From: Mitsuokella multacida DSM 20544
Lineage (GTDB): Bacteria; Bacillota; Negativicutes; Selenomonadales; Selenomonadaceae
Reading direction: 5' to 3'
NCBI RefSeq assembly: GCF_000155955.1
Contig: NZ_GG697141.2
Location: 875,270 to 939,269, forward strand
Length of the DNA stretch: 64,000 nucleotides
The translations under genes were made by a program, and so were the position numbers. Below the pieces are notes generated by a model that saw nothing but the letters and a program-made list of their open reading frames with translations, did not search any database and was not told the DNA's origin. Every line of letters starts with the position of its first letter. Positions within the stretch are counted from its first letter, which is position 1. Positions 1 to 64,000 of this stretch are shown here, one piece after another.

Positions 1-56
1 GTTCGCAAAGTAGTTTCTTCTGTATAGTTTTGAATGTGCAAGCATTCAATAGAATA

Positions 57-172
57 TCCGGTGATGATGCCTGAATGGTTCCACCTGTTCCCATACCGAA
101 CACAGTAGTTAAGCATTCAGAGGCCGAAAGTACTTGTCTGGAGACGGACTGGGAGGATAGGAAGTTGCCGGT
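57..172 (+). rRNA. rrf: 5S ribosomal RNA
   Basis: The segment has the conserved 5S core (CCATACCGAACACAG) and complementary ends (CCGG near 58, CCGG near 171) that close helix I. Bases 1-56 would be the 23S-5S spacer, so the rest of the rRNA operon lies to the left of the window. The tRNA run starts six bases after it and is probably co-transcribed. Confidence 0.93.
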
Positions 173-177
173 TTCAT

Positions 178-253
178 TCCTCGATAGCTCAGCCGGTAGA
201 GCACCTGACTGTTAATCAGGCTGTCGCAGGTTCGAATCCTGCTCGAGGAGCCA
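178..253 (+). tRNA. tRNA-Asn(GTT)
   Basis: Full cloverleaf with 7-bp acceptor TCCTCGA/TCGAGGA, anticodon loop with GTT, T-loop GTTCGAATC and encoded CCA. First tRNA after 5S. Confidence 0.96.
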
Positions 254-276
254 ATTTTTAAAACCCCTGGGGTGAT

Positions 277-353
277 TGGGGTATAGCCAAGTCGGTTAAG
301 GCACGGGACTTTGACTCCCGCATTCGTTGGTTCGAGTCCAACTACCCCAGCCA
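277..353 (+). tRNA. tRNA-Gln(TTG)
   Basis: Cloverleaf with acceptor TGGGGTA/TACCCCA, anticodon TTG flanked by CGGGA/TCCCG, T-loop GTTCGAGTC and encoded CCA. Confidence 0.95.
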
Positions 354-357
354 GTGC

Positions 358-433
358 GGTTCACTAGCTCAGTTGGTAGAGCACCTGACTTTTAATCAGG
401 GTGTCCCGGGTTCGAATCCCGGGTGAGCCACCA
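358..433 (+). tRNA. tRNA-Lys(TTT)
   Basis: Cloverleaf with acceptor GGTTCAC/GTGAGCC, anticodon TTT in stem CCTGA/TCAGG, T-loop GTTCGAATC and encoded CCA. Confidence 0.95.
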
Positions 434-461
434 TTTATATATGTCCACTTGATTTTTTCTT

Positions 462-536
462 GGCGCCATCGTCAAGCGGTTAAGACACCGCCCTTTCACG
501 GCGGGTTCATGGGTTCGAATCCCATTGGCGTCACCA
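462..536 (+). tRNA. tRNA-Glu(TTC)
   Basis: Cloverleaf with acceptor GGCGCCA/TGGCGTC, anticodon TTC in stem CCGCC/GGCGG and encoded CCA. A different isoacceptor (CTC) is present in three copies at the far end of the window. Confidence 0.95.
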
Positions 537-543
537 TCATCAT

Positions 544-619
<76 letters not shown>

Positions 620-625
620 TTTTAT

Positions 626-701
626 GGGCGATTAGCTCAGCTGGGAGAGCGCTTGCCTTACAAGCAAGATGTCAGCAGTTCGATCCTGTTATCGCCCACC
701 A
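626..701 (+). tRNA. tRNA-Val(TAC)
   Basis: Cloverleaf with acceptor GGGCGAT/ATCGCCC, anticodon TAC in stem CTTGC/GCAAG and encoded CCA. Confidence 0.95.
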
Positions 702-721
702 TTAAAACCTAATTTTTATAC

Positions 722-798
722 GGCCCGGTAGTTTAGTTGGTTAGAATGCCGCCCTGTCACGGCGGAGGTCATGGGTTCAAGTCCCATTCGGGTCGCCA
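722..798 (+). tRNA. tRNA-Asp(GTC)
   Basis: Cloverleaf with acceptor GGCCCGG/TCGGGTC (two G-U pairs), anticodon GTC in stem CCGCC/GGCGG, G discriminator and encoded CCA. Confidence 0.95.
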
Positions 799-846
799 CT
801 TGTTTATTACACAGCAATGTGTTATAATATTATCTAACTTGTAAAT

Positions 847-922
847 GCCTCGGTAGCTCAGTCGGTAGAGCAGGGGACTGAAAATCCCCGTGTCAGTGGT
901 TCGATTCCGCTCTGAGGCACCA
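847..922 (+). tRNA. tRNA-Phe(GAA)
   Basis: Cloverleaf with acceptor GCCTCGG/CTGAGGC, anticodon GAA in stem GGGGA/TCCCC and encoded CCA. Confidence 0.95.
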
Positions 923-930
923 TTTATCAA

Positions 931-1006
931 GCTGGTGTAGCTCAATTGGTAGAGCAGCTGACTTGTAATCAGCAGGTTGGGGGTTCAATTCCTCTCGCCA
1001 GCTCCA
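931..1006 (+). tRNA. tRNA-Thr(TGT)
   Basis: Cloverleaf with acceptor GCTGGTG/CGCCAGC, anticodon TGT in stem GCTGA/TCAGC, T discriminator and encoded CCA. Confidence 0.95.
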
Positions 1007-1017
1007 CTTTGCATTAT

Positions 1018-1091
<74 letters not shown>

Positions 1092-1111
1092 TTAGTCAGC
1101 AATTTGATACT

Positions 1112-1200
1112 GCCGGGGTGGCGGAACTGGCAGACGCAACGGACTTAAAATCCGTCGGTTGGAAACAACCGTACCGGTTCGATTCCGGTCCTCGGCACCA
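1112..1200 (+). tRNA. tRNA-Leu(TAA)
   Basis: Class II tRNA with long variable arm (GGTTGGAAACAACC), anticodon TAA in stem CGGAC/GTCCG and encoded CCA. Confidence 0.95.
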
Positions 1201-1234
1201 CCAATTGTATCAATACCTCTCATTTTCATATTAC

Positions 1235-1320
1235 GCGGTCGTGGCGGAATGGCAGACGCGCTAGCTTCAGGCGCTAGTGATGGCAACATCATGGAGGTTC
1301 AAGTCCTCTCGACCGCACCA
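1235..1320 (+). tRNA. tRNA-Leu(CAG), copy 1
   Basis: Class II tRNA with acceptor GCGGTCG/CGACCGC, anticodon CAG in stem CTAGC/GCTAG, variable arm TGATGGCAACATCA and encoded CCA. A diverged second copy is at 1481. Confidence 0.94.
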
Positions 1321-1344
1321 TCTAAAATCTTCATATTGTATCAT

Positions 1345-1430
1345 GCGGTCGTGGCGGAATTGGCAGACGCGCTACTTTGAGGGGGTAGTGTTCACAAGAC
1401 GTATGGGTTCAAGTCCCATCGACCGCACCA
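1345..1430 (+). tRNA. tRNA-Leu(GAG), copy 1
   Basis: Class II tRNA with anticodon GAG in stem CTACT/GGTAG (reading through TTGAGGG) and encoded CCA. The sequence is identical to the copy at 1574. Confidence 0.94.
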
Positions 1431-1480
1431 TTTGCTTAAAGCAGCACTTGGTGCTGTTTTCATAAAAAATTACATATCAT

Positions 1481-1567
1481 GCGGTTATGGCGGAATTGGC
1501 AGACGCGCTAGCTTCAGGCGCTAGTGGTGGCAACACCTTGGAGGTTCAAGTCCTCTTGACCGCACCA
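1481..1567 (+). tRNA. tRNA-Leu(CAG), copy 2
   Basis: Same anticodon as the copy at 1235. It differs in the acceptor (GCGGTTA/TGACCGC) and the variable arm (GGTGGCAACACC), so the pair is a diverged duplication. Confidence 0.94.
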
Positions 1568-1573
1568 TATCTC

Positions 1574-1659
1574 GCGGTCGTGGCGGAATTGGCAGACGCG
1601 CTACTTTGAGGGGGTAGTGTTCACAAGACGTATGGGTTCAAGTCCCATCGACCGCACCA
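1574..1659 (+). tRNA. tRNA-Leu(GAG), copy 2
   Basis: Repeat of the tRNA at 1345 with anticodon GAG. Last tRNA of the run; an intrinsic terminator follows. Confidence 0.94.
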
Positions 1660-1670
1660 TTTGAAATATC

Positions 1671-1697
1671 AAGCTCAGATTCATATCTGAGCTTTTT
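1671..1697 (+). terminator. Intrinsic terminator of rRNA/tRNA operon
   Basis: Stem AAGCTCAGAT / ATCTGAGCTT with loop TCAT, followed by TTTTT. It lies 11 bases after the last tRNA. Confidence 0.85.
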
Positions 1698-1732
1698 CTG
1701 TATCTATGCAGTTGTAGATCTGGAGGGAAATC

Positions 1733-3118
1733 ATGATGCGACATGTTCTGGCGGCGCTCTTTCTGCCGCTCTTACTGGTGATGCTCCTGTTCTGCCCGGC
1801 ACGCGCCATGGCGGCCACAGGCGAACAGGAGCTCGAGCTCGCCTCCTCGCTCGTGGCGATGGCCTCGTACTCGGATGAGCTCAGCCTGCTTGCGCGCGAG
1901 TGGCTCACGGAGACGGGCTGGCAGTTCCAGAGCCAGACGACGTCGACGTCTCTGGCGCAGGGGCGCTATCATCTCGTGGTGAAAGAATTGCCCGATGGCC
2001 GCCGCACCGTCTTGCTGGCCTTCCCCGGCACGGAGAATGTCAGCGACGCGAAGGTCGACCTGCGCACGGTGTCCGTGCCGTTCGGCGGCTCCAAGGTCGA
2101 GGAATTCCGGACCATCGCAGAGCAGGACCGCCATGCGACAGCGTATCCGCTCGTCCACAAGGGATTTGACGACTACACGATGACGGCGCTGTTCCACGAT
2201 CCCATCGAGTCCGCTGAGGATGGGGGAAATAAAGCGGTGGGGCAGACCATGGGAGAGGCGCTTGCTGCGGAGCTCCGCGAGCATCCGGAAGAGATTCTCT
2301 GTTTGACGGGGCATAGCCTCGGCGGTGCGGCCGCTATCCTGACGGCTGCCCGTCTCAGCGATATGGGCGTTCGCCCAGAGCAGCTGCGCGTCATTACGTT
2401 CGGCTCACCGGCTGTCGGCAATACGGCCTTCGCGCGGCGCTACGAGAAGCGCATGCAGCTCACGCGCATCGTCGTCGCGGGCGACCCGGTAGCGGCGGCC
2501 CTGCAGTCGCTCGGCACGCGCTACGTGCAGTTCGGAACGCGCACGGTCTGGAAGCAGGACCGCAGCTCAGCCCGCTTCGAGCACGAGATGGTCGTCTACC
2601 TCGACAAGGCCCTGCGCCATTATCTGGTGGATGATGGTGCAGATGCGTCCACCGCTGAGATTGACGATATTGCCCGGGGTGTACTGGACAGCCAGCCGAA
2701 GGCAGTCGCTGGCGGCATCCTGGTCGCCGCGCCGACACTGGAACTCGACCCACTCGTTGCAGACGATGCTGCGGTTGATGCAAAGGCCTTGCAGGGAGCA
2801 TGGCAGAACCGCTATGCGCCTTGTCTCGTGCGGTCTGCAACGGAGCCGTCTGACATCACTTCCCTGTCTGCCGCCGCGCGGCGCTCGAACTGCCGTTATC
2901 TCGTGCGGCAGCACGTGTCGGTCGAGCGGGTGCGCGACGAGGACGATGTCGTGCGCGTCATCCTCGAGACTTCTGTCTACGATGCAAAGGGCAATCTCGT
3001 CACGGCCGCATCGAAGAGCACGACGACCAAGCGTATGACGGCACTGGAGGCGGTCTGCTACCTGCAGTTTTCTACGCTGCGCGATCTCGATACCGTATTC
3101 GTAATACAGAATACATAA
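1733..3118 (+). CDS. Secreted lipase-like (class 3) alpha/beta hydrolase
   Basis: A 461-residue protein. The first ~27 residues form a hydrophobic signal peptide ending in ARAMA. The central part has the lipase nucleophile elbow GHSLGG (Ser at about residue 195) followed by FGSPAVGN, a pattern typical of class 3 lipases in which the strand after the elbow carries GSP. The last ~110 residues are not recognised. It likely hydrolyses an ester or lipid outside the cytoplasmic membrane, but the substrate cannot be read. GGAGGG at 1722 is 5 bases from the ATG at 1733 and 8 from the ATG at 1736, so either could be the start. The gene stands alone between two terminated RNA units. Confidence 0.75.
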   Translation: MMRHVLAALFLPLLLVMLLFCPARAMAATGEQELELASSLVAMASYSDELSLLAREWLTETGWQFQSQTTSTSLAQGRYHLVVKELPDGRRTVLLAFPGTENVSDAKVDLRTVSVPFGGSKVEEFRTIAEQDRHATAYPLVHKGFDDYTMTALFHDPIESAEDGGNKAVGQTMGEALAAELREHPEEILCLTGHSLGGAAAILTAARLSDMGVRPEQLRVITFGSPAVGNTAFARRYEKRMQLTRIVVAGDPVAAALQSLGTRYVQFGTRTVWKQDRSSARFEHEMVVYLDKALRHYLVDDGADASTAEIDDIARGVLDSQPKAVAGGILVAAPTLELDPLVADDAAVDAKALQGAWQNRYAPCLVRSATEPSDITSLSAAARRSNCRYLVRQHVSVERVRDEDDVVRVILETSVYDAKGNLVTAASKSTTTKRMTALEAVCYLQFSTLRDLDTVFVIQNT

Positions 3119-3136
3119 AATTCTCTGAAAACTATC

Positions 3137-3165
3137 TTGACTTTCGGTCGTGCATCCTGTACAAT
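3137..3165 (+). promoter_or_regulatory. Sigma-70 promoter of the 3.2-kb RNA
   Basis: TTGACT at 3137-3142, a 17-base spacer and TACAAT at 3160-3165. It is among the best promoter matches in the window and drives a transcript starting near 3172 that has no long reading frame. Confidence 0.8.
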
Positions 3166-3171
3166 AAAGAT

Positions 3172-3371
3172 AAGCCAAGGAAAGGTCAGGTTCACCCTTT
3201 CCAGACAGCCGATTTACTTACTCAGGATGGAGGAGAGTCCAATGGGCTAGTTAACGAGTCCAGTGGAACACAGTGTATCCCATGCATGACACGAACAACA
3301 CGAACGGAAGGTTACTATCTCACAGATAACCATCAGCGGTGACGAGAAAGCTGCTGATGGTTATTTTATTT
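3172..3371 (+). ncRNA. Unidentified structured RNA, ~200 nt
   Basis: Between a consensus promoter and a strong intrinsic terminator there is no substantial reading frame. Visible helices are GGAAAGG(3179)/CCTTTCC(3196), a hairpin GGTTACTATCT/AGATAACC (3310-3331), and the terminator stem ACCATCAGC(3329)/GCTGATGGT(3353) with a U-rich tail. GAGTCC occurs twice (3235 and 3255). The hairpin and terminator share bases 3329-3331, so they may be alternatives. I do not recognise tmRNA, RNase P, SRP or any common riboswitch. It may be a free small RNA, or a leader of the DUF362 operon that starts 140 bases downstream. An 8-codon ATG frame at 3227-3250 sits inside. Confidence 0.6.
3329..3371 (+). terminator. 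Intrinsic terminator of the 3.2-kb RNA
   Basis: Nine-base-pair stem ACCATCAGC/GCTGATGGT with a 15-base loop, followed by a T-rich tract (TTATTTTATTT). A second weaker hairpin, GGGGC/GCCTC followed by CTTTTT, lies at about 3449-3472 before the next gene. Confidence 0.8.
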
Positions 3372-3511
3372 ACTTTTTTGAGTCTGAAAAACAGGAAAAT
3401 AACGCAGCGCGTCGAATTTAAAAAACGTTAATAACATTAGAAGTAAAGAGGGGCGCAAGGCCTCCTTTTTCGTGTAACTCATCTTGTATATCTTAGGGGG
3501 ATCATTACATC

Positions 3512-4636
3512 ATGGAAAAGGCAAAAGTTTATTTTACAGATTTCCGCGTGCCGGTCGGGCGCAACATCATGCAGAAGCTCCGGGCACTCTGCCTAGCTGC
3601 CGGCATCAAGAAGATCGACATGGACGGCAAGTTCGTCGCCATCAAGATGCACTTCGGTGAGCTCGGCAACATGGCCTATCTGCGCCCGCAGTACGCGAAG
3701 GTCGTCGCAGACCTCGTCAAGGAGCAGGGCGGTATGCCGTTCCTGACGGACTGCAATACGCTCTATCCGGGCAGCCGCAAGCACGCGCTCGAGCACATGG
3801 ACTGCGCGAACCTCAACGGCTTCAACACGACGACGACGGGCTGCCAGATCATCATCGGCGATGGCCTGCGCGGCACGGACGATGTCGAGGTGCCGGTCAA
3901 GAACGGTGAGTACATCGAGAAGGCCAAGATCGGCCGCGCCATCATGGATGCCGACGTCTTCATCAGCCTCGCACATTTCAAAGGTCATGAGGCGACGGGC
4001 TTCGGCGGCGCCATCAAGAACATCGGCATGGGCTGCGGCAGCCGCGCTGGCAAGATGGAGCAGCATTCGTCGGGCAAGTGCGTCGTCAATGAAGAGCTCT
4101 GCCGCGGCTGCCGCAAGTGCGCGAAGGAATGCGGCTCGGATGCCATCACCTACGAGAACAACAAGGCTGTGATCCATGAGGACCTCTGCAAGGGCTGCGG
4201 CCGCTGCATCGGCGCCTGCTCGTATGACGCCATCCGCAATGAGCAGTGGGATGCCGGCGACCTGCTCGACCGCAAGATGGCGGAGTACGCACAGGCTGTC
4301 GTGCAGGACCGCCCGTGCTTCCATATCAACATCGTGCGCGACATTTCGCCGAACTGTGACTGCCACGGCGAGAATGATGCGCCGATCCTGCCGGACCAGG
4401 GCATGTTCGCCTCGTTCGATCCGGTGGCGCTCGATCAGGCCTGTGCGGATGCCTGCCTCAAGGCAACCCCGTTGCCGAACAGCCAGCTCGCGGACAACCT
4501 CGCAAAGCCGGACTGGCACCATCATCACGACCACTTCCTCGACAACAATCCGAACATCCATTGGAAAGAGACGCTCGAGCACGGTGAGAAGATTGGCATG
4601 GGCACGCGCAACTATGAATTGGTGACGATCAAATGA
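3512..4636 (+). CDS. DUF362 domain protein with two [4Fe-4S] ferredoxin motifs
   Basis: A 374-residue cytoplasmic protein without signal peptide. Residues 1-190 match the DUF362 fold (KMHFGELGN, LAHFKGHEATGFGGAIKN). Then come two CxxCxxCxxxC motifs, at Cys197/200/203/207 and Cys226/229/232/236, followed by more DUF362 sequence ending in a His-rich stretch (HHHHDHF). The family is common in anaerobes; its reaction is unknown and it is presumed to transfer electrons. The stop codon overlaps the ATG of the next gene (ATGA), so both are probably translationally coupled. Expression may depend on the RNA element upstream. Confidence 0.85.
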   Translation: MEKAKVYFTDFRVPVGRNIMQKLRALCLAAGIKKIDMDGKFVAIKMHFGELGNMAYLRPQYAKVVADLVKEQGGMPFLTDCNTLYPGSRKHALEHMDCANLNGFNTTTTGCQIIIGDGLRGTDDVEVPVKNGEYIEKAKIGRAIMDADVFISLAHFKGHEATGFGGAIKNIGMGCGSRAGKMEQHSSGKCVVNEELCRGCRKCAKECGSDAITYENNKAVIHEDLCKGCGRCIGACSYDAIRNEQWDAGDLLDRKMAEYAQAVVQDRPCFHINIVRDISPNCDCHGENDAPILPDQGMFASFDPVALDQACADACLKATPLPNSQLADNLAKPDWHHHHDHFLDNNPNIHWKETLEHGEKIGMGTRNYELVTIK

Positions 4637-7101
4637 GGAAAAAGCGAAGGCAGATTGATATGCCGCCATCCTATGTCATCGAGCACCTCGACGAGGCCAT
4701 TGAGAAGCACTGGGTAAGGGTTCACTACCAGCCCATCATGCGCACGATCACGGGGCAGCTCTGCGCGATGGAAGGCCTCGCGCGCTGGGATGATCCGAAC
4801 TGGGGGTTCCTGATGCCGCCATTTTTCATTGGCATCCTCGAACAGCACAATCTCATCCACAAGCTCGATGCCTTCCTCATTGAGGAGGTCTGCCGCAATC
4901 AGGCGCGCGTCAGGAAGGCAGGGCTGCCGTCGGTGCCGGTCTCTCTGAACCTCTCGCGTCTGGACTTCATCAACTGCGATATCTTTGAGGTTGTCGAGAA
5001 CGCCGTGCGCAAGTACAACGTGCCGCGTGACCTCCTGCATCTCGAGATTGTTGAGAACATCCTGACCGACCGCAACAAGAAGATCGGCGAAGTGCTCGAC
5101 CGCTTCTGCGCGGCAGGCTATGAGATCTGGATGGATGATTTCGGCAGCGGGTACTCGAGCCTCAAGTTCCTCAAGGACCAGCGCTTTGACGTCCTCAAGA
5201 TGGACATGGACTTCCTCAAGAGCGATACACAGCGGGCGCGCGACATCATCATCTCAATCATCTCGATGGACAAGCGCATCGGCAACCGGACGCTCGCAGA
5301 GGGCGTGGAGACGCAGGAGCAATTCGAATTCCTGCGCGAGATCGGCTGCGAGAAGATCCAGGGCTACTACCTCGGGCGCCCGCGCCCCTACGATGAGACT
5401 ATCAATAACTGCCTCGAGAAGGGCATCTCCGTCGAGCTGAACTGCTGGAAGGCCTATTACGATGCCATCATGGAAGTCGACTTCCTCACGGGGCATGCCC
5501 TGCTGCTCATCGAATACCGTGACCACGCCTACCACATCCTGTTCGCCAACCAGAAGAGCCGCGAGCTCTTCTGGCAGGGTGATGCGGAGAAGTGCAGGAA
5601 GTGGGAGGAAGCCTTCAACACCTACAATCAGCCGGCCGTGCGCTACCTGCGGTGTGGTCTGCGGCGCGTCATGCTCAGCGGCGAGGATGAGGAGCTTGCC
5701 TATCCGCTTGACGGCGATTTCATCATGATGGACTGCCACCGCGTGATTGCGTACAACGGCCGCTGCCTGCTTTCGGTGAACTGCCGCCTGCACAAGGTCG
5801 CGCACGAGGGCGACTTGTTCCGCCCTGCGTATCTCTTGCGCAACCTCTTCTACCTCTACGACAAGGTGGCGACGTTCAACCTCGCGAAGAATGAGGCCAT
5901 CGAGCTGACACAGCCGCAGTTGAGGTCGGGCCTGCGCAAGGCCCCGCTCGATGAGGCGCTGCGGGAATACCGCGAGCAGGAGGTCTACCATGCGGACCGC
6001 AAGCGCTTTGCGGAATTCTTCGATGTCAAGACCATCCCAGAGCGCGTGGCGGCCTCAAAGCTCGGCAGCATCGTCGAAGCCTTCCGCACGAAGGGCCCGG
6101 ACGGTTCTTTGATCTGGAAGACGCATCGGCTGACGCGTATCTCCAGTAGCCGGGGCGATATCTATTTCTGCGTCGTGCGCGTATCGGATGCGCAGGACCT
6201 CGCGGACTACGATGCGAAATGCTGGAACCAGTATGTCCTGCGAGCCGATACAGGCGTGGACAGTGCAGACCTGCTCTGGCGCAACTTCATCACGGGCTTC
6301 CCGCTGCCGGCCTTCTGGAAGGATGCCAAGCGGTGCTTCTGTGGCGTCAACCAGAGGTTCCTGGACTTCTATGACTTCGATTCGGTACAGGACCTCGCGG
6401 AGCGCACGGATGAGGACATGAACTGGCATGTCCATCCCGAGCCGTTCGCGCGCGATGAGCATGACGTGCTCGAGAAGGGCATTACGCTGCGCGATGTACC
6501 GGGACAGTGCCTGGCACGCGGCGTGCAGCGCGACATCCTTGCGACGAAGTGGCCAATCTACGATGCGAAGGGGAATATCGCAGGGCTCATGGGCTACTTC
6601 GTCTCTGCTGAGGCACTGGCCCGTGTGCAGCAGCAGTCGCACAAGGCCGCCTTTGTCGATGCGGTGACGGGAACTGCCAATGTCAAGGGCCTGCTGTTCC
6701 TGCTCGCGCAGTACCTCGATGAATACCGGTTTGGCCATCGGAATTTCGTCGCGATCTTCATCAAGATCCGCGCGATTGACCGTTTGCTGCGCCGCTATGG
6801 CGAGGAGGCCTGCGACGAACTACTCCACTGCATCGCGGAAGAGATACGGCGCGTCCTCGGCCCTGTCGGCGCATCGGGCCGCTTCGGACGGAATCAGTTC
6901 CTGGTCTTCAGCCAGTACAACTCGCAGGAAGAGGTGCGCGACCTCGGGCAGCGCCTGCGCACAGGCATCGAATCCATCCACAATTTCGGCCAGCGCAGCT
7001 GCACGCTGTTCGTCGAGCTGCACATGGCGTACCCACAGGACCAGTCGGATTTCTACGAGGACATCATCACGGCGCTCTTGGGGCGCTCACGAAAGAAATG
7101 A
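4633..7101 (+). CDS. EAL-domain protein with degenerate C-terminal GGDEF domain
   Basis: An 822-residue protein. The EAL phosphodiesterase domain is at the N terminus (about residues 15-265). It keeps the catalytic Glu as EGL (47-49), NLSRLD, a DDFGSGYSSL loop, AEGVET and QGYYLGRP, so cyclic-di-GMP hydrolysis is plausible. The middle ~400 residues look like sensory PAS-type segments, but I cannot assign them firmly. The C terminus (about 660-815) resembles a GGDEF domain whose signature is RFGRNQF instead of RYGGDEF, so cyclase activity is unlikely and it may bind nucleotide only. EAL first and GGDEF last is the reverse of the usual order. The start overlaps the DUF362 stop by four bases. Confidence 0.85.
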   Translation: MRKKRRQIDMPPSYVIEHLDEAIEKHWVRVHYQPIMRTITGQLCAMEGLARWDDPNWGFLMPPFFIGILEQHNLIHKLDAFLIEEVCRNQARVRKAGLPSVPVSLNLSRLDFINCDIFEVVENAVRKYNVPRDLLHLEIVENILTDRNKKIGEVLDRFCAAGYEIWMDDFGSGYSSLKFLKDQRFDVLKMDMDFLKSDTQRARDIIISIISMDKRIGNRTLAEGVETQEQFEFLREIGCEKIQGYYLGRPRPYDETINNCLEKGISVELNCWKAYYDAIMEVDFLTGHALLLIEYRDHAYHILFANQKSRELFWQGDAEKCRKWEEAFNTYNQPAVRYLRCGLRRVMLSGEDEELAYPLDGDFIMMDCHRVIAYNGRCLLSVNCRLHKVAHEGDLFRPAYLLRNLFYLYDKVATFNLAKNEAIELTQPQLRSGLRKAPLDEALREYREQEVYHADRKRFAEFFDVKTIPERVAASKLGSIVEAFRTKGPDGSLIWKTHRLTRISSSRGDIYFCVVRVSDAQDLADYDAKCWNQYVLRADTGVDSADLLWRNFITGFPLPAFWKDAKRCFCGVNQRFLDFYDFDSVQDLAERTDEDMNWHVHPEPFARDEHDVLEKGITLRDVPGQCLARGVQRDILATKWPIYDAKGNIAGLMGYFVSAEALARVQQQSHKAAFVDAVTGTANVKGLLFLLAQYLDEYRFGHRNFVAIFIKIRAIDRLLRRYGEEACDELLHCIAEEIRRVLGPVGASGRFGRNQFLVFSQYNSQEEVRDLGQRLRTGIESIHNFGQRSCTLFVELHMAYPQDQSDFYEDIITALLGRSRKK

Positions 7102-7102
7102 G

Positions 7103-7134
7103 GAGTTGCTGCTATTGCAGCAGCTCTTTTTTTT
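7103..7134 (+). terminator. Intrinsic terminator after the EAL gene
   Basis: Stem GAGTTGCTGC/GCAGCAGCTC (one G-U pair), loop TATT, then eight T. It starts two bases after the stop codon, and its T-run overlaps the -35 box of the next promoter. Confidence 0.85.
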
Positions 7135-7184
7135 GACTTTTTTGGTCGGAGGCTCTATACTATTAGTTAGCAAGCTAACTAATA
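7133..7184 (+). promoter_or_regulatory. marR-exporter promoter with perfect palindromic operator
   Basis: TTGACT (7133-7138), a 17-base spacer and TATACT (7156-7161). The -10 box runs into a perfect 24-base inverted repeat, TATTAGTTAGC-AA-GCTAACTAATA (7161-7184), covering the expected transcription start. This is a typical MarR autorepression layout, and the gene directly downstream is marR-like. Confidence 0.8.
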
Positions 7185-7217
7185 GGGAATCAATCATAGC
7201 GAAGTGGAGGCTCTATC

Positions 7218-7700
7218 ATGAAACGAGAACTCATACCGAGCTGGGAGGAACTCGAGCGGCATCAGAAGATCGTGCCGGAGATCAAGCCGGCGGCGGTCAT
7301 CGCCATGCTCGAGATCAAGCAGGTCGGTGAAGATATCCAGCACGGCATCATGGATGTCCTGCAGCAGGAATACCACTTGTCGGAAGGAAAGTTCTGCATG
7401 CTCATCGTGCTGCATCAGAATCCAGAGGGAATCGCGCCATCGACGATCGCCACAAAACTCGGCGTGACGAAGGCGACGGTCAGCAATATGCTCGTGCGCA
7501 TGGAGCGCGACGGCCTGGTTGTGGAGAAGCCATCGCCAGACGATGCACGGGCTAAGCGAATCTGCCTGACGCAGGATGGACGGGATTTCATGAATGAGAT
7601 CCTGCCGCCGCATTACCTTCGCGTCACGAAGCTCACGGAGAAGCTAAGCGAAGAGGAGCAGCACGAACTCATACGCTTGCTCAAGAAATTGTCCGGCTGA
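7218..7700 (+). CDS. MarR-family transcriptional regulator
   Basis: 160 residues with the MarR winged helix: PSTIATKLGVTKATVSNMLVRMERDG (helix-turn-helix, written here in part only as GVTKATVSNML) followed by the wing with DDARAKRICLT. The length is normal for the family. It begins 34 bases downstream of a perfect palindrome and is followed by an HlyD-like adaptor and an ABC-2 permease, so it probably represses its own operon and releases on binding a small toxic ligand. The ATG at 7218 is preceded by GGAGG 7 to 10 bases upstream. Confidence 0.9.
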   Translation: MKRELIPSWEELERHQKIVPEIKPAAVIAMLEIKQVGEDIQHGIMDVLQQEYHLSEGKFCMLIVLHQNPEGIAPSTIATKLGVTKATVSNMLVRMERDGLVVEKPSPDDARAKRICLTQDGRDFMNEILPPHYLRVTKLTEKLSEEEQHELIRLLKKLSG

Positions 7701-7738
7701 CAAGAGCTAGTGAGAAAGACAACAAGGGGGATATTGGG

Positions 7739-8851
7739 ATGAATACAAGACAGAAAGCCCTGCGCACGGGGGCCATCTTCATCGCGCTGCTGGTGATTGC
7801 CGGCATCCTGCTGATGTACAGAGGCAACGATGCCGTCGCACTGGGCATGGAGAAGAAAGAGGGCATCCTGACGGCAGAGCAGGTCAAGATGTCGTTCGAT
7901 AGCGTGAGCGGCCGCCTGCTCAAGGAAGCCGTCAAGGAGGGCGATACGGTCAAGGCCGGTGACGTCATCATGGAGCTAGACCCGACGGACACGGACCTCT
8001 CGATCGAGCGCACGAAGGCGCAGATTGCTCAGCTCGACGCGCAGATCCGCTCGACGGGCGGCACGCAGTCCGTCAACTACATGAAGGCGGATTCGGATGA
8101 GCAGCAGAGCTTCCGCCAGATTGACCAGCAGCGCGCAGCCGTCTCGGCAGCGCAGGCCACGTTCAAGAACAGCCAGGTCGACTACAACCGCAAGGCGGCC
8201 CTGCTCGATGCCGGCGCCATCGCGAAGTCGCAGCTCGACGATGCGGAGATGGCCCTGAGCGTCGCTGAGGCCAATGTCACGCAGCAGCAGCAGCTCCTCG
8301 ACAAACTGCTGTCGGGCGCGCAGGATACAGGCAATACGGATTCCATCAACCTGCCGACGATTGCGCAGCAGCGTGAAGCGGCCGGCAACATGAGCAATGA
8401 TATCGACGCGCTCATGCAGCAGAAACAGGCGCTCGTCGTGCAGCTCAAGCAGCTCGAGGTCCAGAAGGAGCGCCTGACGCTGCGCGCACCGGAAGACGGC
8501 CGCATCATCAAGGTCCTCGCGAAAGAGGGCGAGATGGTCGCCGCTGGCACGCCGGTCGTGCTGCTCGAGAGCAACCGCAGCTACTACGATATCTACATCA
8601 GCGAGAAGCAGGCACAGGGACTCGCGGAGGGCGATACCATCACGGGCCGCACGGTAGCGGGCGATAAGCCAGTGGCTGGCACGATCCGCCTGCTGACGAA
8701 GGCACCGGGCTTTGCAGACCTCAAGCAGTCGCGCGAGAAGGGCCAGGCGGACCTCACGGCCTTCCAGGTCCGCATCGATGTGGACCCGCAGGACGGCGTG
8801 ATGCCGGGCATGACGATTGGGGTGAATGAACGTGAATTCACTAAGAGATGA
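7739..8851 (+). CDS. HlyD/EmrA-type membrane-fusion adaptor
   Basis: 370 residues: short cytoplasmic start, one membrane segment (about 12-26), a lipoyl-like half motif (LKEAVKEGDTVKAGDVIMEL), a long coiled-coil hairpin (about 85-250, rich in Gln/Ala), the second lipoyl half (LRAPEDGRIIKVLAKEGEMV) and a beta-barrel region. Such adaptors join an inner-membrane exporter to an outer-membrane channel, which fits a diderm cell. It overlaps the following permease gene by 26 bases, so the two probably form one exporter under the MarR regulator. The substrate is unknown. Confidence 0.88.
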   Translation: MNTRQKALRTGAIFIALLVIAGILLMYRGNDAVALGMEKKEGILTAEQVKMSFDSVSGRLLKEAVKEGDTVKAGDVIMELDPTDTDLSIERTKAQIAQLDAQIRSTGGTQSVNYMKADSDEQQSFRQIDQQRAAVSAAQATFKNSQVDYNRKAALLDAGAIAKSQLDDAEMALSVAEANVTQQQQLLDKLLSGAQDTGNTDSINLPTIAQQREAAGNMSNDIDALMQQKQALVVQLKQLEVQKERLTLRAPEDGRIIKVLAKEGEMVAAGTPVVLLESNRSYYDIYISEKQAQGLAEGDTITGRTVAGDKPVAGTIRLLTKAPGFADLKQSREKGQADLTAFQVRIDVDPQDGVMPGMTIGVNEREFTKR

Positions 8852-10034
8852 AGTCCGCTTCCTGTTCTCGGGGCAGGGCATGCCGTATGAGAAGGTCTGC
8901 CTGATGGTCGCAGCCGTCGTCTGCATCGTCCTTGGCCTCATGCTCAGCAGCAATTTCTCGCACGATGCGCGCGTGGTCGTCATCGACCTCGACAACTCGG
9001 CCTACAGCCATGAGCTCACGAGCCGCATCGACGCCTCGGAGTACATGAAGGTCACGGCCGTGCTCAACACGCCGGTCGATCCCTCGACGCTCTTCTACCG
9101 CGATCAGGCGGTCGCCGTCATCTACTTCCCGCGGGGACTCGAGAAGGACCGCTACACGGGCGCGGAGAATCACGTCGGCGTCTTCTACGATAACACGAAC
9201 ACAGCGCAGACCTCTGATATCAAGATCGCGCTCAACGAGCTTATCGGCCTCGACAATGCGGCCGAACAGGGCGATACGGGCAGCACGAACGACAGCATTA
9301 GCGGCACGATTGGCCTTGCGGACCGCAACCTCTTTAACCCGAGCGGTTCGAACTACAACGTCGAGGTACAGGGCTTCCTGTTCTTCTTCGGGTCGATGTT
9401 CTTCACGTTCGCGACGATCGGCATGGTGCCGAGGCTGCGCCTCTCGCATCAGCTCGATAAGATCCTGCTCGAAGGCACGCCGTGGGACATCCTCGTGCGC
9501 CTCGTGCCGTACGGCGCCTGCCTGGCCGTCTCCTTTGTCTTCGGCATGGCGATCCTGCGGCTCTTGGGCGACATGACGTTCTCGGGCAGCCTGCTGACCT
9601 TCCTGTTCGTGCAGGTCTTCTACGTCCTGACGGTCGGCACGATGAGCGTGCTGTTCGGCTGGACGGCGGCGAACCCGGGCATCGCCTCCTCGCGCATGAT
9701 CCTGTTCATCCCGGGCGGCTTCATCTTCGGCGGCCCGACGGGTCCGATTTCCTTCTATCCGGACTGGGTCGTCGCGGCGTCGCATCTCTTCCCGCTGACC
9801 TGGGAGTTCCACTTCGTGCGCGACATCATCGCGCGCGGCGCCGGTTTTGCGGACATCTCGAAGGAGTTCGGTGCCTTCCTGCTCTACATGGCCGTCGTCC
9901 TCATCCTGTTCTGCGCCAAGTTCTTCTCGGCGCGGCGTGCGCTTCTGAAGCGCCAGGCGCAGGACGAGCTTCATCGCCAGAAAATGCAGCAGCTGAGCCT
10001 CGAGGAGAGCGCAGCTGCCGGACAGGCGGAATAA
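8826..10034 (+). CDS. ABC-2 type permease (YhhJ/YbhR-like)
   Basis: 402 residues with the ABC-2 permease layout: one N-terminal membrane segment (about 24-42), a large extracytoplasmic domain (about 45-180, DARVVVIDLDNSAYS) and about five membrane segments in the C-terminal half, with FPLTWEFHFVRDI near the end. No ATPase gene is adjacent, although permeases of this family normally work with one, so the partner must be encoded elsewhere. The ATG at 8826 lies inside the end of the adaptor gene behind GGGGTG. A short hydrophilic tail (KRQAQDELHRQ) closes the protein. Confidence 0.82.
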   Translation: MNVNSLRDEVRFLFSGQGMPYEKVCLMVAAVVCIVLGLMLSSNFSHDARVVVIDLDNSAYSHELTSRIDASEYMKVTAVLNTPVDPSTLFYRDQAVAVIYFPRGLEKDRYTGAENHVGVFYDNTNTAQTSDIKIALNELIGLDNAAEQGDTGSTNDSISGTIGLADRNLFNPSGSNYNVEVQGFLFFFGSMFFTFATIGMVPRLRLSHQLDKILLEGTPWDILVRLVPYGACLAVSFVFGMAILRLLGDMTFSGSLLTFLFVQVFYVLTVGTMSVLFGWTAANPGIASSRMILFIPGGFIFGGPTGPISFYPDWVVAASHLFPLTWEFHFVRDIIARGAGFADISKEFGAFLLYMAVVLILFCAKFFSARRALLKRQAQDELHRQKMQQLSLEESAAAGQAE

Positions 10035-10049
10035 GGGGGGAGAAAACTG

Positions 10050-10583
10050 ATGGAAAGGGATAAACTGATTGAGGAGATACAGACCCGAGAGCCGCAGGCC
10101 ATCCACTGCGACCGCATCCTCGTGCCGACGGACGGCTCGGGGCAGGCCTTCCGGGCCGTCAATGAGGCCATCCACATCGCGGCCATGACGGGCGCGCACC
10201 TGACGGTCCTCATGGTCGTCGACCTCAACAAGCACGTGGCCGCCTTTGAGCAGGTCAGCCTCAGCGGCTATGTGCCGGCGGAGCTCAAGATCGCAGCCTA
10301 CCAGTTTCTCGCGGATCTCATGCACATGATTCCGCCGGAGATCAAGGCGAGGACGCGCGTCGAGGTCGGCAATCCCGGCGAAGTGATCGTTGATGTGGCC
10401 GACGAGGAGCAGAGCGACCTCATTGTCATGGGCTCGCGCGGCTTCGGCACGTTCCGCAGCATGCTCGTCGGCTCTGTCTCCCACTACGTCCTGCAGCAGG
10501 CGCACTGCCCCGTCCTCATCGTCAAGGGCATGCCGGATGACTGGGACGAGGAGGACTCCTACCTCGGCGAATCGGACGACTGA
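10050..10583 (+). CDS. Universal stress protein (UspA family)
   Basis: 177 residues. A UspA fold starts at about residue 20 with DRILVPTDGS, and the ATP-binding signature G-x2-G-x9-G-S appears as MGSRGFGTFRSMLVGSVS near residues 128-145, followed by CPVLIVK. The ATP-binding residues are intact, so it is likely of the nucleotide-binding type. It begins 15 bases after the permease stop and may be part of the same transcript, though its role with the exporter is not evident. Confidence 0.88.
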   Translation: MERDKLIEEIQTREPQAIHCDRILVPTDGSGQAFRAVNEAIHIAAMTGAHLTVLMVVDLNKHVAAFEQVSLSGYVPAELKIAAYQFLADLMHMIPPEIKARTRVEVGNPGEVIVDVADEEQSDLIVMGSRGFGTFRSMLVGSVSHYVLQQAHCPVLIVKGMPDDWDEEDSYLGESDD

Positions 10584-10621
10584 GAGATAGTCGTGAAATA
10601 GAGTTGCTATATTTTGCCAGA

Positions 10622-10666
10622 AAGATGCCACCTGCTGTAAAATCCATCTACAGCAGGTGGCATCTT
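10622..10666 (+). other. Long 18-bp hairpin without U-tract
   Basis: A perfect inverted repeat AAGATGCCACCTGCTGTA / TACAGCAGGTGGCATCTT with a 9-base loop sits between uspA and iorA. No T-run follows on either side, so a classical intrinsic terminator is doubtful. It could terminate inefficiently, protect mRNA ends or bind a protein. A TATAAT at 10680-10685 follows. Confidence 0.65.
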
Positions 10667-10721
10667 GTTGCGTCACATAGTATAATAAAGGGGTATTATC
10701 GAAATTTGGGGAGAGAAAGCT

Positions 10722-12566
10722 ATGCATGCAGAATATCTGATGGGCAATGAGGCCATCGCCATGGGGGCGGTCGCGGCCGGCGTCAATGTCGTCGCCGGCT
10801 ATCCGGGCACGCCGTCGACGGAAGTCCTCGAGACAGTTGCCCGGCACAATCCGGATGGGAAGATCCACGTGGAGTGGTCGACGAACGAGAAGGCCGGCAT
10901 GGAGGTGGCGGCAGGGGCGGCTTACTCCGGCGCCCGCGCCCTCGTGACGATGAAGCAGGTCGGCCTCAACGTCGCCTCGGACCCGCTGATGAGCCTCGAG
11001 TATCTCGGCGTCAAGGGCGGCCTCGTCGTGCTCGTCGCCGATGACCCGGGGCCGATTTCGTCGCAGACGGAGCAGGACACGCGCCACTTCGCCTCGTTTG
11101 CCAAGGTCCCGTGCTTCGACCCCGCGAGCGTGCAGGAAGCCTATGAGATGATCCAGGAAGCGTTCGACTTCTCGGAGCGCTACCACACGCCCGTCTTCCT
11201 GCGCCCGACGACGCGCATCGACCACGGCTACGCCTCCATCACAGTCAAGGACGAGAGCGAGTATCGCGTCCATGAACCCGAGGGCTTCGTGCGCGATCCA
11301 GCGCGCTGGGTCATCTTCCCGCGCCTCTCGTACCGGGCGCATCAGGAGATCGAGCGGCGCAACGAGGAACTCAGCGAGGTCTTTTCCTCGTATGCGCGCA
11401 ATCAGGTGGAGCAGGGCGCCTGCCGCCGCGGCATCGCGACGCAGGGCGTCAGCTACTCGTACGCCGCAGAGACGCTCGCAGAGCGGGCGGCAGAGGGGAA
11501 GGAAATGCCGCGCGTGTTCAAGGTCGCGACGCCGTTCCCATTCCCTGAGAAGCTCGCGGTCGAATTCCTGCAGGGGCTCGACGAGGTGCTCTGCCTCGAG
11601 GAGCTCGACCCCGTCATCGAACGCGAGCTCATCTTCCTCTGCGGCAAGTACCAGCTGCCTGTCAGGATCCGCGGCAAGCTCACAGGCGACGTCAAGCGGG
11701 CCGGCGAGAACACGCGCGATACGGTCTATGACGATATCGCTGCGTTCATGGGGTGGCCCAAGGCGGAGCCCGCGGCGCTGCCGGAACCACCAGTCTCCGT
11801 CGTGCGCCCGCCGGTGCTCTGTGCCGGCTGTCCGCATCGCGCTTCGTTCTACGCAGTCAAGCGCGCGATGAAAGGCCAGAAGAGCGTCTTCTGCGGCGAC
11901 ATCGGCTGCTACACGCTCGGCAACGCTATGCCGCTCGACATGGTCGACACCTGCCTCTGCATGGGCGCAGGCATCGACATCGCGCAGGGCATCGGCGCTG
12001 TGACGCCCGGTATGAAGTGCTTTGCCTTCGTCGGCGATTCGACGTTCTTCGCCTCGTCGATCACGGGCATCATCAACGGTGTCTACAATCAGGCGGACCT
12101 CACGGTCTGCATCCTCGACAACTCGACGACGGCCATGACGGGCCACCAACCGCATCCGGGCACGGGCCATACGATGATGGGCCAGATCGTCGACAAGGTC
12201 TCCATCGAGGCGACGCTTCGGGGCATCGGCGTCAAGACGGTGCGCACGGTCGATCCGCTCGACCTCGAGGCTGCCATCGCGACGGTCAAAGAGGTGGTTG
12301 CAGAGCCGGGTGTCAAGGCCATCATCTTCAAGTCGCCGTGCATCGCGATCGTCAAGCCGCTCGGCAGGGCCGAGGTCCTGCAGGATGCCTGCCGCAAGTG
12401 CAAGAAATGCATTCGCGAGATCGGCTGCCCGGGCATCGTCGTGGAGGATGGGAACATCAAGATCGACGCTTCGCAGTGCACGGGCTGTGGCATCTGCGCG
12501 GACATCTGCCCGTTCGATGCCATCGAAGTCACACCGTTTGCGAAGAGAGAAGGGGGCGCGAAATGA
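10722..12566 (+). CDS. iorA: Indolepyruvate ferredoxin oxidoreductase, alpha subunit
   Basis: 614 residues. The N terminus (NEAIAMGAVAAGVNVVAGYPGTPSTE) is the pyrimidine-binding domain of 2-oxoacid:ferredoxin oxidoreductases; the cited stretch is a partial reading around residues 9-34. A thiamine-diphosphate domain occupies about 365-545 (CAGCPHR, GDIGCYTLG, GDSTFF). A C-terminal ferredoxin-like part carries two Cys clusters (CRKCKKC and CTGCGICADICP). The enzyme oxidatively decarboxylates aryl pyruvates to aryl-acetyl-CoA and reduces ferredoxin. The stop overlaps the iorB start (ATGA), and a phenylacetate-CoA ligase follows. Confidence 0.92.
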   Translation: MHAEYLMGNEAIAMGAVAAGVNVVAGYPGTPSTEVLETVARHNPDGKIHVEWSTNEKAGMEVAAGAAYSGARALVTMKQVGLNVASDPLMSLEYLGVKGGLVVLVADDPGPISSQTEQDTRHFASFAKVPCFDPASVQEAYEMIQEAFDFSERYHTPVFLRPTTRIDHGYASITVKDESEYRVHEPEGFVRDPARWVIFPRLSYRAHQEIERRNEELSEVFSSYARNQVEQGACRRGIATQGVSYSYAAETLAERAAEGKEMPRVFKVATPFPFPEKLAVEFLQGLDEVLCLEELDPVIERELIFLCGKYQLPVRIRGKLTGDVKRAGENTRDTVYDDIAAFMGWPKAEPAALPEPPVSVVRPPVLCAGCPHRASFYAVKRAMKGQKSVFCGDIGCYTLGNAMPLDMVDTCLCMGAGIDIAQGIGAVTPGMKCFAFVGDSTFFASSITGIINGVYNQADLTVCILDNSTTAMTGHQPHPGTGHTMMGQIVDKVSIEATLRGIGVKTVRTVDPLDLEAAIATVKEVVAEPGVKAIIFKSPCIAIVKPLGRAEVLQDACRKCKKCIREIGCPGIVVEDGNIKIDASQCTGCGICADICPFDAIEVTPFAKREGGAK

Positions 12567-13150
12567 TGCAGAAGAATATCATCCTGACGGGCGTCGGCGG
12601 CCAGGGCACGGTGCTCGCCTCGAAGCTCATCGCGGCGGCGGCCATGGCCAAGGGGCTGCCCGTCATGAGCGCGGAGACAATCGGCATGGCCCAGAAGGGC
12701 GGCGCGGTCTTCAGCCACCTGCGTATCGGCGAAGGCGTCAAGAGCCCGATGATCCGGCGCGGCACGGCGGATCTGCTGCTGGCCTTTGAGCCGGCGGAGG
12801 CCGTGCGCATGCTGCCCTACCTCAGGAAGGGCGGCATGGTCGTCGTCAACTCGCACCCCATCATGCCCGTCACAGCAGCGCTGCAGGGCACGGATTACAC
12901 GGGGGCGGAGATGGTCGCGTACCTTCAGGAGCATGCAGAGCACGTCCTCGTGCTCGACGGCCAGAAGGCGGTCGAAGCCATCGGCAACCCGAAGACGCTC
13001 AACGTCATCATGCTCGGCGCAGCGCTCGCGAGCGGTGCACTTGACTTCCTGACGGAAGAAGATGTACTCGCGGCCATCCGCCAGAAGGTCAAGCCGAAGT
13101 TCGTCGCGCTCAACGAGAAGGCACTGCGCTACGCTTCGTCGCTGGTGTAA
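12563..13150 (+). CDS. iorB: Indolepyruvate ferredoxin oxidoreductase, beta subunit
   Basis: 195 residues with the gamma-type oxidoreductase signature at the start (ILTGVGGQGTVLASKL) and SAETIGMAQKGGAVFSH, which binds the CoA/diphosphate side in this family. The true start is the ATG overlapping the iorA stop, because the earlier in-frame sequence is antisense-like shadow of iorA. Forms the heterodimer with IorA. Confidence 0.92.
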   Translation: MMQKNIILTGVGGQGTVLASKLIAAAAMAKGLPVMSAETIGMAQKGGAVFSHLRIGEGVKSPMIRRGTADLLLAFEPAEAVRMLPYLRKGGMVVVNSHPIMPVTAALQGTDYTGAEMVAYLQEHAEHVLVLDGQKAVEAIGNPKTLNVIMLGAALASGALDFLTEEDVLAAIRQKVKPKFVALNEKALRYASSLV

Positions 13151-13177
13151 GGAATCAAAGATAAGGCAGGGAATCAT

Positions 13178-14413
13178 ATGGAAATCTCAAATGAACAGCT
13201 CGCGCTCGTCAATGAGCGCATCGCCCAGCTCCTCGAGGCAGACAGCTTCTACGGCAAGCGGCTGCGCGAATACGGCATCGACCACGTCGCAACGCCGGAG
13301 GAATTCAAGAAGCTGCCGTTCTCGGAGAAGAAGGACCTCCGCGACGCCTATCCGCTCGGTCTCATGAGCGTGCCGGAGGAGAAGATCGTGCGCATGCACT
13401 CCTCGTCGGGCACGACGGGCAAGCCCGTCATCATCCCGTATACGGCGCAGGACGTCGAGGACTGGGCCACGCAGTTCGCGCGCTGCTACGCGATGGCGGG
13501 CGTCACGAATCGCGACCGCGTGCAGATCACGCCGGGCTACGGCCTCTGGACGGCGGGCATCGGCTTCCAGGCCGGCTGCGAGAAGCTCGGCGCCATGGCC
13601 GTGCCGATGGGCCCCGGCAATACGGAGAAGCAGCTGCAGATGATGATGGACATGGAGAGCACAGTCCTCTGCGCGACGAGCTCCTATGCCCTGCTCTTGG
13701 CCGAGGAGATCGAGAAGCGCGGCATCAAGGACAAGATCCACCTGCGCAAGGGAATCATCGGCTCGGAGCGCTGGAGCGAGAAGATGCGCAAGGCCATCTG
13801 CGAGAAACTCGGCATCGATGCCTACGACATCTACGGCCTGACGGAGGTCTACGGCCCGGGCATCGGCATCAGCTGCGATGCGCACGACGGCATCCACTAC
13901 TGGGATGACTTCATCTACGTCGAGATCATCGACCCGCAGACGGGCGAGACGCTGCCTGACGGCGAGTGGGGCGAGATCGTCATCACGACGCTGCGCAAGG
14001 AGGGCGCGCCGCTCATCCGCTTCCGCACGCACGACCTCTCGCGCATCTTGCCGGGCGACTGCCCGTGCGGCAGCAAGTTCCCGCGGCTCGACACGATCCA
14101 GGGCCGCACGGACGACATGGTCAAGATCAAGGGCGTCAACCTCTTCCCCGCGCAGATCGAGGAAATCCTCAAGACCTTCCCCGAGGTCTCGAGCGAATAC
14201 CAGATCCACATCTCGCATCTCGACGGCAAGGACACGATGCGCCTCTACGTGGAGACGAACGGCAGCATCGACTTCCTCGACCTCGCGAAGCGCATCGCCG
14301 AGCGCGTCAAGAGCCGCATCGGCTTCACGCCGCTCGTCAAGGTCGTCGAGATCGGCGTCCTGCCGCGTTCCGAGAAGAAGACGAAGCGCGTGATCGATAC
14401 GCGCTATGAATGA
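13178..14413 (+). CDS. paaK: Phenylacetate-CoA ligase family (aryl-acid AMP-forming)
   Basis: 411 residues. The adenylate-forming P-loop SSSGTTGKP is at residues 75-83, the A5-like motif YGLTEVYGPG near 220 and a GRTDDMVKIKG hinge near 310. These features are typical of PaaK. In fermenting anaerobes such ligases next to iorAB activate or release aryl acetates (phenylacetate, indoleacetate), conserving ATP from aromatic amino acid breakdown when run backwards. The gene follows iorB after 27 bases, and its stop overlaps the start of the next gene. Confidence 0.88.
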   Translation: MEISNEQLALVNERIAQLLEADSFYGKRLREYGIDHVATPEEFKKLPFSEKKDLRDAYPLGLMSVPEEKIVRMHSSSGTTGKPVIIPYTAQDVEDWATQFARCYAMAGVTNRDRVQITPGYGLWTAGIGFQAGCEKLGAMAVPMGPGNTEKQLQMMMDMESTVLCATSSYALLLAEEIEKRGIKDKIHLRKGIIGSERWSEKMRKAICEKLGIDAYDIYGLTEVYGPGIGISCDAHDGIHYWDDFIYVEIIDPQTGETLPDGEWGEIVITTLRKEGAPLIRFRTHDLSRILPGDCPCGSKFPRLDTIQGRTDDMVKIKGVNLFPAQIEEILKTFPEVSSEYQIHISHLDGKDTMRLYVETNGSIDFLDLAKRIAERVKSRIGFTPLVKVVEIGVLPRSEKKTKRVIDTRYE

Positions 14414-15347
14414 TGTGAACGATATGGATGATAAGTGCGATAGCAATGAGCCGCGGGAAATCATCACGGTCTGGCCCGACTTCGCGGACGCTTTCGTCTG
14501 CAAGGCTGATAGGTGCCAGCACACGTGCTGCCGCGGCTGGGAAATCGACATCGATGCGGCGACGACCGCGTATTATGATTCGCTTGAAGGCCCCATCGGC
14601 GAGGAACTGCGCGAGAACATCGACGCGCAGGCAGACGGCACGCATTCGTTCCATCTGACGCAGGATGAGCGCTGCCCCTTCCTGCGTGAGGACGGCCTCT
14701 GCCGCCTGATCCGCACGCTCGGGGAAGAGGCACTCTGCGAGGTCTGCACGATGCACCCGCGCTTCTTCATCATGAGCGGTCAGCTGGAGCTCGCGGGCTT
14801 CGGACTGGCCTGCGAGAAGGCGGTCGAGCTCTTGCTCGCGGCAGACAGCCTGCGCCTGCGGGCGGAGGGCGAGAGCAAGTCCTTTGACTTTGGCGCCCTG
14901 CTGGCCTTTCTGGGCAGGGAGGTGCCGCGCGAGTGGCTGCTGCCGCCGCGCGAGCTGACACTCGCGCAGTTCTCGTTCCTGCTCGCGCAGATGAAGGATA
15001 CCGAGCCCATCGACGCGGTATGGCCGCAGCAGCTCACGGCTCTGCGTCTGGACTGCCGGCAGCTGCTGCCGCGCTACGCGAAGCTGCTGTCTGAGCGGGG
15101 CGAGAGGGCGGCAGAGAAGCTCGTCTCGTACCTGCTCTACCGCCAGCTCAGCAAGGCGGATGCGTACGGCATGGAGGCGCTCTGCCGCTACGCACGCTGC
15201 AATGCGGCCTTCATCTACCTGCTGGCCGCCAAGACGCATGATTTGCCCGAGGCCGTGCGCCGCTGGTCCGAGCAGATCGAGTATGACGAGGAGAATACCG
15301 CACGCCTCATCGAAGCGTGCGGCCAGGTGCCGGCCATGTTCTTTTGA
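14406..15347 (+). CDS. FliB-like cysteine-cluster protein (flagellin lysine methylase family)
   Basis: 313 residues. The N-terminal half has the Cys arrangement of FliB/YkgJ-type proteins: FVCKADRCQHTCCRGWEID, then CPFLREDGLCRL, then ALCEVCTMHPR, consistent with a metal or Fe-S site. FliB methylates flagellin lysines in some bacteria, but no flagellar gene lies nearby and this copy is shorter than the usual ~400 residues, so the target is uncertain. The ATG lies 8 bases inside the paaK end, suggesting co-translation. Assignment rests on the Cys pattern only. Confidence 0.6.
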   Translation: MNDVNDMDDKCDSNEPREIITVWPDFADAFVCKADRCQHTCCRGWEIDIDAATTAYYDSLEGPIGEELRENIDAQADGTHSFHLTQDERCPFLREDGLCRLIRTLGEEALCEVCTMHPRFFIMSGQLELAGFGLACEKAVELLLAADSLRLRAEGESKSFDFGALLAFLGREVPREWLLPPRELTLAQFSFLLAQMKDTEPIDAVWPQQLTALRLDCRQLLPRYAKLLSERGERAAEKLVSYLLYRQLSKADAYGMEALCRYARCNAAFIYLLAAKTHDLPEAVRRWSEQIEYDEENTARLIEACGQVPAMFF

Positions 15348-15370
15348 GAAGTGGAGAAGTGGATAGGAGA

Positions 15371-15420
15371 GATGTCTCGTGCTGAGGGGGCTGCCTTCAG
15401 GGCGGGGCATCTTTGTTTTC
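15371..15420 (+). terminator. Probable intrinsic terminator before dinB
   Basis: Stem AGATGTCTCG (15371) / CGGGGCATCT (about 15403-15412), with two G-U pairs, followed by TTGTTTTC. It would end the iorAB-paaK operon. Confidence 0.6.
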
Positions 15421-15433
15421 AGGAGGGATGAGT

Positions 15434-16615
15434 ATGGAGCGGCTTGTCATGCATGTGGATATGGATGCGTTTTTTGCCTCGATCGAGCAGCGCGATCATG
15501 AGGAATACCGCGAGAAGCCGCTGATCGTCGGCGGGCTTTCGGGGCGCGGTGTCGTCTCGACGTGCTCGTACGAGGCGCGGCGCTTCGGCGTGCACTCGGC
15601 CATGCCGATCGTGCGGGCGCGGCGCCTCTGCCCGCAGGGCATCTTCGTGGAAGGTGATTATGCGAACTATAAGGCGGTGTCGCAGCAGATTTTTGCCATC
15701 TTTGCGCGCTATGCGCCTGTCGTCGAGCCGCTGTCCATCGACGAGGCCTTCCTCGACCTCACGGGCATGGAGCTCCTGATGGAGTCGCCGCGCGCTTACG
15801 CCGAGAAGCTCAAGGCAGAGATCCGCGAGAAGACGGGCCTTGTTGCATCTGTCGGTATTGCGCCGAATAAATTCCTTGCGAAACTGGCCTCAGATCTCGA
15901 GAAGCCGGACGGGCTCGTCATCATCACGGAGCAGACGAAGCAGGCCGTGTTGGACCCGCTGCCGGTTGGCCGCATCTGGGGCGTCGGGCAGAAGACGGCT
16001 GCAAGGCTCGAGGCCCTGCGCATCCGCACGATCGGTCAGCTGCGCCGGACGCCGCGCGAGCGGCTCGTCCGCGCTTTCGGCGCGCATATGGCAGACCATC
16101 TGCTCGCGCTGGCCTCGGGTATCGATACGAGGCCGGTGGCGCCGCGCGAACCGGCGAAGTCCATCGGCAAGGAGGTCACGTTCCCCACAGACATCGAGTC
16201 GGCCGAGGCGGTGGAGCGCGTCCTGCTCGCTCTTTCCGAGAAGGTCGGTTATCGCCTGCGCCGCCATGGCTGCAAGGGGCGGACCGTCCAGCTTAAACTG
16301 CGCCTCGGCGACTTCCGCACCTACACGCGGAGCCGCACCCTGGCGGAGGCGACGTGCTACGACCGGGAGATCTACGAGACGGCACTCGCATTCTACCGGG
16401 CGCTCGGCGTGAAGCAGGGCATCCGGCTGCTCGGCATCTCGGTCTCCGGCTTCGACACATCGGGCGCCATCTCACTCTTCCACGAGGAAGCGCGCAAGGA
16501 AAACCTCTACGCGGCCATCGATGCCATCAAGAAGCGCTTCGGTGAGCAGGGCATCACGAAGGCGCAGCTGCTCAAGAAGCGTGATGAGGATAAAGATAAC
16601 GGCGATGAGGTGTGA
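15434..16615 (+). CDS. dinB: DNA polymerase IV (Y family)
   Basis: 393 residues from the chosen ATG. Catalytic carboxylates are visible in MHVDMDAFFASIEQ at the start and in SIDEAFLDLTG near residue 100. YEARRFGVHSAMP and the helix-hairpin-helix region around IWGVGQKTAARLEALRI complete the pattern. It performs error-prone translesion synthesis. AGGAGGG ends at 15427, six bases before the ATG at 15434, so earlier in-frame TTG and ATG codons were rejected. The C terminus ends in KKRDEDKDNGDEV; the usual beta-clamp motif is not obvious. Confidence 0.92.
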   Translation: MERLVMHVDMDAFFASIEQRDHEEYREKPLIVGGLSGRGVVSTCSYEARRFGVHSAMPIVRARRLCPQGIFVEGDYANYKAVSQQIFAIFARYAPVVEPLSIDEAFLDLTGMELLMESPRAYAEKLKAEIREKTGLVASVGIAPNKFLAKLASDLEKPDGLVIITEQTKQAVLDPLPVGRIWGVGQKTAARLEALRIRTIGQLRRTPRERLVRAFGAHMADHLLALASGIDTRPVAPREPAKSIGKEVTFPTDIESAEAVERVLLALSEKVGYRLRRHGCKGRTVQLKLRLGDFRTYTRSRTLAEATCYDREIYETALAFYRALGVKQGIRLLGISVSGFDTSGAISLFHEEARKENLYAAIDAIKKRFGEQGITKAQLLKKRDEDKDNGDEV

Positions 16616-16632
16616 AACATATTCGTGAAGGT

Positions 16633-17529
16633 TCATGAGGATGGTGTCGCCCAATCGTCGAGCAGCTGTTGCCGGATGAACTTGATGAGGAGCCGCTGGT
16701 CTTTTGAGATTTGGCGGTTCTTTTTTGTGATGATGCAGCTTGTCAATGAGAGTGGCATGTCAAATGGGATTGTGACGAGGCCATCGAGGGAAGCAACGGC
16801 GGGCTCGAAAAGAATGCTTGGAGCCGTGTGTGTGCGCAGCAGACTGTAGAGCGTGGAGAGATGCGGCGAGAAGTAGGCAATGTTGGGTTCGATGTGAGCC
16901 GCGGCAAACGTGCGCAAGAGCATGCGCGTGACATAGAATTCCTCGGACAGAAGGACGAGGGGAAATTGTGAGGCTTCTTCTAATGTGATGCACCCTTTCC
17001 GGGCGAGCGGGTGTCCTGGCCAGGCGATGAATTTGACAGGACGTGAGGTGATACCATGGTAATGGAGGTCCGGCAGTGTAGAGCCATCGTAATTGACGAC
17101 AGCGAGGTCCGTCTTTTCTTCTCGTACCAAGCGAGCGGCTTCAAGACCATAGGATTCGACGATGTCGAGCTGGATCTCGGGGTGCTCCTTTTGGAAGATG
17201 CTGAGCAGGCGCGGAATCAGCAAGGAAGCCTGCTGCTGCGGCACGGCCAGGCTCACCTTGCCATGGCGGTTTCCCATTTCGCGTACATTTTCTTCGAATA
17301 CATCGATTTCGCGCAGCAGGACTGTGACTTTCTGTGCGAGCTTCTGCCCGTCCTGGCTGATCCGGATGGTGCGGCCGCTGCGCAGAAAGAGGTTGAGCCC
17401 TGTTTCTTCCTCAATGGTCTGCATGGCCTGACTTAGCGTTGATTGTGCCAGGTGAAGTTCGGCAGCTGCATGTGTGATGTTTTGCAGGCGGCAGACCGTC
17501 AGGAAATAGCGCATCTGCAAGATTGTCAT
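16633..17529 (-). CDS. LysR-family transcriptional regulator
   Basis: 298 residues. The N-terminal helix-turn-helix reads ITHAAAELHLAQSTLSQAMQ, and the rest is a substrate-binding effector domain. The start is at 17529, where a GGAGAGG box lies upstream on the minus strand; earlier in-frame codons lack one. It is divergent from a small secreted-peptide gene, and a palindrome suited to LysR binding (AATCGG-TTTTA-CCGATT, 17605-17621) lies between them. The target could be itself or the peptide gene. Convergent with dinB. Confidence 0.88.
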   Translation of the reverse strand: MTILQMRYFLTVCRLQNITHAAAELHLAQSTLSQAMQTIEEETGLNLFLRSGRTIRISQDGQKLAQKVTVLLREIDVFEENVREMGNRHGKVSLAVPQQQASLLIPRLLSIFQKEHPEIQLDIVESYGLEAARLVREEKTDLAVVNYDGSTLPDLHYHGITSRPVKFIAWPGHPLARKGCITLEEASQFPLVLLSEEFYVTRMLLRTFAAAHIEPNIAYFSPHLSTLYSLLRTHTAPSILFEPAVASLDGLVTIPFDMPLSLTSCIITKKNRQISKDQRLLIKFIRQQLLDDWATPSS

Positions 17530-17604
17530 GAGCGATCCTCTCCTTTGTGACAGGACAGTCTTTTTATCATTAGGATGATTGTAGCGCATAGCACTGTGAA
17601 AATC

Positions 17605-17621
17605 AATCGGTTTTACCGATT
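17605..17621. promoter_or_regulatory. Candidate LysR binding palindrome
   Basis: AATCGG-TTTTA-CCGATT contains the T-N11-A pattern favoured by LysR proteins. It lies in the divergent region between the LysR gene and the small secreted peptide. Confidence 0.5.
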
Positions 17622-17738
17622 ATTTTATCGGATATAGCCATTTTTCAAATTGCTGGGATTATGCGATAATAGAATCGTCAAAGGAAAGAAGTTCAGAAGG
17701 ATCCTGAACATCGGAATCGAATTGAATGGAGTGTGATT

Positions 17739-17945
17739 ATGATGACGACGAAAAACATCTTGGTTGGTATTGGCGCAGCAATTCTTCTCGTACTGCCGAC
17801 ATTTGTCAATATCGCTTCAGCGGGAACGGAGGCAAGCGTGTCCGAACAGCAGGTCCTGACAGAGCCTTATGCAGGAAATTGCAGCTATGCTGATGACACG
17901 CTGGCACCTGATTATATGTTGGAAGTTCGTGGCGTTGATCGCTGA
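17739..17945 (+). CDS. Small secreted peptide, function unknown
   Basis: 68 residues from ATG 17739 (GGAG seven bases upstream; an in-frame GTG at 17733 is too close to it). The first ~27 residues form a signal peptide (KNILVGIGAAILLVLPTF, then a cleavage-like ASAG). The mature part of ~40 residues has one Cys and is acidic. A GATAAT box at about 17662 may be its promoter. No family is recognised. It is divergent from a LysR gene and followed by a terminator, so it forms its own unit. Confidence 0.6.
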   Translation: MMTTKNILVGIGAAILLVLPTFVNIASAGTEASVSEQQVLTEPYAGNCSYADDTLAPDYMLEVRGVDR

Positions 17946-18003
17946 GACAGTCGCTTAAGAGCATGTAGGACAGGTAAAAAATTGATACGGTATGATAACA
18001 GGT

Positions 18004-18047
18004 ACTCCGTGTAGTCGAAACTTGATTTTGACGCGCGGAGTTTTTTT
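18004..18047 (+). terminator. Intrinsic terminator after the small peptide gene
   Basis: Stem ACTCCGTG / CGCGGAGT (one G-U pair) with a large loop, followed by seven T. Confidence 0.7.
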
Positions 18048-18124
18048 ATGCAAGACCGTGCAGGCGACGGCGATAAAGATGGCAAGGTGTGAAAAATATT
18101 ATAGGAAAAGGGCAGCAAGTCTGC

Positions 18125-18130
18125 TAAAAT
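18125..18130 (+). promoter_or_regulatory. Extended -10 promoter of the Moco operon
   Basis: TGCTAAAAT places TAAAAT at 18125-18130 behind an extended TG. Transcription would begin near 18137, about 12 bases before the riboswitch aptamer. Confidence 0.55.
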
Positions 18131-18147
18131 AAGAAAAGATACGATAC

Positions 18148-18305
18148 GACTCCGAGCGAAATCCGCTAAGGCCGGACATCATGGGCTGGCTATGTGGATG
18201 AGCCAGGGTCCCGGGGGAAACGCCGGGGCCTTCCGTGATTGAAAAGGGGCGAAATCCAAGGGGCGAAGGCCATCCTCTTGCAATTGCGGGAGGGTGGCCT
18301 TTTTT
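18148..18305 (+). promoter_or_regulatory. Moco (molybdenum cofactor) riboswitch with terminator platform
   Basis: The order of elements follows the known Moco RNA motif as in E. coli moaA: P1 CTCC(18150)/GGGG(18246); a second helix AATC..AAGG / CCTT..GATT; GGCCGGACATCATGG; an inner hairpin TGGCT/AGCCA followed by CAGGG; a hairpin CCCGG..GGAAACG..CCGGGG; and the closing GATTGAAAAGG, which parallels TATCTGGAAAGG of E. coli. The expression platform is a terminator at 18266-18305. It precedes five Moco genes, so high Moco (or tungsten cofactor) would be expected to reduce their transcription. Aptamer identity is by motif comparison from memory. Confidence 0.8.
18266..18305 (+). terminator. Riboswitch-controlled terminator
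   Basis: Twelve-base-pair stem AAGGCCATCCTC / GAGGGTGGCCTT with one G-U pair, followed by T6. It lies 54 bases before the start of the first Moco gene. Confidence 0.85.
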
Positions 18306-18358
18306 ATTGATTTTTGATGATTCGCACAATGTGCATCAAGATAGGAGTGTTGAGCGCG

Positions 18359-19390
18359 ATGAAGGAAATGAGAACAGTCGATGCAGTCGGGCAGGTGCTC
18401 TGCCAGGACATCACGCAGATTGTGCGCGGTGTGACAAAGAACGCGCGGTTCCGCAAGGGCCATGTGATACAGGAAGAGGACATCCCCGTGCTGCTGTCGC
18501 TCGGCAAAGACCACATCTACATCTGGGAAGAGAACGCGCAGGAGATGCACGAGAATGAGGCGGCTGACGTGCTGCGCGAGCTCTGCCAGAACGACCATAT
18601 GACGGCGACGGAGCCGAAAGAAGGCAAGATCGAGCTCGTCGCGACCTGCGATGGCGTCTTCCAGGTCGACGAGGACCGCTTCGATGCCGTCAACGAGCTC
18701 GAGGACATCACGATTGCGACGCTTGCGCAGAACATGCCGGTCAAGAAGGGCATGAAGCTCGCGGGCATGCGCGTGACGCCGCTCTTCATCGCGCGCGAGA
18801 AGATGGAAGAGGTGCGCCGCACGGCGGGCTCTGAGCCGCTCCTGCGCCTGCTGCCGTATCGCAAGGACCTCAAGGTTGGCGTCGTGACGACGGGCACCGA
18901 GGTCTTCCTCGGCCGCATCAAGGACACGTTCACGCCGGTCATCGAGGCGAAGCTCAAGAAATTCGGACTGACAATCACGGAGCACCGCCTCTCAGACGAT
19001 GTGACGGAACACACAAAGGCCGCCATCGAGGAGCTCTTAGACCTCGGCATGGACATCATCCTCTGCACAGGCGGCATGAGCGTCGACCCGGACGACCGCA
19101 CGCCGGCCGCCATCCGCGATGCCGGCGTCGACATCGTGACGTACGGGGCGTCGGTACTGCCGGGCGCGATGTTCCTGCTCGGCTACTGTGAGCGCGAAGG
19201 CCGCGAGGTCACGGTCATGGGCCTGCCGGGCTGCGTCATGTTCGACAAGGCGACGATCTTCGACATGATCCTGCCGCGCGCAATCGCCGGCGACCGCGTG
19301 ACGCGCAAGGAGATCCGCCACTTCGGCATCGGCGGCCTCTGCATGCGCTGTGAGGTCTGCCGTTATCCGATCTGCCCGTTCCAGAAGTAA
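18359..19390 (+). CDS. Molybdopterin-binding protein (MoeA/MogA-like domain) with Cys-rich tail
   Basis: 343 residues. The C-terminal half is a MoCF-biosynthesis (MogA-like) domain: GVVTTGTEVFLGRIKDTF, ILCTGGMSVDPDD, GLPGCVMFDKATIFD. The N-terminal ~160 residues form a separate region resembling the front part of MoeA-like proteins. The tail has four Cys in CMRCEVCRYPICPF, a likely metal or Fe-S site. It probably binds molybdopterin during metal insertion, perhaps for tungsten or a special cofactor form. AGGAG at 18343 is 11 bases from ATG 18359. First gene after the riboswitch terminator; moeA follows after 12 bases. Confidence 0.78.
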   Translation: MKEMRTVDAVGQVLCQDITQIVRGVTKNARFRKGHVIQEEDIPVLLSLGKDHIYIWEENAQEMHENEAADVLRELCQNDHMTATEPKEGKIELVATCDGVFQVDEDRFDAVNELEDITIATLAQNMPVKKGMKLAGMRVTPLFIAREKMEEVRRTAGSEPLLRLLPYRKDLKVGVVTTGTEVFLGRIKDTFTPVIEAKLKKFGLTITEHRLSDDVTEHTKAAIEELLDLGMDIILCTGGMSVDPDDRTPAAIRDAGVDIVTYGASVLPGAMFLLGYCEREGREVTVMGLPGCVMFDKATIFDMILPRAIAGDRVTRKEIRHFGIGGLCMRCEVCRYPICPFQK

Positions 19391-19402
19391 AGAGAGGTAC
19401 TT

Positions 19403-20602
19403 ATGCAGGATATTTCATTGGAGCAGGCCATCTCGGTCCTGCTTGAGCATACGAAAAAAATCGAAGCCGTCGAGGAAGTGCCTCTCTTAGAGGCGCTCGG
19501 CTGCATCCTCGCTGAAGATGCCGTCGCCACCTTCGACAACCCGCCGTTCGACCGCTCGCCGCTCGACGGCTATGCCTTTGCTGCCTCTGGCACGAAGGGG
19601 GCGCAGAAAGAGGTGCCGGCTTCTTTCCGCATCATCGGTGAGGAGTGTGCCGGCGATTTCTTCGCTCAGGAAGTACCAGAGGGCGCGGCCGTGCGCCTGA
19701 TGACGGGCGCGGCCATCCCGAAGGGCTGTGACTGCGTCGTGCGCCAGGAAGACGTCACGGTGCAGGATGACTGCATCCTCGTGCCGTATGAGCTTCACCA
19801 TCACGAGAACTACTGCTTTGCGGGCGAGGATGTCCGCAAGGGCACGCTGGCTGTCAAACGGGGCACGGAACTCACGGCGGCGCACCTCGGTGTGCTCGCG
19901 AGCCTCGGCCTCGGCATGGTCAAAGTCCGCCGCCGTCCGCGCATCGCAATCGCGAGCACGGGCGACGAGCTCGTGCTGCCGGGCGAGCCGCTGCGCCCCG
20001 GCAAGATCTACAACAGCAATCTCTACGTGCTCGCGGGCAGGCTGCGGGAGCTCGGCTTCGAGCCGGAAGTGCTCGGCATCCTGCCGGACGACGCCGCAAA
20101 GGCGGCTTCTTTCATCGCAGGCTGGCGGGAGAAGGTGGACCTCTTCCTGACGACGGGCGGCGTCTCGGTCGGCAAGAAGGACATCATGCACGAGGTCGTC
20201 CGGTGCATCGGCACGCGCCTCTTCTGGCGCGTCTGCATCAAGCCGGGTGCTCCGGTCATCGCCTACACGGCAGGCGATATGCTCGGCATCGCGCTGTCGG
20301 GCAATCCCTTTGCCTCCTATGCGACGTTCGAGCTCCTGACGCGCCCCGTGCTCGCCGCGCTCGCGGGCCGCAGCGATGTCGCGTACCGCGCGGCAGAGGG
20401 CTTCCTCGCCGATGCGTTCCCGAAGCCGAGCTACGGGCGCCGCTTCATCCGCGCGCACTATGCGGATGGCGTCTTTTCGATTCCTGCGCAGCACGACTCG
20501 GGTTCGCTGTTTTCCGCAGCCGGCTGCAATGCCCTGATCGACATCCCTGCAGGCACGGAGCCGCTCGTGGCCGGCACGCGCGTCAAGGGCGTCCTTCTGT
20601 GA
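19403..20602 (+). CDS. moeA: Molybdopterin molybdenumtransferase MoeA
   Basis: 399 residues with all MoeA landmarks: DNPPFDRSPLDGYAF near residue 45, MTGAAIPKGCDCVVRQED near 105, ASTGDELVLPGE near 190, TTGGVSVGKKD near 250 and ALSGNPFASYATFE near 300. It inserts molybdate into adenylated molybdopterin. The gene lies between the MPT-binding protein and moaA in a tightly spaced operon. Confidence 0.94.
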   Translation: MQDISLEQAISVLLEHTKKIEAVEEVPLLEALGCILAEDAVATFDNPPFDRSPLDGYAFAASGTKGAQKEVPASFRIIGEECAGDFFAQEVPEGAAVRLMTGAAIPKGCDCVVRQEDVTVQDDCILVPYELHHHENYCFAGEDVRKGTLAVKRGTELTAAHLGVLASLGLGMVKVRRRPRIAIASTGDELVLPGEPLRPGKIYNSNLYVLAGRLRELGFEPEVLGILPDDAAKAASFIAGWREKVDLFLTTGGVSVGKKDIMHEVVRCIGTRLFWRVCIKPGAPVIAYTAGDMLGIALSGNPFASYATFELLTRPVLAALAGRSDVAYRAAEGFLADAFPKPSYGRRFIRAHYADGVFSIPAQHDSGSLFSAAGCNALIDIPAGTEPLVAGTRVKGVLL

Positions 20603-20611
20603 GGTGAAAAC

Positions 20612-21601
20612 ATGTTCGACCGCTATCAACGAAAAATCGAATACGTGCGCATCTCGCTGACCGACCGCTGCAACCTGCGCTGCCGCTACTGCATGCCGGA
20701 AGAGGGCGTGGAAAAGCTCCGGCACGAGGACATCCTGCGCTTTGACGAGATCGTCCGCATCGTGCGGGCGCTCGCCTCTCTCGGTGTGCGCAAGGTCCGC
20801 CTGACGGGCGGCGAGCCGCTCATCCGGCGCAATATCGTCGAGCTCGTGCGCGAGATCCATGCCGTGCCAGGCATCGAGACCATCGCGATGACGACGAACG
20901 GCGTCATGCTCGCGGATATGGCCGAGGACCTCGTGCAGGCCGGCCTCACGGGCATCAACATCAGCCTCGACACCTTGAAGGCTGCCTCGTTTACAGAGCT
21001 CACGCGGCGCCCGTTCTTCACGCGCGTCGAGGACGGCATCGAGGCCATCGCAGCGACGGGGCTCAAGGATGTCAAGTTCAACTGCGTGCCGATTGCCGGC
21101 GTCAATGAAGAGGAACTGCCGGACCTCGTCGCGCGCTTTACGCGCGAGCGCCCGTGGAAGTTCCGCTTCATCGAGCTCATGCCGATCGGCTGCGCCTACG
21201 AGGCTGGCTTCACGGGCGTGCCGATGGCAGAGGTCCGCAGCCGGCTCGAAGCGTCATTCGGCCCACTGCGCCCCGTGCTGCCAGAGCATGGCGTGCACGG
21301 CCCGGCCGTCTATTATCAGGCCGCAGGCTTTGCCGGTCAGATCGGCTTCATCGATGCGATGGAGCATCAGTTCTGCTCCTCGTGCAACCGCGTGCGGCTG
21401 ACGGCTGAGGGCTTCCTGAAGCTCTGCCTCAATGCCAGGACGGGCGTTGACCTGCGCCATCTGCTGCGCAGCGGCATGAGCGACGAAGAACTGCGGCAGG
21501 CACTGCAGCAGGCCATCTACTGCAAGCCGCAGGAACACCATTTCAAGGCGGCATCATACGAAGAGAAGGACAGCCGGGCCATGTACCAGGTCGGCGGCTG
21601 A
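20612..21601 (+). CDS. moaA: GTP 3',8-cyclase MoaA
   Basis: 329 residues. The radical SAM motif CxxxCxxC is at Cys20/24/27 (SLTDRCNLRCRYC). The C-terminal second cluster is in FCSSCNRVRLTAEGFLKLC. MoaA makes the first committed intermediate of molybdopterin from GTP. The usual terminal GG is present (QVGG). ATG 20612 is nine bases after the moeA stop behind GAGGTG. moaC and the molybdopterin synthase genes are not in this window. Confidence 0.95.
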   Translation: MFDRYQRKIEYVRISLTDRCNLRCRYCMPEEGVEKLRHEDILRFDEIVRIVRALASLGVRKVRLTGGEPLIRRNIVELVREIHAVPGIETIAMTTNGVMLADMAEDLVQAGLTGINISLDTLKAASFTELTRRPFFTRVEDGIEAIAATGLKDVKFNCVPIAGVNEEELPDLVARFTRERPWKFRFIELMPIGCAYEAGFTGVPMAEVRSRLEASFGPLRPVLPEHGVHGPAVYYQAAGFAGQIGFIDAMEHQFCSSCNRVRLTAEGFLKLCLNARTGVDLRHLLRSGMSDEELRQALQQAIYCKPQEHHFKAASYEEKDSRAMYQVGG

Positions 21602-21650
21602 TCGCGATACATGATATGAGATGAGATTGAGAACGGACAGGAGGATTTTC

Positions 21651-22577
21651 ATGGGAACGATCAAGGCACTCTGCATCAGTGAGAAGAAGGGCACGCTCAA
21701 GACGCCGATACACAAGGCACTGTTCCAGACGGAATGGGGCATGGTCGGCGATGCACATGCCGGCCGGTGGCACCGTCAGGTCAGCTTCCTCGGCCTCGCG
21801 GAGATCGAGGAATTCCGCAAGCGCGGCATCGACGTCAAGCTCGGCGCCTTCGGCGAGAACATCGTCGCGGATGGCTTCCACTTCAAGGAACTGCCGATCG
21901 GCACGCGCCTGCGCGCCGGCGAGGTCTGGTTCGAGATCACGCAGATCGGCAAGGAATGCCACAAGAGCTGTGCGATCAGGAGCCAGGTCGGCGACTGCAT
22001 CATGCCGCGCGAGGGCGTCTTCGCGCGCGTGCTGCACGGCGGCTGGATCGAGGAAGGCGACACGCTCGAGATCGTGCAGGAGAAGATGCCGCTCGACGCC
22101 GCCATCGTCACGGCGAGCGACAAGGGCAGCAAGGGCCTGCGTGAGGACAAGAGCGGCGCGAAGGTGCAGGAGATGCTCGAGAAAGCCGGCTACACGGTGG
22201 CTGAGAAGGTCATCCTGCCGGATGAGCAGCACGACCTCGAGCACAAGATGCGCTCCTTCGGCGACCGCGGCATCGCGCTCGTCGTCACGACGGGTGGCAC
22301 GGGCTTCTCGGTCCGCGACGTCACGCCGGAGGCGACGCTCGCCGTCTGCGAGCGCCTGGCTCCGGGCATCCCCGAGGCGATGCGTGCGCTCTCGATGCAG
22401 GTGACGCACCGCGCCATGCTGAGCCGCGCACAGGCCGGCATCTACAAGCGCACGCTGATCGTCAACCTGCCGGGCAGCAGCAAGGCCGTCGAGGAGTGCC
22501 TCGGCTTCGTCCTGCCGGAGCTCCAGCACGGTATCGATATCCTGCGCGGCGACGCCAGCGAATGTGCGCGCAAGTGA
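21651..22577 (+). CDS. MOSC domain-MogA/MoaB fusion protein
   Basis: 308 residues in two domains. Residues 1-~145 form a MOSC domain (GDAHAGRWHRQVS, FGENIVADG, CHKSCAIRSQVGDC). Residues ~150-308 form a MogA/MoaB adenylyltransferase domain (AIVTASDKGSKGLREDKSG, VVTTGGTGFSVRDVTPEAT, NLPGSSKAVEECL). The MOSC part may bind sulfur or cofactor; the MogA part adenylates molybdopterin for MoeA. AGGAGG lies six bases before ATG 21651; the longer in-frame start lacks one. The fusion links two successive cofactor steps. Confidence 0.88.
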   Translation: MGTIKALCISEKKGTLKTPIHKALFQTEWGMVGDAHAGRWHRQVSFLGLAEIEEFRKRGIDVKLGAFGENIVADGFHFKELPIGTRLRAGEVWFEITQIGKECHKSCAIRSQVGDCIMPREGVFARVLHGGWIEEGDTLEIVQEKMPLDAAIVTASDKGSKGLREDKSGAKVQEMLEKAGYTVAEKVILPDEQHDLEHKMRSFGDRGIALVVTTGGTGFSVRDVTPEATLAVCERLAPGIPEAMRALSMQVTHRAMLSRAQAGIYKRTLIVNLPGSSKAVEECLGFVLPELQHGIDILRGDASECARK

Positions 22578-22611
22578 TTGGCTGATGGTGATGAGATAGA
22601 GGAGAGGTATC

Positions 22612-23712
22612 GTGGAATTTTCGGATGTTACCCTGCTGATCATCGCGGGCGGGAAGAGCTCGCGCATGGGCCGGGATAAGCGCTTCCTGATGTATGGCGG
22701 CGAAGGACTGCTCGAGCACCTCGCGCGCAAGGCAGCGGCCCTGCCGCTTGCCGCGCGCTTCCTCTGCGTGGAGGAGAGCTCGCCTGCCCTGCAGGAAATC
22801 GCTGAGCGCTATGGCCTGACGCTCGTTGAAGACGGCGTGCAGGGCAGGGGACCGATGGAAGGATTGGCGCGTGGCCTGTCCCGTATCAAGACGGACTATG
22901 CGCTGGCCATCTCCTGCGACATGCCGTTCCTCGAGCTTAAAGAGCTCCGGCCGCTGCTCAAGGCAGTTGAGGGAAATGATTTCCAGGTGATACTGCCGCG
23001 CACCGGGCGCCGCCAGCCACTTGCGGCGCTCTATCACCGGGCGCTGGCCGACCGCTTTGCGGCAGCACTCAAAGAAGGTGAGCGCAAGCTCGGCAAGGTC
23101 ATCGATGAGGTGCCGCATGCATTCGTGGATTTCTCGGATGAGGCGCTGTTCTTCAATGTCAACACAGCGGCCGACTGGCGAATGGCCTGCGGCCGACTCG
23201 TGAACGAGCAGCGTCCGACTCCGTTCGTGACCATCTCGGCGCCGGTGTCGAACACGGGCAAGACGACGTTCATCGAACGCGTGCTGCCGAAGCTTTCTGA
23301 GATGGGCATCCGCACCGGTGTCGTCAAGGGCGACTGCCACGGCTACGATGTCGATGAAGAGGGCAAGGACAGCTGGCGCTTCAAGGCAGCCGGTGCTGCG
23401 GGCGTCGCCGTCGTCTCGCCGCACGGCTACTTCATCGAACAGCGGACTGAGACGCGGGCGGACCTCGTCGCGATTGCCGCGCGGCTCACCGATGTCGACC
23501 TCGTGCTGATCGAGAGCCGCCGCCACGGCACGGCACCGCGCATCGAGCTCTACCGCGACTGCGGCGAGCTCGCCCTGCAGGAGGATACAGCCGCCTGCTT
23601 CACGAAGACAAAGCAGGATGTGAAGGATGTCAACGAGTATCCTCTTGACGACAGCGACACAGCTGTGAGAATCATCACATTCCTGATGGGCCATCAGAAG
23701 AAAAACGCATAG
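22612..23712 (+). CDS. MobA-MobB fusion: Moco guanylyltransferase and GTP-binding adaptor
   Basis: 366 residues from a GTG start. Residues 1-~200 are MobA (LIIAGGKSSRMGRDKRFL, DGVQGRGPMEGL, SCDMPFLE). Residues ~203-366 are MobB with P-loop SAPVSNTGKTTFIERV and GVVKGDCHGYDVDEEGKDS. MobA attaches GMP to Moco to give the bis-guanylate form needed by formate dehydrogenase, so it fits the operon and its neighbours. Last gene before the terminator. Confidence 0.9.
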   Translation: MEFSDVTLLIIAGGKSSRMGRDKRFLMYGGEGLLEHLARKAAALPLAARFLCVEESSPALQEIAERYGLTLVEDGVQGRGPMEGLARGLSRIKTDYALAISCDMPFLELKELRPLLKAVEGNDFQVILPRTGRRQPLAALYHRALADRFAAALKEGERKLGKVIDEVPHAFVDFSDEALFFNVNTAADWRMACGRLVNEQRPTPFVTISAPVSNTGKTTFIERVLPKLSEMGIRTGVVKGDCHGYDVDEEGKDSWRFKAAGAAGVAVVSPHGYFIEQRTETRADLVAIAARLTDVDLVLIESRRHGTAPRIELYRDCGELALQEDTAACFTKTKQDVKDVNEYPLDDSDTAVRIITFLMGHQKKNA

Positions 23713-23730
23713 GATTGCCATTTTAGAAGC

Positions 23731-23763
23731 AGCCTGCTCCATCTGAGCAGGCTGTTTTTTTTT
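23731..23763 (+). terminator. Intrinsic terminator of the Moco operon
   Basis: Stem AGCCTGCTC / GAGCAGGCT with loop CATCT, followed by a long T-run. Confidence 0.9.
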
Positions 23764-23806
23764 GCTTGCATATACCGTCGGCCATCTTAAACTGTGAAAA
23801 AAGTTG

Positions 23807-23835
23807 TTTACAAACAGATGAGGACGTGAGATAAT
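23807..23835 (+). promoter_or_regulatory. Promoter of fdhD
   Basis: TTTACA (23807-23812), 17-base spacer, GATAAT (23830-23835). It lies 60 bases before fdhD and after the Moco-operon terminator, so fdhD and formate dehydrogenase are transcribed separately from the Moco genes. Confidence 0.65.
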
Positions 23836-23895
23836 CATAACAAATGATACGAATACAGAATAATAAATTACAACAATGATAAATAGGAGGCAGCT

Positions 23896-24696
23896 ATGGC
23901 ACAGGCAAGAGAGGAAGAACTCATCGATTATCCCGTCATCCGCTATGTGAGAGAGAAGGATGCCTTTGTGGACGACCATAAGTACACGTCCATGGAATGC
24001 TATCTCGACATCGATCTCAACGGCAAGCGCTTCACGACGTCGTTCTGCTCGCCGGGCGACCATGTCGATCTCGTTATCGGCATCCTCGCGCAGATGGGCC
24101 AGATCCGCACCTACGACGACATCGTCCGCCTAGACATCGACGAGGAGAACCTGCAGGCCACGGTCGTGACGACGGAAGATGCGCAGGCATGGGCGGCGCA
24201 GAACGCGACGGACCCGCGCTACTTCCGCGCCCGTGAGATCCTGGACTGCGAGCCGGAGAAGATCTTCGAGCGTCCGCGCGACGTGCGCTTCAAGGCCAGC
24301 GATATCCTCGCCTGTGCTGACAAGCTGCTCGCAGAGCTCGCCGCGACGCACGAGAAGACGAATGGCGTGCACAGCGGCATCATCTGGGACCAGCAGGCGG
24401 AGAAGATCCTCGTCTTCCGCGAGGACATCGGCCGCCACAATGTCTTCGACAAGCTTTACGGCTGGTCGCTGCGCAACCATGTCGACATCACGGACAAGAT
24501 CATCATCTTCAGCGGGCGCTGCTCGTCGGAGATGATGATGAAGCTCGGCCGCATGGGCATCTCCACCGTGGCCGCGAAGTCCGTGCCGACGACGCTCTCG
24601 CTGGCGCTTGCCAAGAAGCTCGGCATCACGCTCGTCGCGCGCATGGCACCGGGCAGCTTCTGTGTCTACACGAACCCGGAGCGCATCGTCTGCTGA
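23896..24696 (+). CDS. fdhD: FdhD-family formate dehydrogenase accessory protein lacking the CxxC motif
   Basis: 266 residues. The C-terminal two thirds carry FdhD signatures: KTNGVHSGIIW, FREDIGRHNVFDKLYG, SGRCSSEMM, SVPTTLSLALAKKLGITLVARM and CVYTNPERI. FdhD passes sulfur from IscS to the molybdenum centre of formate dehydrogenase. In E. coli this uses Cys121 and Cys124 of a CGxCG motif; here the matching region has only Cys118 (ILDCEPEKIF), so the mechanism must differ. It is upstream of the formate dehydrogenase operon behind its own promoter. Confidence 0.85.
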   Translation: MAQAREEELIDYPVIRYVREKDAFVDDHKYTSMECYLDIDLNGKRFTTSFCSPGDHVDLVIGILAQMGQIRTYDDIVRLDIDEENLQATVVTTEDAQAWAAQNATDPRYFRAREILDCEPEKIFERPRDVRFKASDILACADKLLAELAATHEKTNGVHSGIIWDQQAEKILVFREDIGRHNVFDKLYGWSLRNHVDITDKIIIFSGRCSSEMMMKLGRMGISTVAAKSVPTTLSLALAKKLGITLVARMAPGSFCVYTNPERIVC

Positions 24697-24782
24697 CCGG
24701 TGTGGGGGAGCATTCGCGCATGTAATATGGATAAGTTCCATTTGCATCAATAGATATATCAATATCAAAGGAGAGAGATAAG

Positions 24783-27700
24783 ATGGATTTGAGCAGACGC
24801 GATTTTCTAAAGGCCACCGGTATCGGCGGCATCAGTCTGGCACTTTCCAGCCTCGGCTTTGACCTCAAGGAGGCCAAGGCAGCAGCTCATACGTTCAAGC
24901 TCGAAGGGGCACGTGAGTTCACGTCAATCTGCCACTTCTGCGCCTGCGGCTGCGGCGTCATCGGCTACGTGAAGGACGGCAAGCTCATCAACCTCGAGGG
25001 TTCGACGGACAGCCCAATCAACCGCGGCGCACTCTGCAGCAAGGGCCTCGGCTATGCGGTGATCCCGAACTCGAAGGAGCGCGCGACGAAGCCACTCTAC
25101 CGCGCACCGGGCAGCGATCACTGGGAGGAGATCAGCTGGGATGAGGCAATCGACCGCGCGGCGAAGGCCATGAAGAACGCCCGCGAGAAGGGCTGGAAGC
25201 AGACGGAAGAGATCGACGGCGAGACGTATGAGGTCCGCCGCACGGACGGCCTGTCCTTCATCGGCGGTTCGCAGATCAACAACGAGGAATGCTACCAGAA
25301 CATCAAGATGGCCCGTGCACTCGGCGTTGTCTACATCGACAACCAGACCCGCGTCTGCCATGCCAACACGCCGCCAGCCATGGGCGCTGCCTTCGGCCGC
25401 GGTGCCATGACGAATCCGTGGGGCGACCTCAAGAACACGAAGCTCGTCTGGATCGAGGGCTCGAATCTCGCAGAGTGCCATCCGATGGGCCTCAAGAACG
25501 TCATGAAGGCCCGCGAGCAGAATGGCACGAAGATCGTCCATGTTGACGTCCGCTACACGCGCACGTCGAAGATCGCGGACGAGTTCTTCCAGCTGCGTCC
25601 GGGCACGGACATCGCCTTCATGGGCTACATCATCTCGCAGATGCTCGAGCGTGAGAAGTTCAACAAGGATTACGTCCTGCGCAACACGAACGCTGCCTGC
25701 CTGCTGCGCGATGATTTCTCGTTCCACGACGGCCTGTTCTCCGGCTTTGACGAGGCTAAGAAGTCCTACACGAACCGCGAGAGCTGGGGCTATGCGCTCG
25801 GCGCGGACGGCAAGCCGCAGAAGGCCAATGACCTCTTTGCGCCGAACACGGTGCTCTCGCGTCTCAAGGAATTCTACAGCCGCTACACGGTCGAGATGGT
25901 CTCGAACGTCACGGGCATGCCGGCAGAGGAAATCCAGCGTGCAGCCGACATCTGGGTCAATCACGAGGGTCCGGCCATCATCATGTACGCGCTCGGCATG
26001 ACACAGCACACGGTCGGCGTCCAGAACATCCGCTGCTTCACCATCATGCAGCTGCTCAAGGGCAACATCGGCATCCCGGGTGGCGGCATCATCGCCATGC
26101 GCGGGCAGCCAAACGTCCAGGCTTCGACCGACTTCGGCATCGAGTTCAACATGCAGCCGGGCTACCTCGTTGCGCCGACGCACAAGACGAACACGCTCGC
26201 GAAGTGGACGGATGCCTTTGGCACGTTCCGCCGCAAGTGGTACGTCAACATGACGAAGGCATGGTTCGGAGAGCACGCGACGGCAGAGAACGACTACGGC
26301 TTCAACTACGGTGCCATCCGCAACGGCAACCATCCGGACTCCATCTACGCGATCTTCGAGGACGCTTGGCGCGGCACGATGCATGCGCTCTACCTCTGCG
26401 GCCAGAACCCACATGTCACGAACGCCAACGCAGGCCTCGTCCACGACGGCCTCTGCAAGATGGATTCCCTCGTCGTGCAGGATATCTTCGTCAATGAGAC
26501 GGCTGAGTTCTGGAACCGCCCGGGCGACAACCCGGCAGACATCCAGACGGAAGTCATCTTCCTGCCGGCCTGCTCCTACCTCGAGCGCGAAGGCTCCATC
26601 ACGAACTCGATGCGCCTGATCCAGTGGCGCATGAAGGGCCCGGATGTACTCGGCGACTCGAAGCCGGACTACGAGATCAACGACATGCTCTGGAAGCGCA
26701 TCCGCGAGCTCTATGCGGACTCCACAGACAAGAAGGACGAGCCGATCAAGTTCATGACGTGGAACTACCGCAAGGACCACTACCTCGAGGACATCATGAA
26801 GGAGATCAGCGGTTACGATGTCGCGACGGGCACGGTCGTCAACGGCATCGGCGAGCTCAAGGACAACGGCGAGACGGCCTCCGGCATGTGGATCTACGCG
26901 GGCTACTACGGCCGCGAAGGCAACATGACGGCGCGCCGCGGCCAGGATGACCCGGGCAATATCGGCATCTTCCCGCAGTTCGGCTGGGCATGGCCGGACA
27001 ACATCCACATCCTCTACAACCGCGCTTCGTGCCTCGAAGACGGCAGCCCGGCGGACAAGGATCACCCGCTCGTCTGGTGGGATGCGGCCGCAGGCAAGTG
27101 GACGGGCTACGATGTGCCGGATGTCGGCAACCGCACGGCCGGCCCGTCGACGCCGGCTGGCCAGAAGCCGTTCCGCATGAACGGCGAGGGCTTTGCCCGC
27201 ATCTACGCAGCTCCGTACAAGGACAAGAATCCGGACGGCACGACGCGCGACGCTTCCTCGACGCCGGTTGACGGCCCAATCCCAGAGCATTACGAGCCGT
27301 TCGAGAGCCCGACGCACAACGCGATGCACGAGAACGAGAATGCACAGCACAACCCGTGCATCAAGTACCCGCGCCTGCCCGAGAAGCAGCCAATCGGCAC
27401 GAAGGACAAGTTCCCGTACGTGCTCTGCAGCTCCGGCATCGCCGAGCATTGGTGCTCCGGCACGGTCACGCGCAACATCCCGTGGCTCAACGAGCTCGTC
27501 AAGGAGAACTTCGTCGAGATCAGCGAGCAGCTCGCCAAGAAGATCGGCGTCAAGGCCGGCGACAAGGTCAAGGTCAGCTCGGCACGCAGCGAGATCGTCG
27601 TCAAGGCGATGGTCACGAAGCGCGCGCAGCCGCTCAAGGTCAACGGCGAGGAGACGCACATGGTCTGGATGCCGTATTCGTTCGGCTTCAAGGGCCTCTC

Positions 27701-27800
27701 GACGGGACCGAGCACGAACTACCTGACGAACGATGCGCTTGACCCGAACTCGGAAGAGCAGGAGTTCAAGGCGTGCCTCGTCAATGTCCAGAAAGCATGA
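24783..27800 (+). CDS. Formate dehydrogenase, alpha subunit (Cys-containing, Tat-exported)
   Basis: 1005 residues. The twin-arginine signal SRRDFLK is at residues 4-10. A [4Fe-4S] site uses Cys50, Cys53, Cys57 and Cys85. The molybdenum ligand is Cys192 (RVCHANTPPAMG), where E. coli FdnG and FdoG have selenocysteine; the codon is TGC at 25356-25358. His193 and GRGAMTNPW follow as in FdnG. It oxidises formate to CO2 at the periplasmic face with a bis-MGD cofactor. It leads an operon with fdhE, beta and gamma subunits; AAAGGAGAG is upstream of the ATG. Confidence 0.93.
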   Translation: MDLSRRDFLKATGIGGISLALSSLGFDLKEAKAAAHTFKLEGAREFTSICHFCACGCGVIGYVKDGKLINLEGSTDSPINRGALCSKGLGYAVIPNSKERATKPLYRAPGSDHWEEISWDEAIDRAAKAMKNAREKGWKQTEEIDGETYEVRRTDGLSFIGGSQINNEECYQNIKMARALGVVYIDNQTRVCHANTPPAMGAAFGRGAMTNPWGDLKNTKLVWIEGSNLAECHPMGLKNVMKAREQNGTKIVHVDVRYTRTSKIADEFFQLRPGTDIAFMGYIISQMLEREKFNKDYVLRNTNAACLLRDDFSFHDGLFSGFDEAKKSYTNRESWGYALGADGKPQKANDLFAPNTVLSRLKEFYSRYTVEMVSNVTGMPAEEIQRAADIWVNHEGPAIIMYALGMTQHTVGVQNIRCFTIMQLLKGNIGIPGGGIIAMRGQPNVQASTDFGIEFNMQPGYLVAPTHKTNTLAKWTDAFGTFRRKWYVNMTKAWFGEHATAENDYGFNYGAIRNGNHPDSIYAIFEDAWRGTMHALYLCGQNPHVTNANAGLVHDGLCKMDSLVVQDIFVNETAEFWNRPGDNPADIQTEVIFLPACSYLEREGSITNSMRLIQWRMKGPDVLGDSKPDYEINDMLWKRIRELYADSTDKKDEPIKFMTWNYRKDHYLEDIMKEISGYDVATGTVVNGIGELKDNGETASGMWIYAGYYGREGNMTARRGQDDPGNIGIFPQFGWAWPDNIHILYNRASCLEDGSPADKDHPLVWWDAAAGKWTGYDVPDVGNRTAGPSTPAGQKPFRMNGEGFARIYAAPYKDKNPDGTTRDASSTPVDGPIPEHYEPFESPTHNAMHENENAQHNPCIKYPRLPEKQPIGTKDKFPYVLCSSGIAEHWCSGTVTRNIPWLNELVKENFVEISEQLAKKIGVKAGDKVKVSSARSEIVVKAMVTKRAQPLKVNGEETHMVWMPYSFGFKGLSTGPSTNYLTNDALDPNSEEQEFKACLVNVQKA

Positions 27801-27810
27801 GGGACGGTGA

Positions 27811-28746
27811 GTGGAATTGAAGCATAAAGAAAAGGAGGCGCTCTGGCAGACCTTCTTCGAGCAGCATGCCTATCTGAAAGAGACGGGCGGCTGGCATCTC
27901 TCGCTCGAGAGACTGCTCGGTGAGGCACTGACGCCTGTCGCCTTCCCGCCGAAGGAATCTTGGCAGGAGCTGACGAAAGACGGCCTGCCTCTCCTGCAGC
28001 ACGAAGATCTCCTGCCGTGCGTGGCAGCAGCTGCTGCCGGGCGGCTCGACGGCGCTCTCTCGCTCGTGCTGGGAAGTCAGGACATCGAGACGCCGGAGGA
28101 GATGCACCAGTCGCTCACGGACCTGCGTGCCTTTGCGGCCAATCAGGAGGCAGCGACGGCGCTCTTCACGGCACTTTTGCAGCAGGATGATGCGGCAATC
28201 CGCCGCCTCGCTGCCGAGCATGGGCTGCAGGAGACGAGCCTGCGCCTCTTCGGCTGGGCCGTCATCGATGTGCTCGTGCCGGCTGAGGCAAAGGACGCCG
28301 CCGTCTGGGAAGAGGCAGGTTGGACGCGCAACTACTGCCCGGTCTGCGGACGCCAGCCTGTGATGGCCGTCCTGCGCAAGGAGCAGCATGGCCGCGCGCG
28401 CTTCCTCGTCTGTGACGGCTGCCATACCGTCTGGCCGTATGCGCGCGTCGGCTGTGTCTACTGCGGCAACCAGGACCTCAAGAAGATGAAGATCCTGGAG
28501 CCAGAGGGGGAAGAGGCCATGCGCCTCGATGTCTGTGAGGAATGCCACGCATACCTCAAGACGTATCAGGGATGCAAACAGATCAACCAGGCGGCGCCGG
28601 ACGGTCCGGACGAATGTGAGGAAATCTATCGGCACGACTGGGCGACGCTCCATCTCGACCTTGCCGGTCAGGAGCAGGGACTCGTGAAGAGAGGCAGCGC
28701 TCTGCTGGCCGCTGCGCCGGGTCCCGATGAAGGGGAGGAAAAGTAA
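27811..28746 (+). CDS. fdhE: Formate dehydrogenase accessory protein FdhE
   Basis: 311 residues from a GTG with GAGGG six bases upstream. The C-terminal half holds four CxxC pairs typical of FdhE rubredoxin-like sites: YCPVCGRQP, CDGCHTVW, CVYCGNQ and CEECHAYLKT. The N-terminal part is helical. FdhE is needed for assembly of the formate dehydrogenase complex. It lies between alpha and beta subunit genes, unlike E. coli where it follows the gamma gene. The last codon abuts the beta gene. Confidence 0.88.
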   Translation: MELKHKEKEALWQTFFEQHAYLKETGGWHLSLERLLGEALTPVAFPPKESWQELTKDGLPLLQHEDLLPCVAAAAAGRLDGALSLVLGSQDIETPEEMHQSLTDLRAFAANQEAATALFTALLQQDDAAIRRLAAEHGLQETSLRLFGWAVIDVLVPAEAKDAAVWEEAGWTRNYCPVCGRQPVMAVLRKEQHGRARFLVCDGCHTVWPYARVGCVYCGNQDLKKMKILEPEGEEAMRLDVCEECHAYLKTYQGCKQINQAAPDGPDECEEIYRHDWATLHLDLAGQEQGLVKRGSALLAAAPGPDEGEEK

Positions 28747-29559
28747 ATGGCACAAGAAATGGCAATGCTGCACGACATCGCACGCTGCAGCGCCTGCAGA
28801 GCCTGCATGGTCGCCTGCAAGCAGTGGCATGACCTGCCGGCTGACATGTCGACACCGTTTGAGGGACAGTATCAGTCGCATGCGACGCTGACCCCGACGA
28901 CGTGGACGCTCATCCGCATGACTGAGCACACGGATGACAAGGGAAAATTCAACTGGGACTTCGTCAAGACGCAGTGCATGCACTGCGGCGACCCAGCCTG
29001 CGCGAAGGGCTGCCCGGAAGAAGCCATCGACAAGCTGGCTTCGGGCGCAGTCGTCATCAATGAAGAGAAGTGCGTCGGCTGCGGCTACTGCGTGGCCAAC
29101 TGCCCGTTCGACGTCCCGAAGATCAACCCGCAGACGCATAAGTCGACGAAGTGCGACCTCTGCTTCGACCGCATCGAAGAGGGCATAACGCCGTCGTGCG
29201 CCAAGACCTGCACGGCAGATGCCCTGCAGTTCGCACCGTATGAGGAAATCGAGGAAATCGCGCGCCAGCGCGTCGCGGAGCTCAAGGCAGAAGGCCATCC
29301 GGATGCCAATGTCTACAATCCGCAGGGTGTCGGCGGCGTCCACATGATCTACGTGCTGCCGGAGAAACCGATGGTCTACGGGTTCAATCCGCAGAGCAAG
29401 ACGCCGGTCTCCATCGACATCTGGAAGGATGTCGTGCGCCCGCTCGGCAAACTCGCCGGCGCCGGCGCTCTCGTCGGCGTGCTCGGCCTCGCTGCCGTCA
29501 AGGGCCTGACGGGCAAGAAGAAGCAGGACGATGACCAGAACGGGAAGGGGGAGCATTGA
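28747..29559 (+). CDS. Formate dehydrogenase, beta (four-cluster ferredoxin) subunit
   Basis: 270 residues. Four [4Fe-4S] Cys sets are visible: CSACRACMVACKQ, CMHCGDPACAKGCP, CVGCGYCVANCP and CDLCFDRIEEGITPSCAKTC. A single membrane segment near residues 232-252 (LAGAGALVGVLGLAA) anchors it, as in FdnH. It conducts electrons from the alpha subunit to the cytochrome b subunit. The stop overlaps the gamma gene start. Confidence 0.92.
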   Translation: MAQEMAMLHDIARCSACRACMVACKQWHDLPADMSTPFEGQYQSHATLTPTTWTLIRMTEHTDDKGKFNWDFVKTQCMHCGDPACAKGCPEEAIDKLASGAVVINEEKCVGCGYCVANCPFDVPKINPQTHKSTKCDLCFDRIEEGITPSCAKTCTADALQFAPYEEIEEIARQRVAELKAEGHPDANVYNPQGVGGVHMIYVLPEKPMVYGFNPQSKTPVSIDIWKDVVRPLGKLAGAGALVGVLGLAAVKGLTGKKKQDDDQNGKGEH

Positions 29560-30242
29560 TGTCTAAGAGCATAACCTACATCAAGCGCCATAAGAAGGGG
29601 TTCATCTACTTCCATTGGATCAATGCAGTGACGTTTTTCCTGCTGTTCCTGACGGCAATGCCGCTCTACACCAATAAGTTCTTGTTCCTCTACGAGGCGT
29701 TCGGCGCAGAGACGCTGCAGACCATGCACCACATCCTCGGCGTCATCTTCATCCTCAATCCGATCGTCGCCTTGCTCATCACGGCGCGCTCCGGCATCTT
29801 CACGTTGATCCGCGAAGTCCTGCGCTTCGACAAGGACGATGTGAAGTTCCTCGTGAAGTTCCCCGCTGAGCTCATCGGCAGAGAGCCGAAAGGCATGCCG
29901 AAGCAGGGCTTCTACAACGGCGGTGAGCGCATGAACATCCTGCTGCAGGCACTCTTGTGGCTCGGCTTCGTCGTCTCGGGCCTCACGCTCTGGCTCGGTG
30001 CCGGCCACATCTCGCCGACCATCCGCACCTGGATGATCCCGCTGCACAGCCTCTGCGCTGATCTCGGCTTTGCCGCTGCCATCGGCCACATCTACCTGGC
30101 CATCGGCGTCAATCCCGACTCGTTCCAGGGCATGCGCGACGGCACGGTCAAAGAGAGCTACGCTAAGCATCACCATGCTAAGTGGGTTGACAGCCTCGAG
30201 AAAGAGGGAAAACTCGAGACGGTTGAACGCATCGTTAAATAA
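29556..30242 (+). CDS. Formate dehydrogenase, cytochrome b (gamma) subunit
   Basis: 228 residues with four membrane segments (about 22-42, 57-77, 130-150, 165-185). His residues in FHWINA, MHHILG, LHSLCA and GHIYLA are suited to bind two b hemes, as in FdnI. It passes electrons from formate to the quinone pool. ATG 29556 overlaps the beta stop by four bases. Heme for this subunit may come from the AhbC/AhbD-like enzymes at 47-50 kb. Confidence 0.9.
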   Translation: MMSKSITYIKRHKKGFIYFHWINAVTFFLLFLTAMPLYTNKFLFLYEAFGAETLQTMHHILGVIFILNPIVALLITARSGIFTLIREVLRFDKDDVKFLVKFPAELIGREPKGMPKQGFYNGGERMNILLQALLWLGFVVSGLTLWLGAGHISPTIRTWMIPLHSLCADLGFAAAIGHIYLAIGVNPDSFQGMRDGTVKESYAKHHHAKWVDSLEKEGKLETVERIVK

Positions 30243-30260
30243 AAAAGAATGAAAATCAAG

Positions 30261-30292
30261 TCCTGCCGCGCTTTCCTGCGGCAGGATTTTTT
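30261..30292 (+). terminator. Intrinsic terminator of the formate dehydrogenase operon
   Basis: Stem TCCTGCCGC / GCGGCAGGA, 8-base loop, then T6. Confidence 0.9.
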
Positions 30293-30373
30293 CATGGGCT
30301 GGCGAATGTAAACGTATAGTAATGTATAAGATGAGCATCACGAATACAAATGAGTGAGAAAGAAGGGATCATC

Positions 30374-30979
30374 ATGATCTGCAGGAAATGTGGCTGTATG
30401 CTGGAATCGGGGACGCGGATCTGTCCCTTCTGCGGCGAGCCGGCAACCTTGGCAGCCAGCCCCGTTGTCGAGGGGCTGCCGGAACTCGTTCTCTTGAACG
30501 AATTGGCACCGGTCCCTGCGACGCGGGAGGAAACGCTCGCAGAATTGCGCCGGCTCGAATCATATTTTGGAGAACTCGACACCAAGTACGCGACGCTCGC
30601 GGACCTCTGGCTCAAGTCGGCATGCTGGCAGCCGCCGTCCAGGGTGCGCTGGGCTGTCGGCGGCTTCCTGCTGGCGCTGCTGCTCTACCTGCTCGTCGGC
30701 ATCCATCTGCCCGCGATGGCGGTCTGGATCTTTGTCGTGCTCTGGGGCGTGATCGCGTACTTCGGCTACAGCCGTTCGTGCGCGCACTATGCGTCGGGCC
30801 TTTCGGCGAATGAGCGCGCCATCCGCGAGATTGAGAACACGATACGCCGCCACTACAACGAGGCGAAGGATTGCTTCCTGCCGCTCGACTACACGGCGCC
30901 TTCCGTGCTGAGCGAGCTCATCGCGGGCCTCGACTCCGGCATGATTGCCTCGTTTGAGGATTATCGCATCAACAACTGA
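30374..30979 (+). CDS. Zinc-ribbon membrane protein, function unknown
   Basis: 201 residues from ATG 30374 (AGAAGGG seven bases upstream; an in-frame ATG at 30350 has no such site). A zinc ribbon at the start uses CRKC (Cys3, Cys6) and CPFC (Cys17, Cys20). Two adjacent membrane segments lie near residues 96-130 (GGFLLALLLYLLVG, then AVWIFVVLWGVIAYFG). The C-terminal 70 residues are soluble. No function can be assigned; it is a single-gene unit ended by a bidirectional terminator. Confidence 0.75.
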   Translation: MICRKCGCMLESGTRICPFCGEPATLAASPVVEGLPELVLLNELAPVPATREETLAELRRLESYFGELDTKYATLADLWLKSACWQPPSRVRWAVGGFLLALLLYLLVGIHLPAMAVWIFVVLWGVIAYFGYSRSCAHYASGLSANERAIREIENTIRRHYNEAKDCFLPLDYTAPSVLSELIAGLDSGMIASFEDYRINN

Positions 30980-30994
30980 GACGCGCTTTACCGT

Positions 30995-31030
30995 AAAAAA
31001 GCTGCACCATGTTCATGGTGCAGCTTTTTT
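30995..31030. terminator. Bidirectional intrinsic terminator
   Basis: A6-GCTGCACCATG-TT-CATGGTGCAGC-T6, symmetric, so it can stop transcription of the zinc-ribbon gene and of the convergent SLC13 gene. Confidence 0.9.
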
Positions 31031-31049
31031 GTTGCGATTTTTCAGTTGC

Positions 31050-32594
31050 TCAGCCGATGATCCACGAGACGAAGTAGATGCAGAGCGGGATGGTGACGCA
31101 GGCAATGCCGATGACGTCGATGTAGACGCCCGTGCGGATCATCTTCGTGATGGGGATGTAGCCCGAAGCGTAGACGATGGCGTTCGGCGGCGTCGAGACC
31201 GGCAGCATGAAGCCGAGCGATGCGGAGAGCGCGATGGCGACCGTGACGGGGACGGGGTTCATGCCAGCGGAGATGGCGGCCGTGATGGCCAGGGGGCCGA
31301 TCATGTTCGTGGCGGCCGTGTGGCTCGTGAGCTCCGAGAGCAGCAGGGCCATGACGGAGAAGACCGCGACCATGGCGATGGCGGACGGCTCGCCGCCCAT
31401 CATCGCGATGATGCCGTCGCCGACCCACTTCGAGAGGCCCGTCTTGTACATCATGCCGCCCATCGCGAGGCCGCCGCCGAAGAGGATCAGCGTGCCCCAC
31501 TCAATGCCGTCCTTGGCATCCTTCCAGTTCAGCGTGAACTCGCGCTTCTTGAAGTTCACGGGCAGCAGGAAGAGCAGCAGTGCGCCGAGCATGGCGGCGA
31601 CGGCCTCAGGGAACAGGCGGTTGTACATCTTGAGCACCGGCGAGGTGCTGCCGAGTGCGATCGAGAGGAAGCCGGGCAGGACCCAGAGCACAACGGCGAC
31701 GCCGAAGCAGAAGACCGTGTTCTTCTGGGCACGCGTCCAGTGGCCGAGCTCGCGGATCTTCTCCTGGATGAACTGCTCCGCGCCCTCGATCTTCGTGACA
31801 TCGGCCGGGAACATGCGCGCGAGTACGACGTAGGCGATGATGAAGTAGAGGACCATCGCGATAATGCCCCAGGTCATCCACTCGAAGAAGGAGACATGGA
31901 TGTCACACATCTGGTCGAGGAAGCCGAGCATGATGAGGTTCGGCGGCGTGCCGATTGGCGTCAGGACGCCGCCAATCGAGCAGGCGTAGGCCGTCATGAG
32001 CATGAGTCCGGTCGCGTACTTGTAGTCATAGAGGTCGATATTGCGGCCGTTTGCTGCGAACATCTCCTTGATGGAGGCGAGCAGGCCGAGGCAGATCGGG
32101 AACATCATGGCTGCCGTGGCCGTGTTGCTGATCCAGCCGGAGCAGAGCGCGGCGGCGAGGCCGATGGCCAGGAAGATGCGGCGCGGATTGGAGCCGACCC
32201 AGGACCGCGAGAGCAGCCAGTAGGCAAAGCGCTTGTCGATGCCGTGTGTCATCATGGCCTTCGCGAGGATGAAGCCGCCCATGAAGAGGAAGATCATGGG
32301 ATTGGCAAAGGCGGCGAAGGCCATGCCGACCGGGACGACGCCCGTCACGACGGCGAGCGTCGGGCCAATCAGGGAGGTGACGGGGATGGGGACGGGTTCC
32401 GTGATCCACCAGAGCGCGACGAGAACCATGATGGCGAGCAGTTTATGCGCTTCGAGTGTCAGGCCTGCAATCGGGGTGAAGAATACGAGCAGGGCCAGCA
32501 GCGGGCCACCGAACAGGCCAATCGTGCGGCGGCGGCGGTCGAATAACTGCTCTGCGCGCTTGACGGCCAGGGCTTCTTGGTTGATCTTGTTCAT
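31050..32594 (-). CDS. SLC13/DASS-family sodium:dicarboxylate symporter
   Basis: 514 residues with about 12 membrane segments. Both substrate/Na+ motifs of the family are visible: SNTATAAMM in the first half and TSHTAATNM in the second. Members carry succinate, malate, fumarate or sulfate. The start is at 32594 where GGAGGA precedes the ATG on the minus strand. It is a single gene. A second dicarboxylate carrier (DcuC type) is encoded at 40.7 kb, which fits a succinate- or fumarate-handling fermenter. Confidence 0.9.
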   Translation of the reverse strand: MNKINQEALAVKRAEQLFDRRRRTIGLFGGPLLALLVFFTPIAGLTLEAHKLLAIMVLVALWWITEPVPIPVTSLIGPTLAVVTGVVPVGMAFAAFANPMIFLFMGGFILAKAMMTHGIDKRFAYWLLSRSWVGSNPRRIFLAIGLAAALCSGWISNTATAAMMFPICLGLLASIKEMFAANGRNIDLYDYKYATGLMLMTAYACSIGGVLTPIGTPPNLIMLGFLDQMCDIHVSFFEWMTWGIIAMVLYFIIAYVVLARMFPADVTKIEGAEQFIQEKIRELGHWTRAQKNTVFCFGVAVVLWVLPGFLSIALGSTSPVLKMYNRLFPEAVAAMLGALLLFLLPVNFKKREFTLNWKDAKDGIEWGTLILFGGGLAMGGMMYKTGLSKWVGDGIIAMMGGEPSAIAMVAVFSVMALLLSELTSHTAATNMIGPLAITAAISAGMNPVPVTVAIALSASLGFMLPVSTPPNAIVYASGYIPITKMIRTGVYIDVIGIACVTIPLCIYFVSWIIG

Positions 32595-32684
32595 GGATAT
32601 TCCTCCTTCGATATGGTTTGGGGGATGATTGCGCATGCGTGTTACATTTCTTATGATATAGAAATATCTGAACTTTTTCAATAG

Positions 32685-32730
32685 AAAAATGCTATCCAAA
32701 CGATTCTTTTTAGGAATAGTTGGATAGCAT
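32685..32730 (-). terminator. Intrinsic terminator of the ThrE-like gene
   Basis: On the minus strand, stem ATGCTATCCAA / TTGGATAGCAT with a 20-base loop, followed by T5. Confidence 0.8.
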
Positions 32731-32743
32731 GGTGATAGTTACA

Positions 32744-34072
32744 TCATTCGTCGTCTTTGAGATAGCGCTTGTCGAGCAGGTCTTTGACCGTGCGCTGCTT
32801 GTTGTTCTCGATGTAGCGGTGGATGAAGATATTCGGGATGGCGACGCCGATGGCGATGCCGATGATGATCGTGATGGCCTCAACGCCGTTGCGCATCATC
32901 GCGAGCAGTGTGGATGCCGTGATGTCCTGGATGTTGAGCAGGGCGAAGAGCACGCGGTAGAGCAGCACGCCCGGGATCATCGGGATGGCGGACGGGATGG
33001 TCAGGATGATGTTTGGCGCGTGGAACCAGTGGATGGCCTTGAGGGCGAGGAGACCGACGACGGCAGCGCCGAGGAAGGAGCCGGCCGTCTGCGAGAAGCC
33101 GAGCTGCAGGACCATGACGTTGCGCAGCAGGACTGTGATGATGCCGCCGACCGCGACGACGGGCAGCAAGCGCCTCGGGATGTTGAAGATGATGGAGAAG
33201 CCCATCGAGGAGATGGCGGCGGCGATGGCCTGCGAGAAGTAGATGTTGTCTGGCCGCAGGCTGACCGTTGTGAAGTCCGCGACATTGCCGAGTCGGATGG
33301 CGACGACGATGCCGAAGGTCATCGCGCCGACGATCAGCAGCGTGTGGATGGCCCGCGTCATGCCGGAGACGATGAAGTTGTTGAGGAAGTCATCGACGGC
33401 ATTGATGAGCGGGATGCCTGGGACGAGGAAGAGCGTGCAGGAGATCAGCGGATACCAGTTCATCGTGCCCGTCAGGAACTGCGTGGCCCAGGCGAACATC
33501 GTCGTCGCGAACGAGGTGATGGCGATGACGGCGTACGTATTGAAGGCGTAGCCGGCGCAGATCTTCCTGACGTAGAAGCCGAGGAAGGCGCAGAGTGCTG
33601 TGAGCAGGAAATCGAGCCAGCTGCCGCCGAAGAGCTTGCAGAAGCCGCCACAGGCGGCGCCGGCGCCAAGGGCTGTCAGCCAGACCGGGTAATTGCGCGG
33701 CCTGTTCTTGATGCGCAGGAGATGGCGCTCGAATTCGTGCAGGGAATAATTCTTCTCGAGTGCCCGCCAAGTCAGCTTGCTGATGGCCGTCAAGGTCGTC
33801 ATATTGATGCCGTGCTTCGTGCACTTGCGGAACTCCGTGTAGGAATGCTGCTCGTCGTTGACGTTGAGCATCAGCGTCGTGTACATGACGTGCTGGTGGA
33901 TGCGGTCTTTCGGGATGCCCATGTAGGCTGCCGTGCGCATCATGTCGCGGACGGTGCGGTCACTGTCTGCGCCGTTCTCCATCAGAAGCTGTCCCGTGTG
34001 CAACAGGAGATGCATCTTCCTGCCAATCTCGGCGAAAGGCTCCTTGAGGACCTTCTCGTCTTTCGTCTCCAT
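32744..34072 (-). CDS. ThrE-like threonine/serine exporter (fused two-domain form)
   Basis: 442 residues. The N-terminal soluble part (LLMENGADSDRTVRDMM) and the following membrane region form the DUF1212 half, and the C-terminal third forms the DUF3815-like half; together they make about ten membrane segments. This is the full-length ThrE arrangement, where other bacteria use two proteins. It likely exports threonine, serine or a similar solute. The start at 34072 is supported by an AAGGGGG box upstream on the minus strand. Confidence 0.82.
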   Translation of the reverse strand: METKDEKVLKEPFAEIGRKMHLLLHTGQLLMENGADSDRTVRDMMRTAAYMGIPKDRIHQHVMYTTLMLNVNDEQHSYTEFRKCTKHGINMTTLTAISKLTWRALEKNYSLHEFERHLLRIKNRPRNYPVWLTALGAGAACGGFCKLFGGSWLDFLLTALCAFLGFYVRKICAGYAFNTYAVIAITSFATTMFAWATQFLTGTMNWYPLISCTLFLVPGIPLINAVDDFLNNFIVSGMTRAIHTLLIVGAMTFGIVVAIRLGNVADFTTVSLRPDNIYFSQAIAAAISSMGFSIIFNIPRRLLPVVAVGGIITVLLRNVMVLQLGFSQTAGSFLGAAVVGLLALKAIHWFHAPNIILTIPSAIPMIPGVLLYRVLFALLNIQDITASTLLAMMRNGVEAITIIIGIAIGVAIPNIFIHRYIENNKQRTVKDLLDKRYLKDDE

Positions 34073-34212
34073 GATTCTGCCCCCTTTTCTGCTGTTCTTC
34101 ATGAAGAGAGACTATGCTAGATAAAATACCATTAAGATTATACAATGCGGACAGAGGGCTTTCAAGGCGCTTTAATGATTGACTCAACAAAGTATTCCCA
34201 TACGACCGTCTG

Positions 34213-34223
34213 TTTGCTATAAT
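34213..34223 (+). promoter_or_regulatory. Extended -10 promoter of the M48 protease gene
   Basis: TGCTATAAT with TATAAT at 34218-34223. No good -35 lies at 17 bases; the extended TG may compensate. Confidence 0.6.
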
Positions 34224-34253
34224 CGAGGCAGTAGAAAAGAGGAGGTGCTCTAT

Positions 34254-36134
34254 TTGTATTCCTGGAAGAAAAAATTGCTGGCGGCGCTCGTCTGCGGCAC
34301 GCTGAGCTTCTCGGCAATCGCTCTGCCGGCCAGCCGGGCGGAAGCCGTCGATGCCTGGGCCGTTGCCGCGCAGTCGCTCGGCGTATTGGCGGCTTACAAG
34401 TCGAGCCTCGCGAGCATCCTCGCGCTCGGCAATGATGTCAGCGCGCAGGTGCAGAGCGCGCGGCAGGATCTGCATGAGAACGGCGCGGACGAGAACCATC
34501 ACGATGTCGAAGTGGTCAACCGCGTCATGGAGCAGCTCATCAGCAAAGGCGACTACGTGCTCAAGGTCAATTCGCTGCCGTTCACCTGGGGCGTCAACAA
34601 CAGCAGTGACTTTAACGCCTCGTGTTTCCCGACGGATTACATCAGCGTCAATCGGGCGCTCGTGCGCGGCCTCGAGTGCGACGAGGATGAGATTGCGGCC
34701 GTGCTCGCGCATGAGATGACGCACGGCATCGAGCAGCACAGCGCCAAGAACTACGCGAAGGCCGTCGCCCAGTACTACGGCATGAGCTTCCTCAACATGG
34801 ATGCTGGCCTCATGGACTGGAACAAGCTCAATGCACTGGCCAGCTACTCCATCGCGAAGAATGTCACATTGCCGACGGAGTACGATGCCGATGCTGGAGG
34901 CTTCTACATCATGACGAGCGCGGGCTTCAATCCGGGCGGCCCTGCGGCGGCCATGTACCGCATGGCCTACTACCTGACGTACGAGACGCGCAATGTGCTC
35001 GAGTACCAGGACCTCGACGAGAAAGCGAAAGAGAAAGAGACGTTCTCCGACCATCCGGAGACGGAGCTGCGCGAGAAGCGCCTGGCGCAGATGATGACGG
35101 ATTACGGTTGCGGCCATGTGACGGTCAAGGACCGCAAGACCGTCTGTCTCGACGGGCAGGACCTCCTGTCGGTGGACTGGACGCGCGATGACTACGACAA
35201 TACGGTCGAGAACGCCTACTACGTTGCGGGCGGCCTCTCTAAGGCCTTCCACGACTACGATTCCCTTTCAGGTTGGGATTTCCGTCCCGACGGCGAGGGA
35301 GGCCTCGACTTCCTGACGGATGACCGCGTCTACGGTCCGCTGCGCCACTTCGTGGCGGCTGGCAATCTCGGCAGCCGCCTGCAGCAGCTCGTGGCAGAGG
35401 CTTACGCGAAGGAAGCCTCCTCGGGCGCGCGGGAGAAGATGAAGGCAGCGGAAGCGGCGCGCCGGCAGGAACATTCTGAGGCGCTCCAGAGTGTCTATGA
35501 GGCCGATGCAAAGGCGGTCAAGAAGATGCGCGAGAACGGCGACGCCTACAGCGACTACGGCATGGGCAAGCAGGCACTCTGGGAATTTGCACGCGTGTTT
35601 GCGGCCAAGAATCTGGATGACGAGGCGGCGAGCCTCGTCATGTGCGGCCGCGCCAAGGCGGTCGAGGGCGACTATGTGGGCGCTCTCGACTATGCCAACC
35701 GCGGCGTCGCAATGGACAGCAAGAACGCCTACAACTTCCTCAACCGCGCCGATATCTACCGCATGATGGGCGACCGCGAGGCCGCGCTCGCGGACTGCGC
35801 TGCGGCGAAGAAGGTCGATGCAGAGAATCCCTACAGCTATCTGATCGGTGCGCAGATCGAGGATGAGATGGAGTGGAAAGAGGCGGCGCTGGCCGACTAC
35901 AAGGAGTTCCACCGCCTGCGCCCTGCGGCATTCCGCCACATTCCGCCGGAATACCTCGAGAAGATCTCGGCGAAGGACTACAAGACGTACGAGAAGGAGA
36001 AGGCCGAGAAGGACAAGGCGCGGGCAGAAGCCTGGAAGAAGAAGCAGGAGGCCAAGCAGGCGAATGCGGGCAAGGCGAAAGACGTGAAAAAATCTGGTGC
36101 TGCGACGGCCGATAAGGCGGCGAAAAGCAAATAA
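34254..36134 (+). CDS. Secreted M48-family zinc metalloprotease with TPR-like region
   Basis: 626 residues from a TTG start, chosen because GGAGG is eight bases upstream and a signal peptide follows directly (KKLLAALVCGTLSFSAIAL, ending near SRAEA). The zinc motif HEMTH is at His153-His157, with the third ligand probably in EYDADAGG. The central part (about 290-440) is unassigned. Residues ~450-570 show TPR-like helices (AKAVEGDYVGALDYANRGV). The tail is a highly charged Lys/Ala/Glu region. Similar BepA/YfgC proteins act in outer-membrane protein quality control, which is an inference here. Confidence 0.83.
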   Translation: MYSWKKKLLAALVCGTLSFSAIALPASRAEAVDAWAVAAQSLGVLAAYKSSLASILALGNDVSAQVQSARQDLHENGADENHHDVEVVNRVMEQLISKGDYVLKVNSLPFTWGVNNSSDFNASCFPTDYISVNRALVRGLECDEDEIAAVLAHEMTHGIEQHSAKNYAKAVAQYYGMSFLNMDAGLMDWNKLNALASYSIAKNVTLPTEYDADAGGFYIMTSAGFNPGGPAAAMYRMAYYLTYETRNVLEYQDLDEKAKEKETFSDHPETELREKRLAQMMTDYGCGHVTVKDRKTVCLDGQDLLSVDWTRDDYDNTVENAYYVAGGLSKAFHDYDSLSGWDFRPDGEGGLDFLTDDRVYGPLRHFVAAGNLGSRLQQLVAEAYAKEASSGAREKMKAAEAARRQEHSEALQSVYEADAKAVKKMRENGDAYSDYGMGKQALWEFARVFAAKNLDDEAASLVMCGRAKAVEGDYVGALDYANRGVAMDSKNAYNFLNRADIYRMMGDREAALADCAAAKKVDAENPYSYLIGAQIEDEMEWKEAALADYKEFHRLRPAAFRHIPPEYLEKISAKDYKTYEKEKAEKDKARAEAWKKKQEAKQANAGKAKDVKKSGAATADKAAKSK

Positions 36135-36140
36135 GGCAAT

Positions 36141-36172
36141 AAAAAAAGAGATGCCATGAGGCATCTCTTTTT
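36141..36172. terminator. Bidirectional intrinsic terminator
   Basis: A7-GAGATGCC-ATGA-GGCATCTC-T5 between the protease gene and the convergent Cys-rich peptide gene. Confidence 0.88.
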
Positions 36173-36180
36173 GTTGCCGC

Positions 36181-36408
36181 TCAGCGGCAGTAGCGCGAGC
36201 CACCGCAACCGCGGGCTGGCGCGCAGCCGTACGAATCATCCCCGCAGTAGGACCGGTCATTCCGGCAATATGCTCCGTTGTTGCAGGAGGCATTGTTCTG
36301 CCAGCAGCTCCTGACCGGGCAGGTGTTGTCCTTGGATGAAGCAGCGAGGACAGGCACAGCGACGGCCACGAGCAGGGCTGTGATGACGGCCATGATGATC
36401 TTTTTCAT
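36181..36408 (-). CDS. Cysteine-rich small secreted protein
   Basis: 75 residues. The signal peptide spans about residues 1-22 (KKIIMAVITALLVAVAVPVLA). The mature ~50 residues contain eight Cys spaced 4, 6, 5, 6, 6, 5 and 5 residues apart, with many Asn, Ser, Tyr and Gly. The even spacing suggests either four disulfides or a metal-binding repeat. No family is recognised. GGGAGG lies upstream of the ATG at 36408 on the minus strand. It is monocistronic or leads nothing else, as the next gene on this strand ends upstream of it. Confidence 0.7.
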   Translation of the reverse strand: MKKIIMAVITALLVAVAVPVLAASSKDNTCPVRSCWQNNASCNNGAYCRNDRSYCGDDSYGCAPARGCGGSRYCR

Positions 36409-36490
36409 GATGGTTCCTCCCTTCCATGCATTCATCTCTATTATACCAAAAGCGGAGAATATTTTGTGTATCTCAGCGGTATTTTATCCG

Positions 36491-37501
36491 TTAGAAGAAT
36501 GTGTGAACGATGCTGAAGGCAAGGCCCGTGATGACAAAGGAGCAGAGCAGTGCCCCGACCATCGGGCGCAGGCCCTTCTGGAGGATGACGCTGAAGTTGA
36601 CGTTGAGGCCGAGGGCGGCCATGGCCATGCCGAGCAGCAGGTAGGCGAGCTGGACGAGAGATGGGACGAAGTCATTGACGAATGGCAGGTAGGAGCCGAT
36701 GGCGCTGGCCAGGATGAAGCCGCCCATGAACCACGGGATGGGCACGGACATCCTGCCCTCGCCTGCGCCGTCCTGCTTGCGGAAGCGGCGCGCCTCGAGG
36801 ATGCCGACGATGATGGCGACAGGGGCGAGCAGCAGGACGCGGGAGAGCTTGGCGATGATGGCGCTGTCCGTGCCGACGGGGCCGGCTGCACCGCCGGCGG
36901 CGACGGCATGGGCGATCTCGTGGAGGCTCAGGCCCGCCATGACGCCGAACTGCGCGTCCGTAAAGCCGAGGAATGGCTGCAGGCCGACCTCGATCAGCGT
37001 GAAGAGCGTGCCGAGGATGGCGACGATGGCGACGGCGAGGACGGACTGGTCGGTCTTGGCCCGGACGGCGCCCGAAACGCCCATGACGGCCGCCGCGCCG
37101 CAGATGCTGCAGCCGCAGGCCGTCAGCAGGGCGAGCGTGTGCTCGACCTTGAAGAAGCGGGCGACGAAGTAATTGAGCGGGATCATGACGGCGACGATGA
37201 CGACGGCGGCCTCAAGGCTCTTGAGGCCAGCACTCATGAGGATGACAAGGTTGAGCTTGAAACCTAAGAGGATGATGCCGGCGCGCAGGAACTTGTTGGC
37301 GATGAACGGCGTGCTCTGCTGCGCGGCCGCCGTCAGCGAGCGCGCAAATTGCAGGCACATGCCGAGCAGGAGGGCGAGCACAAGGTGGCCGATCAGCGAG
37401 AAGCCCGGCAGCTTGGCGAGAAACTGGCCGGCGATTGAGCAGACGAGCGTCACGATGAGCCCGATGCTCGCGCGGCGCCAATAGAGCTTGGATAATTGCA
37501 T
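36491..37501 (-). CDS. yeiH: YeiH-family (UPF0324) membrane transporter
   Basis: 336 residues with about ten membrane segments. Typical UPF0324 stretches are GIILLGFKLNL, CGCSICGAAAVMG, GLSLHEIAHAVAAG and the NDFVPSLVQ region. Members are putative anion (sulfate/sulfite-type) exporters, though the substrate is not settled. The start at 37501 has AAGGAG upstream on the minus strand. It is divergent from a LysR gene resembling YeiE, the same pairing as in enterobacteria. Confidence 0.85.
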   Translation of the reverse strand: MQLSKLYWRRASIGLIVTLVCSIAGQFLAKLPGFSLIGHLVLALLLGMCLQFARSLTAAAQQSTPFIANKFLRAGIILLGFKLNLVILMSAGLKSLEAAVVIVAVMIPLNYFVARFFKVEHTLALLTACGCSICGAAAVMGVSGAVRAKTDQSVLAVAIVAILGTLFTLIEVGLQPFLGFTDAQFGVMAGLSLHEIAHAVAAGGAAGPVGTDSAIIAKLSRVLLLAPVAIIVGILEARRFRKQDGAGEGRMSVPIPWFMGGFILASAIGSYLPFVNDFVPSLVQLAYLLLGMAMAALGLNVNFSVILQKGLRPMVGALLCSFVITGLAFSIVHTFF

Positions 37502-37614
37502 GATATGACTCCTTATCTTCGTGATAGTTGCAGATTTCCGTGCAATGCGATTGCGACAATCCGAATTATAGATGAGGAGATTGAATATGTAAAATGATGT
37601 ATTATAATATATCA

Positions 37615-37629
37615 ATAAGATAATCTTAT
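37615..37629. promoter_or_regulatory. LysR-box palindrome between yeiH and the LysR gene
   Basis: ATAAGAT-A-ATCTTAT is a perfect inverted repeat 19 bases before the LysR ATG. It has the T-N11-A form and probably serves autoregulation or control of the divergent transporter. Confidence 0.6.
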
Positions 37630-37647
37630 CGATAAGGAGGAGATCAC

Positions 37648-38604
37648 ATGCTGGACTTCCGCGTTGCCACCTTTCTCTGTGTCTGTCAGACGATGAACTT
37701 CACGCGGGCGGCGCAGCTCTTGAACATCACGCAGCCCGCCGTCTCGCAGCACATCCACTTCCTCGAGGAAGCGTATGGCATGGCGCTCTTTCGCTACGAG
37801 AACAAGAAGCTCTCGCTGACGGCGGCCGGGCAGATCCTGCGCAAACGCTTCGTCGCGATGAAGAATGATGAACAGGAGCTCCTGGCAGAGCTTCGGAGCC
37901 AGGTGTCCGGCATCGAGGAGATCTCGCTCGGCGTGACGATGACGGTCGGCGAGTACGCCATCATGGACCCGCTTGCGCGCATGCTCCGCGCCCATCCAGA
38001 GCGCAATGTCCGGCTCGTCTTCGGCAACACGCAGCAGCTCTTGCAGATGCTCGCTGCGGGCAGCATCCAGCTCGCGCTCGTCGAGGGCTACTACCCGCAG
38101 GAAGAGTACGAGCACACACGCTACAGCACGGAGGACTACATCGGCGTCTGCGCGGCCGCGCACCATTTCGCCATGCCGCCGCATCGCTTCCACGACCTGC
38201 TGCAGGAGCGGCTGCTGATCCGCGAGGAGGGCTCCGGCACGCGCAACATCCTCGAGCGGAACCTCGCGCTCTACGGCATGAAGGTCAGCGACTTCATCCA
38301 CTACACAGAGGTCGGCAACATGCACACGATCATCGGCCTCCTGCTGCGCGATGCCGGCATATCCTTTCTCTATCGGATTGCCGTCGAGGCGGAGCTGCGG
38401 GCAGGCAAATTGCGCGAGATTCCGCTCGCTGGCTTTACCATGCAGCACGACTTCGACTTCATCTGGGAGAAGGGCAGCATCTACACGGATGCCTACACTT
38501 CGTTCTGTCAGGAGCTGCGCTCCCTTGCAGGGGAGCAGGATTCCTCGAATTTTCCAGACAGGCAGGGAAGAGCGGGGGCGGGGTCGAATACTCCTGTAGA
38601 GTAA
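37648..38604 (+). CDS. LysR-family regulator (YeiE/CysL-like)
   Basis: 318 residues. The helix-turn-helix is at residues ~18-40 (FTRAAQLLNITQPAVSQHIH), followed by an effector domain with the typical ISLGVTMTVGEYAI opening and a RYSTEDYIGV segment. Divergent from yeiH, with a palindrome between, so it most likely controls that transporter. The C-terminal ~25 residues are polar and unusual for the family. AAGGAGG precedes ATG 37648. Confidence 0.88.
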   Translation: MLDFRVATFLCVCQTMNFTRAAQLLNITQPAVSQHIHFLEEAYGMALFRYENKKLSLTAAGQILRKRFVAMKNDEQELLAELRSQVSGIEEISLGVTMTVGEYAIMDPLARMLRAHPERNVRLVFGNTQQLLQMLAAGSIQLALVEGYYPQEEYEHTRYSTEDYIGVCAAAHHFAMPPHRFHDLLQERLLIREEGSGTRNILERNLALYGMKVSDFIHYTEVGNMHTIIGLLLRDAGISFLYRIAVEAELRAGKLREIPLAGFTMQHDFDFIWEKGSIYTDAYTSFCQELRSLAGEQDSSNFPDRQGRAGAGSNTPVE

Positions 38605-38622
38605 ATCATGTATTCGTTTTTC
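38585..38622 (+). terminator. Weak intrinsic terminator overlapping the LysR stop
   Basis: Stem CGAATAC / GTATTCG with an 18-base loop, then TTTTTCGTTTTTT. The left arm is inside the last codons of the LysR gene. Confidence 0.5.
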
Positions 38623-38644
38623 GTTTTTTCAGGAGGGATGCGGC

Positions 38645-39229
38645 ATGATGAGTTTGTCAGACAAGAAAGAGATATGGCGCGGCATGCCTCAGGAAACGCC
38701 GGAACAACAGCTATGGGCCGATAATTACTACGATGCAGAGCTCATACCGATGGCACAGGAGCGCTTCCGCGGGCATTATGCATCGGAGAAGGGGGATTAC
38801 TACGGCCTGTTCCTGCTCATGGGACCGCTCTGGGAGCTCTCGACCTTCTCGGTCGCGCTCTTCGAGCCGCAGAACGTACACATATTCTGCCGGAAAGAGC
38901 AGGCCCTGCAGGTCAAGCTGCTGCAGCAGAACCTCGGGCTCGACGACGGCAGCCTCTGCTGTACCTACATACAGGGGGAGGACATCCCCTCGCTCTACCG
39001 CGTCATGAAGAAGCAGCACGATATCTGGGATTCAGTCGGGCGCACGGCCATCGACATCACGGGCGGCTCAGCCCTTGCGGCACCGGCTGCGGCGATGGCA
39101 GCGGCCTGCCTCGACATCGACGTCTACCGCATCGAGAGCCAGTACCTGCCCGCATACCATCACCACGACCCGGGTACAGAGCGACTCTGCCGCATCCCCG
39201 CGGTCACATCGGTTATCGGCATGGATTGA
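38645..39229 (+). CDS. Orphan CARF-like domain protein
   Basis: 194 residues with no signal peptide. The layout follows CARF domains of the DUF1887/TIGR02710 type: a first strand and loop (LFLLMGPLWELSTFSVALF, about 55-73) followed by PQNVHIFC; the nucleotide-loop motif DITGGSALAAPAAAMAAA at about 137-154; and HDPGTERL near 174-181, which parallels the PGTE segment of those proteins. No effector (HEPN, nuclease) domain is present, and no CRISPR array or cas gene lies in the window. It may sense a cyclic oligonucleotide or be a stand-alone regulator. AGGAGGG is seven bases before the ATG. Family assignment is by motif only. Confidence 0.55.
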   Translation: MMSLSDKKEIWRGMPQETPEQQLWADNYYDAELIPMAQERFRGHYASEKGDYYGLFLLMGPLWELSTFSVALFEPQNVHIFCRKEQALQVKLLQQNLGLDDGSLCCTYIQGEDIPSLYRVMKKQHDIWDSVGRTAIDITGGSALAAPAAAMAAACLDIDVYRIESQYLPAYHHHDPGTERLCRIPAVTSVIGMD

Positions 39230-39295
39230 AAGCAGCGCAATCGGAGTCAGCGAACATCTCCTTCAAATCTTTCGAACAAATCCTTCAAAAATTGC

Positions 39296-39325
39296 TGGAC
39301 ATCCTTGAACGGAGTGTGTTATAAT
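39296..39325 (+). promoter_or_regulatory. Promoter of rubrerythrin, with PerR-like box
   Basis: TGGACA (39296-39301), 18-base spacer, TATAAT (39320-39325). TTATAATAATT at 39319-39329 matches the first part of the PerR consensus and overlaps the -10, and ATTTCGAAAT follows. Peroxide control is therefore possible. Confidence 0.55.
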
Positions 39326-39370
39326 AATTTCGAAATAACAAATAACAATTATTGATTAGGAGGAAACGAA

Positions 39371-39919
39371 ATGGCAGAAAAGAAGAATCCGTACGCAGGT
39401 ACACAGACTGAGAAAAATCTTTTAGCAGCGTTTGCAGGTGAGAGTGAAGCGACGAACAAGTACACTTACTTTGCTTCCCGCGCGAAGAAAGACGGCTATG
39501 AGCAGATTGCCGCTTTGTTCCTCAAGACGGCGAGCAACGAGCGCGAGCATGCAAAGCTCTGGTTCAAGGAGCTCTTCGGCATCGGCGACACGGCAGCAAA
39601 CCTCGAGAGCGCCGCTGAAGGTGAGAACTACGAGTGGACGGACATGTACAAGGGCTTTGCTGAGACGGCAGAGAAAGAGGGCTTCAAGGCACTGGCCGCA
39701 AAGTTCCGCCTTGTGGCAGAGATCGAGAAACACCACGAAGAGCGCTATCGCGCCCTGCTGAAGAACGTCGAGACGGCTCAGGTCTTCGAGAAGAGCGAAG
39801 TGAAGGTCTGGGAGTGCCGCAACTGCGGTCACATCGTCATCGGCACGAAAGCACCGGCTGTCTGCCCGACCTGCGCACATCCGCAGAGCTTCTTCGAGGT
39901 TCACGCCGAGAATTATTGA
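39371..39919 (+). CDS. Rubrerythrin
   Basis: 182 residues. The N-terminal ferritin-like four-helix part carries diiron ligands ([31 protein letters not shown]). The C-terminal rubredoxin-like part has [10 protein letters not shown] and CPTCAHPQ. Rubrerythrin reduces hydrogen peroxide in anaerobes. The gene is monocistronic with its own promoter and terminator. Confidence 0.94.
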
Positions 39920-39943
39920 TGAGCAGATGCCTGCCTCATCTTG

Positions 39944-39984
39944 AAAAAGCCTTCCAGAGAGCAATCTCTCGGGAAGGCTTTTTT
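39944..39984. terminator. Bidirectional intrinsic terminator
   Basis: AAAAAGCCTTCC and GGAAGGCTTTTTT flank a loop that itself holds GAGAG/CTCTC. It lies between rubrerythrin and the convergent phosphatase gene. Confidence 0.88.
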
Positions 39985-39988
39985 CTTG

Positions 39989-40453
39989 TCACATTTTTTT
40001 CATCAGGGAGGCCAGCAGTGCTTGGCAGCCCTTGAGGACGTCGTCGTAGGTGGCGTCGAAATTGCCGGTGTACCACGGGTCGGCGACCTCGCGGTGCTCG
40101 CCGGCGAAATCGAGCAGCAGGGCCGTCTTGTGCGCGGGGTCGCCGTGTGTCAGGCGCTCTAAGTCGCGCATGTTCTCGCCGTCCATGCCGATGATCTTGT
40201 CGTACTTTGCGTAGTCGGCGCTCGTGATCTGGCGCGCGTGGCGCGGCGCGAAGGGCACGCCCATCTCGCGGAGCTTCTGCTTCGTGCCCCAGTGCGTATC
40301 CGAGCCAATCTCATCGCGGCGGCAGGCGGCTGAGTCGATCGTGAATGCATCATCGAGCCCTGCCTTGTGCACGAGGTCCTTCATGACGAATTCTGCCATC
40401 GTCGAGCGGCAGATGTTGCCGTGGCAGACAAAGAGGAGTTTCTGTTTCTGCAT
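39989..40453 (-). CDS. Low-molecular-weight protein-tyrosine phosphatase
   Basis: 154 residues. The P-loop CHGNICRS is at residues 10-17 (family C-x5-R-S), and the general acid Asp is in DPWYTG near residue 125. It dephosphorylates tyrosine residues on proteins such as capsule kinases; no capsule gene is nearby. AAAGGA precedes the ATG on the minus strand. Confidence 0.93.
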   Translation of the reverse strand: MQKQKLLFVCHGNICRSTMAEFVMKDLVHKAGLDDAFTIDSAACRRDEIGSDTHWGTKQKLREMGVPFAPRHARQITSADYAKYDKIIGMDGENMRDLERLTHGDPAHKTALLLDFAGEHREVADPWYTGNFDATYDDVLKGCQALLASLMKKM

Positions 40454-40676
40454 CGTAAAAATCCTTTCTCTATGCTTGTCTTTTTATTATAGCATGCCAT
40501 TTTTCGCGAAGAAATGACTGTTTTGATACAGGATTACAAGAACGATATCAGGTGATGTACGCCTCCAATGGATAATAAAATTATCTACAGTTATTGAAAG
40601 ATAAATGGAAAATATATAAAATATATACATAGCAATCAACTGAAAAGTCAAACAAGTAAGAACGGAGGTTTTCACT

Positions 40677-41948
40677 ATGTTGCTTGTTGGAGGTCTTATC
40701 GTCATCCTGACGTTCGTGCTGATCGTCAAGAAATACGAAGCGAGGCTCGTGCTGTTCTTGGCCGGCCTCTTGATGTGCCTAATCGGAGGGCTGCCCGGCG
40801 ATGTCATGAAGGCGTTCACGAAGGCGATGGTCAACAATTCGCTCGTGCCGACGATCTGTACGGTCATGGGCTTCTCGTACGTCATGCGCCTGACGACGTG
40901 CGACCAGCACCTTGTGCAGTCCATCTCGGGCATCCTGAAGCGCGGCCGGGCCATCCTCGTGCCGATCTCGTTTTTCCTGACCTGGTGGATCAGCCTGGCC
41001 ATCCCCTCGGCATCGGGCTGCTCGGCTGCTGTCGGCAGTATCCTCATACCGACACTGATTGCGGCGGGTGTCCATCCGGCCATGGCGGCGGCGACGGTGC
41101 TCGCCGGCACCTGGGGCAGTGCCATCAGCCCGGGCAATGCGCACAATCCGTTCGTGGCGGATCTCGCGGGGACGGACATGATGACGGTCATCATCAATGA
41201 GACGCCGGCCTCGGTCATCGCCTCGATCGCCTGTGTCGTCGTCATGACGGCCTATGCTGTCCTGCGCAAAGAGGGTGCGACGGAAGAGCGCCGCCTCGCG
41301 TACCTCAGGGAAATCGGTGAGGAAGGGGTCAAGGAAGCGTCCTTCCACGTGCGCCCGCTGCTGGCCATCGTGCCGCTCGTGCCGCTGTTCCTCTTGATCC
41401 TCGGTTCGAAGCAGGTCGGCCTGCTGCCGGAGATCAGCGTGCCGCTGTCGATGCTCATCGGCGTCGCGCTGGGCTTCCTTGTCACATTGAAGGATGCGCA
41501 GGAGATCTGCCGCAAATTCTTTGAGGGCATGGGCAATGCCTATGCCGATGTCATCGGCCTCATCGTCTGCGCGAGCGTCTTCACGACGGGCATGACGGCC
41601 ATCGGCCTCACGGGTGCGCTGACGGAGCTCATGGAGGGCTCGCAGGCCGCTGCGGCTGCAGCCGGCACGTTCGGCCCCTTCTTCATCGCTGTCATCTCGG
41701 GTTCCGGTGATGCGGCGGCCTTTGCCTTCAACGGCGCCATCACGCCGTTTGCGGAGCAGTTTGGCCTGTCCATCATGGACCTCGGCTCGCTCGCGCAGAT
41801 CGCGGGCGCGATGGGCCGCTCGATGTCGCCGATTGCTGGCGCTGCCATCATCTGCGCCGGCCTCGCCAAGGTCAACCCGATCGAGGTGTCGAAGCGCAAT
41901 GCCCTGCCATGCCTGGCATCTGCCATTGTGTTGATGCTTCTGTTATAA
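40677..41948 (+). CDS. DcuC-type C4-dicarboxylate transporter
   Basis: 423 residues with about 12 membrane segments. Characteristic parts are WWISLAIPSASGCSAAVGS, GTWGSAISPGNAHNP and SGSGDAAAFAFNGAITPF. DcuC-type carriers export succinate or exchange it for fumarate in anaerobes. ACGGAGG is nine bases before ATG 40677. The 220-base region upstream is AT-rich with TATATAAAATATATA-like repeats near 40612, but no clear operator was found. A PepT-like gene follows at 60 bases. Confidence 0.88.
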   Translation: MLLVGGLIVILTFVLIVKKYEARLVLFLAGLLMCLIGGLPGDVMKAFTKAMVNNSLVPTICTVMGFSYVMRLTTCDQHLVQSISGILKRGRAILVPISFFLTWWISLAIPSASGCSAAVGSILIPTLIAAGVHPAMAAATVLAGTWGSAISPGNAHNPFVADLAGTDMMTVIINETPASVIASIACVVVMTAYAVLRKEGATEERRLAYLREIGEEGVKEASFHVRPLLAIVPLVPLFLLILGSKQVGLLPEISVPLSMLIGVALGFLVTLKDAQEICRKFFEGMGNAYADVIGLIVCASVFTTGMTAIGLTGALTELMEGSQAAAAAAGTFGPFFIAVISGSGDAAAFAFNGAITPFAEQFGLSIMDLGSLAQIAGAMGRSMSPIAGAAIICAGLAKVNPIEVSKRNALPCLASAIVLMLLL

Positions 41949-42008
41949 TGAATCTCAGATGATGCTTTGCCATCATCATACAGGAAAGCAAGAAAGGAAG
42001 TCAGTGAA

Positions 42009-43142
42009 ATGATCAATCGGGAACGTGTACTCCAGGAATTCTTTGAGCTTGTCAGCATCCGCTGCTCGACGCACAAAGAGCGCGAGATGGGCGATCTCTT
42101 GACAAAGCGCCTGCAGGAACTCGGCGGTACCGTCCATGAGGACAAGGCCGGTGAGGCCTTGGGCGGCAACTGCGGCAATCTCGTCGCGGATTTCCCGGCG
42201 ACAGAGGGGCAGGAGGACAGGCCGACCGTCATGCTGACAGCTCATATGGACTGCGTGGAGCCCTGCGCGGATATCCATCCCATCCGGGAGAATGGCATCA
42301 TCCGCTCCGATGGCACGACCATTCTCGGTGCCGACGACAAGGCCGGCGTTACGGCCATCCTTGAAGCGCTGCGGCAGCTGCGCGAGCGCGCTCTGCCACA
42401 CGGCCCACTGCAGGTCGTCTTCACGATCGCGGAGGAGAACGGCGTTCATGGTTCGCAGCATCTTGACAGCAGCCTGCTGCATGCGGATATGGGCTTCACG
42501 TTCGACACGCACGGCCATCCGGGGGTCATGAGCTACAAGGCACCGGGCAAGAACCAGATCCACATCCACATTGCGGGCAAGGCTGCCCATGCTGGTGTCG
42601 AGCCGGAGAAGGGCATCAACGCCATCAAGGCCGCAGGCGAGCTGCTCGTCGATGCGCCGCAGGGCCGCATCGATGCGGAGACGACCTGCAATGTGGGCCG
42701 CATCGTGGGTGGTAGTGCGACGAACGTCGTCGCAGATTCCTGCGACATCTACTACGAGTCGCGCAGCCGCGACAAGGAGAAGCTCGACACGATCACGCAG
42801 CGCATCGTCGACCATTTCAAGCTCGGCGAGGAGGGAACGGGCTGCAAGATCACGGCGGAGGTCAGTCCGGACTACGGTCCGTACGAGATTCCGCAGGATG
42901 CGCCCGCCATCGAGGTGGCCAGACGGGCCGCAGAGAAGCTCGGCTTCCCGATCGAGCTTGAGGAGTCGGGCGGCGGCTCTGATGCGAACCACTTCAACAC
43001 GTATGGCGTGCCGACGGCCGTGCTCGGCGTCGGCATGACGAAGAGTCACACGAAAGATGAGTACATCGAGGAAAAAGATCTCTACGATGCGGCAGAGTGG
43101 GCCCTGGCCATTGTCTGCGAAGCTGCCGGGGAAACGTGCTGA
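42009..43142 (+). CDS. M20-family peptidase (PepT-like tripeptidase)
   Basis: 377 residues. Zinc-ligand and catalytic motifs are AHMDCVEP near residue 78, DGTTILGADDKAGV near 107 and EENGVHGSQ near 143; a dimerisation domain (GKAAHAGVEPEKG) is inserted at about 185-295. These are typical of PepT-like M20 enzymes that cleave tripeptides. The start ATG 42009 has AAGGAAG upstream, whereas the longer in-frame start at 41967 has none. Probably co-transcribed with the DcuC-like gene. Confidence 0.88.
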   Translation: MINRERVLQEFFELVSIRCSTHKEREMGDLLTKRLQELGGTVHEDKAGEALGGNCGNLVADFPATEGQEDRPTVMLTAHMDCVEPCADIHPIRENGIIRSDGTTILGADDKAGVTAILEALRQLRERALPHGPLQVVFTIAEENGVHGSQHLDSSLLHADMGFTFDTHGHPGVMSYKAPGKNQIHIHIAGKAAHAGVEPEKGINAIKAAGELLVDAPQGRIDAETTCNVGRIVGGSATNVVADSCDIYYESRSRDKEKLDTITQRIVDHFKLGEEGTGCKITAEVSPDYGPYEIPQDAPAIEVARRAAEKLGFPIELEESGGGSDANHFNTYGVPTAVLGVGMTKSHTKDEYIEEKDLYDAAEWALAIVCEAAGETC

Positions 43143-43180
43143 GATAGGAAACGGAACAGGAGAGGGGAAGACGAGCGCAC

Positions 43181-43846
43181 ATGACCTGGATTTTATTTGA
43201 CTGGGCCGGGACACTGGCCTTTGCCGTATCTGGCGCGATGGTCGGCCTGTCGCGCCGCATGGATATCTTCGGCGTCACGGTGCTGGCGCTCTTGACGGCT
43301 GTCGGCGGCGGCATGGTGCGCGATGTGCTCGCAGGCGTCACGCCGCCTGTGGCCCTGACCGAGCCGACGGACCTGCTGCTATCGGTGGCGACGGCCGTCA
43401 TCGTCTCATGCGTCTATGCGGCCGTCTCAATCGACCGCAAGCAGCGCCATACGATGACAATGCTCTACGAGCTGTCGGACACGATCGGCTTGGCCTCGTT
43501 CACGGTCACGGGGACGCTGCGCGGCCTGACGCTCGGCACGGGGGATCCGTACGTGTTCCCGATGATGCTCGGCGTCATCACGGCCGTCGGCGGCGGCATG
43601 CTGCGCGACCTCATGGCACAGCGCGTGCCGGTCGTCCTGCGCATGGACGTCTACGCCGTGGCCTCGCTGGCCGGTGCCTGGCTCATGTGCTGGAGCTGGC
43701 CGCGCTGGGGTGCAGACGTCTCCTCGTGGCTCTGCTTCCTTTTCGTGTTGCTGCTGCGCGGCTGCGCCATCCATTACGGCTGGCAGCTCTATCATCCAAG
43801 GCCCAGCAGCCGCATCTTCCGCCGCAGGAAACCGCCCAAATCATGA
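43181..43846 (+). CDS. TRIC/UPF0126 family membrane protein
   Basis: 221 residues with seven predicted membrane segments and the two internal repeats of the family, each with GGGM(V/L)RD (TAVGGGMVRD and TAVGGGMLRD). Bacterial members are trimeric cation channels, and some are reported as glycine or other amino-acid permeases. It follows the peptidase gene after 38 bases. GGAGAGG precedes the ATG. Confidence 0.88.
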   Translation: MTWILFDWAGTLAFAVSGAMVGLSRRMDIFGVTVLALLTAVGGGMVRDVLAGVTPPVALTEPTDLLLSVATAVIVSCVYAAVSIDRKQRHTMTMLYELSDTIGLASFTVTGTLRGLTLGTGDPYVFPMMLGVITAVGGGMLRDLMAQRVPVVLRMDVYAVASLAGAWLMCWSWPRWGADVSSWLCFLFVLLLRGCAIHYGWQLYHPRPSSRIFRRRKPPKS

Positions 43847-43853
43847 GTACGGG

Positions 43854-43884
43854 ATATCGCCTCACACTGAGGCGATATTTTTTA
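43854..43884 (+). terminator. Intrinsic terminator after the TRIC gene
   Basis: Stem ATATCGCCTC / GAGGCGATAT, loop ACACT, then T6. Confidence 0.9.
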
Positions 43885-43903
43885 TCTTTTTTCCAAAAAG
43901 GTG

Positions 43904-43932
43904 TTGACAAACGGGGATAGAATGAGTAAAAT
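43904..43932 (+). promoter_or_regulatory. Promoter of the five-tRNA operon
   Basis: TTGACA (43904-43909), 17-base spacer, TAAAAT (43927-43932), 61 bases before the first tRNA. Confidence 0.8.
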
Positions 43933-43993
43933 AGTTTCTGTCAGTCAGCGAGACACAAGGTCTTCTGAAGCTGATGAGAACAAAAGATGAGAT

Positions 43994-44068
43994 GCGGAAA
44001 TAGCTCAGTGGTAGAGCACCACCTTGCCAAGGTGGGGGTCGCGAGTTCGAGCCTCGTTTTCCGCTCCA
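43994..44068 (+). tRNA. tRNA-Gly(GCC), copy 1
   Basis: Cloverleaf with acceptor GCGGAAA/TTTCCGC, anticodon GCC in stem CCACC/GGTGG, encoded CCA. An identical copy follows after three bases. Confidence 0.96.
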
Positions 44069-44071
44069 TTT

Positions 44072-44146
44072 GCGGAAATAGCTCAGTGGTAGAGCACCAC
44101 CTTGCCAAGGTGGGGGTCGCGAGTTCGAGCCTCGTTTTCCGCTCCA
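44072..44146 (+). tRNA. tRNA-Gly(GCC), copy 2
   Basis: Identical to the preceding tRNA; a 78-base tandem duplication. Confidence 0.96.
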
Positions 44147-44183
44147 TTTGCCTGATTCCGCTCTGCGGATCACATATATCAAT

Positions 44184-44260
44184 GGGCCTATAGCTCAGTT
44201 GGTTAGAGCAACCGGCTCATAACCGGTCGGTCCTTGGTTCGAGTCCAAGTGGGCCCACCA
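44184..44260 (+). tRNA. tRNA-Met(CAT), elongator or Ile2 type
   Basis: Cloverleaf with acceptor GGGCCTA/TGGGCCC-like pairing, anticodon CAT in stem ACCGG/CCGGT, encoded CCA. It lacks the three G-C pairs of initiator anticodon stems. Whether the C34 is modified to lysidine (Ile2) cannot be read. Confidence 0.9.
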
Positions 44261-44286
44261 AAATACAACTTTATAACCAAACACAT

Positions 44287-44364
44287 GACTCAGTAGCTCA
44301 GCTGGATTAGAGTATTTGACTACGAATCAAAGGGTCGGGGGTTCGAGTCCCTCCTGGGTCACCA
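44287..44364 (+). tRNA. tRNA-Arg(ACG), copy 1
   Basis: Cloverleaf with acceptor GACTCAG/CTGGGTC, anticodon ACG in stem TTTGA/TCAAA, encoded CCA. An identical copy lies in reverse at 46508. Confidence 0.95.
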
Positions 44365-44368
44365 TTGT

Positions 44369-44454
44369 GGGTAGGTGCCCGAGTGGTTAAAGGGAACAGA
44401 CTGTAAATCTGTCATCTTCGGATTACGATGGTTCGAATCCATCCCTGCCCACCA
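44369..44454 (+). tRNA. tRNA-Tyr(GTA)
   Basis: Class II tRNA with long variable arm, acceptor GGGTAGG/CCTGCCC, anticodon GTA in stem CAGAC/ATCTG-type pairing, encoded CCA. It closes the operon. Confidence 0.94.
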
Positions 44455-44460
44455 CCTTGA

Positions 44461-45966
<1,506 letters not shown>

Positions 45967-45967
45967 A

Positions 45968-46017
45968 TGCGCACACAAAAAATCCGCTCAATGTAGAGCG
46001 GATTTTTTGTGTGCGCA
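45968..46017. terminator. Bidirectional terminator, 22-bp perfect palindrome
   Basis: TGCGCACACAAAAAATCCGC... pairs over 22 bases with its mirror around loop AATGTA. The inner A6/T6 supply U-tracts in both directions, for the GH1 gene and for the convergent gene at 46023. Confidence 0.9.
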
Positions 46018-46022
46018 TGATT

Positions 46023-46418
46023 TCACGATTCGAGCGGGCAGGAGTGCGTCTGGACATTCTGTCCGCGTTCTGCCGTGTGCTTGCCCTCAAAGAGCGCCTG
46101 GCTCACACGGCGCATGAGCTCTTCTTCCTCGGCAGCGGCGCTGAAGACGAGCTGCTTTTTCTCCGGCTGCACTTCGCCTTCGAGCGCCGTGATGGCAAGC
46201 TGCAGGCGGTGGTCCTTGTCCTTGCGGAAGGAGTAGTTCTGGCGCGTGGCCAGCCACTCCGTGATCATCTCGATGTTCTGGAAGGAAGCGTTCTTGTTGT
46301 AGTCCTTGTAGACGTCTGCGGCGATGGCAGCGGCACGCTTCTTGTCCTCGGAAGCACCGATGATGGAGAAGGCCTTCTGCTGGCCTTCCGTGACGAGTTT
46401 CGTGATGATGTAGAGCAT
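46023..46418 (-). CDS. Conserved-looking hypothetical protein
   Basis: 131 residues, soluble, no signal peptide, no membrane segment. It starts MLYIITKLVTEGQQKAFSI and has a mixed alpha/beta composition, with a helical, Gln- and Glu-rich second half and two Cys-free thirds. I do not recognise a family. The start at 46418 is supported by AAAGGAA on the minus strand; the longer frame lacks a site. A TATAAT on the minus strand (46449-46454) may be its promoter, just after the tRNA-Arg terminator. Confidence 0.65.
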   Translation of the reverse strand: MLYIITKLVTEGQQKAFSIIGASEDKKRAAAIAADVYKDYNKNASFQNIEMITEWLATRQNYSFRKDKDHRLQLAITALEGEVQPEKKQLVFSAAAEEEELMRRVSQALFEGKHTAERGQNVQTHSCPLES

Positions 46419-46468
46419 GTGATCGTTCCTTTCTGTCGATGATGTTCTTATTATAGTACAGATATACG

Positions 46469-46496
46469 AAAAAAGCACTTGCCATAGCAAGTGCTT
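46469..46496 (-). terminator. Intrinsic terminator of the reverse tRNA-Arg
   Basis: On the minus strand, stem AAGCACTTGC / GCAAGTGCTT with loop TATG, followed by T6. Confidence 0.88.
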
Positions 46497-46507
46497 CTGA
46501 TTTCAAA

Positions 46508-46585
46508 TGGTGACCCAGGAGGGACTCGAACCCCCGACCCTTTGATTCGTAGTCAAATACTCTAATCCAGCTGAGCTACTGAGTC
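46508..46585 (-). tRNA. tRNA-Arg(ACG), copy 2
   Basis: Base-for-base identical to the tRNA-Arg at 44287 over all 78 bases but on the opposite strand. It has its own promoter and terminator, so it is an independent gene. Confidence 0.95.
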
Positions 46586-46622
46586 ATGTTCTTGTTGGCG
46601 TTTATCGCTGTCAACGCATATT

Positions 46623-46651
46623 ATAATAGCATCCTTTGCTGCCTATGTCAA
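46623..46651 (-). promoter_or_regulatory. Promoter of the reverse tRNA-Arg
   Basis: On the minus strand, TTGACA (46646-46651), 17-base spacer, TATTAT (46623-46628), about 38 bases before the tRNA. Confidence 0.8.
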
Positions 46652-46726
46652 CACTTTTTTCGAAAAAAATCCGTCATAGCGAAACATGGCGAAATTCTTG
46701 GAGAAGGGGAGGCTGGATATAAAAAG

Positions 46727-46777
46727 ATGAATTCTATTCATTTTTCTCTTTATAAAGTGCGCGTTTTCCTTTATAAT
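46727..46777 (+). promoter_or_regulatory. tetR promoter with candidate operator
   Basis: TTTATA (46749-46754), 17-base spacer and TATAAT at 46772-46777. Palindrome ATGAAT-TCT-ATTCAT lies at 46727-46741 upstream, and a related ATGAATTCTTAT recurs at about 46800 downstream, as expected for two operator copies. Confidence 0.5.
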
Positions 46778-46828
46778 AGAAGAGTCAATGATAAAGGGAA
46801 TGAATTCTTATGGACTGGAGCGATGGAC

Positions 46829-47428
46829 ATGGAAGAGAAGATGGGGCGCAGAGAGCGAAAGAAACTGCTGTCGCGTAAGGCAATCCTGGATGCCGCCGTC
46901 CGCGAGTTCTCGCGCAAGGGCTTCAAGGAGACTTCTGTGGCCGATATCATGAATGCCGCAGACCTGGGCATCGGCACCTTCTACAACTACTTTGAGTCGA
47001 AGGAAGAGATCCTCATGTGCCTGCTCGGCCGTCTCGTGGACGAAGTCGATGAGGCGCTCGCGGGCATGCGTGCGGCCAAGCGGCCCTCGTACGAACTCCT
47101 AGAGGCGGGCAGCCGCATCACGGCGCGCTTCCTCGACGAGAACCGCTTCCTGCTGCCGCTGTTCCTCGCCGCGGCGGAGCATTCGGCAAAGCCGCAGGCC
47201 AAGATGCCCAAGGGCATGGTGACGCCGAGGTTCAAGCCAATCTTCGAGGATATCCTGCGCGAGGGGCAGCTCGCCGGGGAGATTCGCGACGATGTCTCGG
47301 CAGAGCTCATCGCCGAGATGTTCCACTCGATCTATCAGGCGGCGGCGTTCAGCAAGCTCTCCATTGGTTTTCAGGAGAATGTGGCACTCAAGACGCGCCT
47401 GCTGCTCGCGGGGATACGCAAGCAGTGA
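46829..47428 (+). CDS. TetR-family transcriptional regulator
   Basis: 199 residues. The DNA-binding domain includes ILDAAVREFSRKGFKETSV and the helix-turn-helix with DLGIGTFYNYFESKEEIL. The ligand-binding domain is unassigned. The start is taken at ATG 46829, eight bases after GGAG; ATG 46823 is too close to it, and longer in-frame starts lack a site. It is 54 bases upstream of the two AhbC/AhbD-like genes and may regulate them, which is an inference from position. Confidence 0.85.
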   Translation: MEEKMGRRERKKLLSRKAILDAAVREFSRKGFKETSVADIMNAADLGIGTFYNYFESKEEILMCLLGRLVDEVDEALAGMRAAKRPSYELLEAGSRITARFLDENRFLLPLFLAAAEHSAKPQAKMPKGMVTPRFKPIFEDILREGQLAGEIRDDVSAELIAEMFHSIYQAAAFSKLSIGFQENVALKTRLLLAGIRKQ

Positions 47429-47481
47429 CGATATGCCGCATGGTGAGATGATGTTGTTTATCGGATTTTAGGAGAAGTTTT

Positions 47482-48672
47482 ATGATCAGTGTAACGAAAC
47501 TCTTATTCGCACGGGACTACTTCGGTGACCGCCTGCGCTACACGAAGAATGCACACACGATGCGCAATGGCGCGGCGGAGGGCGTCGGCCCTGTCGTCGT
47601 CTGGAACTCGACGAAGACCTGCAACCTCAAGTGCATGCACTGCTACATGCAGTCGGATGCCAAGAAATACAAGGATGAGCTGACGACGGAAGAGGCCAAG
47701 AAGTTCATCGATGATCTCGCGGACTTCCATGTGCCGGTGCTGCTGTTCTCGGGCGGCGAGCCGCTGATCCGCCCGGATTTCTTCGAGCTCGCGGCTTACG
47801 CGCAGGAGAAAGGCGTGCGCCCGACGCTCTCGACGAACGGCACGCTGATCACGCGCGAGGTCGCCCAGCGCATCAAGGACATCGGCGTCGGCTATGTCGG
47901 CATCTCGCTCGACGGGCTCAAGGATGTCAACGACAAGTTCCGCGGTGTCGACGGCGCCTATGAGAAGGCCATGCAGGGCATCAAGAACTGCGTGGCCGTC
48001 GGCCAGCGCGTCGGCCTGCGCTTTACGATCAACCACCACAATATCCAGGAGCTCGACCGCATCTTCGACTTCATCGAGGCGGAGAACATCAACCGCGTCT
48101 GCTTCTACCATCTCGTCTACTCCGGCCGCGGCGAGCAGATGATGGACCAGGATGTCACGCCGGAGGAGTCGCGCCGCGCGATGGACACAATCATCCGCCG
48201 CACGAAGGACTTCGAGGAGCGCGGTCTCAAGAAGGAGATCCTGACGGTCGACAACCACTGCGATGGGCCGTACATGTACCTCAAGGCGCTCGAGGCGGGC
48301 GACCTCGAGACGGCAGCGCAGATCAAGAAGTACATCTCGATGAACGGCGGCAACCGCTCCGGCATCGCCTTCGGCGAGGTCGATCCTCTTGGCTACGTCC
48401 ATCCGGACCAGTTCACGCAGCATCACACGTTCGGCAATGTGCGCGAGCGCAAGTTCGGCGACATCTGGCAGGATACCTCGAACCCCATCATGGCGGGCCT
48501 CAAGGACCGCAAGCCGCTCCTCAAGGGACGCTGCGCGAAGTGCAAGTGGCTCGACAACTGCAACGGCAACTTCCGCACGCGCGCTGAGGCGCGCACGGGC
48601 GACTTCTGGGAGTCGGACCCGAGCTGCTACCTAACGGATGAAGAGATTGGACTGACGGAGGAGAAGAAATGA
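47482..48672 (+). CDS. ahbC: AhbC/NirJ1-like radical SAM enzyme (alternative heme synthesis)
   Basis: 396 residues. The radical SAM motif is at Cys47/51/54 (TCNLKCMHCY), preceded by GVGPVVVWNSTKT as in AhbC/NirJ1 proteins. A SPASM-like C-terminal Cys set follows (GRCAKCKWLDNC, later SDPSC). AhbC converts 12,18-didecarboxysiroheme to Fe-coproporphyrin by removing two acetate side chains. The stop overlaps the ahbD-like start (ATGA). ahbA/ahbB (decarboxylase) are not in the window. TIGRFAM names these families NirJ1/NirJ2, so a heme-d1-like role is the alternative. Confidence 0.78.
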   Translation: MISVTKLLFARDYFGDRLRYTKNAHTMRNGAAEGVGPVVVWNSTKTCNLKCMHCYMQSDAKKYKDELTTEEAKKFIDDLADFHVPVLLFSGGEPLIRPDFFELAAYAQEKGVRPTLSTNGTLITREVAQRIKDIGVGYVGISLDGLKDVNDKFRGVDGAYEKAMQGIKNCVAVGQRVGLRFTINHHNIQELDRIFDFIEAENINRVCFYHLVYSGRGEQMMDQDVTPEESRRAMDTIIRRTKDFEERGLKKEILTVDNHCDGPYMYLKALEAGDLETAAQIKKYISMNGGNRSGIAFGEVDPLGYVHPDQFTQHHTFGNVRERKFGDIWQDTSNPIMAGLKDRKPLLKGRCAKCKWLDNCNGNFRTRAEARTGDFWESDPSCYLTDEEIGLTEEKK

Positions 48673-49667
48673 AGATCATCTCGTGGAATACGACGAATGC
48701 CTGCAACATGTACTGTGCGCACTGCTACCGCGATGCCGGCTGCCGGGCAGAGGAGGAGCTCAACACGGAAGAGGGAAAGAAGCTCCTCTCGGAGATTGCC
48801 AAGGCCGGCTTCAAGATCATGATCTTCTCGGGCGGTGAGCCCCTGATGCGCCCGGACATCCTCGAGCTCGTCAAGTACGCCTCGGACCTGCATATGATCC
48901 CGGTCTTCGGCACGAACGGTACGCTGATCACGCTCGACATGGCGAAGAAACTCAAGGAAGCCGGTGCGCGCGCGATGGGCATCTCGCTCGACTCGCTCGA
49001 CCCAAAGAAGCACGACAAGTTCCGCAGTTTCCCGGGTGGCTGGGAAGGCGCCGTGCAGGGCATGAAGAACTGTGCGGCCGTCGGCCTGCCGTTCCAGATC
49101 CACACGACGGTCATGGACTGGAACCAGAGTGAGCTCGAGGCTATGACGGACTTCGCCGTCGAGATCGGCGCGAAGGCGCATCACTTCTTCTTCCTCGTGC
49201 CGACGGGCCGTGCGAAGACCATCGAGGAGGAATCGCTGCGCGCCGAGCAGTATGAGGATGTGCTCACGCGCATCATGAAGAAGCAGCAGGAAGTCGACAT
49301 CGAGCTCAAGCCGACCTGCGCGCCGCAGTTCTTGCGCATCGCCGATCAGCTCGGCTACAAGACGCGTTTCCACCGCGGCTGCCTCGCCGGCCTCTCGTAT
49401 TGCATCATCAGCCCGCGCGGCAAGGTGCAGCCGTGCGCCTACCTCAACATGGAGCTCGGCGACGTACGCGAGACGCCGTTCGACGAGATCTGGGCTAAGA
49501 ACGAAGTCCTTCAGAAGCTCCGCACGCTCGACTACAGCGGCGGCTGCGGCTCCTGCAACTACAAGGGCGCCTGCGGCGGCTGCCGCGCGCGCGCAGCCTA
49601 CTACCACGGCGGCGACTACATGAGTGAAGAGCCTTGGTGCCTCTACCATGGCCGCCGCGGCGAATGA
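48669..49667 (+). CDS. ahbD: AhbD/NirJ2-like radical SAM heme synthase
   Basis: 332 residues. The radical SAM motif is at Cys12/16/19 (ACNMYCAHCY) immediately at the N terminus. The C-terminal auxiliary cluster region GGCGSCNYKGACGGCRARA, then EEPWC, is the hallmark of AhbD-type proteins. AhbD decarboxylates two propionates of Fe-coproporphyrin to vinyls, giving heme b. It is translationally coupled to the ahbC-like gene and followed by a terminator. Confidence 0.78.
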   Translation: MKIISWNTTNACNMYCAHCYRDAGCRAEEELNTEEGKKLLSEIAKAGFKIMIFSGGEPLMRPDILELVKYASDLHMIPVFGTNGTLITLDMAKKLKEAGARAMGISLDSLDPKKHDKFRSFPGGWEGAVQGMKNCAAVGLPFQIHTTVMDWNQSELEAMTDFAVEIGAKAHHFFFLVPTGRAKTIEEESLRAEQYEDVLTRIMKKQQEVDIELKPTCAPQFLRIADQLGYKTRFHRGCLAGLSYCIISPRGKVQPCAYLNMELGDVRETPFDEIWAKNEVLQKLRTLDYSGGCGSCNYKGACGGCRARAAYYHGGDYMSEEPWCLYHGRRGE

Positions 49668-49686
49668 AGCAGCGCAATTTTGCAGC

Positions 49687-49720
49687 AAAAAAACGCGATC
49701 CGTTGGGACCGCGTTTTTTT
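49687..49720. terminator. Bidirectional intrinsic terminator
   Basis: A7-CGCG-A-TCC-GTTG-GGA-C-CGCG-T7, between the ahbD-like gene and the convergent DUF4405-like gene. Confidence 0.85.
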
Positions 49721-49958
49721 ATTGACCGATTTCTTTCTTGGCCACAGCCTTGACCCACTTCCAATGCCAGACGATGTGGAAGAGCAGGCCGACCATCATG
49801 ATGTAGCCGCTGTAGGTGTGGATATTTGTGATGATGCCCTTGAGGGCGCGGCCGTCGCCGAAGCCGGCGAAGAGGTGGAAGTCGAGCACGATGCCCGTGA
49901 CGATGCAGAGGAGCCCGCTGACGAACAGCAGCAGGTCCAGGTAAAAGTTCTTCTTCAT
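49719..49958 (-). CDS. Small DUF4405-like membrane protein with heme-type His residues
   Basis: 79 residues with two membrane segments (about 7-27 and 46-66). His residues occur as DFHLF, NIHTYSG and LLFHIVWHWKW, which resembles the DUF4405 family related to cytochrome b subunits. Heme binding is plausible but not shown. It is convergent with the heme-synthesis genes and shares their terminator, and AAAGAAGGG precedes its ATG on the minus strand. Confidence 0.7.
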   Translation of the reverse strand: MKKNFYLDLLLFVSGLLCIVTGIVLDFHLFAGFGDGRALKGIITNIHTYSGYIMMVGLLFHIVWHWKWVKAVAKKEIGQ

Positions 49959-50168
49959 GGTGATCCCTTCTTTCTGACTGGGTATCTCGATACTTCCAGT
50001 TTACGGGAGCTCGCTGAAAAATGCATGGTGAATCTATGAAAATTAAATTACATTTTCTTATCTTAGAGGGAGCGACTGCCCGCCGCTGCTGCCATAATGT
50101 GATTCTCAGGACGCTCTGCTACAATGAACGCCGTGTTACATCCACGAATTCTGAAAATAGGTGATGCT

Positions 50169-51536
50169 ATGATACTTACGCAACTCACGGACCGCACGAA
50201 GATCCTCCTCACGATGATGATGTCGTCCTTCGTGACGCCATTCACGAGCAGTGCGCTGACGCTCTCGCTGCCGGACATCGGGCGGGATTACGGCGCCTCG
50301 GCCAACGAACTCGGCTGGGTGCTCGAGATCTTCCTGCTCGCCTCCATCGTCTTCCTGCTGCCGATGGGCAAGCTGGCAGACCGCTTCGGCAAGCGGCGCG
50401 TCTTCCTCTGGGGTACGGTCCTCTTCACGCTGTCGTCAGCGCTCTGCATCGTGACGCCGGACATGGGCTTCCTGCTCGCGGCGCGTGCGCTGCAGGGCGT
50501 GGCGGCGGCGATGCTCTACGCGACGAACATGTCGATTGTCGCGCTGAGCTTCCCGCCTGAGCAGCGCGGGCGCGCGCTCGGCTGGATGGTCTCGATGGTC
50601 TACGTGGGGCTTGCCTGCGGCCCGGTGCTCGGCGGCCTCCTGAACTACTATGCGGGCTGGCAGAGCATCTTCGTCTTCATAACGGCGGCCTGCCTGGCCT
50701 GTGTTGTCATGACGAAGCTCTACCTGCATCAGGAGTGGCGCGAAGAGGCGGTCAAGGGCGTCGATGGACGCGGCGCACTGCTCTACGGACTGGCCATGAT
50801 TCTCGCGATGTTCGGTCTCTCAGAGCTCGCGGAGCTCGATTGGGGCTGGCTGGCACTAGTCCTCGGCCTCGTGCTGCTCATCGCCTTCGTCCGCCACGAG
50901 ATGAAGGCGAAAGACCCCATCCTGTCCATCTACATACTCGTGGAGAACCGCGAGTTCTCGCTGTCGAACCTCACAGCCATGATCAACTACAGCGCGACGT
51001 TTGCCATCAGCTTCCTGATGTCCATCTACCTGCAGTCTGTGCTCGGCCTCTCCTCGCGCGAGGCAGGCCTCGTGATGCTGATCCAGCCCATCGTCATGGC
51101 CGTGCTCTCACCGACGGCTGGTAAGCTTTCTGACAGCCATTCGCCGACGCGCATCGTGACGGTTGGCATGGCCATCACGGCCCTTGGCATCCTCGGGCTC
51201 GTCGCAGTCGTCCACCTTGAATCGCTCTGGCTTGTCGTGCCCGTCGTCGTCATCATCGGCATCGGCTTTGCTCTGTTTGCAGCGCCGAACAACAATGCCA
51301 TCATGGGCGCGGTGCCGAAGCGGTACTACAGCCTCGCGACGTCGATGATCGGCACCGTGCGCCTCGTCGGACAGGTCATCTCGGTGGCCATCGTGACGAT
51401 GGTCTTGTCACTGGACTGGAACTGGCTGCCTCAGCTAGAGGGGCTCGTGCGCAACATCGAGATCTCGTTCATCGTCTTCACGCTTCTCTGCCTCATCGGC
51501 ATCCTGCCGTCCGTCGCGCGTGGGACAGAGCAATAA
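50169..51536 (+). CDS. MFS multidrug exporter (DHA2/EmrB-like)
   Basis: 455 residues with about 14 membrane segments. The motif A-like loop GKLADRFGKRRVF, the PDIGRDYGAS start and the motif-C-like GPVLGG are visible, as in EmrB/QacA proteins. It exports drugs or toxic metabolites by proton antiport. The start ATG 50169 has AGGTGAT upstream; an ATG at 50124 lacks one and lies at the -10-like TACAAT. No adaptor gene is next to it. Confidence 0.87.
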   Translation: MILTQLTDRTKILLTMMMSSFVTPFTSSALTLSLPDIGRDYGASANELGWVLEIFLLASIVFLLPMGKLADRFGKRRVFLWGTVLFTLSSALCIVTPDMGFLLAARALQGVAAAMLYATNMSIVALSFPPEQRGRALGWMVSMVYVGLACGPVLGGLLNYYAGWQSIFVFITAACLACVVMTKLYLHQEWREEAVKGVDGRGALLYGLAMILAMFGLSELAELDWGWLALVLGLVLLIAFVRHEMKAKDPILSIYILVENREFSLSNLTAMINYSATFAISFLMSIYLQSVLGLSSREAGLVMLIQPIVMAVLSPTAGKLSDSHSPTRIVTVGMAITALGILGLVAVVHLESLWLVVPVVVIIGIGFALFAAPNNNAIMGAVPKRYYSLATSMIGTVRLVGQVISVAIVTMVLSLDWNWLPQLEGLVRNIEISFIVFTLLCLIGILPSVARGTEQ

Positions 51537-51578
51537 AAATGACGCCTCCTTCATTATCTGAGGGAGGCGCCATTTTTT
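51537..51578. terminator. Bidirectional intrinsic terminator
   Basis: AAAATGACGCCTCC / GGAGGCGCCATTTTTT with a 13-base loop and one mismatch, between the MFS gene and convergent nagA. Confidence 0.85.
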
Positions 51579-51584
51579 GTGCGT

Positions 51585-52748
51585 TCAGGCTGAGTAGGCG
51601 TCGCGGCCGGCGACAATCGTGCGCTGGATCTTTAGCGCATCATCGAAGATCGTGATGTCGGCGTTCTTGCCGGCGCTCAGCGAGCCGAGCTCGCCGTAGA
51701 GGCCAAGCTCTTTAGCTGGTGTCTTGGTGACGGCGGTGACGACCTCCTCGATTGGCGCGCCGGTGTTCTCGCGGAAGATGCGCAGGCCGTCGTTCATGCA
51801 GAGCACGCTGCCGGCAATCGTGCCATCCTCGAGCGTCGCGAGCGTGCCTTTGACGAAGACCTTCTGGCCGCCGAGCTCGGAGGGGCCGTCGCCGAGGCCG
51901 CAGGCGCGCAGGGAGTCGGTGATGAGGATCAGGTGGTCCTTCTTGAGCCGGTAGACGATGCGCTGGGCCGCCGGATGGATGTGGACGTTGTCGACGATGA
52001 GCTCGCAGTTGGCATCCGTGTCGAGCGCTGCGCCGACGACGCCGGGGTGGCGCTGGTGCAGTCCCGTCATGGCGTTGAAGAGATGCGTGATGTGCTTGGC
52101 ACCGTACTCCTCGATGGCCTGGCGTGCCGTAGCGTAGTCGGCCGCTGTGTGGCCGAGCGAGACGACGATGCCGTGCGCGTGGCAGTCGGCGATGAACTGG
52201 CCGCCATCATGCAGCTCTTCCGGCGCGACGGTGATGATCTTGACGATGTCCTGATACGGCGCAATCTTCGCGAAATCTGCCTTGGCGATGTTCTTCTCGG
52301 CTTGTGCGCCCTTCTTGGCAGGGCTGATGAACGGCCCTTCCATATGGCAGCCGAGCACGCGGGCGCCTTCCTCGCGCGCCATGGCCTCGCGCACGTGGCG
52401 GAAGGCACGGCCTAGCGTCGGGAAGTCGTACGTCATGGTCGTGGGCAGGAAGGCGGTCACGCCTGTCCTTGCTTGGAACAGCTGCATCTTGCGGATGGCC
52501 TCCGGGTCATCGTCCATCGTGTCGGCGCCGACGCAGCCGTGGATGTGGACGTTGAGGAAGCCCGGCGAGACATAGGCCCCGCGCGCATCGATGCACGCTT
52601 CGAGCTCCTCGCGCTCGGCCGCCGAGACGGTGGCGGCGGAGCGGATAGCCCGTATCTTCTCGTCGAAGAAGAGCGCGAGCCCTCCCTCGACCGTAAAGCG
52701 CCCCGTCTCGTCGGGGATGATGAATCTGCCGTTGATGATTGCCTTCAT
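51585..52748 (-). CDS. nagA: N-acetylglucosamine-6-phosphate deacetylase
   Basis: 387 residues. Metal-binding and active-site motifs are HIHGCVGADTMD near residue 60, GCHMEGPFISP near 130, LGHTAADY near 195, HLFNAMTGLHQRHPG near 218 and ITDSLRACG with the catalytic Asp near 275. It removes acetate from GlcNAc-6-phosphate in amino-sugar breakdown and cell-wall recycling. nagB is not nearby. The gene is single, ending at a shared terminator; GGAGAG precedes the ATG on the minus strand. Confidence 0.93.
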   Translation of the reverse strand: MKAIINGRFIIPDETGRFTVEGGLALFFDEKIRAIRSAATVSAAEREELEACIDARGAYVSPGFLNVHIHGCVGADTMDDDPEAIRKMQLFQARTGVTAFLPTTMTYDFPTLGRAFRHVREAMAREEGARVLGCHMEGPFISPAKKGAQAEKNIAKADFAKIAPYQDIVKIITVAPEELHDGGQFIADCHAHGIVVSLGHTAADYATARQAIEEYGAKHITHLFNAMTGLHQRHPGVVGAALDTDANCELIVDNVHIHPAAQRIVYRLKKDHLILITDSLRACGLGDGPSELGGQKVFVKGTLATLEDGTIAGSVLCMNDGLRIFRENTGAPIEEVVTAVTKTPAKELGLYGELGSLSAGKNADITIFDDALKIQRTIVAGRDAYSA

Positions 52749-52824
52749 GGATACTCTCCTAACTTAGCTCACTATGCTCAAAATCGTTTCCATTATACAC
52801 CCTCACCCAATCTTCGGGAAGGAA

Positions 52825-52854
52825 TTGAAAAGAACGGTCGGTTCCTGTTATAAT
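52825..52854 (+). promoter_or_regulatory. Promoter of the HAD-PHP phosphatase pair
   Basis: TTGAAA (52825-52830), 18-base spacer, TATAAT (52849-52854). A small hairpin GCCGC/GCGGC lies at 52880-52894 in the short leader, followed by TTTTGAGATTTTGAG. Confidence 0.7.
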
Positions 52855-52925
52855 GGGGGTGATTTTATGGTATTGTATGGCCGCTGCGGGCGGCGTTTTG
52901 AGATTTTGAGATTGTGAGGGACCGT

Positions 52926-53729
52926 ATGATCAAGATCATTTTTTCGGATATGGATGGGACGCTGCTCGACGAGCACGGCAATGTGCCAGAGGGCTTCGAC
53001 GAGATCATTGCGGAGCTCGAGAAGCGCGGCGTGATGTTTGCGCCGGCTTCCGGGCGGCAGTACTATTCGCTCGAGGACAGCTTCATGAAGTACAAAGACC
53101 GCTTCCTGTTCCTCGCGGAGAACGGCACGGTCGTCATGTACAAGGGAGAGAAGATCTTCACGTGCCCGATGAACAAGCAGCTCGCGCAGCAGGTCCTCAA
53201 GGCAGCAGAGCCGCTCGAGAACGTCTACAGCGTCTTCTGCGGCACGAAGAACGGCTATGTGCTCAAGCACCAGTACACCGAGGAATTCCTCGCGGAGCTC
53301 CACAAGTACTACACGCACTCGGCGCCCATCCCGTCGTTCATCGATGTTCCCGATGAACCGGTCAAGGTGTCGTTCTTCGACCCGACGGGCCATGCCGAGG
53401 AGACGATCTACCCGACGATGCGCCAGTTCGAGCACTGCCTGCAGGTCGTGCTGGCCAGCGACTACTGGGTCGACATCATGAATCCCGGCATCAACAAGGG
53501 TGTCGCTGTCCAGGAGGTGCAGAAGCGCTTCGGCATACGGCCGGAGGAATGTGCGGCCTTCGGCGACTACATGAATGATGCGGAGATGATGCAGTCGGTC
53601 TACTACAGCTTCGCCATGGCGAATGCCTATCCGGAAATCAAGAAGCTCGCCCGTTTCCAGACGGAGAGCAATGTCGATCACGGCGTTCTGCGCGGCATCG
53701 AGCGCCTGATAAAGGAAGGACTGATTTAA
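52926..53729 (+). CDS. Cof-type HAD-family sugar phosphatase
   Basis: 267 residues. HAD motif I is DMDGTLLDEHG at residues 7-17, motif II is in APASGRQY, motif III Lys lies near INKGVAV, and motif IV is AAFGDYMNDAEMM; a C2 cap domain sits between II and III. Such Cof/YbjI proteins dephosphorylate sugar phosphates or flavin precursors. The start ATG 52926 has GAGGG six bases upstream. The next gene starts at the base after its stop. Confidence 0.88.
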   Translation: MIKIIFSDMDGTLLDEHGNVPEGFDEIIAELEKRGVMFAPASGRQYYSLEDSFMKYKDRFLFLAENGTVVMYKGEKIFTCPMNKQLAQQVLKAAEPLENVYSVFCGTKNGYVLKHQYTEEFLAELHKYYTHSAPIPSFIDVPDEPVKVSFFDPTGHAEETIYPTMRQFEHCLQVVLASDYWVDIMNPGINKGVAVQEVQKRFGIRPEECAAFGDYMNDAEMMQSVYYSFAMANAYPEIKKLARFQTESNVDHGVLRGIERLIKEGLI

Positions 53730-54584
53730 ATGCGCATGGACTATCACATGCATTTCGAGAAGGGTTCCTACGATGAGGCATGGGTCGAGGGCTTCTTCGA
53801 GGCGGCGAAGAAGCGCGGCCTTGCGGAGATCGGCATCTCCGAGCATTCGCACACCTTTCCGGAGTTCAAGGACCTCTACTACGAAGACCTCGTGCTCGAT
53901 GACTCGTTCATCGGCAAGTTCCAGCAGCAGTGGCTCAAGACGAACAAGTTCAAGTACACGCTCGACGAGTACTTCGCCTTCATGCACAAGCTCCAGCAGA
54001 AGCACCAGGTCAAGATCGGCATCGAGGTCTGCAACTTCCAGGACCAGGCAAAGGTCCGGGACATCCTCAAGGACTATGACTTCGACTACATCATCGGCTC
54101 GGTGCACTTCTTGCACGGCTGGGCCTATGACTCGTCGGAAATCAAGGCGGAGTGGCAGAAGCATCCGCTCGAGGACATCTACGAGTGGTACACGGAGGAA
54201 GTCGAGAAGCTCGCAGACTCGGGCCTCTACGATGTGCTTGGACATCCGTTCAACATCCGCCTGTTCCGCTACCTGCCGGATTTCGATGTGACGCCGTACC
54301 TCACGCGCGTGGCGAAGGCACTCAAGAAGGCCAACATGGTCATCGACGTCAACACGGGCACGTATTACCGCTATCCCATCCATGAGATCTCGCCGTACCC
54401 GGATTTCATGGAGATTGCGGCAAAATACGACCTGCCCATCATCACGACCTCTGATGCGCACAGGCCGGAGGATTGCGGCAACTACAACCAGATGGCGGTC
54501 GACTACGCCAAGCGCTTCGGCTACGAGGGCAGCATCCGCTTTGACAAGCGCAAGAGGACTCTTGTTCCGTTCGATTTGAAATGA
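53730..54584 (+). CDS. PHP-domain phosphatase (histidinol-phosphatase-like)
   Basis: 284 residues. PHP metal ligands are visible as YHMHFEKGSYDE at the N terminus, SEHSHTFPEF near 35, GIEVCNF near 97, GSVHFLHGW near 125, DVLGHPFNI near 165 and TTSDAHRPEDCG near 240. The layout fits histidinol-phosphate phosphatase (HisJ/HisK). No other his gene is nearby, so it may act on another phosphate ester. It directly abuts the HAD phosphatase gene. Confidence 0.8.
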   Translation: MRMDYHMHFEKGSYDEAWVEGFFEAAKKRGLAEIGISEHSHTFPEFKDLYYEDLVLDDSFIGKFQQQWLKTNKFKYTLDEYFAFMHKLQQKHQVKIGIEVCNFQDQAKVRDILKDYDFDYIIGSVHFLHGWAYDSSEIKAEWQKHPLEDIYEWYTEEVEKLADSGLYDVLGHPFNIRLFRYLPDFDVTPYLTRVAKALKKANMVIDVNTGTYYRYPIHEISPYPDFMEIAAKYDLPIITTSDAHRPEDCGNYNQMAVDYAKRFGYEGSIRFDKRKRTLVPFDLK

Positions 54585-54622
54585 ATTTCGCATATTGTAT
54601 CATAATCATTATTGCTTTTTGC

Positions 54623-54651
54623 TTGACGAATGGAACCGGTAACGTTATAAT
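54623..54651 (+). promoter_or_regulatory. Promoter of the 54.65-kb leader RNA
   Basis: TTGACG (54623-54628), 17-base spacer, TATAAT (54646-54651). Transcription would start near 54658, giving a leader of about 205 bases. Confidence 0.82.
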
Positions 54652-54657
54652 AAACAA

Positions 54658-54863
54658 GAACCGAGAAAAACAACTCCGCTCGAGGAAAGTCATCTGATTA
54701 GCAAGATGGTGGCACAGACTGATGAGCCACATGCGAGTTCTTCTTGAGAGCCATCACATGTAGGGAAGTTTGTCTTGTGGTCTGGATGATTGACAGAAGT
54801 GAGTCGTGGGTGTTTGTTACCATTACTTTTTTGTTATTCATGCAGTTTCAAGGAGAGATTATC
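54658..54863 (+). ncRNA. Unidentified structured 5' leader RNA
   Basis: An outer helix AACTCCGC(54670)/GCGAGTT(54733) encloses a hairpin ATCT/AGAT (about 54691/54703) and a hairpin GTGGC/GCCAC (about 54709/54726). AGTC in the upstream strand (54688) can pair with GACT in the last hairpin's loop (54717), a possible pseudoknot. GAGGAAAGTC recalls the RNase P core and CTGATGAG recalls the hammerhead core, but neither fold is complete. No intrinsic terminator is evident; the downstream part is U-rich before AGGAGAG. It likely controls the small gene that follows, though that is an inference. Confidence 0.55.
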
Positions 54864-55076
54864 GTGAAAGTACAGATTTATTCGCAGTGGATGGAAGAAG
54901 TTTATGTACCGGTCCGCGTGAGACAGTTCGCTAAGGCCGCGAAGCTCATGGGCAAGAGCTTTGAAGAGTACGCTGCGGCATCGGATGTGAAAGCCGATGG
55001 GGCCGATGAGCGCCAGCTCGTCGCGACCTGGATCAACAAGCGCTCGGCAGCAGTCGCTTCCGAGGGCGTTGCCTGA
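54864..55076 (+). CDS. Small protein of 70 residues, function unknown
   Basis: Starts with GTG at 54864, six bases after AGGAGAG. The sequence opens MKVQIYSQWMEEVYVPVRV and continues with an amphipathic helix (RQFAKAAKLMGKSFEEYAA). It is soluble, with no Cys or signal peptide. The unusually long, folded leader and consensus promoter argue that this is a real, regulated gene. A terminator follows. No family is recognised. Confidence 0.65.
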   Translation: MKVQIYSQWMEEVYVPVRVRQFAKAAKLMGKSFEEYAAASDVKADGADERQLVATWINKRSAAVASEGVA

Positions 55077-55088
55077 GACCGTTCAATA

Positions 55089-55130
55089 ACACAAAAAAGA
55101 CTCGCCGTCTGACGAGTCTTTTTTTTGTGT
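55089..55130. terminator. Bidirectional intrinsic terminator
   Basis: ACACAAAAAAGACTCG / CGAGTCTTTTTTTTGTGT around loop CCGTCTGA. Serves the small gene and the convergent gene at 55150. Confidence 0.9.
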
Positions 55131-55149
55131 CTTGAGCTTGTGAACCGTT

Positions 55150-55737
55150 TCAGTGGAGCTTCTTCGGGTCCTGCGGGACGTGTGGTGCATGCGGGATGGA
55201 GAGCGCGACGTGCTGGACGGCCGCGGCTTCTTTGCGCATCATCGCGGGCGATTTCTGGGTCCAGATGCGCTGGACTTTCTTGCGGAAGCCCTCGTCGGAG
55301 AATGGCTTTCTCTTCTGGGCGGCGACGTGCTTCTTGATGACGGCCTGGCATTTGTCCGAGAGCTCGATGTCGCGCTGGGCGAGCAGGATCTGCAGCGTCG
55401 TGTCGACGAGATAGAGGTGCATGGTCCTATCTTGCAAGCTCTTCTCGGTCGGCAGCAGCTCAGTCTTCAGGTTGTGCAGGGAGAGTGGCGCGTCGCCCCA
55501 GCCTTCCTTGAAGATGCCGTCGATCTGGTAGAGCAGGAAGAGCAGGCCGTCCTGCTCGTAGAAGGCGAATTCCATCTCGCCCGTGCGGAAGGCCTCGCGC
55601 GCGATGACATCGGTGCGCGAGAGCTGCAGGATGAACATCGCGCCATTGGCGTCGACCTGGAACATGGCACCGTCGGCCTGTGTGGCAATCGGCAGCGGGA
55701 ATTTCTGGCCGACTTCAAAATTCGTGTACTCACTCAT
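55150..55737 (-). CDS. Hypothetical soluble protein
   Basis: 195 residues, no signal or membrane segment. Begins MSEYTNFEVGQKFPLPI; a beta-rich N-terminal half (GAMFILQLSRTDVIAREAF, MEFAFYEQDGLLFLLYQID) is followed by a helical, basic C terminus. I do not recognise a family. AGAGAGG lies upstream of the ATG on the minus strand. It is divergent from hydF, with about 110 bases between them. Confidence 0.7.
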   Translation of the reverse strand: MSEYTNFEVGQKFPLPIATQADGAMFQVDANGAMFILQLSRTDVIAREAFRTGEMEFAFYEQDGLLFLLYQIDGIFKEGWGDAPLSLHNLKTELLPTEKSLQDRTMHLYLVDTTLQILLAQRDIELSDKCQAVIKKHVAAQKRKPFSDEGFRKKVQRIWTQKSPAMMRKEAAAVQHVALSIPHAPHVPQDPKKLH

Positions 55738-55848
55738 ATCTATACCTCTCTTCTTCTGGCGTGTCTTGGTTCTATTCTATCACATTCTGCAGCGGGGGAG
55801 AATCCCACAGCATGGTTGTGCTATACTTAGGGAAAAGGGGGAATGGCC

Positions 55849-57072
55849 ATGAGCCTCAATGATACACCGCGCGCGATGCGCCTTCACATCGGCCTGTTCG
55901 GCCGCCGCAACAGCGGCAAATCGTCTCTTGTAAACGCCCTGACGGGGCAGCACGTCGCGACGGTCTCGTCGGTGCCGGGCACGACAACGGACCCGGTCTA
56001 CAAAGCCATGGAGATCCACGGCATCGGCCCCGTCGTCTTCATCGACACGGCCGGCTTCGATGACAGCGGCAGCCTCGGGGCGCTGCGCGTCGAGCGCACG
56101 CGCGATGCGGCAAAGGAGACCGACATCGCGCTAGTGCTGTTCTCATGCATGCCGGACGAGCGTGCGGGAGTGGGAAATGAGGACGCTTTCGACTGGCTCG
56201 AGCGGCTGCATCAGTGCAGCATTCCCGTCATTCCCGTCATCAGCCGCATCGACGAGGGCGGCGGGGCCGATGCGCTTGCCGAGGCCATCGAGACAAAGAC
56301 CGGCGTGCGGCCTGTGTGCGTCAGCGCTGTGACGGGAGCGGGTATCGAGTCACTGCGCACGGAGATCGCGCGAAGGCTGCCTGAGGACTACCGGGCGCGC
56401 AGCATCACGGCGGAGGTCTGCGCGAGCGGGGAGACGGTCCTGCTCGTCATGCCGCAGGACATCCAGGCGCCGAAGGGCCGCCTGATCCTGCCACAGGTCC
56501 AGACGCTGCGCGAGCTGCTCGACCGCAAGTGCCTCGTCTCGTGCTGCACGACGGACTGCCTGCCCGCGATGCTGCAGTCGCTTGCCAAGGCGCCGGACCT
56601 CGTCATCACGGATTCGCAGGCCTTCCGCACGGTCCACGCGCAGCTGCCCATTGGCAGCCGGTTGACCTCGTTCTCGGTGCTGTTTGCAGCCTACAAGGGT
56701 GATGCGCCGTTCTTCGCGGAGTCAGCCCGCAAGATTGCCGCACTTCCAAGAGACGCGCATATCCTGATCGCCGAGGCCTGCACCCATAAGCCCCTGCGCG
56801 ATGACATCGGGCGCGTCAAGCTGCCGCGCCTGCTCAAGAAGAAGCTTGGCGAGGGGATTGCTGTGACGGTGACAGCGGGCCATGATTTCCCTGAAGACCT
56901 CGCGCCTTACGACCTCGTCATCCACTGCGGCGCCTGCATGTTCAACCGCGCCTATGTCATGAGCCGCGTCGCCGCCTGCCGGCGCGCGCACGTGCCGATG
57001 ACGAACTACGGCATGGCAATCGCCGCGCTCTTAGGCATCCTCGACGATGTCGTGATACCGGGCGTGGACTGA
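55849..57072 (+). CDS. hydF: [FeFe]-hydrogenase maturation GTPase HydF
   Basis: 407 residues. The GTPase P-loop GRRNSGKS is at residues 18-25, followed by the G2/G3 motifs GTTTDPVYKAMEI and DTAGFDD. The C-terminal cluster-binding part has CTHKPLRDDIGRVKLP and HCGACMFNR, whose His and Cys ligands bind the [4Fe-4S] scaffold. HydF assembles the diiron subcluster delivered to HydA. ATG 55849 is seven bases after AGGGGG; ATG 55843 is too close. hydE is 2.8 kb downstream; hydG and the hydrogenase are not in the window. Confidence 0.93.
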   Translation: MSLNDTPRAMRLHIGLFGRRNSGKSSLVNALTGQHVATVSSVPGTTTDPVYKAMEIHGIGPVVFIDTAGFDDSGSLGALRVERTRDAAKETDIALVLFSCMPDERAGVGNEDAFDWLERLHQCSIPVIPVISRIDEGGGADALAEAIETKTGVRPVCVSAVTGAGIESLRTEIARRLPEDYRARSITAEVCASGETVLLVMPQDIQAPKGRLILPQVQTLRELLDRKCLVSCCTTDCLPAMLQSLAKAPDLVITDSQAFRTVHAQLPIGSRLTSFSVLFAAYKGDAPFFAESARKIAALPRDAHILIAEACTHKPLRDDIGRVKLPRLLKKKLGEGIAVTVTAGHDFPEDLAPYDLVIHCGACMFNRAYVMSRVAACRRAHVPMTNYGMAIAALLGILDDVVIPGVD

Positions 57073-57084
57073 CACTGGCCTTCC

Positions 57085-57113
57085 TTGCTGTATCCAGATG
57101 GATACGATACAAT
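57085..57113 (+). promoter_or_regulatory. Promoter of the 57.2-kb secreted protein gene
   Basis: TTGCTG (57085-57090), 17-base spacer, TACAAT (57108-57113), 49 bases before the chosen ATG. Confidence 0.65.
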
Positions 57114-57161
57114 GGAATAGAAATACCATACAAATCATCAATCCAAACAGAGGTGAACGAC

Positions 57162-58040
57162 ATGAAACACGCATCCTGCACCATGGCGAGCCTGCTCCTG
57201 CTGCTCGTCTGCTTCCTGTTCATGCCGCTCGGCATTGCGCGGGCGGATGGCTGGTACTGGCTGTCATCGGACAGCAAGTACAGCAAGTATTTCGAACCAT
57301 CTTCCGTCCATGTCTCGCACAGCACTGAGACGAGCCACGGCTCAGTCGCGACGGAGATCAAGGCCTGGACGAAGACCTCGTACAGCTACGAGGGCGCTAA
57401 GGAAACGCTCGATAATTATGGCCTGAGTGGACTGATCCCAGACCCGTCTCAGCTGGCCTACAGCCTGGCGGAAGTCTCCATCAACCCGCAGAACCGCACG
57501 ATCCAGTACACGAAAGAGGACTTCTACAATCCGCAGGGCGAGGTCATCTGGTCGAAGACGGACGGCCGTGTGAAGGAGGTCACGAGCCAGCAGTTCGATG
57601 AGGCGTTCTACGATGCCATCGTCGATTCGGTCTTCGGCGCCGGCGAGCTGGAGCGGGCCAGCGCGAAGGACCGCTGGATCACGCTCTACTCGCATGCGGA
57701 TGTCGACGGCACGCAGCTGCATGTGACGGCCGACACGACGACGATGCGCATGAAGGGCGACAATATGATCTTCTGGCAGTGGGCTGAGCATAAGGACGCC
57801 GACGGCAATGTCATGAGGATTACCTTCGTGAAGCGGACAGTCAACCTCCCACAGGGGACGGAACGCCTGATCCGCGCGGAGACCTGGACACCGAGTGAAG
57901 GATGGCAGACGGTGGAGAGCGGCCTCGATGGTGCTTACCACATGATTGCAGCCGACTCGCCGGCATATCAGGGCGTCCTGCAGCTACGCGCCTATGCAAA
58001 GGCAAATTCCAGCTGGGTCCATCGCTACAGTATCTGGTGA
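57162..58040 (+). CDS. Secreted protein of unknown function, larger paralogue
   Basis: 292 residues. The signal peptide spans about 1-27 (SLLLLLVCFLFMPLGIA, then RADG). The mature part begins with WYWLSSDSKYSKYFEPSS, and residues ~105-155 contain NPQNRTIQYTKEDFYNPQG and FDEAFYDAIVDSV. A second unit starts at about 165 (DRWITLYSHADVDG, later MIFWQW). The first unit resembles the smaller secreted protein at 59187. AGAGGTGA is upstream of ATG 57162. Possibly a surface protein; function unknown. Confidence 0.7.
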   Translation: MKHASCTMASLLLLLVCFLFMPLGIARADGWYWLSSDSKYSKYFEPSSVHVSHSTETSHGSVATEIKAWTKTSYSYEGAKETLDNYGLSGLIPDPSQLAYSLAEVSINPQNRTIQYTKEDFYNPQGEVIWSKTDGRVKEVTSQQFDEAFYDAIVDSVFGAGELERASAKDRWITLYSHADVDGTQLHVTADTTTMRMKGDNMIFWQWAEHKDADGNVMRITFVKRTVNLPQGTERLIRAETWTPSEGWQTVESGLDGAYHMIAADSPAYQGVLQLRAYAKANSSWVHRYSIW

Positions 58041-58061
58041 CTTGGTGAACGTGAATCGATT

Positions 58062-58096
58062 GGGCAGACCTCCTTTTTCGAGGGGTCTGCCTTTTT
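58062..58096 (+). terminator. Intrinsic terminator after the 57.2-kb gene
   Basis: Stem GGCAGACC / GGTCTGCC, 13-base loop, T5. Confidence 0.85.
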
Positions 58097-58124
58097 GTAT
58101 ACAGCCCGTGGTATGTGGTATAAT
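58095..58124 (+). promoter_or_regulatory. Promoter of metA
   Basis: TTGTAT (58095-58100), 18-base spacer, TATAAT (58119-58124). No SAM riboswitch is visible in the 60-base leader. Confidence 0.6.
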
Positions 58125-58183
58125 AAAAAATATTGCATCTGTTTATGTTTTACTGTCCGTGGCATGTGGAAGGAAGTGTTTTC

Positions 58184-59119
58184 ATGCCAATCAAGATACC
58201 GAATAATCTGCCGGCCGCTCATATCCTCGAGGGAGAGAATATCTTCGTCATGGATTCCGACCGTGCTTACAGCCAGGATATCCGCCCGCTCAAGATCCTC
58301 ATCCTGAACCTCATGCCGATCAAGTACATCACCGAGACGCAGCTCCTGCGCCTGCTCGGCAATACGCCTCTGCAGATCGAGGTCGACTTCATCTACACGG
58401 AGTCGTACACGCCGAGCCACACGCCGCAGGAGTACCTGACGGAGTTCTACGGCACGTTCGCTGAAGTCCGCCACAAGAAGTACGATGGCATGATCATCAC
58501 GGGTGCGCCGGTCGAGATGATGCCATTCGAGGAGGTCGCCTACTGGGATGAGATCTCGGAAATCATGGAGTGGAGCAAGACGCACGTCTACTCGACGTTC
58601 CACATCTGCTGGGGCGCGCAGGCCGGCCTCTACTACCACTACGGCATCCCGAAGTATCAGGTGCCGGAGAAGATCTTCGGCGTCTACAAGCACCACCTTT
58701 GCGTCGAGCACGAGAAGCTCTTCCGCGGCTTCGACGACGAGTTCTATGTGCCGCATTCGCGCCATACGGAGAATCACCGCGAGGACATCGAGAAGGTGCC
58801 GGAGCTCACGATCCTCGCAGAGGCGGAGGGCGATGCCGGCGTCTACGCCATCGCCAACCTCAAGAAGCGCCAATTTTTCATCACGGGCCATGCGGAGTAC
58901 GACCCGCTGACGCTCAAGCAGGAGTACGACCGCGACGAGAAGGCCGGCATGAACCCGAAGATCCCGCAGAACTACTACCCTGACGATGACCCGACCAAGA
59001 AGCCCGTCGTGCGCTGGCGCAGTGTGGCGCATCTGCTGTTCGCCAACTGGCTCAACTACTACGTCTACCAGGAGACGCCGTACGTCCTCGATGAGCTCTA
59101 CAAGGAAGAGGACGATTGA
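58184..59119 (+). CDS. metA: Homoserine O-acetyltransferase of the MetA family
   Basis: 311 residues, the usual MetA length. Catalytic Cys142 is in [10 protein letters not shown], and the His/Glu pair is in GHAEYD (236/238). Residue 111 is Glu ([13 protein letters not shown]); in this family Glu111 selects acetyl-CoA and Gly111 selects succinyl-CoA, so the enzyme is predicted to be an acetyltransferase despite the family's usual succinyltransferase label. It activates homoserine for methionine synthesis. The start ATG 58184 has GGAAGTG upstream; longer starts extend into the leader. Confidence 0.9.
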
Positions 59120-59186
59120 GGGTGCTTCACTAAACTTTCAGCCGACAGTCCTATACTGATACTATCACGATACAGGAGGAACCGTT

Positions 59187-59819
59187 ATGAACAAGATCAA
59201 GAACGCTTGCCTCGGCCTGATGGTTGCTGCCGCTCTCTTCACGGCAGCACCGGCCTGTGAGGCAGCCAGCATAGATGTACCGGAGAATATCTTCCAGTGG
59301 GTGCAGTCGACTGCACGGCAGAATTATTACTTCAATAAAGAGCAGATGTGCTATGCGGTCAAGCCGAACGGTGAGATAGACCTCGGCATGCTGATCGTGC
59401 CGACACTGCGCACGTTCGACGATGTCCAGAAGCAGGATGTCGTCGACAAGCGTCGCTGGAACATGCAGTCCGTCAAGGGCTACGATGACCTCGTGGGCTC
59501 GGCGGAGTACCTCGCCATCGACCTGCGCAACCGCACAGTCAAGGTCACGCAGCACGATGACCTCGACAGCACGTGGTCCACGCTGGGCACGTACGGCGAA
59601 GAGCCGGATTTCGACCTGAAGAAATCGTCGGGCAAGGACGTCGAGTCGAAGTTCTACAACGCCATCCTGCAGTATGCAGCCAAGCATCAGGATGAGCTCA
59701 TCGCGCGCACGAAGGGCAAGCTCAGCGCCGCTGATGCTAAGATACTCAAGACTAAGAAAGATCCGCTGTTCCAGCCAGTCGTCACGCCGTACTCGGCTCC
59801 TGGCAACGTGGCGAAGTGA
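59187..59819 (+). CDS. Secreted protein of unknown function, smaller paralogue
   Basis: 210 residues with a signal peptide (about 1-26, ACLGLMVAAALFTAAPACEA). The mature part starts DVPENIFQWVQSTARQNYYF and later has LAIDLRNRTVKVTQHDD and ESKFYNAILQY. These blocks align with WYWLSSDSKYSKYF, NPQNRTIQYTKED and EAFYDAIVD in the 57.2-kb protein, so the two share a domain. AGGAGG precedes the ATG; a TATACT about 35 bases before it may be the -10. hydE starts 11 bases after its stop. Confidence 0.7.
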   Translation: MNKIKNACLGLMVAAALFTAAPACEAASIDVPENIFQWVQSTARQNYYFNKEQMCYAVKPNGEIDLGMLIVPTLRTFDDVQKQDVVDKRRWNMQSVKGYDDLVGSAEYLAIDLRNRTVKVTQHDDLDSTWSTLGTYGEEPDFDLKKSSGKDVESKFYNAILQYAAKHQDELIARTKGKLSAADAKILKTKKDPLFQPVVTPYSAPGNVAK

Positions 59820-59830
59820 TGAGGGAGTAG

Positions 59831-60892
59831 ATGGGGGGATGCATCGTGGGCAGTCTTGAGGCGCGCGTGCGGCAGGCAGAAGAGCAGCACAGGCTGCCGC
59901 GCGAGGCCATCACAGCGCTTCTGGCGGCGCCGGAGGCGGAGAAGAGCCTCGCCGCGGCGGCCGACCGCGTGCGCCGGGCCTTTGTCGGCGATGGCGTGCA
60001 CCTGCGCGGCCTCATCGAGTTCTCGAACATTTGCCGGCAGGACTGCATGTACTGTGGACTGCGGCGCGAGAACGGCAAGGTCAAGCGCTACCGCCTCAGC
60101 GCGGATACCATCGTGGAACTCGCGCGCAAGGCGAAGGGCTATGGCTACCAGACCGTCGTCCTGCAGTCCGGCGAGGATATCTACTTCACGGCGGAACGTC
60201 TCGCCGCCATCGTCCGACGCATCAAGGCGCTCGACCTCGCGGTGACGCTTTCGGTCGGGGAGCGGAGCTATGAGGAGTATGCGCTCTGGCGCGCTGCCGG
60301 CGCGGATCGCTACCTGCTGCGCATCGAGACGACGGACGAGGTGGTTTACGAGCGCTGGGACCCGGGCATGGCCTACGCGAACCGCGTGCGCTGCCTGCGC
60401 GACCTGCGCGCACTCGGCTACGAGGTTGGCACGGGGACGCTCGTGGGTCTGCCAGGCCAGAGCCTCGCCTCAATTGCGGATGACATCCTCTTCTACCAGC
60501 GGATCGATGCGGACATGGTCGGCATCGGCCCGTTGATACCGAACCCCGACACGCCGCTCGGCAAGGCCGCGCCGGGGGACTTCCACCTGACGCGCCGCAT
60601 GGTCTCTCTGCTGCGCCTGCTGCTGCCGGAGGCCAACATCCCCGCGACGACGGCCATGGAGACGATGGTGCCGCACGGCCGCGAGCTCATCCTCGCCTCC
60701 GGGGCAAATGTCGTCATGCCGAACGTCACGGAGGGCGACCCGCGCCGCAACTATGCCCTGTACCCCGGCAAGGTCTGCGTGGCGGACACGCCGGCTGCTT
60801 GCCGCAGCTGCATGAGCGGCCGCATCCGGGCGATGGGCCGCTTCGTCGCGAAGGACAAGGGCTTTCGCCATCATCGTCAGCACGGCGGGTGA
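59831..60892 (+). CDS. hydE: [FeFe]-hydrogenase maturation radical SAM protein HydE
   Basis: 353 residues. The radical SAM motif is at Cys68/72/75 (SNICRQDCMYCGLR). VVLQSGEDIYF, GTLVGLPGQS and PLIPNPDTPL are typical HydE stretches, and the C-terminal three-Cys set appears in ADTPAACRSCMSG and near it. HydE acts with HydG and HydF to build the diiron subcluster of [FeFe]-hydrogenase. ATG 59831 has GGAG only three bases away; GTG 59846 behind GGGGGG is an equally possible start. Confidence 0.92.
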   Translation: MGGCIVGSLEARVRQAEEQHRLPREAITALLAAPEAEKSLAAAADRVRRAFVGDGVHLRGLIEFSNICRQDCMYCGLRRENGKVKRYRLSADTIVELARKAKGYGYQTVVLQSGEDIYFTAERLAAIVRRIKALDLAVTLSVGERSYEEYALWRAAGADRYLLRIETTDEVVYERWDPGMAYANRVRCLRDLRALGYEVGTGTLVGLPGQSLASIADDILFYQRIDADMVGIGPLIPNPDTPLGKAAPGDFHLTRRMVSLLRLLLPEANIPATTAMETMVPHGRELILASGANVVMPNVTEGDPRRNYALYPGKVCVADTPAACRSCMSGRIRAMGRFVAKDKGFRHHRQHGG

Positions 60893-60934
60893 GGCGTGGC
60901 AGAGGAATCACCAGGAAGCGAAAGGAGAGCTGCT

Positions 60935-61831
60935 ATGAACGCATATGCTGTCATAGACATCGGCGGCACGGCCATCAAGTACGGCTGTGCGACAGAGGAA
61001 GGCCGGTTCCTCGAGAAAGCCTCCTGCCCGACTCAGGCAAGGGAAGGCGGCATCCCTGAGAAAGTCATCGCGATCGTGCAGGACATGGCCAGCCGCCATG
61101 CACTCGTGGGCGTGGCCATCGATACAGCCGGCATCGTGCGCCCCGGCGAGGATGGTGAGATCGTCTTTGCCGGCGAGGCGACGTTTCCCGGCTACAGCGG
61201 CACGAAACTCGGGCGCCTCGTGCGCGAGGCGGTACATCTGCCCGTGCTCGTCGAGAATGACGTCAATGCCGCTGCGCTCGGCGAGGCGTGGCTCGGTGCG
61301 GCGCGCGGCGCCTCATCGGCCTTCATGATCACGGTGGGCACGAACCTCGGCGGTTGCTTTGTGCAGCAGGGGCGTGTCTGGCATGGCGCGAGTTTCAGCG
61401 CCGGCGAGATCGGTTACCTGCGCCTGCACAACGAGAAGCGCATTCTCGAGGACGTCGCCTCGACGCGCGCGATGATCCGCGAGGCCGCCTTCTCGCACAA
61501 CATGAGCCCCTCTGAGATTACCGGCGAGATGGTCTTTGATTGGGCGCGCGAGGGCGATGAGGAGGCCATGGCTTCCATCGAGGAGCTCGCTTGTAATCTC
61601 GGCGAAGGCCTTGCGGCCGTCTGCTGCCTGCTCAATCCAGAGGTCATCGTGCTTGGCGGCGGCGTCATGGCACAGCACGAGATTCTCGGTCCTTTGCTCG
61701 AGAAACGGCTCGAGCAACTCGTCATGCCAGCCATGCGTGCGAAGACGCGCCTCGCTTTTGCCGCACTCGGCAACGATGCGGGGATGCTCGGCGCGCTCTG
61801 TGCGCTGCTGGAGCAGGAAAAAAATAAATAA
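60935..61831 (+). CDS. ROK-family sugar kinase
   Basis: 298 residues. The phosphate-1 motif DIGGTAIKYG is at the start, ENDVNAAALGEAWLG near residue 105, and VGTNLGGCF near 140. The usual ROK zinc motif (CxCGxxGC) is absent, and the position normally EIGH reads GEIGYLRL, as in some beta-glucoside kinases. It phosphorylates a sugar, perhaps glucose or a beta-glucoside. ATG 60935 is preceded by AAAGGAGAG. Confidence 0.85.
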   Translation: MNAYAVIDIGGTAIKYGCATEEGRFLEKASCPTQAREGGIPEKVIAIVQDMASRHALVGVAIDTAGIVRPGEDGEIVFAGEATFPGYSGTKLGRLVREAVHLPVLVENDVNAAALGEAWLGAARGASSAFMITVGTNLGGCFVQQGRVWHGASFSAGEIGYLRLHNEKRILEDVASTRAMIREAAFSHNMSPSEITGEMVFDWAREGDEEAMASIEELACNLGEGLAAVCCLLNPEVIVLGGGVMAQHEILGPLLEKRLEQLVMPAMRAKTRLAFAALGNDAGMLGALCALLEQEKNK

Positions 61832-61877
61832 AAACAAGGCCATCTGCACGCGGCCGCGTGCAGATGGCCTTGTTTTT
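61832..61877. terminator. Bidirectional intrinsic terminator
   Basis: AAACAAGGCCATCTGCACGC / GCGTGCAGATGGCCTTGTTT around a GGCC centre, with flanking T and A runs. Serves the ROK gene and the convergent TauE gene. Confidence 0.9.
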
Positions 61878-61909
61878 TCTGTGAGGTTGTGCATGATGGG
61901 ATGAGATGA

Positions 61910-62668
61910 TCAGTGGAATAATATCATGACAATGCCGCCGACAGCCGGCATGCCGACGATGAAGACGCGCAACAGGCGCAGAGGGGCGAGATGCGTCATT
62001 TTTGCGCCGAACCAAGCGCCAATCATGAGGCCGGCGAGCGTCTGGATGAAGATCGGGAAGTCGAGGCGGCCGTTGAAGAGGTAGCTGAGACCGCCGGCCG
62101 CTGAGATTGGCAGAATGACCATCATGCAGGTGCCGATGGTCTGCAGCAGCGGCACGCCGAAGACGACCATGAGGGCGAGCTGGATATAAGCCGCTGCGCC
62201 GATGCCGAAGGCGCCGGAGAGGAAGCCCATGAAGATGCCGATGAGAATGCCGTAGATCCAGAGCTTGCGCCCCGTCAGAGGCTCCTGGCGTATCTTGATA
62301 TGACGGCCGAGCCATTCGGCCTGGTACATCTTGATATAGAGCGTCACGGCACTCGAGGCGAGCATGAAGCCTGTGATGGCGCTGAGTATATTGGAAGGCA
62401 CGATATTGGAAAAGTTGGCGCCGAGGTAGGCACCCGTGATGCCGCCGAGCCCCATGATGGCGCCCGTCTTGACGAGGACTTCATGCTGGCGGAAGTGGCT
62501 GATCGTGCCGGACAGCATCGTGAAGACCATCGAGGCGAGGGCAACGGCGAGCGCCGTGTGGATGGGCACGTGGAAGCCGACGGTCAGCAGGGCAATCGTG
62601 ACGCCGGCGCCGCCGGCACCGACAAAGCCAATCAGGGCACCGAGGACGAGCATGGAGGCAAACAGCAT
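61910..62668 (-). CDS. TauE/SafE-family sulfite/organosulfonate permease
   Basis: 252 residues with about eight membrane segments. Two half repeats are recognisable by GALIGFVGAGGAG near the start and GFLSGAFGIGAAAY in the middle. Members export sulfite, sulfoacetate or related anions. The start at 62668 is chosen because AAAGGA lies 8-10 bases upstream on the minus strand, whereas ATG 62677 abuts it. The tRNA-Glu cluster lies just upstream on the same strand. Confidence 0.82.
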   Translation of the reverse strand: MLFASMLVLGALIGFVGAGGAGVTIALLTVGFHVPIHTALAVALASMVFTMLSGTISHFRQHEVLVKTGAIMGLGGITGAYLGANFSNIVPSNILSAITGFMLASSAVTLYIKMYQAEWLGRHIKIRQEPLTGRKLWIYGILIGIFMGFLSGAFGIGAAAYIQLALMVVFGVPLLQTIGTCMMVILPISAAGGLSYLFNGRLDFPIFIQTLAGLMIGAWFGAKMTHLAPLRLLRVFIVGMPAVGGIVMILFH

Positions 62669-62728
62669 GAGGACCATCCTTTCAAACAAAAAAGCCAGGA
62701 GCGACTGCATCCTGGCTGTTATCTACAA

Positions 62729-62803
62729 TGGTGACACCTATGGGATTCGAACCCATGAACCCGGCGTGAGAGGCCGGTGTCTTAACCGCTTGACGAAGGT
62801 GCC
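62729..62803 (-). tRNA. tRNA-Glu(CTC), third in order of transcription
   Basis: Minus-strand cloverleaf with acceptor GGCACCT/AGGTGTC, anticodon CTC in stem CCGGC/GCCGG, encoded CCA. Confidence 0.95.
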
Positions 62804-62805
62804 GA

Positions 62806-62880
62806 TGGTGACGCCTATGGGATTCGAACCCATGAACCCGGCGTGAGAGGCCGGTGTCTTAACCGCTTGACGAAGGCGCC
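62806..62880 (-). tRNA. tRNA-Glu(CTC), second in order of transcription
   Basis: As its neighbours, but with acceptor GGCGCCT/AGGCGTC: one A-T pair is replaced by G-C on both strands, a compensated change. Confidence 0.95.
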
Positions 62881-62881
62881 G

Positions 62882-62956
62882 TGGTGACACCTATGGGATT
62901 CGAACCCATGAACCCGGCGTGAGAGGCCGGTGTCTTAACCGCTTGACGAAGGTGCC
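62882..62956 (-). tRNA. tRNA-Glu(CTC), first in order of transcription
   Basis: Same sequence as the copy at 62729. It begins 24 bases after the gltX stop, on the same strand, so the three tRNAs may be read through from gltX. Confidence 0.95.
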
Positions 62957-62980
62957 ACGTAACTGACTTGATTTATTATA

Positions 62981-64000
62981 TTACAGCTCCTGCAATTTTG
63001 CAAGGCTTTTTTTGATTCTTTCCATGGAAATTTTTTTGCCGAGCAGAGAGAGGATCTCTGTAGCGCCGCCCGGCGTGACTTTCTGGCCTGCTGCGGCGAT
63101 GCGCAGGACCCACATGGCCAGGCCCTTCTTGATGCCCTGCTCCTCGATATAGGCGTTGAGCTTCTCGTAGAGCGCGTCGTTGTTCCAGTCGGACTCCGGC
63201 ACCTCTTCTAAGAGGGCCATCATGCCTGGCAGGAGCTCGACTGCCTTTTCCGGCGTGACCTTGTTGCGCTTGTTGACGTAGAGCTCCGCGTCGAAGGCCG
63301 GCTGCTCGCAGAGGAAAGCGATTTCCTGCGGCAGGTCGCCGAGGCGCTGGATGCGCGTCTTGAGCAGGGAAGCGAGGTGTGTCCAGCTCTGCTCGAGGTA
63401 ATCTGGCAGCTCGCCTACAAATGGGCGCGCCATCTTGGCGAAGTCCTCGTCGCTCATGGCCTTGAGGTACTCGCCGTTGATCCAGCCGAGCTTGTCGTAG
63501 TCGAAGACGGCCGGGGACTTCGAGAGGCCCTCGAGGCTGAAGTGCTCGATGAGCTCTGCCATCGAGAAGATCTCCTGATTCGTCGTCTTCGGGTTCCAGC
63601 CGAGCAGGGCGACGTAGTTGACGATGGCGTCCGGCAGGTAGCCAGCCTTGACGAGGTCGTCGAAGCTCGTGGCACCATGACGCTTTGAGAGCTTCGAGAT
63701 CGAGCCGTCTTCGTTCTTGCCCATGACCGGGGCGAGGTGGATGAAGGTCGGGACGTCCCAGCCGAACGACTCGTAGAGCAGGATGTACTTCGGCGTCGAC
63801 GTGATGAACTCAGCGCCGCGCATGATGTGCGTGATGTGCATGAGATGATCGTCGATGACATTGGCGAAGTTGTAGGTCGGCATGCCGTCGCGCTTCAGGA
63901 GGACCTGATCCTCGAGCTCTTCGTTCTTGATCGTGATGTTGCCGTGGAGCACGTCGAAGAACGTCGTCTCACCCGTGAGCGGCATCTTCTGGCGGATGAC
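62981..64000 (-). CDS. gltX: Glutamyl-tRNA synthetase, C-terminal part (runs off the window)
   Basis: The last ~340 residues of GltX; the reading frame stays open to 64000, so the N terminus with the HIGH motif lies outside. Visible parts are LLKRDGMPTYNFANVIDDH, THIMRGAEFITSTPKY and the KMSKS-equivalent SKLSKRHGA, followed by the anticodon-binding helices. It charges tRNA-Glu and sits directly upstream of three tRNA-Glu genes on the same strand. Confidence 0.95.
   Translation of the reverse strand, partial: VIRQKMPLTGETTFFDVLHGNITIKNEELEDQVLLKRDGMPTYNFANVIDDHLMHITHIMRGAEFITSTPKYILLYESFGWDVPTFIHLAPVMGKNEDGSISKLSKRHGATSFDDLVKAGYLPDAIVNYVALLGWNPKTTNQEIFSMAELIEHFSLEGLSKSPAVFDYDKLGWINGEYLKAMSDEDFAKMARPFVGELPDYLEQSWTHLASLLKTRIQRLGDLPQEIAFLCEQPAFDAELYVNKRNKVTPEKAVELLPGMMALLEEVPESDWNNDALYEKLNAYIEEQGIKKGLAMWVLRIAAAGQKVTPGGATEILSLLGKKISMERIKKSLAKLQEL

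Follow-up and report, generated by a model that had tools for sequence, protein, structure and literature searches.

A putative autonomous small RNA family of the Selenomonadaceae with a predicted two- to six-codon minigene as its best-conserved element

What kind of gene lies behind a stem-rich stretch of DNA in Mitsuokella multacida, and does its RNA act on its own or on the gene that follows it? The stretch studied covers positions 3137 to 3379 (forward strand, as are all features below unless stated otherwise) of a window that comprises the whole 64,000 nucleotides of DNA analyzed, positions 875270 to 939269 of contig C6 in a 2.58-Mb genome; fold prediction gives a stem-rich RNA over its length. 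A preliminary description had read it as a structured RNA outside the known families, with its own promoter and terminator and no useful reading frame, and had offered a new riboswitch or a free small RNA (sRNA) as its possible nature. The promoter is indeed present (3137 to 3165) and is of the sigma-70 type, with TTGACT at 3137 to 3142, a 17-nt spacer, and TACAAT at 3160 to 3165. As a lone match from a sequence scan, this site is not significant (5 promoter-like sites were found in the 8 kb scanned, against 3.5 expected); in an alignment of 20 sequences, a similar promoter stands ahead of most homologs (unclear in L062 and cut off in L074). The small RNA would extend from 3172, about 7 nt past the -10 box, to 3370, at a U-rich run.

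The whole RNA (3172 to 3371) folds at -57.6 kcal/mol (z score, -2.7). At its 5' end is a hairpin (GGAAAGG/CCUUUCC, 3179 to 3202) that relatives, judged by eye, keep as a stem with other letters. The intrinsic terminator (3326 to 3370), whose apical part is GGUGACGAGAAAGC, had been given nine base pairs in the preliminary description. A terminator is there, but its stem is stronger than that, with 15 to 17 bp up to position 3364, a 9-nt loop, an energy of -24 kcal/mol (z score, -7.4), and a U-rich run behind it; it was missing from our first program list because that scan took only loops of 3 to 8. The terminator stem (helix 2) covaries, with 9 of 17 pairs changed on both sides, and 0 of 500 shuffles scored as high in covariation over the entire structure.

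The RNA in the window had no match at the gathering score among all 4227 families of Rfam (release 15), and a search of the RNA stretch relaxed to an E value of 10 returned no credible match, with four hits far under the cutoff. The earlier placement outside known RNA families thus agrees with the covariance-model search. A disguised housekeeping RNA was ruled out, since 6S RNA, tmRNA, and signal recognition particle RNA all scored over the cutoff elsewhere in the same genome. No description of the RNA was found in the available portions of open-license PMC papers, supplements excluded, including PMC6429828, PMC11109978, and PMC8632094. Elsewhere in the window, we observed a molybdenum/tungsten cofactor riboswitch (RF01055; 55.6 bits) at 18138 to 18265 on the forward strand, a 5S rRNA with a long series of tRNA genes behind it at 57 to 1656 (forward), and two further tRNA clusters at 43994 to 44451 (forward) and 62732 to 62956 (reverse).

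Conservation in relatives, which the preliminary description had proposed as a check, was borne out by blastn over 100 related genomes. Nearly the full RNA was recovered from two genomes of the same genus and short matches from others, several of which consisted of the GGAGGAGAGTCCRATGGGC core and the terminator with loop GGTGACGAGAAAGC. An exact-pattern scan of genome contigs (49 stretches) added Selenomonas (S. ruminantium, S. montiformis, S. ruminis, and an oral taxon), and in the 20-sequence alignment the promoter, the 5' hairpin region, a GCCGACAUG-like stretch, the core, and the terminator remained in register. A covariance model run over 189 genomes of the Selenomonadaceae matched 71 genomes at an E value of 0.1 or better. 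The core was seen at the inspected locus in 58 of the 189, and it was absent from four further inspected loci (L140, L141, L142, and L155) among the 71 matched genomes. Genera with the core numbered 11 of 30 (g1, g3, g4, g9, g14, g16, g17, g22, g25, g27, and g30).

Beyond this bacterial family, 380 genomes of the class gave 7 weak hits. Four were fetched (L151 to L154), of which three lacked the core; the other, L154, has a Shine-Dalgarno (SD) sequence and AUG GGC UAG without the rest of the RNA and was not counted as a member. With four of the seven outside hits inspected, the 380 class genomes held no convincing member outside the family. A pattern of an SD followed by Met-Gly-X-stop, which misses the two-codon form, matched 7 of 398 genomes of the phylum (10 of the 398 belong to the family); 6 of these were from the family and one (G661) from outside it. 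A scan of viral contigs returned a single stretch (L080), by eye not a member. We conclude that this is a real RNA family, with no Rfam entry or published description found, and that it has been seen only in the bacterial family of its host, the Selenomonadaceae.

We distinguished three forms of the RNA, whose 5' domains differ by eye. P1 is the type found in the window, and P2 is a paralog, present in the same genome on the minus strand (C6, 1117985 to 1118108); for 18 genomes, we inspected a pair of copies, one of the P1 type and one P2 paralog. P3 is a longer RNA of genus g9 and a named oral Selenomonas (L057, L130, L137, L139, and L143 to L146), with a promoter, the same terminator loop, and an SD-AUG-Gly element. 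The covariance model reached no more than the 3' part of P3 (positions 95 to 135 in many; the stretches at L130, L137, and L139 stop short of the core), and the SD with Met-Gly-X-stop sits more than 200 nt upstream of the aligned part. In oral Selenomonas, the micro-ORF element thus seems to form part of a larger RNA, about 570 to 590 nt from promoter to terminator (measured at L130 and L139). Rfam left the RNA unmatched at the P2 and P3 loci, where the sole hits, tRNA and Clostridiales-1, lay elsewhere. Some loci carry tandem cores, three at L016 and two each at L007 and L008, with the micro-ORF intact in each. We also observed a P2-like RNA (L156, genome G050) in which GGTGACGAGAA lies well downstream of the micro-ORF and outside the usual terminator context.

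The claim that the stretch holds no useful reading frame did not survive this comparison, as the window has two short ORFs, each of which recurs in the family. The first, micro-ORF 1, reads AUG GGC UAG (fMet-Gly-stop, 3242 to 3250) and follows an SD, GGAGG (3229 to 3233), 8 nt ahead of the AUG. Judged by sequence comparison, the best-conserved element of the family is this predicted SD, a perfect one placed at the optimal distance of 8 nt, together with the AUG-Gly-(X)-stop behind it. We clustered 76 members at 80% identity and counted one representative for each of the 40 clusters; it is important to note that the members are related and that these counts are not independent events. The spacer was 8 nt in 37 representatives and 9 nt in 3. 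A minigene, defined as an SD, two to six codons, and a stop, was present in 40/40, with the stop falling within 6 codons in all of them and within 4 in 38. Early stops were found in only 3/40 and 7/40 in the +1 and +2 control frames, and shuffling of the 3' sequence (5,000 rounds) gave a mean of 10.1 and a maximum of 20 of 40.

The core pattern demanded ATGGG, so that the AUG and the initial GG of the Gly codon were preselected while the last base of that codon and the stop remained free; the second codon was GGC in 28 representatives, GGA in 5, GGT in 5, and GGG in 2. All three stops occur (TAA, 20; TAG, 10; TGA, 10), at codon 3, 4, 6, or 7, with 0 to 4 codons between Gly and the stop, and the 40 representatives hold 18 distinct ORF 1 sequences. 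At the third position, the peptide has Q, R, P, W, H, Y, F, or L or no residue at all; for instance, the P2 copies of three genomes of the same genus end in CAG TAA, CAT TAA, and CAC TGA. Synonymous Gly codons together with varied in-frame stops are hard to explain without translation, and we infer that ORF 1 is translated. Further, in other phyla, many of the motif matches from the scan of genome contigs mark the starts of genes with long ORFs, in keeping with a ribosome-binding site that works.

Left out of the 40-cluster count were the upstream cores of tandem loci, same-locus duplicates, L154, nonfamily stretches with ORFs of at least 8 codons, L035 (where the stretch ends inside the ORF), and L147, a related locus at which the first AUG is open for 82 codons and a nested AUG GGC AGG UAA occurs. 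Also excluded were L040, L049, and L054 (Oscillospiraceae and Robinsoniella), with 2 to 4 codons after the motif and no other likeness seen. At L040:3330, in an Oscillospiraceae MAG, we observed a promoter-like site, an SD, and AUG GGC AAG UAA opening a possible structured RNA with a terminator. This RNA is otherwise unrelated to the family and is possibly a parallel case.

Most of the ORF 1 start lies in the 5' arm of a hairpin (3238 to 3267; -12.7 kcal/mol; z score, -1.85) that was seen in P1, weak in P2, and absent from P3 (mean z score over 40 representatives, -0.87). No pair of this hairpin changed on both sides, its 5' arm AUGGG is invariant, and one pair forms in just 10 of 21 sequences.

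The same patterns bear on whether this is an ordinary base-pairing sRNA, in which the purine-rich GGAGGAG and the terminator loop would pair with mRNAs and the tiny ORFs would be by-products. Such an RNA would be expected to bring its own promoter and terminator, as this one does, and the apical part GGUGACGAGAAAGC is invariant in the 20 aligned P1 sequences, is retained by most copies of P1 and P3 (L047 and L144 differ by one letter), and has no further exact copy in its own genome. However, the loop is lost in the g14 copies and absent from P2, and pairing with mRNAs does not call for synonymous Gly codons or for three different stops placed in frame at codon 3, 4, 6, or 7. A scan of the own genome for targets of the loop, allowing up to 2 mismatches, gave 27 matches, and the reversed control gave 16; because some loci were oriented differently from the match, neither this count nor a rough look for antisense sites close to gene starts speaks for or against pairing. 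We consider base pairing as the main function to be quite improbable.

The second reading frame, ORF 2 (3282 to 3329), has 15 codons (MHDTNNTNGRLLSHR) and closes with a UAA stop at the terminator base. In P1 and P2, the second AUG mostly lies 30 to 41 nt past the first and opens a frame of mostly 7 to 15 codons that ends at the terminator base. A leader-peptide attenuator is marked by a short ORF that runs up to the terminator, and by automatic count the ORF 2 stop fell at most 7 nt from the first G/C pair of the terminator in 23 of 32 representatives. The count admits any AUG that lies past ORF 1 and ahead of the terminator and opens at least 5 codons, not just those at +30 to +41. Shuffles (3,000 rounds) gave a mean of 3.5 and a maximum of 11, and the shifted frames gave 7 and 6. 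Four representatives scored as misses (L036, L052, L106, and L122) have the stop 2 to 5 nt past the automatic terminator start, at the usual UAACC/UAGCC site. Among the 32, a stop at the terminator base was not found in L004, L105, L119, L126, and L156, and in L073 the frame is lost. Since the ORF 2 peptides show little conservation and are short, it is the position of the stop, rather than the peptide, that looks selected.

What lies downstream varies. P1 is followed by a DUF362 gene in g1, g4, g16, g17, and g22, by an ABC-transporter gene in g3, by a transporter-like ORF in g25, by a secreted-protein-like ORF in g14, and by a convergent-looking ORF at L041 and L074. After P2 comes guaB in g16 and g3, with the exceptions of L135, where the next gene is co-oriented and not guaB, and L119, where guaB comes only past a reversed ORF; convergent-looking ORFs follow P2 at L111, L125, and probably L122. 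The P3 copy at L139 precedes DUF362, as P1 does. Neighbors were left uncalled at L011, L013, L104, L108, L112, L113, and L156. Pfam matches exceeded the cutoff for guaB (IMPDH) and the ABC gene and fell below it for an ADP-ribosylglycohydrolase (L111) and OPT (P3). The 45- to 60-residue ORF starts used at L041, L119, and L125 had no match over the cutoff, and most of the convergent neighbors were called from ORFs that lack a Pfam match.

Scanning without a shuffled control, we found a promoter-like site (9 or 10 of 12 positions) between the P2 terminator and guaB at all 9 loci examined, with TTGACA in 8, and one ahead of DUF362 (8 or 9 of 12) in 2 of ten Selenomonas loci (L004 and L078), where the gap after the terminator is 37 to 76 nt. 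In the window, the gap to DUF362 is about 140 nt and has no promoter-like site, and it holds a second terminator-like hairpin (3450 to 3464, from a program scan) that could insulate DUF362 from the RNA. The gene after DUF362 does carry EAL and GGDEF domains, and the suggested link to cyclic di-GMP extends to that and nothing beyond.

Because the downstream genes differ and guaB has its own promoter-like site, the RNA behaves, as far as these sequences indicate, as an autonomous gene and not as a riboswitch; for P2, the autonomy is apparent. The free sRNA of the preliminary description is therefore the alternative that holds up, given the RNA's own promoter and terminator, the lack of an Rfam hit, the conservation in relatives, and the paralog elsewhere in the genome. 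The new riboswitch, or any other metabolite-sensing leader, fares poorly. A structured RNA with a terminator does stand upstream of co-oriented genes at many loci, but a consistent set of such genes was not found, some neighbors are convergent, the 5' domains of P1, P2, and P3 differ, and Rfam has no match at the RNA. Moreover, its best-conserved piece is a predicted ribosome-binding site with a minigene. We regard a riboswitch as very unlikely.

A translation-coupled attenuator deserves closer attention. Here a ribosome ending ORF 2 would block the terminator, and DUF362 or another gene would be read through. The ORF 2 stop at the terminator base fits this reading, as does the recurrence of DUF362 behind P1 in five genera, and in Selenomonas the short gap of 37 to 76 nt, with a promoter-like site in just 2 of 10 loci, makes read-through into DUF362 conceivable. 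The layout that had first suggested an attenuator, a hairpin at 3310 to 3331 that overlaps terminator bases and is mutually exclusive with the terminator, is present in the window's genus, but it is not general: it folds weakly (-4.0 kcal/mol; z score, -2.0) and by eye is confined to three genomes of that genus. An attenuator also sits badly with the convergent-looking ORFs downstream of L041, L074, L111, and L125, where ORF 1 and ORF 2 are both intact, with the promoter-like site in front of guaB, with the variation of downstream genes among genera, and with the second hairpin before DUF362 in the window. On balance, we hold attenuation to be possible for DUF362 in Selenomonas and doubtful as an account of the family.

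Sponges of the CsrB/RsmY kind are GGA-rich small RNAs with a terminator. The present RNA shares both features, with several GGA motifs seen by eye and tandem cores in some species, and could on that basis be taken for a sponge that binds CsrA. However, CsrA (PF02599) had no match in four carriers, namely, the M. multacida genome, two others of the same genus (G001 and G002), and G023 (91% complete), whereas 46 of 60 genomes and the Escherichia coli and Bacillus subtilis controls matched. Barring a CsrA too divergent for PF02599, we rejected the sponge as a general explanation and consider it scarcely credible.

The reading we prefer, to which we give a probability of roughly 0.5, is that of an autonomous small RNA gene that belongs to a new family and would function via the ribosome, as a ribosome-gated regulatory RNA. 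The SD would capture a ribosome, which would make fMet-Gly(-X) and terminate at once. Minigenes with a strong SD are reported to keep ribosomes reinitiating (PMC8708949); here, too, the terminating ribosome would tend to restart without leaving, and part of the ribosomes would move on to ORF 2 and end pressed against the terminator stem. By eye, we noticed no matched take-off and landing codons of the kind used in T4 gene 60-like bypassing. Folding, stability, and the 3' end of the RNA might then depend on ribosome supply or initiation, and the effector part may be the terminator loop GGUGACGAGAAAGC of P1 and P3. The same source proposes that minigenes in cis protect mRNA from nucleases (PMC8708949), and the micro-ORF could serve RNA stability alone.

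A bolder claim is that the family represents a categorically new class of sRNA, an autonomous "minigene RNA" whose conserved product would be initiating and instantly terminating translation rather than a peptide or a base-pairing seed. It might act as a sensor or buffer of ribosomes, of initiator tRNA, or of release and recycling, with ORF 2 reporting ribosome arrival to the 3' end. We put this forward tentatively and think it rather unlikely. If translation is confirmed, the family would be one of stand-alone RNA genes selected for the translation of just two to six codons. Conserved, duplicated, autonomous minigenes in gut and oral bacteria would then make it possible to test directly what purpose is served by starting and at once ending translation on an RNA, with ribosome sensing, RNA protection, and tRNA or peptidyl-tRNA effects as candidates. 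More generally, an sRNA taken to have no reading frame can conceal one as its best-conserved feature.

Dual-function sRNAs such as SgrS, SR1, and RNAIII are small RNAs with their own promoter and terminator that also carry an ORF for a functional peptide of tens of residues. In contrast, the peptide predicted here is Met-Gly or Met-Gly-X, with X free. The uORF motifs ilvB and fthC (PMC11109978) and odc1 (PMC8632094) share with the present RNA an SD, a start codon, and an in-frame stop within a structured leader, and ilvB and fthC also have a terminator-like stem, as here. Those motifs have a consistent downstream gene, whereas here the neighbors vary and ORF 1 spans 2 to 6 codons. The closest elements in form are the two- to six-codon minigenes of mRNA leaders (axe-txe mg2, LEE1, LEE4, and B. 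subtilis ycbK), which likewise combine an SD, 2 to 6 codons, and an immediate stop and for which PMC8708949 proposes that ribosome binding or translation protects the RNA or tunes the next ORF. As presented there, they act in cis ahead of protein genes and in single systems (PMC8708949). Unlike them, the minigene described here is the best-conserved part of an apparently autonomous RNA family, occurs in tandem in some species, and has Gly as its second codon.
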